Source: a virus. From it: 29,188 bases of DNA. Where the stretch lies: positions 1 through 29,188 of the IMG/VR virus record IMGVR_UViG_3300030333_003183; one strand, written 5' to 3'. Under the pieces are notes generated by a model. That model was not told where the DNA came from. It searched no databases and saw only the letters and a list, made by a program, of their open reading frames with translations. The position numbers were made by a program, and so were the translations under genes. Every line of letters begins with the position of its first letter. Within the stretch, counting starts at the first letter, position 1. Shown here piece by piece: positions 1-29,188 of this stretch.

Positions 1-64
1 TTCTACATCTCTCTTTTGAGAAGACACCACTATATCTACTAATTAATTCACTTTCAGTTGTCAT
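1..64 (-). CDS. Partial gene at left edge, unknown product
   Basis: An ATG at 62-64 opens a minus-strand frame that stays open to the window edge, giving 21 residues that begin MTTESELISRYSGVFSKE. It lies 53 bases after the stop of the glycine-rich protein and directly downstream of a sigma70-like promoter (88-116), which supports a real gene start. No Shine-Dalgarno sequence is obvious. The other upstream ATG, at 71-73, is in a frame that stops after five codons. Too little is visible to name a function. Confidence 0.5.
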   Translation of the reverse strand, partial: MTTESELISRYSGVFSKERCR

Positions 65-87
65 AAAACATATTAAAAGTTATTTGT

Positions 88-116
88 ATTATATATCAAC
101 TCTCGTGTAAATGCAA
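88..116 (-). promoter_or_regulatory. Sigma70-like promoter for the left-edge gene
   Basis: On the minus strand a perfect -10 TATAAT (88-93) follows TTGCAT (111-116) at a 17-base spacing. The -35 matches only 3 of 6 consensus positions, but the spacing equals that of four other promoters in this window. The site lies between the stop of the glycine-rich fibre protein and the start of the partial left-edge gene. Confidence 0.5.
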
Positions 117-117
117 G

Positions 118-1140
118 TTATGTAACTCCTGTTGCGTTTGTAGCTCCATCAATTCTATTAGTATTGTTTATAGTTATAGATGATAGACTAATTCCAGATG
201 TTCTTCTGATAGCAGCACCATTACCACCACCTTGTCCACCGCTACTATCCTCTCCACCACCACCTGCATCAGCAGTGGTATCTCCTGTCCAACCTCCTTC
301 TCCACCTGGCCCTCCTTCAGCCTCACCACCATTATTACTTCCACCACCACCATTACCAGCAGCATTTATACTTCCAGCAGTACCATTTCCACCTCGTGCA
401 CCACCATTACCTCTATCTCCTCTTGGGCCGCCAGGATATCCTTGACCTCCACCGCCACCGCCACCACTAGCGTATCGACGTGATCCTTTATCAGATTGGT
501 GGCCACCGCCACCTCCTCCTCCACCGCCAAATCCACGATGAATTTCTCCACCCTGTGCTATGTTTATAACTGTTCCACCACCATATTCAATACCTAAAGC
601 ACTGGTTCCTGTTTTTCCACTTTCACCATTTCCTTGATTGGTTCTACCATCACCACCTTTACCACCTGCACCCCATATTCTTCCTTCTCCACCAACATCA
701 ATAACTAAATCAGTACCTGATTGCCATGATCCAGTTCTTAAGGCAACTCTACTATTATCACTATTATGTACAACTGATCCAATTAATTTATTTACATGAA
801 TAATAACCTTCTTACCACCTTGCCATCCAGTACTATTAACAGAAGGTTTAGATCTAAAACCACCAATAACTGTTACATTATTATTGTTGTATTGAGTTCT
901 TGCATTTTGTCTAGTAACAGTACCACCACTCCAGAAGTTAACTACAATATTTAATTGCTTACCATAAAAATCACTAAATTTTATTTCACCAGACTTAGGA
1001 ATACCAGTATCTAAAGGTCTAGCTGTTAATTCACCAATATTTTGCGAAACTCTATACGCACCAATATTTTTATTATTAGGTTCACCAAATTCATTTTTGA
1101 TGTCGCTATATGAAATTGCTCCAGAACTTTGTAAGGCCAT
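118..1140 (-). CDS. Glycine-rich tail adhesin-like protein
   Basis: A 340-residue protein, last of the tail-fibre series. Residues 1-65 (MALQSSGAISYSDIKNEFGE, then a segment ending IKFSDFYGK) form the N-terminal module common in cyanophage fibre-type proteins, probably for attachment. Residues about 65-150 are polar and beta-like. Residues about 150-305 are very rich in glycine, with runs up to nine Gly and repeated GGxGG and GGPGG units separated by short variable polar segments. That resembles the polyglycine-II sandwich of T4-like gp38 receptor-binding adhesins; this is an inference from composition, not a detected homology. The gene begins 3 bases after the 663-residue fibre-like gene, so the two are probably co-translated and may be part of one fibre. 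It could instead be another glycine-rich virion protein. Confidence 0.7.
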   Translation of the reverse strand: MALQSSGAISYSDIKNEFGEPNNKNIGAYRVSQNIGELTARPLDTGIPKSGEIKFSDFYGKQLNIVVNFWSGGTVTRQNARTQYNNNNVTVIGGFRSKPSVNSTGWQGGKKVIIHVNKLIGSVVHNSDNSRVALRTGSWQSGTDLVIDVGGEGRIWGAGGKGGDGRTNQGNGESGKTGTSALGIEYGGGTVINIAQGGEIHRGFGGGGGGGGGHQSDKGSRRYASGGGGGGGQGYPGGPRGDRGNGGARGGNGTAGSINAAGNGGGGSNNGGEAEGGPGGEGGWTGDTTADAGGGGEDSSGGQGGGNGAAIRRTSGISLSSITINNTNRIDGATNATGVT

Positions 1141-1143
1141 AGT

Positions 1144-3135
1144 TTATGCGGATGAATCATTTAATTGTCTCCACTCAGTACCATTATAAAACTGTAAATG
1201 GTCTGTAGTGATATTATAAATCAAGGCACCATCAGTGACTGCTGCACCAGCTAAGTTATTTCTTTGAGTGGTAGTAAGTTTTGGTAATACCATGAATCTT
1301 CTTGTGATGTCGTCACTAGCACATGAGAAGTCAACACCAGCTGTTGGGTTAGTTTCACCAACACCGATGAATGTACGGAACATTGCACCTCTACCAACAG
1401 CAAGTCCAGTTGCACCAGGTGCGACAGCACCTGAATAATCAACATCAGTTTTAATACCAAGATAACCATCATCTTTAAAGTAACTTACATTATCTCCATC
1501 TCCACCACCATCAGAGACAACTAAAGACCCTGATGCAGCTCCATTGAATAATTGGATTGGGTCACCAATAATCATAGTACCGCCAATACCTAAGTTTAGG
1601 TAAGAAATAGTGGTAACACCTGTGACTGCTAATTGTGTACAACCAATAGATGTAACGTCAACAACACTTCCTGAATCCTTACCATAAAAATCTCCTATAA
1701 ATGCAGGAGCAGATGCAACACCACTAACAACCCTCAACTCATTAGCAACTTCAAGATCAAAACCAACAAATGCACTACTTACAAATGTACCTATACCATT
1801 GACTTCTAGTTTCAGTTGTGGATTTGTAACTCCTATACCAAAATTACCTTCATAAGTAAGAGCCGCTAATCTAGTAGAACCATCACCATGCCAGTAGAAA
1901 CTTCCTGTATTAAGTCCAACACCACTACCATCACAATAGAAGTTAACATTACCCTGATGAGTACCAGTACTATAGTTAATAAGATCTAGTGAACCTGGTT
2001 GACTATATGGTAACCCTGCACTTCTATTACCAAACTGAAGGACTCCATTGTTATTATCCTGTGCATTAGCATTTAATCCTAAGATTAATTTAGATGCTTG
2101 ATCAGGGGTTGTTACTTGTATAGTAGCTGCATCAGTTGTATTAACTCCAACTACATGTATTTCACCATTAGGTGATGTTGTACTAAGTCCTATTGATTGA
2201 GAAATACTCAATCCTATACCAACTAAGGAATTTGCATCTAGTGTTCCAGAAGTTTTTACATTTGAATTACTATTCAGTGTAGTTGCAGTATCGGAATTAC
2301 CAGTTACATCACCAATATGCTGACCATAGAATTTAGAAGATGTACCTGTGAATATACCTGCGGTTACAACACCTGTTGCTGCACCTAATTGTACAAATTC
2401 AGCTCGTAGTGTACCATTACCATTATTAAGAATAGTTGGATCAGGAAACTTAGTGTTATCTATTACTGGAAGTCTATCATTACTAATCGTACCACTTGCA
2501 AGATAACTTGCATTTAATTGTGTTAATTCAGTACCAATACCAACAAAAGAGTTTGCCTTTATTTGGCCAGTCATTGTTATTTGATTACCGAATCCTGAAC
2601 TATCTCCTGTCTCTCCTATAAATCCAATACCTTCTACACCAGCGTCTGTTGGATTCTGTCCAATCATTAAGTCAAAAGCATTATCTGCCTCAGTTGTTCC
2701 AATACCAACCTTCAAGTGTGTAGCAATACCAGTTCTTGTACCAACAGTATTTCTGGCCTGATGAACAATCCAACCATCGGTTGTGAAACCGACAATATCA
2801 TCCATATACAAACCACTACCAAAGAAATAATTAGCAGTTACAACACCAACATTGAGTACATTAGTGTTTCCAACCAACGCATTACCTGTAGGATTTGTGG
2901 TTCCTATACCAACATCACCATGGAATGTAGCGATTCCTGCAACACGTAAAGCACTAGTACTTGTTATTCCACTAACATCTGTCTGACCACGCAGAGCAGA
3001 AGTTCCATGGACATCTAGGAATCGTATTGGAATTGATGTTCCAATTCCAACCAAGCCACTAGCGTTGACTATGAAGTTATCACTATCAACCTGTACACCA
3101 TTTCTGAAATTAAATGACTTATTATAATTTGCCAT
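1144..3135 (-). CDS. Tail fibre-like virion protein (663 aa)
   Basis: A 663-residue virion protein of the cyanophage fibre type. It has many spaced VGIGTT.P-like motifs (for example near residues 28-35 and 74-82) and a low-complexity Gly/Thr/Asn/Val composition typical of trimeric beta-structured fibres. The C-terminus (DGALIYNITTDHLQFYNG followed by TEWRQL) is the short module often found at the end of phage and bacterial fibre proteins. There are no enzymatic motifs and no S74 chaperone domain. The gene lies 22 bases after the giant S74 fibre and has a T4-late-like TATAAATA box just upstream (3155-3162), so late expression with the other structural genes is likely. Which fibre it forms (long, short or baseplate-attached) cannot be decided here. 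Confidence 0.75.
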   Translation of the reverse strand: MANYNKSFNFRNGVQVDSDNFIVNASGLVGIGTSIPIRFLDVHGTSALRGQTDVSGITSTSALRVAGIATFHGDVGIGTTNPTGNALVGNTNVLNVGVVTANYFFGSGLYMDDIVGFTTDGWIVHQARNTVGTRTGIATHLKVGIGTTEADNAFDLMIGQNPTDAGVEGIGFIGETGDSSGFGNQITMTGQIKANSFVGIGTELTQLNASYLASGTISNDRLPVIDNTKFPDPTILNNGNGTLRAEFVQLGAATGVVTAGIFTGTSSKFYGQHIGDVTGNSDTATTLNSNSNVKTSGTLDANSLVGIGLSISQSIGLSTTSPNGEIHVVGVNTTDAATIQVTTPDQASKLILGLNANAQDNNNGVLQFGNRSAGLPYSQPGSLDLINYSTGTHQGNVNFYCDGSGVGLNTGSFYWHGDGSTRLAALTYEGNFGIGVTNPQLKLEVNGIGTFVSSAFVGFDLEVANELRVVSGVASAPAFIGDFYGKDSGSVVDVTSIGCTQLAVTGVTTISYLNLGIGGTMIIGDPIQLFNGAASGSLVVSDGGGDGDNVSYFKDDGYLGIKTDVDYSGAVAPGATGLAVGRGAMFRTFIGVGETNPTAGVDFSCASDDITRRFMVLPKLTTTQRNNLAGAAVTDGALIYNITTDHLQFYNGTEWRQLNDSSA

Positions 3136-3154
3136 TGAGCCTAGATTTTATTGT

Positions 3155-3162
3155 TATTTATA
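3155..3162 (-). promoter_or_regulatory. T4-late-like promoter box TATAAATA
   Basis: An exact match to the T4 late promoter core TATAAATA on the minus strand. It overlaps the stop codon of the 1877-residue fibre gene (3158-3160) and sits 19 bases upstream of the 663-residue fibre-like gene start. A T4-type late start site 5-8 bases downstream would give a leader of about 12-15 bases. No good -35 is needed for this class, which uses a phage sigma with clamp and coactivator. Confidence 0.55.
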
Positions 3163-6100
3163 TTCCGTCTTCGGGTGGAATTGGTTCCGACCATCCGACA
3201 GGGCCTTGATTAGGATTTCCAGTATCCTTCTTAGATTGGTTTTGCCTTTCCAATCTCTCTTCCATCATATTATTTCTCTCTTGTGTGATATCATTAAGCA
3301 CTCCCACAGCAGAAATAATATCTGGTGTAGCAGCAAGCACTTCAAGTTTTGTGTTAAGTTCTTTAATTGCTTCAATAAGAAGTGGAACTAATTTTTCATA
3401 ACGAACTGCTTTCTTACCATTTTCTCTGGTAACAACGATTCCTGGTAGTCCAAGTGCTTCAATTTCTTGTGCAATTACACCAGTATCCTCACCCTCATGA
3501 CCAGCATCATTTTCTTTCCAAGTAAATGTATCACCAGAAATTTGCATTACTTTTTCAAGAGGATCTGCAATAGGTTCAACATTCTCCTTTAATGTCGCAT
3601 CAGAAGAATAGTATGCAGTAATATCACCATAAGCACGTATGTTTCCATTAGAAGTTTGATCACCAAAATTAACACCACCTGAGTAAGTCGTAATACGTAC
3701 TCCATTATCATGGTTAATTGTTACGGCTCCATCAGTATCACAATAAATAGAAACCTTAGTTGCATCATTGTTGGAAATATTAACATTACCATCACTTTGT
3801 ATATACAGATCTCCTGTACCACTGTCTCTAATTATAGAGTGTGCAGAATCATGGCCAATTTGCAAATCAGGAGTTCCAGTACTTGCACCAAAACCAACAA
3901 AGTTACCATCATAGAATACAGTACCTATTGAACCACCAGGAATATCAATATTAGATAAACCTGAACCATCACCATTGAATGATGTAGCAGATACAATACC
4001 AGCAAAGTAACCACCTTCACCAACATGTAAACTCTTAGCAATACCAACACCACCATTTTCTACAATGATCGCACCAGTTACAGTTGAGATTGCAACATTT
4101 TCACCAGCAACAAAGAGATTACTACCAATACCTACACCACCAGAAACTATAAGAGAACCTGATTCTTTACTGGTTGAATCAACAGGGCTAACTAACTGAG
4201 TTTGACCTGTTACTTTTAGGGGGTTGTTGATCTTAACACTCTTATTAAATGTAGTTGGGCCATCAAAGGAAGATAGAATGTCTCCAGAGTCACCACCTTC
4301 AACAACTATTCTTTCTTTAACAGTTACTTCATCAAATACAGCACTTAATCTTGCAGGTGTTTCACCAGTTACAGTTGGAATTGGAGTATCGAATGTTGTC
4401 TCTTCACCAGTAGCAGATGATTTCTTTTGGTTTCCAATATAGAAGTCACCTTTGTTGTTCATACCAGTATAAACAACAACACCTCCAGATTTTTCTTGTG
4501 ACTGAACTAAGAATTCTTCTTTCTCAGTAAGAGTTCTGTCTTGAACCTGAGGTAATGCAGTTGAGTAGTTTCCTGGCCCGTAACCAAGATATTCAAATGT
4601 ATGACCAGATGCTCTAAGAATAGATGGTCTTCTAAATTCAACAGGTATTGGTTTAATCTTTCTAATTACAGAACCAGCAGTATGTGTTTGAATACCTGTT
4701 GCAAATACACCTCTAATAACTTGAAGTTGATCAGTTCCAACAATAGTCTTGGAAGCAACTCTCATTATCTCACTATTAATTTGAATGTAAGAACCGTATG
4801 GGAACCTACTAATTATATTATCAACACCTGTTACTGCAACTGTAGTAATACCACTTGATGGAATTGAGTCAATAGTAGTCGCACTTTCACTATCTAAGAT
4901 AGGTACTGCACGTGCACTTAGGTTCTCATTAGACTTATCTGAAAGTTTTTCGTTAGATGAAAGACCATACTTATATGCAAATACAGGAGTTCCTACAGAA
5001 CTTCCAGTCACTGCATTGAATGTAGTAACACCTACAGCAGAGTTAACAACATATGAACCTAAATTATGTTCATTTGTATCAACTATTGTGAAACTATTAC
5101 CTGCAGCCAAACCATGACTGTTTACACAATTGAATGTTGTTATTCCAGAAGTAACATCAAAACTACTACTATCAACTTCTATTGCTCTACCAGTATTGAA
5201 TACATACTGACCTGCCTGTAACTCAGGGCCACCAACTGTCTTAGCAATAGAAATCTGAGTGTCGTTAGGAACACTAGTTATTCTAAAATACTGATCTTGA
5301 GTTACACCAATACCAGTAAACTGTGCTACGTTATTAATAGCAGATGTAATACCTGCATTTGTAATTGTATATCTAGCAGTTCCATCACCACCGATGAATG
5401 TTGGATCAAAATATAAATCACCAGCAGCATATCCAGCACCACTTGCTTGAATATCTACACTAGTAATTTGACTAGAAGCAATACTTACTCTAGCAGTAGC
5501 ACCTCTCCAAGGGCCACTTATTGAGGAATTTAATAATTTTATGTTGAAATATTCACCATCAGCATAACTATTACCTTGATTAGTTACAGATCCAGTTATA
5601 ATACCAGCATATCCATGTCTTCTACTGAAGGTTAATGTTGGGTTTGCACCAGTTGGAGCATTTGATATAGTAATACCTACACCCAAAGCTTTAATAAAGG
5701 AGTCTGTACTTTCTCTGGTTAAACTCTTTTTAAGGTCATTAGTAGAAACATCACCAATAGGAGATCTTAAAGCATAAGATTTTGCTGCCTGAGGGTTATC
5801 ATTTGGATTATCTCTATCTAACTGTGGATATAAGTCAGATACGTTTTGACTGTATCTATAGTCAAGAAACTCAGTATCAATTGTATGGTCTGATGATAAT
5901 GCATAGATGTGATATACTCCATCTTGCTTATCTTGAACATAATTTGAAATCTTTAGAGCTCTGTAGATGTAAAGGTTTGTCTGTAAATTATTCTTTTCAA
6001 ATCTAGGTAATGTTAGATTCCTTTGTGATGTATCGTTTGTAGACTTAAGACCATGTACAGTGGTAGGTTGATATGCAAATTCCATGGAATTATGCACGGT

Positions 6101-8791
6101 CAATACTTCATATGTTCCATTATATCCTGTATTAGCAACACCAGTGGTATTAACACTATCAGTTACGTTTTTAACAATAATAGTATCACCAACAGTTAAA
6201 TTATGAGGTAACTCTGATCTAATAGAGCATATACCAGTTGTAGATGAAGAATTACATGTAGCAATAAATCTTGGATTCTTATTAAATTCATAATCACTCG
6301 TTGTTAGAGTATTATTAAAGGTAAAGTCTGCGTCAGATCTAGCACCTGTACTACTTGATTCCTGTATTACGAATCCATTTTCTGGGTTCTTAGCATTTTG
6401 TAGTTCCTTAGGTATTACAACCCTTATCTTATAAACTTTTTCATCTAAACTTCTTGTATCATCAATTCTCTTGATAAAAGTAGCCGTAGTAACATCTTCT
6501 GGTATTAATCCAGTAGTATTTAAAGCTTGATATATTCCACCAGAACCACTACTATTATTAGTATTAACGTACCACTGACCTTCAGCAGCATCATATTGAA
6601 CGGGGTGACCTAAATCTCCAGAAAGTTTATCAGATACTCTTGAGAATATTCTAAGATTAGTACCACCAGCTATATCAATTGCCTTTCCAGCAATAGCATC
6701 TGTCTCGGATGATGCTAATTTAATATCATTACTACCAGCTCTAATAGCAAAATAGAGTTCAGTATTTGATACGTTCTCTGGTAAATCACCATCATCACTG
6801 GTAATAACAACTTTTTCACCAGTATCTAGTGTATTGGTACCAATAGTAAAACTATCAAGTAATTCATCAACATTGGTTACTCTATATTCTTTTACAGAAC
6901 TACTACCATCAGGCATTAAAATTTCTGCAGATCTTTCTACACCTCCTGCAAATAGATATAAAATATCTCCTACCTTCGCACCTACTTTAAAACCTTGAGT
7001 ATTAACGGGTGGTAAAATATCAGCACTTGTATATCCATCTAGGAATAACTTAGCATTATCACCAACAGCAAGTGTTTTGGCCTTATCAATAGCTAACCAG
7101 TCAAGATCCTTACTGGTTGTTTCTATTTTTCTTGGTGGAATGATAGAAGTAATAAATGCTTTATTATCTTTCTCAAATGCATTTTTCTTGAATCCATCAG
7201 AAACAAGAGATAATTGTCCAAAGTTTGAGTTTGAGTTTGTAATTGATTGGTCAGCACCACTTTCTGTGAGGAAATGATTTGCAAATCCAATAGCGAAAAC
7301 AGAAACAACCTGAGCAACAGCATCATTAGTAAGTTTAATATGAGCAGTTTCCCATCCCTTTCTATAAATTGCAGAAGAATCTAAGTGATATGCTTCCCCT
7401 GTTGCAGTTGCAGATGATTCAGCTGCCAGTGCTGCTCCATCAACTACCGATGCTAATGAAATACCATCATAGGTTCTTGCAACTGGATTATATTTTACAA
7501 ATGCTCTATCATCTTTCTGTAGTGATATTCCCGTAAACTGAGCAACAACTATAGATTTGAATCCTGTAGCCTTTGCACCATCAATGTTCATACCGTTCAT
7601 ACCATAGACTGAACGCATTGATAGGTTAAACACATATGGTGATGCACCTAGTACAGTATCAGTTTCAACTGTTACTGTTGCTGCTGAAGTATTACCTGGA
7701 ATCAGAGTAAGTGGTGGATTCGGTAATGTATATGTAAATACCGTATCATCACTATTACTTACACTGGTAACTGTAGCAGATATATTATAGTTTGTTGGAG
7801 TAACACCTCTTACTTTAATTGGTGTACCTACATTATATCCATGAGCTCTAGAAGTTTTTGCAGTAACCACATTAGTTACACCAGCCTCGTCTCCAGCTCT
7901 AATACTTGTTAATGTAATAGGATCAGCAGCAAAAGCACCAACAATTTCAAATTCTGGTCTTCGTGGCCAGAAAGCAAGAGGATCTGCTGGATATTTCTGA
8001 GTACTTTCAATTTCTCTTCCAGAACCTACATTATATGCATTACCTATCTTAGCGTAATACATATCAAGGTCTGTAATATCATATGTGGTATCACCAAGAG
8101 TTACATAATTGATACCATCAGCATATTCAAAACATGATAATTTATGGTGTGAGAATATTGGACTTGCTGTTTTTGCAAAGTTAGCTGGGTCTGTATATAC
8201 TAATCCTAAATCATCTCCATCAAATATAGAGAACTGCCAGAAATAGCAGGTACCAGTCATTCTGAAGATTGCTGAATGAGCTACATTTGGATCGGTTGGA
8301 TTTGGAACATACTTAGGTCTGATCCTAGTTTTTCTAAGATCCATACCAACAATAGATGTTCCTCTAGGTAGAATAAGACCACCGTAAACACTATTAAATT
8401 TGTAGAGTATATTATCTGCTTGTGTTAAATCAAAATTACTTGTTAGGTTTAAATCTAAAGTTGTTAATGCATTAGATACTGTTCCACCACCAGCTGGTTG
8501 AACTTTAGCAACTCCATTTTCATTAAAAATTCTATAACCTGGCCTGTTATCAATAATATGCTCACCAGGATATAATACTATAGTGGTTTTAGCTATCTCA
8601 TCATTACTTCTTCCTTTGACATAAGAAAATCTAGCCGCTTCTAGCAGTGCTCTTTGAACGGTCTTAAAAGGTCTAGCAAGAGAATTACCTTCATTACTAA
8701 TACTATCTGTTGAGTCCAAATCACTTGGACTTACATAAAGAATACGGCCTTCAGTGTTCTTTATGAAATTATCTAATTTATTCAGAGGCAT
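3158..8791 (-). CDS. Giant tail fibre with C-terminal peptidase S74 chaperone domain
   Basis: A 1877-residue virion protein, the largest in the window. The N-terminus (MPLNKLDNFIKNTEGRILYV, then a PFKTVQRALLEAARF segment at about residues 41-55) is typical of large cyanophage structural proteins with a pectin-lyase-like start. The middle is long, beta-rich and repetitive. The C-terminal 148 residues are a clear peptidase S74 intramolecular chaperone: SDATLKEN (Ser1730, Lys1735), TGVIAQEIEALGLP, VRYEKLVPLLIEAIKEL and then a coiled coil. Family knowledge says this domain trimerises the fibre and cleaves itself off at the serine of a Ser-Lys dyad, so a mature fibre of about 1729 residues is expected. 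A good Shine-Dalgarno sequence (AAGGA, 7 bases before ATG) supports the start. It is the first gene of the fibre group. Confidence 0.85.
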   Translation of the reverse strand: MPLNKLDNFIKNTEGRILYVSPSDLDSTDSISNEGNSLARPFKTVQRALLEAARFSYVKGRSNDEIAKTTIVLYPGEHIIDNRPGYRIFNENGVAKVQPAGGGTVSNALTTLDLNLTSNFDLTQADNILYKFNSVYGGLILPRGTSIVGMDLRKTRIRPKYVPNPTDPNVAHSAIFRMTGTCYFWQFSIFDGDDLGLVYTDPANFAKTASPIFSHHKLSCFEYADGINYVTLGDTTYDITDLDMYYAKIGNAYNVGSGREIESTQKYPADPLAFWPRRPEFEIVGAFAADPITLTSIRAGDEAGVTNVVTAKTSRAHGYNVGTPIKVRGVTPTNYNISATVTSVSNSDDTVFTYTLPNPPLTLIPGNTSAATVTVETDTVLGASPYVFNLSMRSVYGMNGMNIDGAKATGFKSIVVAQFTGISLQKDDRAFVKYNPVARTYDGISLASVVDGAALAAESSATATGEAYHLDSSAIYRKGWETAHIKLTNDAVAQVVSVFAIGFANHFLTESGADQSITNSNSNFGQLSLVSDGFKKNAFEKDNKAFITSIIPPRKIETTSKDLDWLAIDKAKTLAVGDNAKLFLDGYTSADILPPVNTQGFKVGAKVGDILYLFAGGVERSAEILMPDGSSSVKEYRVTNVDELLDSFTIGTNTLDTGEKVVITSDDGDLPENVSNTELYFAIRAGSNDIKLASSETDAIAGKAIDIAGGTNLRIFSRVSDKLSGDLGHPVQYDAAEGQWYVNTNNSSGSGGIYQALNTTGLIPEDVTTATFIKRIDDTRSLDEKVYKIRVVIPKELQNAKNPENGFVIQESSSTGARSDADFTFNNTLTTSDYEFNKNPRFIATCNSSSTTGICSIRSELPHNLTVGDTIIVKNVTDSVNTTGVANTGYNGTYEVLTVHNSMEFAYQPTTVHGLKSTNDTSQRNLTLPRFEKNNLQTNLYIYRALKISNYVQDKQDGVYHIYALSSDHTIDTEFLDYRYSQNVSDLYPQLDRDNPNDNPQAAKSYALRSPIGDVSTNDLKKSLTRESTDSFIKALGVGITISNAPTGANPTLTFSRRHGYAGIITGSVTNQGNSYADGEYFNIKLLNSSISGPWRGATARVSIASSQITSVDIQASGAGYAAGDLYFDPTFIGGDGTARYTITNAGITSAINNVAQFTGIGVTQDQYFRITSVPNDTQISIAKTVGGPELQAGQYVFNTGRAIEVDSSSFDVTSGITTFNCVNSHGLAAGNSFTIVDTNEHNLGSYVVNSAVGVTTFNAVTGSSVGTPVFAYKYGLSSNEKLSDKSNENLSARAVPILDSESATTIDSIPSSGITTVAVTGVDNIISRFPYGSYIQINSEIMRVASKTIVGTDQLQVIRGVFATGIQTHTAGSVIRKIKPIPVEFRRPSILRASGHTFEYLGYGPGNYSTALPQVQDRTLTEKEEFLVQSQEKSGGVVVYTGMNNKGDFYIGNQKKSSATGEETTFDTPIPTVTGETPARLSAVFDEVTVKERIVVEGGDSGDILSSFDGPTTFNKSVKINNPLKVTGQTQLVSPVDSTSKESGSLIVSGGVGIGSNLFVAGENVAISTVTGAIIVENGGVGIAKSLHVGEGGYFAGIVSATSFNGDGSGLSNIDIPGGSIGTVFYDGNFVGFGASTGTPDLQIGHDSAHSIIRDSGTGDLYIQSDGNVNISNNDATKVSIYCDTDGAVTINHDNGVRITTYSGGVNFGDQTSNGNIRAYGDITAYYSSDATLKENVEPIADPLEKVMQISGDTFTWKENDAGHEGEDTGVIAQEIEALGLPGIVVTRENGKKAVRYEKLVPLLIEAIKELNTKLEVLAATPDIISAVGVLNDITQERNNMMEERLERQNQSKKDTGNPNQGPVGWSEPIPPEDGI

Positions 8792-8841
8792 GAGTTTTCC
8801 TTATGACTACTAAAATTATTACTATAAGTTATTTAGTCACC

Positions 8842-9162
8842 CTAGAACTCCTCTTCTTCCACGAAATCGGGAGGAAGATCTTCTGGGTTTTCTAATTCTA
8901 TTGGAAATACCATTGGATGCATTTCCTCGTGCATTAAATATGCATAATATTTGTACAATTCGTCAGTTGTATATCGTTTCTCATAATCAGCAATAGTTGT
9001 AATCATTGGAAGATCTTCTTCTGTTCGATCTAAGTCTTCTAGTTCATCAAAGGTAAAAGGAATACCATTAATGAAATACATCAAAACGATTCTTTCAATC
9101 GTACCTTCAAGTTCCTCACTGTACCAACAGTAAGTAGTTTCTATCACAAATGTATTTACCAT
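8842..9162 (-). CDS. Unknown acidic small protein (106 aa)
   Basis: I do not recognise this 106-residue protein. It is acidic, starts MVNTFVIETTYCWYSEELEG, has a hydrophobic stretch IVLMYFINGIPFTF near residues 26-39, and ends in a Pro/Glu-rich tail (PPDFVEEEEF). There is no transmembrane helix of normal length and no catalytic motif. It is the last gene of a three-gene islet (71, 43 and 106 residues) lying between structural genes and apparently served by its own sigma70-like promoter. Its start is 3 bases after the stop of the 43-residue ORF, which suggests translational coupling. Its role may be early or host-directed rather than structural, but that is inferred only from promoter type. 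Confidence 0.6.
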   Translation of the reverse strand: MVNTFVIETTYCWYSEELEGTIERIVLMYFINGIPFTFDELEDLDRTEEDLPMITTIADYEKRYTTDELYKYYAYLMHEEMHPMVFPIELENPEDLPPDFVEEEEF

Positions 9163-9165
9163 TAT

Positions 9166-9297
9166 TCATGGCCCGTCATTATGTGTAGTATGTATGCGAA
9201 CTATTTCATCATCAATTAAACCTTCATCCTTTAATTTCTTATAGTTATAGCAACTTTCAAAATTAAGTTTAATTTTTGGTTCCTTTGTCTTTTTCAT
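9166..9297 (-). CDS. Small unknown ORF (43 aa) in the islet
   Basis: A 43-codon frame starting MKKTKEPKIKLNFESCYNYK and ending HNDGP. It fills the gap between the 71- and 106-residue genes. It overlaps the end of the former by 29 bases and ends 3 bases before the start of the latter. It is basic at the N-terminus and acidic in the middle (KLKDEGLIDDEI). No clear Shine-Dalgarno sequence is visible, so translation would rely on coupling. The tight fit between its neighbours is the main argument that it is real; it could still be chance. Confidence 0.45.
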   Translation of the reverse strand: MKKTKEPKIKLNFESCYNYKKLKDEGLIDDEIVRIHTTHNDGP

Positions 9298-9484
9298 AAA
9301 TGGCAAGATTCGCGTACTTTATTCTCTCAGGTTCTAATAAATCATTCACTACTTCCATCACATCTAAAAATTGTTCAGATGTTTGGCACATAATCTTTTT
9401 TTCATAACCATTATCGGAAATTATAAGAAAAGATCTATTACAAAGATCTATAATAGTCTCTCTTACTAATTCACCTTCCATCAT
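9269..9484 (-). CDS. Unknown small protein (71 aa)
   Basis: A 71-residue protein, start MMEGELVRETIIDLCNRSFL, with no recognised domain. It has an alternating hydrophobic/charged N-terminal half that could form a small alpha/beta fold (IIDLCNRSFLIISDNGYEKK) and a basic tail. Two consecutive ATG codons make the start ambiguous by one residue (9484 or 9481). It is the first gene behind the sigma70-like promoter at 9505-9533 and heads the three-gene islet. The promoter type suggests expression earlier than the flanking structural genes. Confidence 0.6.
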   Translation of the reverse strand: MMEGELVRETIIDLCNRSFLIISDNGYEKKIMCQTSEQFLDVMEVVNDLLEPERIKYANLAIYEKDKGTKN

Positions 9485-9504
9485 AAACTCAGAACATATA
9501 GAGT

Positions 9505-9533
9505 ATTATACCATATATATGCTGGTTTGTCTA
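9505..9533 (-). promoter_or_regulatory. Sigma70-like promoter of the small-gene islet
   Basis: Minus strand: TAGACA (9528-9533, 5 of 6 matches to TTGACA), a 17-base spacer, then a perfect TATAAT (9505-9510) preceded by TGG. The -35 overlaps the TAG stop codon of the upstream fibre-like gene. The predicted transcript would start about 15 bases before the first ATG of the 71-residue gene. Confidence 0.65.
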
Positions 9534-10319
9534 TCGTTGTGATAAAATTGTAAGTTGGCCATTGTAGTGGCCACCATTTCCATTCTCTAGTTTTACTTTG
9601 TCGAACGGATACCAAAAACTATTATTATGACCTCTACAAGATATTTCATAAAAATCAGCACCACTCCATCCAGACGCACCAGTACCAGCCTCCATGTGAG
9701 AATGGTAGGTGTAATAATATGGAATTATCTCATTACCAGTTGTTACTTTGCTTATGACTATCTCACCACTATACAGGAGATTAGTATTGATCAGATTATA
9801 ATCCATAGGATACCAATTAAATTGTTCAATTCGTTTGAAACGAGTTACTGAACCGCCAGCCTCAACATTATAACCTACATCAAAATAATCTTCTTGCTTA
9901 TAAGTAGGCCCAAAACCAATATACAGATGATTTCTACCACCTAGTGAGTACCTAATCTCATGAAAAACAAGTTTAACTACTTGTGGATTGTTTAAATCTG
10001 TTGCCTCAAAATGAGAATGGTTACCAAATCCACCATATGTTTTATGAACTGTCCATGAAGTTGGAGTTGCGAATGAGAGTGCCTTATTCCCATTTGTCTG
10101 TAGAACATCACCAGAGTTCCCATCTACGTCGGGGAAGGTGAATCCATTAGTTACACCCGTTAATTTAGAACCATCTCCCGTAATAGTAGCTGCATCTAAT
10201 TCACCTGTGATTACAACTTTGTTTGATTTAATTTCATCTACTTCTATTGATTCAGTAGCAGTAATTTTATCAGCAAAAATCTCATCAGCAAATACATTAG
10301 TGTTTGGTTCTTCAGCCAT
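9531..10319 (-). CDS. Tail fibre-like virion protein (262 aa)
   Basis: A fibre-type structural protein. Residues 1-70 (MAEEPNTNVFADEIFADKIT, then ELDAATITGDGSKLTGV) carry the short repeated D-E-I/K-x-x-x and GDGSKLTG motifs seen in phage fibre shafts. The remainder (FTFPDVDGNSGDVLQTNGNK and on) is a beta-rich, aromatic and His-containing region that may be a receptor-binding or carbohydrate-binding head. I see no homology that identifies the head. A longer reading starting at 10373 is possible, but the ATG at 10319 begins the fibre-like sequence, lies 4 bases after the preceding gene and has an AAGAAG purine stretch just upstream. It belongs with the baseplate genes upstream of it. Confidence 0.7.
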   Translation of the reverse strand: MAEEPNTNVFADEIFADKITATESIEVDEIKSNKVVITGELDAATITGDGSKLTGVTNGFTFPDVDGNSGDVLQTNGNKALSFATPTSWTVHKTYGGFGNHSHFEATDLNNPQVVKLVFHEIRYSLGGRNHLYIGFGPTYKQEDYFDVGYNVEAGGSVTRFKRIEQFNWYPMDYNLINTNLLYSGEIVISKVTTGNEIIPYYYTYHSHMEAGTGASGWSGADFYEISCRGHNNSFWYPFDKVKLENGNGGHYNGQLTILSQR

Positions 10320-10323
10320 CTTC

Positions 10324-10887
10324 TTATATTCCGTTTGGTGAACTATTAAATATTTTTTCTGCTTGAGCACCAACTAATACTTTTGGAGCCATAGCAACAT
10401 TCATCTTCCATGATTTCTTTAATATCTTACCCAAAGATCCATTAAAACGACCAGGAACATCAATTTTCATTCCTTCAATTTGAATATGTCTACAATAATT
10501 TGATTCTGTACCACCTAATGCTAATTTTTTCTTAGCTTTAAGGACGATAGTGTCTGCCTCTAGTGTAATTGTATGTGCAGCCTTTATTCCTATAGAGTTC
10601 TTTACTGAAGTAATACTAACATTTCCATTGTGAGCAGTCATCTGAATACCAGTAGTATCATTAGCACCACTACTATTAGCATCTATTTGAAATGTTTGCT
10701 CTGTTTCTAATCTGGTTATAGGGCCTTCATGATGTGCTATCACAAATCTACACCCTGCATCATTAGTAAATTTTATTGCTGCAGATTCTGGCCCACATTT
10801 ACTATCATTAGGATTACGTGTTTCTAGGTAACATAAAGGACTCCACATGTCCTGAATTGTTGCACTGTATCCTGATTGATTAGACAT
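10324..10887 (-). CDS. Baseplate spike-like structural protein (187 aa)
   Basis: A 187-residue protein with a stretch at about residues 88-125 (GNVSITSVKNSIGIKAAHTI, then TLEADTIVLKAKKKLALGG) made of short alternating beta repeats. This resembles the triple beta-helix of T4 gp5 and VgrG spikes. The N-terminal half (MSNQSGYSATIQDMWSPLCY) contains several Cys and His residues. The OB-fold hub protein two genes upstream lacks both lysozyme and beta-helix parts, so this protein may supply the spike; that is inference. A strong Shine-Dalgarno sequence (GGGGAGG, about 10 bases before ATG) lies within the last codons of the 574-residue gene. Confidence 0.6.
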   Translation of the reverse strand: MSNQSGYSATIQDMWSPLCYLETRNPNDSKCGPESAAIKFTNDAGCRFVIAHHEGPITRLETEQTFQIDANSSGANDTTGIQMTAHNGNVSITSVKNSIGIKAAHTITLEADTIVLKAKKKLALGGTESNYCRHIQIEGMKIDVPGRFNGSLGKILKKSWKMNVAMAPKVLVGAQAEKIFNSSPNGI

Positions 10888-10889
10888 AA

Positions 10890-12614
10890 TTAATTAACCT
10901 CCCCACTAGTATATGATTTACCAACACAATCAATAATCTCAAGAACTTTTCCTTGAGGTCGAGTATTAGACATTATAGGTCTTAGTCTAGCACCAGATCC
11001 TGTTTCACTCTTAATTTTCATATTTGGAAAATCACGATATGCAATCTGATTCACAACATTAACACCAGTAACTCTACCATCTGTAATTACTACTTCAAAA
11101 TTATCTAAAGTAGCATCTTCATAACCTGAGCCAGGTGCGTCAATTAGAACTCCAGTTACAAAAGCATCATCTTCACTCTCGGCAGGATATTTACTACCAA
11201 TAGTAGTCATAGTGATACTGGTAATCTGACCGTAAGTTGGAGATTTTGGATTATAATCAATAGTTGCTTTACCATAAGCACCTTCTCCCTTCTGACATTC
11301 ATCATCAAAAGTCACTATAGGTTCACTCATATATCTTGCACCAGGATTTGTAATTTCTACTCCAATAATACTTGCAGTTCTTTGTACTGAAGCAAACATA
11401 TTATTAGTATCTAACCTATTGATGAATTTTCCAAGTATAACTCTACCTGCTCCACCTTGTCCTCCACCACCGAAGATGCTAACAGTTGGGCCTCCACAAA
11501 TAGACTCAGGTGGATCTCCACATGGGCCAATATCAGATGATGGTGATTTACCTCCAAAAATATCCCAAGATCCATACTCTTTTTCAAATGCTGTTAATTT
11601 ATCACTTGCTGCTGCTGTGACTGCTGTTCCTGAGAACATTCTTCTAAAGTCTTCACTTTGAGTAGAATCTGATGGGCTTGGTCTATCACCTTTACCTGTT
11701 ACATAATTGGTACTAGGAGGACAATCCATTTTTTCACCACAAGATAATAAACCCTCAGCCTTTGATAACATATCAACACCACTTGTTAGGAATTGTTTGG
11801 TATTAAATGCAAAACCTAATGTCTTTTCAATAGGTGCCATTATTGGGCCAGCAACTGAATCCATCATATCACTAGTTTTATTAACGACTGCACCCATCAA
11901 TTCCTGAACTGCACATGCTGGTGCTTTAGTTATATTTTTCGCTGCTGCTGTTACTAGATCACTAACAACACCTTCCATAGCATCTGTAATACTCTGCATA
12001 CCACAAGTTGCACCATCAAATGCATTTTGCATGGGACTTAACATCCCTCCTTGAATTCCTTTAATTATTGCGACTGCTGCAGGTTTAGGTAAAGCAGTTG
12101 GTACTAAAGCCATAATTGAATCATGAACTTGACCTAATCCTGCCTTAAATTCTGATTCCATCTTATCATTCAATGCACCCGTCATTTTATTAGTTACGCT
12201 AGTCATACCACGGGCAACTAAATCTGATACATTTCTAATTTCTTGAGGCATATTTAATACTTGATTTCCACGTGCCTGAATCTTATCGAAGAAATTATTT
12301 AAGGAATTACTAATCTCACTCATAGAAGTATCACTACAAGGATTTGCTTGTGTAACAGTAACTCCAACAGTATTACTATCAGATTTAGTACATTCTTGTA
12401 ATGCTCTGATAAAATTTTGTCTCTGTTCTTTTGCTGCGTCAGTAAGTGAACTTAAAGGTTTAGGAATTACACCTTCAAAAACTGAGGGATAATTATTTTT
12501 ATATTGACTTATTATATTCTGTAATTTTGGATCAGCAGGGTTAGCCTCTATCAAATCCTTTACGGTTTTAATACTTAAATCATCTAAAACTTTTGGTGCT
12601 GGTGTGGTACTCAT
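10890..12614 (-). CDS. Virion structural protein (574 aa), baseplate-associated
   Basis: A 574-residue protein typical of the cyanophage baseplate region but without a T4 name I can assign. The N-terminal half (residues about 1-290) is mostly helical, with amphipathic segments and repeated MxxxI and MxGxV patterns. A flexible Gly/Ser/Pro and Cys-containing linker follows (around CGDPPESICGGPTVSIFGGG). The C-terminal 170 residues carry repeated turns of the GxxY/GSGY type (ITNPGARYMSEPIVTF, TTIGSKYP, IDAPGSGYEDATL), like the beta repeats of fibre and baseplate proteins. Its start overlaps the end of the 87-residue gene by 4 bases (ATGA), indicating coupled translation. Confidence 0.6.
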   Translation of the reverse strand: MSTTPAPKVLDDLSIKTVKDLIEANPADPKLQNIISQYKNNYPSVFEGVIPKPLSSLTDAAKEQRQNFIRALQECTKSDSNTVGVTVTQANPCSDTSMSEISNSLNNFFDKIQARGNQVLNMPQEIRNVSDLVARGMTSVTNKMTGALNDKMESEFKAGLGQVHDSIMALVPTALPKPAAVAIIKGIQGGMLSPMQNAFDGATCGMQSITDAMEGVVSDLVTAAAKNITKAPACAVQELMGAVVNKTSDMMDSVAGPIMAPIEKTLGFAFNTKQFLTSGVDMLSKAEGLLSCGEKMDCPPSTNYVTGKGDRPSPSDSTQSEDFRRMFSGTAVTAAASDKLTAFEKEYGSWDIFGGKSPSSDIGPCGDPPESICGGPTVSIFGGGGQGGAGRVILGKFINRLDTNNMFASVQRTASIIGVEITNPGARYMSEPIVTFDDECQKGEGAYGKATIDYNPKSPTYGQITSITMTTIGSKYPAESEDDAFVTGVLIDAPGSGYEDATLDNFEVVITDGRVTGVNVVNQIAYRDFPNMKIKSETGSGARLRPIMSNTRPQGKVLEIIDCVGKSYTSGEVN

Positions 12615-12874
12615 TGTCTTTGTAATTTCTCAACTACGGTTTCTTTCTGCATAGGTGCAACATCATTTAAACCATTTGCATCAAACCATGGTGCTTCTTC
12701 CCAATCAAATCCTTCACCAAATGTATTGTCTGGAGCCATAACATACCAATGACATTTTGCATCAGGTATATCTACAGCACAAACTGCCCAATCGTCTGCC
12801 CACTGAGGTACTTGAACATACATCACTGGTAAGTGATTTGCAAATAATGAAAGAATGAATGAAAATATAAACAT
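12611..12874 (-). CDS. Unknown small protein with hydrophobic N-terminus (87 aa)
   Basis: Not recognised. Residues 1-17 (MFIFSFILSLFANHLPV) are strongly hydrophobic and could be a signal peptide or a short membrane anchor. The rest is rich in Trp, Asp and Pro (QWADDWAVCAVDIPDAKCHW, then TFGEGFDWEEAPWFDANGLN) with two cysteines 10 residues apart (33 and 43). It could start at an internal Met (residue 18), which would remove the hydrophobic segment. It lies between the OB-fold hub gene and the 574-residue virion gene, overlapping the latter by 4 bases, so it is probably co-expressed with the baseplate genes. Confidence 0.55.
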   Translation of the reverse strand: MFIFSFILSLFANHLPVMYVQVPQWADDWAVCAVDIPDAKCHWYVMAPDNTFGEGFDWEEAPWFDANGLNDVAPMQKETVVEKLQRQ

Positions 12875-12879
12875 AATGT

Positions 12880-12887
12880 TATTTATC
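12880..12887 (-). promoter_or_regulatory. Near-consensus late box GATAAATA
   Basis: Minus strand GATAAATA (7 of 8 matches to TATAAATA), between the stop of the OB-fold hub gene (12893) and the start of the 87-residue gene (12874). It is only 5 bases from the ATG, so the leader would be almost absent. This is a weak candidate. Confidence 0.25.
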
Positions 12888-12892
12888 TACGG

Positions 12893-13540
12893 TTACTGAC
12901 GTGCTTTCCAGTTTCGTAAAGCTCTCTGATACGAAGCTGCTCCACTACGACCACCCCCAAAATCACTTCGTACTGGTTTTGGATCTTCTGGTGCTGGTAC
13001 TGCACCAACTGTATTATCTCCACCTAATCCAGCTCTAGCCAAATCTTCATCTTTGGTCTCTCTATTATCTGTACTACTATCTACTCTAGCAGAAGGTGTA
13101 CATATTGGTACAGTCTCACTAAATTCAGCAGAATCAATTAAGTTAGCATCTGTATTGTTACCAACGTATCCCGTTTTAATATCAAATCTTCCCGTTCCAT
13201 ATTTAACACCTGAAGTTCTACCTAAAACATTTGTGATAACAGGATTTTGTTTCCTATCACCATCCATGAATCTACCCATAACAACATCACCTTGTGATAT
13301 TGCTGGAGTTTTCTTTCTACCTCCCGCACCCGTTCCATCAGATACTCCAAGAGCTACCATTGCGTAAATGATATCAGTGTCTTTTACAGTTTCATCACTA
13401 GGGTGACTACCCATTACAGCAACTCTGTATCTGTATCCTACACCTTCATCACCATTCTGTTGTTCTTTTTGTGATTCTAACGGAAGAATGATACCAAGAA
13501 ATTCATTAGTACCAGATCCGTATGTATTTTCATCAGGCAT
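12893..13540 (-). CDS. Baseplate hub OB-fold protein, gp5-like, without lysozyme domain
   Basis: A 215-residue protein. Residues about 10-125 (FLGIILPLESQKEQQ, then YRYRVAVMGSHPSDETVKD, DGDRKQNPVITNVLGRT) look like the N-terminal OB-fold of T4 gp5. The C-terminal 70 residues are charged and low-complexity and end in RRG-type basic residues (YQRALRNWKARQ). T4 gp5 is 575 residues with OB-fold, lysozyme and beta-helix; only the first is present, and no lysozyme catalytic motif is visible. It directly follows the gp27-like hub gene (3-base gap before its ATG), matching the known gp27-gp5 hub complex. A separate spike-like protein is encoded downstream. Alternative: a generic OB-fold baseplate protein. 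Confidence 0.65.
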   Translation of the reverse strand: MPDENTYGSGTNEFLGIILPLESQKEQQNGDEGVGYRYRVAVMGSHPSDETVKDTDIIYAMVALGVSDGTGAGGRKKTPAISQGDVVMGRFMDGDRKQNPVITNVLGRTSGVKYGTGRFDIKTGYVGNNTDANLIDSAEFSETVPICTPSARVDSSTDNRETKDEDLARAGLGGDNTVGAVPAPEDPKPVRSDFGGGRSGAASYQRALRNWKARQ

Positions 13541-13542
13541 GA

Positions 13543-14973
13543 TTAGTCTTTAGCCTCCACCCATTTGTAACCAGTAGTTCTACCTCTCTTATTCTTAATA
13601 GCAACTTTTACCATTTCTTTAGGTGTTTCACCCTTAGAGAAATGCATTCCATAAGAGTCTCTTATTAATTTCATAGAAGTAACAGATTTTTCGGCCTCAA
13701 AGAAATGACATAGTGATTGTATTATATAAGTACCACTTGTCTTTTGATCAGGGCCTGATTCCTTATTACTACTTATAACCTCAACTTCAAGTTTAATTGT
13801 ATCTCCTGCTTCTAAATCAGTATTGCATGGAACAACAATAGAATAGTTTTGAGAGAATAATATATTATATCTTGCAGCACCAGCAGCATAATATAACTCA
13901 GGACTATTATTAGCATCTACACTGGTATCTGCTCCACCAATATTCATTACAGCAGTTGATACCCTATGAAATCTTGTTCCTCCTTCAAATTCTTCATCAA
14001 GAATTTTAGCGACTGTTGGTTTATTACCCAAAGAACTAAATTTCTCATCATCTATTAATTTACCATCAACAACGTTAATATCAATTTCAGTAAACTGATA
14101 GGTTGCTGGATTAAAGAATATATTTTTACTTGCATAGATACCAGATCTAATTTGACTGGTAAGATTTTGATCTCTACCCACAACTAATGCAGATACTTTA
14201 AAATTATTAGCATCACTATCAGTCTGATGAACATCTTTATTTTGGGAGTTATAAAAATAGTGGTGAGTTTTATCATCTGGTTCTGTATTAATTAAACTAT
14301 CTAATGATACAAACTTAAAACCACTTTTTGTTTCATATGCAAAATAACCAGGATTAGCAGTATTCATTGGTATTGTTTGTTTTGCAAGCATAGCAATTAA
14401 ATCAAATGGTCTTTTAGTCATTCCAGCAAAAGTATAAGTGTTGCTAGATTCTGAGACTAATACCCTGTCTGCAGGTAATGTTAAAACATCTTTGCATATT
14501 GATGCAACAGATTCTGATATATTACCTTTATAGCATGATGTAACCTTTTTAACTGCATTTAATACTCCAATTCTAGAACAGAATCTTATTTGAATAGTTT
14601 CACTATTTGCCTGTTTATCTAATATTTGAACCTCATTAATATATAATATCCTATGAGGATCATCCTTAACAGCATAATCTATACCTTCACCAATTTCAGT
14701 TTTAATTCTCATAAGAAGTTCGCAACCAGCTTCAAGTGGAAGATATTCATATAAAGAACCTGTTGTTCCTTCATCTCCTTCTTTAGAAACTGCATCTGCA
14801 GTACTAACAAGAGTGATAACTCCAGTTATATGTGGTGATAATACATTTTCATAATAATATATGTTAACAACTCTAGTTCCACCAGAATAAGGGCCATCTA
14901 TAAGATCTACTTCTCTTTCACCATTAGAAGATTTGATTTTAAATACTTCGTATTTTGAGGATTGTACTGCCAT
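13543..14973 (-). CDS. Baseplate hub protein, gp27-like
   Basis: A 476-residue protein with the character of the T4 gp27 hub (391 residues). The N-terminal part has a beta-barrel-like start (YEVFKIKSSNGEREVDLIDG, then NIYYYENVLSPHITGVITLV), the middle has a second barrel with a domain of the kind NRIGVLNAVKK and SVASICKDVL, and there are further beta-rich segments to the C-terminus (GRTTGYKWVEAKD). The gp27 trimer forms the top of the baseplate hub and holds gp5. Position supports this: upstream are tape-measure-like genes and immediately downstream is the OB-fold gp5-like gene. Its start overlaps by one base the stop of the 345-residue gene. The assignment rests on fold-like pattern and order, not on strong identity. 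Confidence 0.6.
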   Translation of the reverse strand: MAVQSSKYEVFKIKSSNGEREVDLIDGPYSGGTRVVNIYYYENVLSPHITGVITLVSTADAVSKEGDEGTTGSLYEYLPLEAGCELLMRIKTEIGEGIDYAVKDDPHRILYINEVQILDKQANSETIQIRFCSRIGVLNAVKKVTSCYKGNISESVASICKDVLTLPADRVLVSESSNTYTFAGMTKRPFDLIAMLAKQTIPMNTANPGYFAYETKSGFKFVSLDSLINTEPDDKTHHYFYNSQNKDVHQTDSDANNFKVSALVVGRDQNLTSQIRSGIYASKNIFFNPATYQFTEIDINVVDGKLIDDEKFSSLGNKPTVAKILDEEFEGGTRFHRVSTAVMNIGGADTSVDANNSPELYYAAGAARYNILFSQNYSIVVPCNTDLEAGDTIKLEVEVISSNKESGPDQKTSGTYIIQSLCHFFEAEKSVTSMKLIRDSYGMHFSKGETPKEMVKVAIKNKRGRTTGYKWVEAKD

Positions 14974-16010
14974 TAATCTAACACCAAACTACTAGATACT
15001 TCTGGTTCTGGTCTTGTTTCACCACCGCCACCAGATTCACCATTATTACTACCAGTGGTTGCAAGAACTTCTACAGGAATAATAACAGTGTTGAGATTAT
15101 TTCCACCATTTTGCACTTTCAAGTCACCAGTAACTTTGTGAACTTTATTTAATATGTTATTAACATTAGCATCTATAACTTGCTCTACCTTATCATCTTC
15201 TTTCGTTACATCCTCTTTCTTTTCACCATCAGCTCCTTTCTTTGCAAGTTCCTCAGGATCTATTGCAATTAAGTTTTCTAATGGATTTTCCACCCCTTCT
15301 TGTTGTGCATCTGCAGGATCATCAGTAGTACCTGTTGCATCCATCAATGCTTCATCTTCACCTTCTTGTTTAGTTTCAGTTTGACCTAAACCTTCACCAC
15401 CACCTTTCTCAAACTTATCTACTTGAGAGAAATCTATAGGAGTAGCATCTTCTTCACCTTCTTTAGTCTCTTCACCACCACCATCTTCTTCTTCTTTAGG
15501 TTCTTCTATTTTATCAACTTCACCTTCAAGATCTTTCTTTATAGTTTCTAATTGAGCTACGTTAGTTTCTGCCTCACTAGGTTTCCAAAGTTGAGAAACC
15601 CAACCACCAAAACCCATCAATGCTTTTGCAATCGTACTTATAACCTTCCATACAACCTTTACGAATGGTGCTATTCTATCATATGCTGATGATAAGGAAG
15701 AAATAATTTGTGGTAACTTATCAACAACAAATCCCATTAAAAGATATCCAAAGAAATTCATTATTCTATCTTTGATACCCATTACCATTCCACCAACATT
15801 ACCAAGTACACTTGCTACAGGGCCTTTATTACCTCCCGCTTGCTCAATTTTTTTCTCAGCAGCGGCCCTTTCTGCCTGTAATCTTTGCTTACGGGTAAGA
15901 ATTTTCTTCCTATCACCTAACTTTCCAAGTTCTTTAGTCTTGTCTGTTAGTACACTCCTAATATTAACAGCAGTTATTTTTAATTTTTTTACTTCTTGTT
16001 TCGTGGTCAT
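14973..16010 (-). CDS. Tail/baseplate hub structural protein with acidic C-terminus (345 aa)
   Basis: A three-part protein. Residues 1-58 are a basic, probably coiled-coil helix (KKILTRKQRLQAERAAAEKK). Residues about 63-145 are hydrophobic and membrane-like (VLGNVGGMVMGIKDRIMNFF, then GYLLMGFVVDKLPQIISS). Residues about 150-270 are extremely acidic (EEPKEEEDGGGEETKEGEED). The motif FFxxxxxGFxxDK at residues 86-98 recurs in the next gene upstream, suggesting that the two proteins share a domain. Position between the tape-measure-like gene and gp27 matches T4 genes 28/29, but I cannot assign either. The acidic domain could pair with the highly basic 526-residue neighbour. Start and stop overlap or abut both neighbours. 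Confidence 0.55.
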   Translation of the reverse strand: MTTKQEVKKLKITAVNIRSVLTDKTKELGKLGDRKKILTRKQRLQAERAAAEKKIEQAGGNKGPVASVLGNVGGMVMGIKDRIMNFFGYLLMGFVVDKLPQIISSLSSAYDRIAPFVKVVWKVISTIAKALMGFGGWVSQLWKPSEAETNVAQLETIKKDLEGEVDKIEEPKEEEDGGGEETKEGEEDATPIDFSQVDKFEKGGGEGLGQTETKQEGEDEALMDATGTTDDPADAQQEGVENPLENLIAIDPEELAKKGADGEKKEDVTKEDDKVEQVIDANVNNILNKVHKVTGDLKVQNGGNNLNTVIIPVEVLATTGSNNGESGGGGETRPEPEVSSSLVLD

Positions 16011-17591
16011 TTATACGTATATCCCCAATTTTTCTCTAGTTTGAAGAATATAATAGTTACTCATATCCTCTGCACCAATAATAGGTACAGGAGACTCATT
16101 AACAGCACCCAAGAAATCAGCTTGTTTTTGTTGTGCTTGTTGAGAAATTGTTAGAGGATCTAGAACTGTAGTCACACCATCCGCATTAGGATCTGTAAGA
16201 TCTCCTGCTGGATTAACATTATTTGAGAAGTTAAGTTGTTGTTCTTTACCTGCGACTGCTTCTGCTACGGATTCATAATCACCCATAGCATCTTTTAGAT
16301 TCTTCTCATCCTTACTCAACTTATTATCTCTCACCATCATACCAGCATCAATAGCAAGTGAAAGACCAGTTCCAACACCAGGAATCATAGACGCAGCACC
16401 AGAAGCCATTTCACCTAAAGCACCCTTCCAATCTGGTGGTTTAGACATTAATCTACCTACAGCAAATGCAGCACCTAAACCTAGTCCAACAATAGGGATC
16501 TTTTTAAGGAGTGACTTACCTCCTGTTTTAGTTAAATTTTTAAGTAAACTTTTTCCACCACTCTTCAGTAATTTACCACCACTCTTTAATAAATTCTTTC
16601 CACCTTTTATTAAATTCTTTCCACCTTTTATTATATTTTTTCCTAGTTTAAATAAACCTTTTGCACCAGGTATATTCTTAGCAAAATTCTTAATTGCAGA
16701 CACACCATTCTTAATTAATGCCTTAGCATTTTTAAGCATTTTCGGGAGAGTTCTTTTTAAAAAGACTCTAGCCAGTCGTCTAGCCCTATTCAATCCTTTA
16801 AAGACACCATTAACAAACTTAACAAGTGCTTTAATTTTCTTGTAAATTTTCATAACAAGAACACCACCAACAATGGCTCCTAATCCAATTAAAATTTTCT
16901 GACCATGATTTTCTAAGAATTTAAAGAACTTTGTAATTGCTTCATTATTATTGGCTAACCATGTTATTGCTTTATCTGCAATAAATCCTCCTGCTATGGC
17001 CGCGAAGAATCCTATAACTTTATCAAGTATGCCCTTTGCTGGTGCAGTTACTGTATCAAATGCCTTACCTATTGTACCACCGATCTTCTTAACAGCTTCT
17101 ATTCCTGCTTCTGCACCCGTTCTTTTCTTTCTATCTGCTGTTCCTCTTAAAGTTGCTATTGCATCTTTTTCTTGTGTAATTCTATTTGCAAAATCTCTAC
17201 TTAATGCATTACCAATATCTTGCAGTATTAAAGATACCTCTGCTATATCTTCAGTAGGTTCATTATCCTTTCTTAACTTAAGTATATTCTTAAGTTTAGT
17301 AATTTTTATCTCATTAGCAGAAACTCTTTGCGTTAATTCATCATCAACAGTATCAGGTACAAGTTTACTTGGATCTATTTTAGGCCCTTTACCTGGTAAT
17401 CTACCTCCTGTAATAGGACTCACATACGTTGGATTTTTTGCATTTATCGCTGCATTTACCTCTTCAAGTGTCTGTAACTTCTTTGGTCTTCCTCTTCTTT
17501 TTATAGGAGCAGCACCTTTTGCACCAAGAGAAGTTACTTTTGATGCCTTTATCTTAGGTTTTGATTTAGATAGTTTTGCTGCTTTAGCCAC
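16011..17591 (-). CDS. Putative tail tape-measure / hub protein, basic, with GGKNLIK repeats
   Basis: A 526-residue, very basic protein beginning with GTG. An AT-hook-like KRRGRPKK lies at residues 31-38, helical segments follow, and a hydrophobic segment with FFxxxxxGFxxDK sits at about 190-207. Another hydrophobic stretch is at 232-250. Tandem amphipathic repeats (LGKNIIK, GGKNLIK, GGKNLLK, SGGKLLK and so on) fill residues about 316-364, with a Gly/Ala-rich hydrophobic segment after them. T4 gp29, the tape measure, is 590 residues and interacts with membrane and DNA. The position right after the gp26/frameshift chaperone genes is where tape-measure genes lie in many tailed phages, and this is the strongest argument. 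The GTG start overlaps the frameshift ORF stop by 8 bases. Confidence 0.55.
   Translation of the reverse strand: MAKAAKLSKSKPKIKASKVTSLGAKGAAPIKRRGRPKKLQTLEEVNAAINAKNPTYVSPITGGRLPGKGPKIDPSKLVPDTVDDELTQRVSANEIKITKLKNILKLRKDNEPTEDIAEVSLILQDIGNALSRDFANRITQEKDAIATLRGTADRKKRTGAEAGIEAVKKIGGTIGKAFDTVTAPAKGILDKVIGFFAAIAGGFIADKAITWLANNNEAITKFFKFLENHGQKILIGLGAIVGGVLVMKIYKKIKALVKFVNGVFKGLNRARRLARVFLKRTLPKMLKNAKALIKNGVSAIKNFAKNIPGAKGLFKLGKNIIKGGKNLIKGGKNLLKSGGKLLKSGGKSLLKNLTKTGGKSLLKKIPIVGLGLGAAFAVGRLMSKPPDWKGALGEMASGAASMIPGVGTGLSLAIDAGMMVRDNKLSKDEKNLKDAMGDYESVAEAVAGKEQQLNFSNNVNPAGDLTDPNADGVTTVLDPLTISQQAQQKQADFLGAVNESPVPIIGAEDMSNYYILQTREKLGIYV
16591..16632 (-). repeat. Exact 21-bp tandem duplication in the tape-measure-like gene
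   Basis: Two adjacent identical 21-base units (16591-16611 and 16612-16632) encode two copies of the seven-residue unit GGKNLIK/KGGKNLI. Flanking units are diverged versions. Exact identity at DNA level points to recent duplication, and so to a length-changing repeat inside a tail protein. Confidence 0.85.
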
Positions 17592-17775
17592 GTCGTTGTT
17601 GTGCTTTTAGGTTTTCTTCTTCAATGTATTGCTGGAGAAGTGAAACATAAATCTCCCTTTCCCAAGGAATCATGTTTTCCAACTCTGTTAAGCTATATTT
17701 ATGGTGTTGCATCAGGGCAAAATTAGTCCGATAGTAATTCTCTAGACTCTCGTGAGCTAGAGCTAAGCGAAAAAA
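17584..17775 (-). CDS. gp51-position ORF reached by -1 frameshift from gp26 (tail assembly chaperone extension)
   Basis: A 61-codon frame read after a -1 slip at the end of gp26: it begins RLALAHESLENYYRTNFALM and ends EEENLKAQQRRG. The slippery heptamer T_TTT_TTC lies at 17769-17775 in the gp26 frame. The -1 frame has no start codon between its previous stop (17800-17802) and the slip site. Its first ATG (17712) would drop the first 19 residues, which include a helix-like stretch in keeping with the rest. The fusion would be about 300 residues (239 from gp26 plus 61). Tail-assembly chaperone pairs such as lambda gpG/gpGT are made this way just upstream of the tape-measure gene, as here. Alternatively it is a separate 42-residue protein starting at 17712. 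Confidence 0.7.
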   Translation of the reverse strand, partial: FFRLALAHESLENYYRTNFALMQHHKYSLTELENMIPWEREIYVSLLQQYIEEENLKAQQRRG

Positions 17776-18485
17776 CTTGCTAGACCCTCCAACATCACTT
17801 CACTTTTTACTTTAGTCTTTGGATTAAATACCTCAACTTTATGTTGTAGTTTAGGCATTGTATCAAAGAATTTTTCAATATCCTTAAATTGTTTAGAATT
17901 CATGGACTCAACAAATTCTTTCAATTCTTTTTTAGTACAGTCAGAAGCATCCCAAGATTCTTCTGCAGTATATACTTGATCAATACATTTCATAATAACT
18001 TCAAGAGATTGATCTACTTGAGGTTTATCAGTATCCAGTTCAAAATTAGTCTCAATAAATTGAGTCATAGATGGATAAGCCATCTTAACTGATAAATTAT
18101 CATCTAATTTAATGATATCACTGTGGTCTGGATTCTTTTCAACTTTGATAGCATCAATGTCGATTTCCATTAGAACCTGTGTTTCTCCATCATCAGGACA
18201 GGTTACATTAACCTCAACAGTTTCACCAACAGATTTTGCACGAACATTTAAAAATAGATATTCAATATCAAACGTCGCCATTTTTTCGACTTTGATACCT
18301 CGTGTTTGAACACATTGTCCTATTACTGTTTTAATTGCTTCAGAAATCTGCTTTTGATTTTCAGATTCTAAGGCCATAATCAGAATTTTTTCTTCTCTAA
18401 CTAAGAATGGTCTATATTTAACTTTTCTTCCACTAGAAGGCAATACCAATTCATAGACAGGGGTATTAATTTTTGGTAAGGGCAT
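17763..18485 (-). CDS. 26: Baseplate hub subunit gp26-like / tail assembly chaperone
   Basis: A 240-residue protein of the T4 gp26 family (T4 gp26: 208 residues). The conserved start MPLPKINTPVYELVLPSSGR, then KVKYRPFLVREEKILIMALE, is characteristic. A mixed beta domain with a CPDDGE turn (residues about 112-117) and an acidic helical C-terminal half (AEESWDASDCTKKELKEFVE) follow. In T4, gp26 is needed for hub assembly. The last codons contain the slippery T_TTT_TTC, 2 codons before the stop, so part of the product probably continues as a fusion. The gene follows a 47-base AT-rich gap with TATATAATATATAATG on the minus strand, a possible late promoter. I am confident of the family; the chaperone role is inferred from the frameshift arrangement. 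Confidence 0.85.
   Translation of the reverse strand: MPLPKINTPVYELVLPSSGRKVKYRPFLVREEKILIMALESENQKQISEAIKTVIGQCVQTRGIKVEKMATFDIEYLFLNVRAKSVGETVEVNVTCPDDGETQVLMEIDIDAIKVEKNPDHSDIIKLDDNLSVKMAYPSMTQFIETNFELDTDKPQVDQSLEVIMKCIDQVYTAEESWDASDCTKKELKEFVESMNSKQFKDIEKFFDTMPKLQHKVEVFNPKTKVKSEVMLEGLASFFA
17769..17775 (-). promoter_or_regulatory. -1 ribosomal frameshift slippery site T_TTT_TTC
   Basis: In the gp26 frame the codons read AGT TTT TTC GCT TAG. The seven bases T_TTT_TTC fit the X_XXY_YYZ rule. After slipping, reading continues CGC TTA GCT and stays open for 61 codons. The zero-frame stop lies only one codon further on. Confidence 0.7.
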
Positions 18486-18532
18486 AATAAATCAAATCAT
18501 TATATATTATATATACGGGTTTCACCGACTTT

Positions 18533-19171
18533 TTATTTCATTCTGTATCTATCGTATGCAAACTGAACATTTACCTTTACAAGATCAGCACCACCATATT
18601 GTACGGGTATTGAAGTCATTGACTTTGGAAAAGCATTTACATACTCATAAGTAATACTTTTCTTTGGATCTAGATTCTTTTCAAATTTTGTAATTGTTAA
18701 TACTCCAGACTTGTATCCTATCTTATTATCTCTGTTCATAGGATAGTTTAATCTTCTATAATAATTGTTATCATCAGTACGGGTGATACCTCTAAAATTA
18801 TCATCACCTGCAACATAATCCATCCATCCTTCAAAAAATTTAAGGACGTTATAATCATGATCTACGTAAAATGAGAAGTCACTATCAACATATATTCTTG
18901 TATGTGCAAACTGTTGATTGATTCCCTGATAATTATCTTTAACTTCTGATGTAGCAAATGAACTGGTAGGTAATGTAGCCTCAGCACACATTATACCAAC
19001 CTTATTACCATTTGCATAATCATTAGGCAAATCATAATATTGTTGAAGATATCTCTTTAATTCAAATGATATACCTGCAATATGTACCTGATATTGATTA
19101 TTCAAAGATACCTTACCAAGATCTAATCTGGTAAGAGTACCCATTTTATATTTTGAAATAAGTCCTGCCAC
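18533..19171 (-). CDS. Tail-tube-fold protein, candidate baseplate tube initiator (gp54/gp19-like)
   Basis: A 212-residue protein with GTG start (MAGLISKYKMGTLTRLDLGK). The pattern LNNQYQVHIAGI at the start of a beta segment, CAEATLPTSSFATSEV, and HTRIYVDSDFSFYVDHDYNV followed by LKFFEGWMDYV is that of T4 gp19-type tube proteins and their baseplate paralogue gp54. The C-terminal part (KSITYEYVNAFPKSMTSIPV) completes the usual fold. Lying beside gp4, gp48, gp53 and gp26 genes suggests the baseplate initiator gp54 rather than the main tube, whose gene normally lies next to the sheath gene. T4 gp54 is longer (320 residues). Its start is 34 bases from the divergent gp4-like gene. Confidence 0.6.
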   Translation of the reverse strand: MAGLISKYKMGTLTRLDLGKVSLNNQYQVHIAGISFELKRYLQQYYDLPNDYANGNKVGIMCAEATLPTSSFATSEVKDNYQGINQQFAHTRIYVDSDFSFYVDHDYNVLKFFEGWMDYVAGDDNFRGITRTDDNNYYRRLNYPMNRDNKIGYKSGVLTITKFEKNLDPKKSITYEYVNAFPKSMTSIPVQYGGADLVKVNVQFAYDRYRMK

Positions 19172-19205
19172 TCTAAATATAGTTATATTATTATATTTCT
19201 ATTTA
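19172..19205. promoter_or_regulatory. 34-bp divergent intergenic region, AT-only-like
   Basis: Only 34 bases separate the divergent GTG starts of the tube-like gene (minus) and the gp4-like gene (plus). The segment is almost all A/T. It reads CTAAATATAG on the plus strand and contains AATATAATAATATAAC on the minus strand, with no exact TATAAATA and no TTGACA. Both transcripts must start within it or within the opposite gene. Confidence 0.45.
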
Positions 19206-19643
19206 GTGTCTTACAAAGGAAGATATCAACCAAGTAACCCATTGAAGTACAAAGGTAACTTTCGAAACATAATTTACCGTTCTTTATGGGAACGTAAATT
19301 CATGGTTTACTGTGATAAAAACGAAAACATTTTGGAGTGGGGAAGTGAAGAAATATTCCTCCCATACAGATCTCCAGTTGATAATAGGATTCATAGATAC
19401 TTTCCAGATTTTTATATCAAGGTTAAAGAATCAACGGGTCATGTTAAAAAATATTTAATTGAGGTGAAACCAAAAAAACAATGCGTAGAACCTAAACCTC
19501 AAAAAAAGAAAACAAAAGGGTATATCTACGAAGTTTATGAATATGCTAGAAATCAAGCAAAATGGAAAGCAGCAAGAGAGTATTGTGCTGACCGAATGTG
19601 GGAATTTAAAGTATTAACAGAAGACGAATTAGGTATCAAGTAA
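19206..19643 (+). CDS. 4: Head completion protein gp4-like
   Basis: A 145-residue protein (T4 gp4 is 150). The start is MSYKGRYQPSNPLKYKGNFR, followed by NIIYRSLWERKFMVYCDKNE and NILEWGSEEIFLPYRSPVDN. The YFPDFYIKV and LIEVKPKKQC motifs look like the D...ExK core of a TnsA/restriction-endonuclease fold: Asp67 region, Glu86-x-Lys88. T4 gp4 (also called 50/65) completes DNA-filled heads before tail joining. The Lys-rich stretch PKKQCVEPKPQKKKTKG is probably DNA-facing. It begins with GTG, opens the plus-strand structural cluster, and its stop overlaps the start of the next gene. Confidence 0.8.
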   Translation: MSYKGRYQPSNPLKYKGNFRNIIYRSLWERKFMVYCDKNENILEWGSEEIFLPYRSPVDNRIHRYFPDFYIKVKESTGHVKKYLIEVKPKKQCVEPKPQKKKTKGYIYEVYEYARNQAKWKAAREYCADRMWEFKVLTEDELGIK

Positions 19644-20158
19644 TGGCTGATAGAAAATTTAGTTGGCAGAAAGAAAACCCTATTGCTAATCCAGCTAAAT
19701 ATGCTGAGATTATGGCCGATATTGATAGAAGAAACCCAACCAAACCTGGCCAATATACGGGTTTACCTGTTCCTGCAGATCAAAAAGAAGACAGACCTAC
19801 TGATGCTAAATTAAATAGATTGCGTAAAGTTGTTGATAATATGACTGGTACTGAAAGTGCAGATGATTTGATGTTAGAAGTAATGAATGCATTGCGTGAA
19901 AGTGGTAAAGTACCAACAGCAGGAAATTATTATACCTTTGTATATAATCCCAAGACACCTAATATTCAATATGATCAAAATCCTTTAGTTGCAGTATCAA
20001 ATGTGTTTAGTTGGGGGTTCAAAGGACTTAACTTTCACTGGGGTCAAATGAGACAATATACATGGGATGAGATCGCTGGTGGACTATATTTGGTCACTGC
20101 TGAGGAACTTTCAGACGCACAAGAGATACCTTTTCAGAATATCCGTATAAATAGATAA
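19643..20158 (+). CDS. Conserved myovirus protein of unknown function (171 aa)
   Basis: A 171-residue protein between gp4- and gp48-like genes. It starts MADRKFSWQKENPIANPAKY. The C-terminal 85 residues hold a striking aromatic segment: YYTFVYNPKTPNIQYDQNPL, then VFSWGFKGLNFHWGQMRQYT and WDEIAGGLY. I recall this pattern as conserved in T4-like marine phages, without a known function. There is no signal peptide or membrane helix. Start overlaps the gp4-like stop by 1 base, so the two are co-translated. Its last codons carry the TATAAATA box that probably drives the next gene. A structural or assembly role is inferred from context only. Confidence 0.7.
   Translation: MADRKFSWQKENPIANPAKYAEIMADIDRRNPTKPGQYTGLPVPADQKEDRPTDAKLNRLRKVVDNMTGTESADDLMLEVMNALRESGKVPTAGNYYTFVYNPKTPNIQYDQNPLVAVSNVFSWGFKGLNFHWGQMRQYTWDEIAGGLYLVTAEELSDAQEIPFQNIRINR
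20146..20153 (+). promoter_or_regulatory. T4-late-like promoter box TATAAATA upstream of gp48
   Basis: An exact TATAAATA on the plus strand, inside the last codons of the 171-residue gene and 21 bases before the gp48-like ATG at 20175. Location and spacing match the minus-strand box at 3155-3162. Confidence 0.55.
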
Positions 20159-20174
20159 TAAAACTGTAATTGTT

Positions 20175-21110
20175 ATGGCAGAAGAGACAACAACTACACA
20201 AACAGATCCTAAACTTACCGAACAACAACAGTCAGATGTCGTAAAAGAATACGAGTCTCTAATTACTGCTAAACCAAAACCAGCAGCTCCAGAGAAATTA
20301 CCCACAGGTTTAAGATATCCATATAGTACAGTAGATAATACTCAAGATTTTTTAAAGTTTACTATTTTTAAATATAAAAGAAGTGGGCAAATCACAAGAG
20401 ATAGTAATGGATTAAAAGCAGATTTATTAGGTAATATTATTCTACCAGTACCCGCACAATTACAAGATAGTAACAATGCTAACTGGGGACAAAGCAATAT
20501 GAATTTTATGGAAGCAGGTGGTGTTAATGCAGCTCAAAATGTGATGGGTGGAAATATGGAAGGAACTGGTAATGAAATAAAGAATTTGGTTAATCAACTT
20601 AAAGGTAATCCTTTAGTTAAAAATTACTTCACAGCACAGGCAATTAGTGCTGTTGGAGGTAATGTTAGTGCTGCTGATATTCTAGCAAGAGATAATGGTC
20701 AGGTATTGAATCCAAATATGGAGTTACTATTTAAAGGGCCAACTATTAGAAATTTTAGTTTTAATTTTAAGTTTACACCAAGATTTCAGAAAGAAGCACA
20801 AACTGTAAGAACTATAATCAAAGCATTCAAAAGAAATATGGCTCCAGAAGGTTCTGGTGGTGCTATGATTAGAACACCAAAAATTTTTGAAATTCAATAT
20901 CTTGGAAAAGCAGCAGATTATTTGAATAGAATTAAATTATGTGCATTGAAATCATGTAATGTTAATTACACTGCAGATGGAACTTGGGCAACATATAATG
21001 ATGGTTCACCAGTTGCTATGACTATGGCTTTAAGTTTTACAGAACTTACACCAGTTTATAATGAAGATTATGCAGCATATGATGATAGTTCAGATGGAGT
21101 TGGATTCTAA
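20175..21110 (+). CDS. 48: Baseplate tail tube cap gp48-like
   Basis: A 311-residue protein (T4 gp48: 364). A Thr/Gln/Lys-rich N-terminal tail leads to YSTVDNTQDFLKFTIFKYKR. A Gly/Asn-rich insertion follows around residues 100-185. Then comes the conserved tube-type core NPNMELLFKGPTIRNFSFNF, KFTPRFQKEAQTVRTIIKAF, and a C-terminal segment ending MALSFTELTPVYNEDYAAYD. Gp48 sits on the hub with gp54 and starts tail tube growth. The pattern LLFKGP...F.F.F.F.PR...EA..V..II..FK is typical of cyanophage gp48. A TATAAATA box lies upstream, and its stop shares bases with the gp53-like start. Confidence 0.85.
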   Translation: MAEETTTTQTDPKLTEQQQSDVVKEYESLITAKPKPAAPEKLPTGLRYPYSTVDNTQDFLKFTIFKYKRSGQITRDSNGLKADLLGNIILPVPAQLQDSNNANWGQSNMNFMEAGGVNAAQNVMGGNMEGTGNEIKNLVNQLKGNPLVKNYFTAQAISAVGGNVSAADILARDNGQVLNPNMELLFKGPTIRNFSFNFKFTPRFQKEAQTVRTIIKAFKRNMAPEGSGGAMIRTPKIFEIQYLGKAADYLNRIKLCALKSCNVNYTADGTWATYNDGSPVAMTMALSFTELTPVYNEDYAAYDDSSDGVGF

Positions 21111-21769
21111 TGGGATATTTTAGAGAGTTACCAGATGTAGCATATCAGAATTTTTTATCTGATAGTCTTTCATCTCAAAGTTATATTGTAGTTAAGAACC
21201 TTTTTAGAAGGAATAAAATACGTGATGATTTAGAAGGTGTATTTACTGTCTTCGACAAGTATGAAATTCAAGAAGGTGCTAGACCTGATAATATCGCACA
21301 AGAATTATATGGCGATGATAAGTTAGATTGGGTTGTTTTATTAACTGCAGGAATTTTAAATGTTAGGGATGATTGGCCTCTAACTAATCAAGAATTATAT
21401 AATTTCTGTGTAGATAAGTATGGTGCAGATATAAATGCTATTCGTCACTATGAAACAAAAGAAATTGTAGATGGAGATGGAAGATTAGTTCTTCCTAAAG
21501 GTAAAAGAGTTGATGGTAATTTTTCAGTTACTTATTTCTATTACAATCAGTACATAACTCCAGCTTCTGTAGATACAATACAAGGAGTTACAAATTTTGA
21601 ATATGAGTTAAAGAAAAATGTAGAGAAGAGTTCTATACATATTCTTAAAAAACGTTACCTTAATCAGTTCCTTAACGATATGAGAGATATAATGGTAGTA
21701 CAAAGATCTTCAAATCGTATTACTGATAAGTTGAGTAGAACGGAAAATACTAAAGTTACAGTGCAATAA
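21110..21769 (+). CDS. 53: Baseplate wedge protein gp53-like
   Basis: A 219-residue protein (T4 gp53: 196). Recognised by MGYFRELPDVAYQNFLSDSL at the start and by the LysM-like region YEIQEGARPDNIAQELYGDD, KLDWVVLLTAGILNVRDDWP and LTNQELYNFCVDKYG. Gp53 binds the wedge complexes and completes the baseplate rim around the hub. The C-terminal helical part (SSIHILKKRYLNQFLNDMRD) is also family-like. It is the last gene of the plus-strand cluster; its stop is immediately followed by the bidirectional terminator at 21770-21793. Confidence 0.88.
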   Translation: MGYFRELPDVAYQNFLSDSLSSQSYIVVKNLFRRNKIRDDLEGVFTVFDKYEIQEGARPDNIAQELYGDDKLDWVVLLTAGILNVRDDWPLTNQELYNFCVDKYGADINAIRHYETKEIVDGDGRLVLPKGKRVDGNFSVTYFYYNQYITPASVDTIQGVTNFEYELKKNVEKSSIHILKKRYLNQFLNDMRDIMVVQRSSNRITDKLSRTENTKVTVQ

Positions 21770-21793
21770 AAAAGGGGTCGTAAGACCCCTTTT
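21770..21793. terminator. Bidirectional intrinsic terminator between gp53 and gp32
   Basis: A perfect 10-bp stem AAAAGGGGTC / GACCCCTTTT with a GTAA tetraloop. The plus strand ends the stem in TTTT and the minus strand has a T-run from the A tract at 21768-21773. It lies between two convergent genes (stops at 21769 and 21801), so it can serve both. Confidence 0.92.
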
Positions 21794-21800
21794 ATTATGT

Positions 21801-22718
21801 TTATTCTGATGCGAGTTTCGCAAAGTATGATAGTGTATCATCCTCCGCTTCTTCATCAGCGGCTCCAACACTTACTGGTGCGGGAGTTGAAGAAACTGCG
21901 TCAGCAACAACTTGTTCTGCCTTGTTTAGGCCTTCACTTAAGTCTTCTAAGTCTTCATCGAATGTAGGACGTGCAGAAGTCTTGTTACCTAATACGTAAC
22001 CTAGACGCTTCTTCAAATCTTCATATGATTTGAATTGATCAGCAGCTACAAATTCTTGAAGTGATGCTTGCTTCTTCCATAATCCTTCCATTGCTTCATC
22101 ATCGTCTAATAATGGACTTTGAGCAGCGAACTCGGAAGAATCATAGTTTCTGTAACCTGCAACGTTCTTAGCCTTCAATTTGAAGTTAGCACCTTGCCAG
22201 AAATCAAATGGATCAATTGCTTCCTCATCTTCAAACTCAGGTTGCATTGCTGCAGTTAGTTTATCAAAGATCTTCTTACCATATTTGAATAAGAAAGTCT
22301 TACCTTCGTTCTCAGGATTAGCAGGATCCTTCACAACATAGATGTTACTAATATAAGTGAGTTTACGTTTCTGTTTTCTTGCAGTATCTTTACCTGCGTC
22401 TGTTCCATTGTTCCAGAGTTGGGTATTGTACTCAGAAACAGGATCTTTTTGACCAAGAGTAGTCAAACTGTTTTCGATATACCAACCACCAGGCCCTTGG
22501 AAGGCATGAGAGTATAGTTTTACGAATGGTAGATCCTCACCTTCTGGTGCAGGTAGAAATCTAATAACAGCATAACCGTTACCTGATTTATCTACGTCTA
22601 ATTTCCAAAGACGGTCATCGCCTGATGCACCGTTGTTATTCATTTTCTCAACTTCTTTAACTAACTTTGCAGTTAATGAGCCAAGTTTGGATTGTTTTTT
22701 TAAGTCTGCGAAAGACAT
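21801..22718 (-). CDS. 32: Single-stranded DNA-binding protein gp32
   Basis: A 305-residue gp32 (T4: 301). The basic N-terminal cooperative-binding segment is MSFADLKKQSKLGSLTAKLV. The OB-fold core includes NGYAVIRFLPAPEGEDLPFV, HAFQGPGGWYIENSLTTLG and KFLF-type strands, and the tail is acidic (AADEEAEDDTLSYFAKLASE), used in T4 to bind replication partners. The protein contains no cysteine: the T4 zinc ligands (His-Cys-Cys-x-x-Cys) are reduced to a single His in YSHAF, and CPVC is DPVS. It coats ssDNA in replication, recombination and repair. A consensus sigma70 promoter and a tandem AAATTAATCC leader precede it, suggesting early expression with autoregulation. Genes for gp59 and a DUF1825-like protein lie just upstream. 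Confidence 0.95.
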   Translation of the reverse strand: MSFADLKKQSKLGSLTAKLVKEVEKMNNNGASGDDRLWKLDVDKSGNGYAVIRFLPAPEGEDLPFVKLYSHAFQGPGGWYIENSLTTLGQKDPVSEYNTQLWNNGTDAGKDTARKQKRKLTYISNIYVVKDPANPENEGKTFLFKYGKKIFDKLTAAMQPEFEDEEAIDPFDFWQGANFKLKAKNVAGYRNYDSSEFAAQSPLLDDDEAMEGLWKKQASLQEFVAADQFKSYEDLKKRLGYVLGNKTSARPTFDEDLEDLSEGLNKAEQVVADAVSSTPAPVSVGAADEEAEDDTLSYFAKLASE

Positions 22719-22731
22719 AATTGGATACCTC

Positions 22732-22755
22732 GGATTAATTTGGATTAATTTGGAT
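22732..22755 (-). promoter_or_regulatory. gp32 leader with tandem 10-bp repeat, candidate autoregulatory operator
   Basis: The predicted 5' leader holds two exact copies of a 10-base unit (22732-22741 and 22742-22751, read AAATTAATCC on the minus strand) just before the GAGG ribosome-binding site. A third partial copy follows. In T4, gp32 represses its own translation by binding an unstructured A/U-rich repeated leader; this arrangement looks alike. Confidence 0.55.
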
Positions 22756-22761
22756 GTTTAG

Positions 22762-22790
22762 ATTATACCATACATTGACTTAAATGTCAA
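22762..22790 (-). promoter_or_regulatory. 32: Consensus sigma70 promoter of gp32
   Basis: Minus strand TTGACA (22785-22790), 17-base spacer, TATAAT (22762-22767): both hexamers perfect. The -35 lies inside the end of the upstream gene. An inverted repeat TTGAC-6-GTCAA (22775-22790) overlaps the -35 and could bind a regulator. The transcript would start near 22755, giving a leader of about 37 bases. Confidence 0.85.
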
Positions 22791-23112
22791 GATGGTCTTT
22801 CATTTTTTGAATGGTTTTACCCATCCCCTTGAATAATGTGATTATATCAGTACCTTCTGGGAAACCCAACATGGTAAGTGATTGTTCTAAATTCTTTTTC
22901 ATCTCTTCAGCTGCAGGATCATCAGACAAGGATAATCTTGTGTACATGACCTTTTGCTTTTCAAGTAAAGAACTTAATTGTTCAACGTGTTCCATTTTTT
23001 CCTCATCGGGCATTTTATTAAAATTCATCATGTCTCCATAAACTTCTTGTTGAAGTTTATTGATTTCTCTAAGTTCCTCTCTTACAAGAGGTGAATCAAA
23101 AAATTCACTCAT
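22780..23112 (-). CDS. DUF1825-like small protein shared with cyanobacteria
   Basis: A 110-residue, helical protein: MSEFFDSPLVREELREINKL at the start, MPDEEKMEHVEQLSSLLEKQ in the middle, KVMYTRLSLSDDPAAEEM, then GMGKTIQKMKDHLDI. I recognise the spacing FFDS..V.EE...I...Q / K...VE....L.EK.K....R..LS.D..A..M / MK as that of the DUF1825 family of cyanobacterial proteins, which cyanophages also carry. Function is unknown. It lies between gp59 and gp32, the place of gene 33 in some T4 maps, but a better gp33 candidate exists at 25145-25375. Start overlaps gp59 stop by 8 bases. The gp32 promoter -35 lies in its last codons. Confidence 0.75.
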   Translation of the reverse strand: MSEFFDSPLVREELREINKLQQEVYGDMMNFNKMPDEEKMEHVEQLSSLLEKQKVMYTRLSLSDDPAAEEMKKNLEQSLTMLGFPEGTDIITLFKGMGKTIQKMKDHLDI

Positions 23113-23701
23113 TGATAATGTCTCTTAATACGTTTTTATAATGGAATACATTAATATTTATAAAGGGAATGTATTTTTTTATCTTTAAACTGACGGATTC
23201 CCACACTGGATCTTTTAGTTTCTTATCAAAGTTTTTTGCGAAAGAAAAGACTTTTTCCAGTATCGTAAGCGTTTCTAAACTTATCTCTCCACCCAGATAC
23301 TTTTTTAGTAATGGTGGATGGCCCTTCGAGCAATCGAATACTTCTTCTAAGTTGTTTTCGTATATCAATTTCTCTACTTGTTCTTTGAATAAGTAAGTCA
23401 AACTCTGTTTGCGTCTTTTCCAATCTGCGTAGTTTCTTTCTCCAGAATTGATAATTTCTCCAATCCATAGGTTTTGTGGGTTATCGGTTGTTACAAAGTT
23501 TGCTAATAAGAAGTTTACGACTTCTTCGTCAGAGTATTTTCTGGATGTTTTTTCAAACCAGTATTTGTCTTTTCTTTTGTTAAAGGCAGACATTGTAGCC
23601 CTTGACTTACCACCATATTTTATAAAGTCATACTTAGGGTTAGTAAAATGACTTTTCATAGAGAGATAGGTTTGGTAAGTTTCAAATGGTGTCACTTTCA
23701 T
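23105..23701 (-). CDS. 59: gp59 loader of replicative helicase
   Basis: A 198-residue all-alpha, basic protein (T4 gp59: 217). The start MKVTPFETYQTYLSMKSHFT, then NPKYDFIKYGGKSRATMSAF, is diagnostic, followed by KRKDKYWFEKTSRKYSDEEV and VNFLLANF. The C-terminal half (HPPLLKKYLGGEISLETLTI) is also family-like. Gp59 binds replication forks and gp32 and loads the gp41 helicase. It overlaps the upstream oxygenase gene by 4 bases (ATGA) and the downstream DUF1825-like gene by 8 bases, so it is part of a coupled replication transcript reaching gp32. Confidence 0.9.
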   Translation of the reverse strand: MKVTPFETYQTYLSMKSHFTNPKYDFIKYGGKSRATMSAFNKRKDKYWFEKTSRKYSDEEVVNFLLANFVTTDNPQNLWIGEIINSGERNYADWKRRKQSLTYLFKEQVEKLIYENNLEEVFDCSKGHPPLLKKYLGGEISLETLTILEKVFSFAKNFDKKLKDPVWESVSLKIKKYIPFININVFHYKNVLRDIINE

Positions 23702-24324
23702 TTAATCTCAATTTCCATTCCATTAAAAGATCTGTAATGTCCTATTCTACCAGCTGGAAAAGTATTGACCACCAGACTGTATCTATCATTAAAATCTTTA
23801 CTTGGTCTTACTTGGTGATATGTATTAGAAGGAAATAAACTTAGAGTACCTGCTTTTGCACGTACTTTATGACTAATATCATGAGGGTCGTCCAAGCTCC
23901 TTGGAGTTACCAATGGTTGTTTATCCACTTCCCATATACTATTATGATAGATTGTAGTACCTGTAGGTGAGTCTGTCAAGTAAAGAACACCACTTATATA
24001 AGAATTGGTATGAAAATGTTTTGGTTGATGTGTATTATATGTAGTGACTACACCCCAAGCCTGAGTAATATCTATACGATCACACTGCAAATTTCTTACT
24101 ATTTTTACCTCATCTAAACATGCAAGTATCCAATTCATAATAGGTGCATACTCAGGTTTGAGATTAAGACGGGAATCTTCAGTCATTCCAGAAATATCAT
24201 AACCCTCAGCATTTCCCTGATGAATTAATTCTTCTTTTTTAAGTAATTCTAATGCTAATGCTGTAATCTTTGGATCAGCTTGAAACTCATATATGGTCTG
24301 AGGTAATACTTCAATCTGTTTCAT
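23698..24324 (-). CDS. 2OG-Fe(II) oxygenase-like protein (208 aa)
   Basis: A 208-residue protein of the putative 2OG-Fe(II) oxygenase family common in cyanophages. The double-stranded beta-helix shows HQPKHFHTNSYISGVLYLTD (residues about 99-118; His103 and His105 as metal-binding candidates), then LSLFPSNTYHQVRPSKDFND (distal His170) and RYSLVVN (Arg181 for 2-oxoglutarate). The classical HxD is not evident: residue 107 is Asn. Such enzymes hydroxylate or otherwise oxidise an unknown substrate, possibly a protein or nucleobase. It shares 14 bases with the upstream small ORF and 4 with gp59. It is distinct from the second oxygenase at 28533-29042. Confidence 0.75.
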   Translation of the reverse strand: MKQIEVLPQTIYEFQADPKITALALELLKKEELIHQGNAEGYDISGMTEDSRLNLKPEYAPIMNWILACLDEVKIVRNLQCDRIDITQAWGVVTTYNTHQPKHFHTNSYISGVLYLTDSPTGTTIYHNSIWEVDKQPLVTPRSLDDPHDISHKVRAKAGTLSLFPSNTYHQVRPSKDFNDRYSLVVNTFPAGRIGHYRSFNGMEIEIK

Positions 24325-24514
24325 CTTCTACACTCTCTAAATGTTCGATTGCATCAACAGGCACCTCATTTTCACCAATACGATACCAGTGTTCAAGTTC
24401 TCCTGATTTCCAACTCTTACGTTCTCCAATATATTCAAGGTCAGGGAAACTATGTTCTCTAAGCATTGCTTGAAGACGATAATGTGTTAATTCAGTTTTG
24501 TTCGGAATCTTCAT
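24311..24514 (-). CDS. Unknown small protein (67 aa)
   Basis: A 67-residue unknown protein: MKIPNKTELTHYRLQAMLRE, then SWKSGELEHWYRIGENEVPV and an acidic tail ESVEDETD. The composition is coding-like and it fills the space between the 217-residue gene (overlap 23 bases) and the oxygenase gene (overlap 14 bases) in the same direction. No domain is recognised; a small regulator or binding protein is possible. Confidence 0.55.
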   Translation of the reverse strand: MKIPNKTELTHYRLQAMLREHSFPDLEYIGERKSWKSGELEHWYRIGENEVPVDAIEHLESVEDETD

Positions 24515-25145
24515 TTAAACCATAATGATAATCGTTAGTATCTCCATACCTTTCCATATGTCCTCTCTCAACACTAAAGTATTTTGTGGATACTTTAAAG
24601 TCAGGCATTTTAGGATTTTTAGGAGTTAAAGAATTGTCGTAAATTCTTAATCTATTATTAGGATACAGTGCAAACTGTCCATTGTTCAATTCTATAAGAT
24701 TGTGACTCTTATGTTCTGCAGGTGTTTCTGATGTACTAAAATCAGGAGTATCAATATCACAGTGATAATTATCTAATGTTACCACATATTTTCCTTGCTG
24801 TGTTCCAAAATCTCTAGTATAGCACTCATAATCCATAGAACCTATAAACTGTTTGCATATAGTCGTAACACCATAATCCATACAGTTCCAGAACTGTAAG
24901 TTAGGTAGATCCATATCTGGATCGGGTGTTTTAGGTTGACTTAAAAAAGCACTGATAGGCAGTTTATCAAATATTGCTGCATATTCTGGTAAATATGTCT
25001 CAAAATAAAAGGCACGGCCAGGAATAGATTTTGCAGATACCCAGACACCTGGTGTAAATTCACCATGTCCCGATTGAAAGTCAGTAAGATATTCTTTTCT
25101 TACCCAAACTTCCTCTGCTGGCATATTAGAAATTAATGTCGGCAT
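24492..25145 (-). CDS. Conserved cyanophage protein of unknown function (217 aa)
   Basis: A 217-residue protein: MPTLISNMPAEEVWVRKEYL, GEFTPGVWVSAKSIPGRAFY, then LQFWNCMDYGVTTICKQFIG. It has four cysteines, several His and many aromatic residues in beta-like segments (LIELNNGQFALYPNNRLRIY). There is no signal peptide and no catalytic motif I can name. Its ATG shares one base with the stop of the gp33-like gene (TAATG), so translation is coupled. Position in a replication/transcription block suggests an intracellular, not virion, role. Confidence 0.65.
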   Translation of the reverse strand: MPTLISNMPAEEVWVRKEYLTDFQSGHGEFTPGVWVSAKSIPGRAFYFETYLPEYAAIFDKLPISAFLSQPKTPDPDMDLPNLQFWNCMDYGVTTICKQFIGSMDYECYTRDFGTQQGKYVVTLDNYHCDIDTPDFSTSETPAEHKSHNLIELNNGQFALYPNNRLRIYDNSLTPKNPKMPDFKVSTKYFSVERGHMERYGDTNDYHYGLNEDSEQN

Positions 25146-25375
25146 TACAAAGGTAATTTAGCTCTTGATGTTTTTTTCATGAAATTTAGTTCCTGTGCAT
25201 CCCACTTCAATTTCTCTTTGAGTGGTTTAGAAACTAACTTTGTTACTGATTCTATCTCAAGTCCATTGATTTCGCAATAGTAACATATTGCATCAATATA
25301 ATTCATATCTTCTTTAGATACTATTGACTCAATTTCCATTGCAAATTTAGCGGGAGTAAGAAACTTCTTCTCCAT
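25145..25375 (-). CDS. 33: gp33-like late-transcription coactivator
   Basis: A 76-residue protein, MEKKFLTPAKFAMEIESIVS, then EDMNYIDAICYYCEINGLEI, ESVTKLVSKPLKEKLKWDAQ and ELNFMKKTSRAKLPL. The spacing aligns with T4 gp33 (112 residues) from its I..MV.E..MSY.EA...F.EEN.I segment through I.EKI..EA...NLL to a hydrophobic C-terminus. In T4 the terminal LDFLL binds the sliding clamp and links it to RNA polymerase at late promoters; here the last residues are AKLPL. I chose the ATG at 25375 because it lies 7 bases after the nuclease stop; starts at 25405 or 25486 are possible but lie inside the nuclease gene. It would act at the TATAAATA boxes. Confidence 0.7.
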   Translation of the reverse strand: MEKKFLTPAKFAMEIESIVSKEDMNYIDAICYYCEINGLEIESVTKLVSKPLKEKLKWDAQELNFMKKTSRAKLPL

Positions 25376-25382
25376 TACTTGC

Positions 25383-26075
25383 TCAAGTTCTTTGTTCGGT
25401 TCCATAGATTTCCAGTTTATCTCTAACAAACTTTCTAATATATTTGTCGAGAAGTTTGATGTACTTTGCTTTGTTGTACTCTTCATAAACTACACATTCT
25501 CCATTTTCACAAGCCATAATGATGACCAATTTTTTAACTGATATATTTTTTAATTCATACAACATACAACCGTATGCCATCGCTTGGACAAAATAATGTT
25601 CTATCCATTCCCTTGGCTTTGGTTTCTTAGATGTTTTAAAATCTATTATTGATAACTCTCCATCATATTCTGCAATACAATCAACAGTTCCAGCGATACC
25701 CAGTTGTTTACTATATAGGGCACCTTCAAGGGAGTGAATATTATCTATTTTGTTAAGTTCCCCCTTTGAGATTTTAAATAAAAAATCAGAAATAGGAGGA
25801 ACCTCTGGAAGTACTTGATCGTTCTTTAGATAATGTTCCGTGAGTGTGTGCATATCAGTTCCACGGGTTGTGGCCGCTTTCGTGATACGATCTGCCTCTT
25901 CATTACCTACCTTCTTTCTCCAATTAACAAAGATTTCTTTATTAAAGTGGCTAGTTACGGAAGTAATCGAAACAAGTCTAAGTAACTCATCTTCGTCTGG
26001 TACTGAGTAATAACGAACTCCATCAATAGTCTCCCTAGTAAGTTTAGGGAGATTCAAATCAACATGTTTAAACAT
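25383..26075 (-). CDS. PD-(D/E)XK exonuclease, MGME1/RecB-like
   Basis: A 230-residue nuclease. Motifs in order: SITSVTSHFNKEIFVNWRKK (residues 36-55), ADRITKAATTRGTDMHTLTE (61-80, RGT-x-x-H), HSLEGALYSKQLGIAGTVDC (Glu117, Asp132), LSIIDFKTSKKPK (Asp145-Phe-Lys147, the D...DxK core), and YFVQAMAYG (Gln164). This is the layout of RecB/Cas4-type and mitochondrial MGME1-type exonucleases, which act on ssDNA ends. It may trim or process replication or recombination intermediates or degrade host DNA. It starts on the base where phoH stops and is followed by gp33 in the same transcript. Function in phage is inferred. Confidence 0.8.
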   Translation of the reverse strand: MFKHVDLNLPKLTRETIDGVRYYSVPDEDELLRLVSITSVTSHFNKEIFVNWRKKVGNEEADRITKAATTRGTDMHTLTEHYLKNDQVLPEVPPISDFLFKISKGELNKIDNIHSLEGALYSKQLGIAGTVDCIAEYDGELSIIDFKTSKKPKPREWIEHYFVQAMAYGCMLYELKNISVKKLVIIMACENGECVVYEEYNKAKYIKLLDKYIRKFVRDKLEIYGTEQRT

Positions 26076-26833
26076 TACATACCCATCTCAAGTTTAGCAA
26101 TAATATACTCCTTCACGAGTCCAGAACGAATGATATCATCAATTCCAAATTCTATTATATCAAAAGAGTTCATTTTACGCAAGATGTTCATAAAGTCCAC
26201 TATACCGTTTCTTTCATTAGTTTTAAGTAAATCAGATTGTCTAGCATCCCCACAGAAACATATCTTACTATTTTCTCCTACTCTGGTAATAATACTATCG
26301 AGTTCATGGAAATTGAGGTTCTGAAATTCATCAACAATCACAATCGCATTATCGAGTGTAGTTCCTCTTAAAAACGAGGTACTCCAGAATTTAACTGTAT
26401 CCTGTGCTTTTAGATTTCCATAAAGCATTTCAAAATCAGCATCAGAGTTCATTTCGAACATATACTTTACCATGTGCTTATAAGGCACTTGATAGATGTC
26501 TGATTTATCTTCGTAATCACCTGGTAAAAATCCAATCTCTCTTGTAGATACTAATGATCTTACAATATAGATTCTTTCATAGGGAGTTCTGTCGTTTAAA
26601 ACGTCCTTTAGAGCATTGAAGAGAGTAACGAAAGTTTTTCCTGTCCCTGCTGCTCCATAGGCAACGAGGTGTTTTCCTTCTCTATAGGAATCAAATAGTC
26701 TTTTCTGATTTTCAGTAAGAGGTTGGATATCAATCAAATAATCAGCACTCAGAGGTTTTTTCCTCTTCATCTGTTTACCAGTCATCCCCACACCAATAGG
26801 TTGATCCCCAGAGGTTTTTCTTTTACGGGCCAT
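26075..26833 (-). CDS. phoH: PhoH-like P-loop ATPase
   Basis: A 252-residue PhoH. A basic N-terminal extension of about 35 residues precedes the core. Walker A is GAAGTGKT (residues 60-67), IYIVRSLVSTREIGFLPGD at 88-106 is the PhoH-specific segment, Walker B is VIVDEFQN (165-172), and sensor-like CFCGDARQSDLL follows. PhoH is one of the most frequent genes in marine phages; the name comes from phosphate-starvation control in E. coli, but the phage role is unsettled and may be RNA- or DNA-related. It lies 1 base after the 82-residue gene and touches the nuclease gene. No Pho-box-like repeat was noticed upstream. Confidence 0.95.
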   Translation of the reverse strand: MARKRKTSGDQPIGVGMTGKQMKRKKPLSADYLIDIQPLTENQKRLFDSYREGKHLVAYGAAGTGKTFVTLFNALKDVLNDRTPYERIYIVRSLVSTREIGFLPGDYEDKSDIYQVPYKHMVKYMFEMNSDADFEMLYGNLKAQDTVKFWSTSFLRGTTLDNAIVIVDEFQNLNFHELDSIITRVGENSKICFCGDARQSDLLKTNERNGIVDFMNILRKMNSFDIIEFGIDDIIRSGLVKEYIIAKLEMGM

Positions 26834-26834
26834 T

Positions 26835-27083
26835 TTATAGTTTCAAATTACGGGCACCTGGTGCTTTGGATGCTTTCTGCAGAACTTCATTCCAGCCAGG
26901 CTTTGATTTACGTAGTTTATCTCTCCATTCTCCCACTTCTGCAGCCATTGGACATGTTGATGGATCAGAGTAATCTCTACTCCACTCAGGATTATCAGCA
27001 CACCACTGATCCCAATCATGTACACTCATTGAGACTTCTTTCTTATCTCCAGTTTTTGTATTTACAACAGGGTATGTAGCCAT
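26835..27083 (-). CDS. Conserved cyanophage small protein upstream of phoH (82 aa)
   Basis: An 82-residue protein: MATYPVVNTKTGDKKEVSMS, then VHDWDQWCADNPEWSRDYSD and CPMAAEVGEWRDKLRKSKPG. I recall similar short Trp-rich proteins beside phoH in cyanophages, with no known function. The N-terminal YPVVNTKTG segment resembles a short beta-hairpin ribbon, but only two cysteines are present (29 and 44), so no zinc ribbon is complete. It is separated from thyX by 22 bases and from phoH by 1 base. Confidence 0.7.
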   Translation of the reverse strand: MATYPVVNTKTGDKKEVSMSVHDWDQWCADNPEWSRDYSDPSTCPMAAEVGEWRDKLRKSKPGWNEVLQKASKAPGARNLKL

Positions 27084-27105
27084 AATATTTTATCGGGTAA
27101 TTTAT

Positions 27106-27738
27106 TTAGACCCATTCTAGGGCTTCTGATACGTTCGGGAATTGCTCTATAAAGATCTTTCTACATTCCTCTGCAATCTGCATATGCTCTTTTTGAGTAC
27201 CGTGTGCAGATCTCAGATTAATATAGTGAACCCATGAACGACAACTTCCAGTCATATAGATTCTGGTAGGAGTACATAGAGGTAACACCATTCTTGCACA
27301 TTCCTTCGCAACACCCTGACTCAGCATTTGCTCATAGAGTGACTTTGCAGAACTAAACAGGGTTATCATCTGTTTTTCGAATTTTTCGATTTTTTCGGGT
27401 TCCAAGTCATTTGTAGAGTTTTGACGATTCTTCTCATCCTGTCTTCTGAGTTCTGGTAGTTCAAAATCGCCTAATGCGGTGCTTGCTGCATATCTCTGTG
27501 AGAACTCTTGGAACGTAAAGCTCCTATGTCTCAAAATTTGAGCAGCGATAGCTCGGCTTGTCTCGATCTCCAAGCTCATCGAGGATTGTTCAAATACACT
27601 CCAATGATTATGCTTAATACAATACTTTAATAAGCCTGAGTATTTTTCATTATCCTGATTTGAGGGATTACTCACTCTGGCGATATAAGCCATTGTTTGC
27701 TCTGCATCAGGAGTGATGCTAACAAGTTTTACGTTCAT
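27106..27738 (-). CDS. thyX: Flavin-dependent thymidylate synthase ThyX
   Basis: A 210-residue ThyX that makes dTMP from dUMP using FAD, NADPH and methylene-tetrahydrofolate. The signature RHR-x7-S is complete: RHRSFTFQEFS at residues 70-80, followed by QRY. Other family segments are HNHWSVFEQSSMSLEIETSR (43-62) and ECARMVLPLCTPTRIYMTGS with the SCRSWVHYINLRS helix, which carries the nucleotide-binding residues near Arg/Ser. Length is normal for the family. It supplies thymidine for phage DNA synthesis. ATG overlaps the stop of a 52-residue ORF (ATGA), so translation is coupled to two small ORFs upstream. Confidence 0.97.
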   Translation of the reverse strand: MNVKLVSITPDAEQTMAYIARVSNPSNQDNEKYSGLLKYCIKHNHWSVFEQSSMSLEIETSRAIAAQILRHRSFTFQEFSQRYAASTALGDFELPELRRQDEKNRQNSTNDLEPEKIEKFEKQMITLFSSAKSLYEQMLSQGVAKECARMVLPLCTPTRIYMTGSCRSWVHYINLRSAHGTQKEHMQIAEECRKIFIEQFPNVSEALEWV

Positions 27739-27893
27739 TTACCAAATCCTTCGGGTTTTTCTCTTTTTCTAGCTAATGTCTCTTTTTCAAGAACAGCAAG
27801 TTGTTCTCTCATAAATGAAAGCTCTTCAGAAGTGTACAAATAGTCTTGTTTAAGTGCTTCTTTTAAATTCTTAAGAATTTGCTTTTGTCTCAT
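27735..27893 (-). CDS. Small coiled-coil ORF coupled to thyX (52 aa)
   Basis: A 52-codon frame: MRQKQILKNLKEALKQDYLY, then EELSFMREQLAVLEKETLAR and a basic end KREKPEGFGK. Leucines and charged residues are spaced as in a short coiled coil. Both ends overlap neighbours by ATGA: its start with the stop of the 55-residue gene and its stop with the thyX start. This tight arrangement is strong evidence that it is a real gene, though no function is known. Confidence 0.75.
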   Translation of the reverse strand: MRQKQILKNLKEALKQDYLYTSEELSFMREQLAVLEKETLARKREKPEGFGK

Positions 27894-28057
27894 CCGTCGT
27901 CGTCCTCGAAAATTTCATCATAATCAGTTAATACCTTATTTGAGGTATTTACCGTAGAATACGCATCTACGTCAGAATAGATTTCTGCCTTTAATGCGTC
28001 TAATGCTAGTTCTACCTGCCTAAGTCTTAATTTCAGTTGTTCTCTTTGCGGTTCCAT
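27890..28057 (-). CDS. Small coiled-coil ORF (55 aa)
   Basis: A 55-residue protein: MEPQREQLKLRLRQVELALD, then ALKAEIYSDVDAYSTVNTSN and the acidic end YDEIFEDDDG. The first half is a helical, coiled-coil-like heptad pattern, the second acidic. The frame could start further upstream at 28108 or 28081. However, those codons lie inside the terminator hairpin and the -10 box of the promoter at 28080-28108, so the ATG at 28057 is the only one likely to be transcribed. It opens the thyX operon. Confidence 0.7.
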   Translation of the reverse strand: MEPQREQLKLRLRQVELALDALKAEIYSDVDAYSTVNTSNKVLTDYDEIFEDDDG

Positions 28058-28079
28058 AATTTTTATATGGTATTTAGTC

Positions 28080-28108
28080 ATTTTACACAAAAAAAGAGCA
28101 TCTGTCAA
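28080..28108 (-). promoter_or_regulatory. Sigma70-like promoter for the thyX operon, -35 inside a terminator loop
   Basis: Minus strand TTGACA (28103-28108), 17-base spacer, TAAAAT (28080-28085). Five of the six -35 bases are in the loop of the upstream terminator hairpin (28093-28120), and the spacer is the 3' stem plus the T-run. Transcription would start about 28073, 15 bases before the first ATG. Confidence 0.65.
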
Positions 28109-28120
28109 GAGATGCTCTTT
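28089..28120 (-). terminator. Intrinsic terminator after the riboswitch-controlled peptide gene
   Basis: An 11-bp perfect stem (AAAGAGCATCT / AGATGCTCTTT) with loop CTTGAC on the minus strand, then a run of T continuing from the stem end (A7 on the plus strand at 28089-28095). It lies 18 bases downstream of the stop of the 40-residue peptide gene (28139). Confidence 0.88.
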
Positions 28121-28138
28121 GTATATAAGAAATTGATA

Positions 28139-28261
28139 CTATGCAGTAACAAGTTTCTTCTCAAACTTAATACCTCTATAGGTCTCTTGAACCTTATTGG
28201 TCTTAGTTTGCTTTTTATCGTTGGTATCGTACTTAATACCACGGTATGTGACTTGTGCCAT
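28139..28261 (-). CDS. Riboswitch-controlled small YRG-repeat peptide (40 aa), DUF4278-like
   Basis: A 40-residue protein: MAQVTYRGIKYDTNDKKQTK, then TNKVQETYRGIKFEKKLVTA. The unit TYRGIK(Y/F)(D/E) appears twice, 24 residues apart; VTYRGIxYD is the hallmark of the DUF4278 family of small cyanobacterial proteins. Glutamine-riboswitch (Downstream-peptide type) RNAs are known to precede short ORFs of this size in cyanobacteria and phages. The start (28261) has a strong Shine-Dalgarno sequence, AGGAG, 7 bases upstream. A longer frame to 28411 would cover the aptamers, so it is rejected. In cyanobacteria such riboswitches control glutamine-synthetase inhibitors; a role here in nitrogen metabolism is only suggested. 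Confidence 0.75.
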   Translation of the reverse strand: MAQVTYRGIKYDTNDKKQTKTNKVQETYRGIKFEKKLVTA

Positions 28262-28295
28262 GATGGTACTCCTAAAGTAGTTGGATTTTAAGGCC

Positions 28296-28338
28296 CGTTC
28301 CTTTAGTCGGCTTTTGCGTCTCCCGAAGGAGATGAACG
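28296..28338 (-). ncRNA. Glutamine-riboswitch-type aptamer, copy B (proximal)
   Basis: Minus strand: CGTTC ... GAACG outer stem (P1), hairpin TCTCC-TTCG-GGAGA, then CGCAAAAGCCGACTAAAGG. It has the CGTTCA/GACGCAA/GGAACG core of the glnA and Downstream-peptide class. Compared with copy A it lacks two bases of the conserved AAGUA element. It ends 34 bases before the start codon of the 40-residue peptide gene. Confidence 0.75.
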
Positions 28339-28341
28339 ATC

Positions 28342-28393
28342 CGTTCCGAGTCGGCTTACTTGCGTCCTCCTCTAGCAATGAGGAGGATGAACG
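28342..28393 (-). ncRNA. Glutamine-riboswitch-type aptamer, copy A (distal)
   Basis: Minus strand: CGTTC ... GAACG outer stem, hairpin TCCTCCTC-7-GAGGAGGA, then CGCAAGTAAGCCGACTCGG. The order CGUUCA-CC...GG-ACGCAAGUA...GGAACG is the consensus core of the glutamine riboswitch (glnA / Downstream-peptide RNA). It lies 3 bases before copy B, making a tandem, and starts just after the predicted transcription start. Confidence 0.85.
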
Positions 28394-28394
28394 T

Positions 28395-28412
28395 TGTGTT
28401 AATACTAACACA
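28395..28412. repeat. Perfect inverted repeat over the riboswitch promoter -10
   Basis: TGTGTTA-ATAC-TAACACA, 7-bp arms around 4 bases, centred on the -10 hexamer. It could be an operator or a hairpin at the start of the transcript. Confidence 0.7.
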
Positions 28413-28430
28413 TGTATAGTATATAGTCAA
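28402..28430 (-). promoter_or_regulatory. Sigma70-like promoter of the riboswitch transcript
   Basis: Minus strand TTGACT (28425-28430, 5 of 6), 17-base spacer, TAGTAT (28402-28407, 4 of 6). The start site would fall near 28395, immediately upstream of the first aptamer stem. The region 28431-28532 contains no gene that I can support. Confidence 0.6.
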
Positions 28431-28532
28431 GCACTTGTGTAACATGTGATACAAAATCCTGTGGCTCAAAAAATTTGGGGAGTTTTTTTTGCCCGATTTT
28501 TGAAAGCTAAAGTCGATTTTGGTGGCCAGAGA

Positions 28533-29042
28533 TTACATGTAATTAATATTGATGTTACATCTAAACTGTTGATCAGTACAGTTAGTACTATTGTGTGTGA
28601 CTTGAGGGTTGAAGAATAGCATTCTATTTTTAACGGAGTCAACTTTTGTACCATCAACATTAGTATGGCCATCACAGGTATTCAAAGAAAACAATGCTCC
28701 CTTATGATCAAAAGTATAATCTGTATGAGGTGTATGACTGACTAGAATATCTGTTCTAGGATATAGATTTACCTTTACTCTAATTAAGTGTTCTGCACCT
28801 ATAGCCTCTTTCAATATATCTGCAATCCAAGAGTGAGGACTACAAGGTTCTGGGTATGGATGTAATTTTAAATCCTTATCCATATAAGTTTCAAATAATG
28901 AATGAGTGAAGTAACAATCCTTCTCCTTACCTAAACCAGAAATATCCTTAATACACCTCCAAGGAGTATCTTCATAATTAAATATAGTGTTTTTAATTCT
29001 ATGGAAAGTTAGTTTATCTAGAAACTTGTCTTCAATCCTCAT
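28533..29042 (-). CDS. 2OG-Fe(II) oxygenase (169 aa)
   Basis: A 169-residue protein of the 2OG-Fe(II) oxygenase superfamily with a complete motif set: HTPHTDYTFDHKGALFSLNT (HxD as His106-Thr-Asp108), FFNPQVTHNSTNCTDQQF (distal His150) and FRCNINI (Arg161 for 2-oxoglutarate). The N-terminal 60 residues (MRIEDKFLDKLTFHRIKNTI) are the usual helical lead. Substrate unknown; related cyanophage enzymes are thought to act on proteins, sugars or bases. Its start overlaps the stop of the partial upstream gene by ATGA. Its stop is about 100 bases upstream of the riboswitch promoter, and no clear terminator is seen between. Confidence 0.82.
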   Translation of the reverse strand: MRIEDKFLDKLTFHRIKNTIFNYEDTPWRCIKDISGLGKEKDCYFTHSLFETYMDKDLKLHPYPEPCSPHSWIADILKEAIGAEHLIRVKVNLYPRTDILVSHTPHTDYTFDHKGALFSLNTCDGHTNVDGTKVDSVKNRMLFFNPQVTHNSTNCTDQQFRCNININYM

Positions 29043-29188
29043 TTCTTTTTAGGATATAGTTTTGCTATTTTTTCTTTACGAAGTTTTTCCTTATTTCTTT
29101 TCTCTTCTAATTTCTCATCCCACCAAGTTACTGGCCACCTTTGAAGTTTCAAAGCAGCAATCCATAATTTCTTACGGGGAAGACGAAA
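29039..29188 (-). CDS. Partial gene at right edge, lysine-rich C-terminus
   Basis: The last 49 codons of a minus-strand gene whose start is outside the window. It reads FRLPRKKLWIAALKLQRWPV, TWWDEKLEEKRNKEKLRKEK, then IAKLYPKKK. The very basic, helix-like end and the ATGA overlap with the oxygenase start support a real coding frame. Function cannot be named. Confidence 0.65.
   Translation of the reverse strand, partial: FRLPRKKLWIAALKLQRWPVTWWDEKLEEKRNKEKLRKEKIAKLYPKKK

Follow-up and report, generated by a model that had tools for sequence, protein, structure and literature searches.

The leader and its surroundings

The window analysed here, the whole 29,188-base stretch of one virus record, carries T4-like cyanophage genes (ten proteins scanned), among them those for thymidylate synthase, a single-strand DNA-binding protein, ferredoxin and DNA endonuclease V, which supports the phage origin given in the original prediction. 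On its minus strand lie two adjacent stretches of glutamine-type aptamer sequence, copy A (28393-28342) and copy B (28338-28296), separated by a 3-nt linker. The CGUUC/GAACG arms, internal hairpins and core that had been described for them are all present in the sequence.

Copy A begins with CGUUC (28389..28393), the 5′ strand of the predicted outer P1, followed by the P2A hairpin of 8 bp with a 7-nt loop (28365..28387), a loop that may carry an ORF in relatives. The A core CGCA-AGUA (28357..28364) supplies AGUA as the 5′ strand of loop E, and its third base, C28362, is predicted to pair with G28295 beyond copy B. The P3 5′ strand AGCCGACU (28349..28356) has its partner in copy B at 28312-28305. 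The inner P1 (28334..28346) joins the 3′ strand of A, GAACG (28346-28342), through a GAU loop to the 5′ strand of B, CGUUC (28338-28334). Copy B continues with the P2B hairpin of 5 bp and a UUCG loop (28319..28332), the core CGCAAA of the inner site (28313..28318), in which C28316 would pair with G28341, the P3 3′ strand AGCCGACU (28305..28312), and AAA, the loop E 3′ strand, together with a GGAACG that contains the outer P1 3′ strand (28296..28304), directly followed by G28295. Both P2 elements of the window are plain hairpins without an ORF.

Downstream on the same strand are the AGGAG Shine-Dalgarno site (28273-28269) and the 40-codon ORF with two TYRGIK motifs (P0001, 28261-28139) that had been reported to follow the copies. 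The 40-residue product belongs to DUF4278 (YRG; phrog_5049), matching PF14105 at 29.8 bits against a curated cut-off of 25.3, in agreement with the short YRG peptide anticipated there. A hairpin and T run after the ORF, recognised by eye in the sequence, resemble an intrinsic terminator (28088..28119, minus strand).

Upstream, a predicted sigma70-type promoter (TTGACT, 17 nt, TAGTAT; 28402..28430, minus strand) is a consensus match rather than proof, and upstream of it lies a putative NtcA-type box, TGTA-N8-TACA (28438..28453, minus strand; TGTATCACATGTTACA in the window). Of 313 distinct upstream 60-mers, 210 contain GTAN8TAC (shuffles: mean 4.7, maximum 9), which is centred 51-53 bases before P1 in 161 of those 210; box sequence and enrichment both point to an NtcA-regulated promoter. 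Predicted NtcA sites of T4-like cyanophages are already in print (PMC3037559, excerpt). The -10 box is overlapped by a dyad whose arms vary (TGTGTTA/TAACACA, GGTATG/CATACC, AGGTC/GACCT), at 28395-28412 (minus strand) and also upstream of relatives; the best dyad arms reach at least 6 bp in 174 of 313 upstream regions versus 24 of 313 shuffled.

Relatives comprise 431 viral loci among the matches listed, the window included, mostly fetched by motif patterns; the five motif scans fixed CGTTC and/or GGAACG for most loci. The A-then-B arrangement was parsed 377 times in these 431 loci, the window among them, and given this recurrence its presence in the window is not chance. Sixteen loci were fetched by blastn similarity to the window rather than by motif, and all 16 parse. 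Two duplicates of the window (L001 and L002) were left out of every count, and nine of the 377 pairs, with odd P3 lengths, were dropped from alignments A1 and A2. Twenty-one A matches have no parsed B: 11 lie at contig ends, nine have no CGTTC within 7 nt (of these, three are at contig ends and three look like chance matches), and one is inside a contig. The next gene encodes a YRG peptide in 349 of the 377 elements; 12 have an ORF lacking YRG, some of them truncated where the contig stops, and for 16 no start was parsed. As a candidate expression platform, the outer P1 tail may compete with the Shine-Dalgarno site: the predicted pairing is strong in two leaders with GGAACGCUC (L003 and L018) and weaker in the others shown, and Shine-Dalgarno pairing averages 0.61 over 218 distinct leaders.

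A core divided between two copies

The glutamine-I aptamer consists of P1, P2 and P3 with a loop E motif (PMC6698751, excerpt). In the parsed phage pairs, copy A carries one loop E strand, AGUA, but lacks GAA; copy B carries the other strand as GAA or AAA (AAA in the window, GAA in most relatives) but lacks AGUA. Loop E and P3 are thus split between A and B rather than contained in one copy, and the P3 strands, mostly 5 or 8 nt, are unable to make a proper local hairpin. The composite outer aptamer does possess both loop E and P3, with AAA replacing GAA in the window.

The original prediction read the pair as tandem aptamers. In the usual sense these would be two independent glutamine-I sites side by side with a steeper dose response, as described for bacterial doublets. 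Tandem glnA RNAs are indeed known (PMC2864571, excerpt), and 157 doublets and 4 triplets of tandem glutamine riboswitches have been counted (PMC9481103, excerpt); the phage leader shares with them its two copies, and copy B of the window on its own exceeds the Rfam gathering score. The bacterial tandems that we fetched are of this independent kind, each copy complete with its own AGUA, P3 and GAA, in a scan that itself demanded AGTA in each copy. In contrast, no phage copy holds both loop E strands, so that neither is complete in the manner of a tandem riboswitch, and the phage copies appear interdependent. A local AG/CU P3 in each copy was considered and rejected, being only 1-2 bp long with uncompensated variation. 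Linkers measure 3-6 nt in 187 phage pairs and 6-24 nt in 35 bacterial pairs. The exact A-core pattern, which variants would escape, was found in none of the 386 genomes of the phylum of G001 (the cyanobacteria check) and in none of the 120 loci from the scan of bacteria.

The second loop E strand is GAA or AAA in phages and GAA in the listed bacterial tandem copies. Together with the preceding U, GAA or AAA reads as the stop codon UGA or UAA; AAA is about as frequent with hairpins (61 of 204) as with ORFs (58 of 171).

A covariance search, proposed as the check on the assignment, divided the two copies. RF01739 matches copy B at 36.0 bits, over its gathering score of 35, which supports the glutamine-riboswitch type, whereas copy A reaches 23.4 bits, under gathering (E 0.0088 in a 451-base search), and the glutamine-II model RF01704 yields 24.3 bits against a gathering score of 33. 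In all three elements tried of the class with 5-nt P3 strands (L143, L160 and L136), RF01739 aligns the element as a single aptamer at 41.0-43.6 bits, running from the 5′ strand of A to the 3′ strand of B with an inner part of 38-39 bases in the P3 loop. For the window, L003 and L007, all from the 8-mer class, its alignment covers just copy B, at 36.0, 33.5 and 33.3 bits, respectively, the last two under gathering.

One glnA element, a 99-nt match of 44 bits, has been reported from cyanophage S-CREM1, and the excerpted text of PMC9964418 mentions no nested or split structure. It is the same kind of phage element, and its 99-nt annotated feature runs from A 5′ to B 3′; our own Rfam run aligns copy B alone, at 33.5 bits, versus the published 99-nt, 44-bit match. 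Copy-by-copy homology searches can misread such elements.

With the glutamine-I class (glnA motif, RF01739) the phage element has in common the CGUUC/GAACG P1, P2, CG[x]A, the loop E strands, the long-range closing pair and a DUF4278 gene downstream; it differs in a core split over two copies that have P3 in common, a second site that appears circularly permuted, and P2 loops that may carry ORFs. A CGCA core, a G after GAACG and the short peptide genes of picocyanobacteria recall glutamine-II (RF01704), but the phage loop E strands and P3 fit glutamine-I.

Covariation of P3 and the pocket-closing pairs

In the 5-mer class, the A strand makes five standard pairs with the B strand in 59 of 59 loci. 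In the class to which the window belongs, with 8-mer strands (n=124), two positions are mostly non-standard, C.A in 120 and A.C in 96 of the 124, and the end pair is U-A in 94, A-U in 19, G-C in 4 and other in 7 (three of them U-G). For rarer A variants, fetched separately, the partner was predicted, and the end pair is standard in 189 of 190 new-locus elements. Over distinct rows, the nested structure, with copy A outermost on the 5′ side and copy B on the 3′ side, has 83.0% of cells paired and a covariation of 0.316, equalled in 0 of 500 shuffles; the side-by-side structure has 73.3% paired and 0.045 (38 of 500 shuffles). The 5-mer class alone gives 96.6% paired and 0.235 for the nested structure (0 of 500).

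P3 covariation on its own would fit equally well a pseudoknotted dimer in which P1 forms side by side within each copy and P3 forms between copies, and the pairs that close the ligand pocket bear on this alternative. P1 of glutamine-I terminates in a long-range pair that corresponds to C19:G41 in glutamine-II, and the ligand is contacted by the G59:C1 pair, G22 and C58 (PMC6698751, excerpt). Loop E and a pseudoknot of one pair that is supported by covariation (PMC12510878, excerpt), and loop E and the long-range contacts of G22 and G23 (PMC5393176, excerpt), are likewise described. We took as closing pair the third base of CG[x]A, x, with the base directly after GAACG, y, counted on the printed glutamine-II sequence.

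The x of copy A and the base after copy B are Watson-Crick in 377 of 377 elements (C-G 245, G-C 132), and this is where the long-range pocket-closing pair of RF01739 is found. The inner pair, x of B with the base after A, is complementary in 367 (failing in 10). Pairing within a copy holds in 246 of 377 for A and 237 of 377 for B, failing in 131 and 140, respectively. Among 185 distinct elements, the A-B, A-A, B-A and B-B closing pairs number 185, 153, 180 and 149, versus shuffle maxima of 145, 156, 176 and 154. Both outer states occur on the same P3 strand (AGCCGACU, C-G 80 and G-C 16; AGCCGACG, G-C 112 and C-G 6), inside a group with a common P2A hairpin motif (G-C 7, C-G 5) and inside one ORF family (G-C 17, C-G 7). 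The closing-pair changes in these sequences therefore look repeated, on counts that ignore kinship on the tree. The inner pair has flipped to G-C at 11 loci with two P3 types; the inner site has no loop E.

The closing pairs thus obey the nested topology rather than that of the pseudoknotted dimer. Furthermore, the GAA/AAA strand of loop E is joined directly to the P1 strand of B, and canonical connectivity therefore needs A on the 5′ side with B on the 3′ side. We regard the dimer as improbable. For two independent aptamers, failure of the own-copy pairs in 131 and 140 elements adds to the missing loop E strands and the uncompensated local P3, and that reading is very improbable; we rejected the simple tandem on the covariation. 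Since covariation joins the copies in one nested structure, the sharper response from two independent sites proposed originally is not the likeliest reading, and coupling through the shared helix is likelier.

At the level of sequence, covariation establishes the shared P3, the closing pairs of both sites and the P2 pairing across embedded ORFs presented below. We conclude that the 5′ leader of this phage gene for a DUF4278 peptide probably forms a single element, an interlocked double aptamer of the glutamine-I type. The outer site would be canonical, with P1 formed by CGUUC of A and GAACG of B, P2A, a loop E made of AGUA from A and GAA or AAA from B, and a P3 with one strand from each copy. 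P3 would in turn be closed by a second, circularly permuted site consisting of the inner P1 (GAACG of A with CGUUC of B), P2B and CGCAA of B.

Thermodynamic folding agrees with the nested form, which has the lower energy in all 32 elements tallied (34 were evaluated, two being of other P3 lengths) and nearer to the minimum-energy fold in 31 of the 32; the minimum-energy fold of the window comprises the outer P1 and the inner hairpin. This is weak evidence, because close inverted repeats favour the nested form anyway.

Genes in the P2 loops and a proposed mechanism

At least one P2 loop carries an embedded ORF, of 48-75 codons, in 206 of the 377 elements. The P2A/P2B combinations are hairpin/hairpin in 162, hairpin/ORF in 130, ORF/ORF in 39 and ORF/hairpin in 35; in seven more, A is cut by the contig start (two of these with an ORF in B), and four are of other kinds. 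An ORF was assigned when it started no more than 24 nt from CGTTC and ended near the core. GTG and TTG were allowed as starts, and all 70 distinct A ORFs (61-75 codons) and 163 distinct B ORFs (48-66 codons) begin with ATG. In 158 of the 163 B ORFs the stop, UGA or UAA, lies in the core and consists of the last P3 base and loop E; A stops vary in position, with 29 of the 70 inside the core and 41 just upstream of it. Changes by codon position, 289/204/783 for A (43 pairs) and 1406/701/2558 for B (160 pairs), make the ORFs look coding. The P2 arms still pair across them, averaging 5.87 pairs versus 4.19 shuffled in B and 5.50 versus 4.05 in A (0 of 5000 shuffles in each case).

Alignment of 21 chosen embedded-ORF proteins shows two invariant cysteines. 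None of six such proteins exceeds a Pfam cut-off; against PHROGs, one matches phrog_6471, three match phrog_504, one matches phrog_504 only at E 0.089 and one matches nothing, both families being of no known function. Among 16 loci fetched from 121 phage records with a blastn match to the window, 12 carry at least one embedded ORF. Embedded ORFs are annotated as hypothetical proteins in P-HM1, P-HM2, P-SSM4, P-SSM3, P-RSM6, S-SSM4 and P-SSM7; one is unannotated in P-SSM2 and one in DSL-LC03, and three other records have no annotation. An ORF in the B position at L127 encodes an A-type protein (HWTIKC family) that ends in a B-type DAKAD tail, a sequence that suggests exchange between the two loops.

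Such features could also arise if the cores were conserved chiefly because they code for protein or serve as seams for recombination between small genes of the phages, glutamine binding having been lost. In ORF-bearing relatives the B core does encode the C-terminus and stop in frame, and ORF and hairpin interchange between close relatives: L094, which of the fetched loci matches the window best, is 95.1% identical to it across 143 bases (through copy A) and 86.7% identical across 181 bases (starting at about the copy B core), and it has a 65-codon ORF in place of the P2B hairpin of the window. However, the 162 hairpin/hairpin elements, which lack an ORF there, conserve the cores and pairs as well, and the pair changes are compensatory. 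We therefore consider this explanation most unlikely.

Within an interlocked double aptamer, both sites would bind L-glutamine, and binding at one would help the other through P3. The glnA and DP aptamers are glutamine-binding elements that activate expression (PMC6316151, excerpt); by analogy with these cyanobacterial riboswitches, the bound leader may favour translation of the YRG peptide at high glutamine. With the NtcA-type box, the gene would read both 2-oxoglutarate and glutamine. DUF4278 spans the N-terminal portion of IF17, a factor that inactivates glutamine synthetase (PMC6316151, excerpt). The function of the YRG peptide in this system and the sensing of host nitrogen, which the original prediction had ascribed to the leader, are matters that we infer, the latter made more plausible by the NtcA-type box upstream.

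In relatives with P2 ORFs, ribosomes on the ORFs and the folded aptamer would be mutually exclusive. A more elaborate and quite tentative proposal is a ribosome-gated topological switch. The four P1 strands could adopt two mutually exclusive pairing schemes, one side by side and one interlocked; glutamine would lock the interlocked form with its two cooperating sites, and translation of the P2-embedded genes, which start in or beside P2 and stop in or near the core, would open it, so that embedded and downstream genes would be controlled reciprocally.

The glutamine-I class, its tandems and a phage glnA element are already known; within the literature searched, which leaves most subscription papers aside, the interlocked topology and the embedded ORFs appear to be new. 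Neither an interlocked glutamine riboswitch nor an ORF in glutamine-riboswitch loops was found in that literature, including the excerpted texts of PMC9964418, PMC9602691, PMC7760959, PMC2864571, PMC6316151, PMC11288750, PMC9481103, PMC9004378, PMC3037559, PMC6698751, PMC10085705, PMC5393176 and PMC12510878. Permuted hammerhead ribozymes are described in PMC10085705, and glutamine is absent from its main text. Two-copy aptamer riboswitches are known; two ligand sites interlocked via one helix, one of them circularly permuted, were not met in the literature searched, nor were small genes within the loops of a riboswitch aptamer. Many of the sampled cyanophage contigs carry the element, an NtcA-type box stands in two thirds of the upstream regions, and the family of the downstream gene is tied to glutamine-synthetase control; viral reading of the host nitrogen state therefore becomes testable.

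Variant arrangements occur among the loci. Three (L439, L450 and L474) have a solitary copy A with a hairpin and no CGTTC after it, GAATGCC or GGATGCC and an ATG standing directly next. One (L066:6504-6824) is a three-part element of copy A, an ORF, and then a second A-type core with a B core, in which the first A strand is unmatched by the B strand that follows. A PhotoRC-II RNA (57.1 bits) lies at L143:1021-1116, on the same viral contig as the L143 element.
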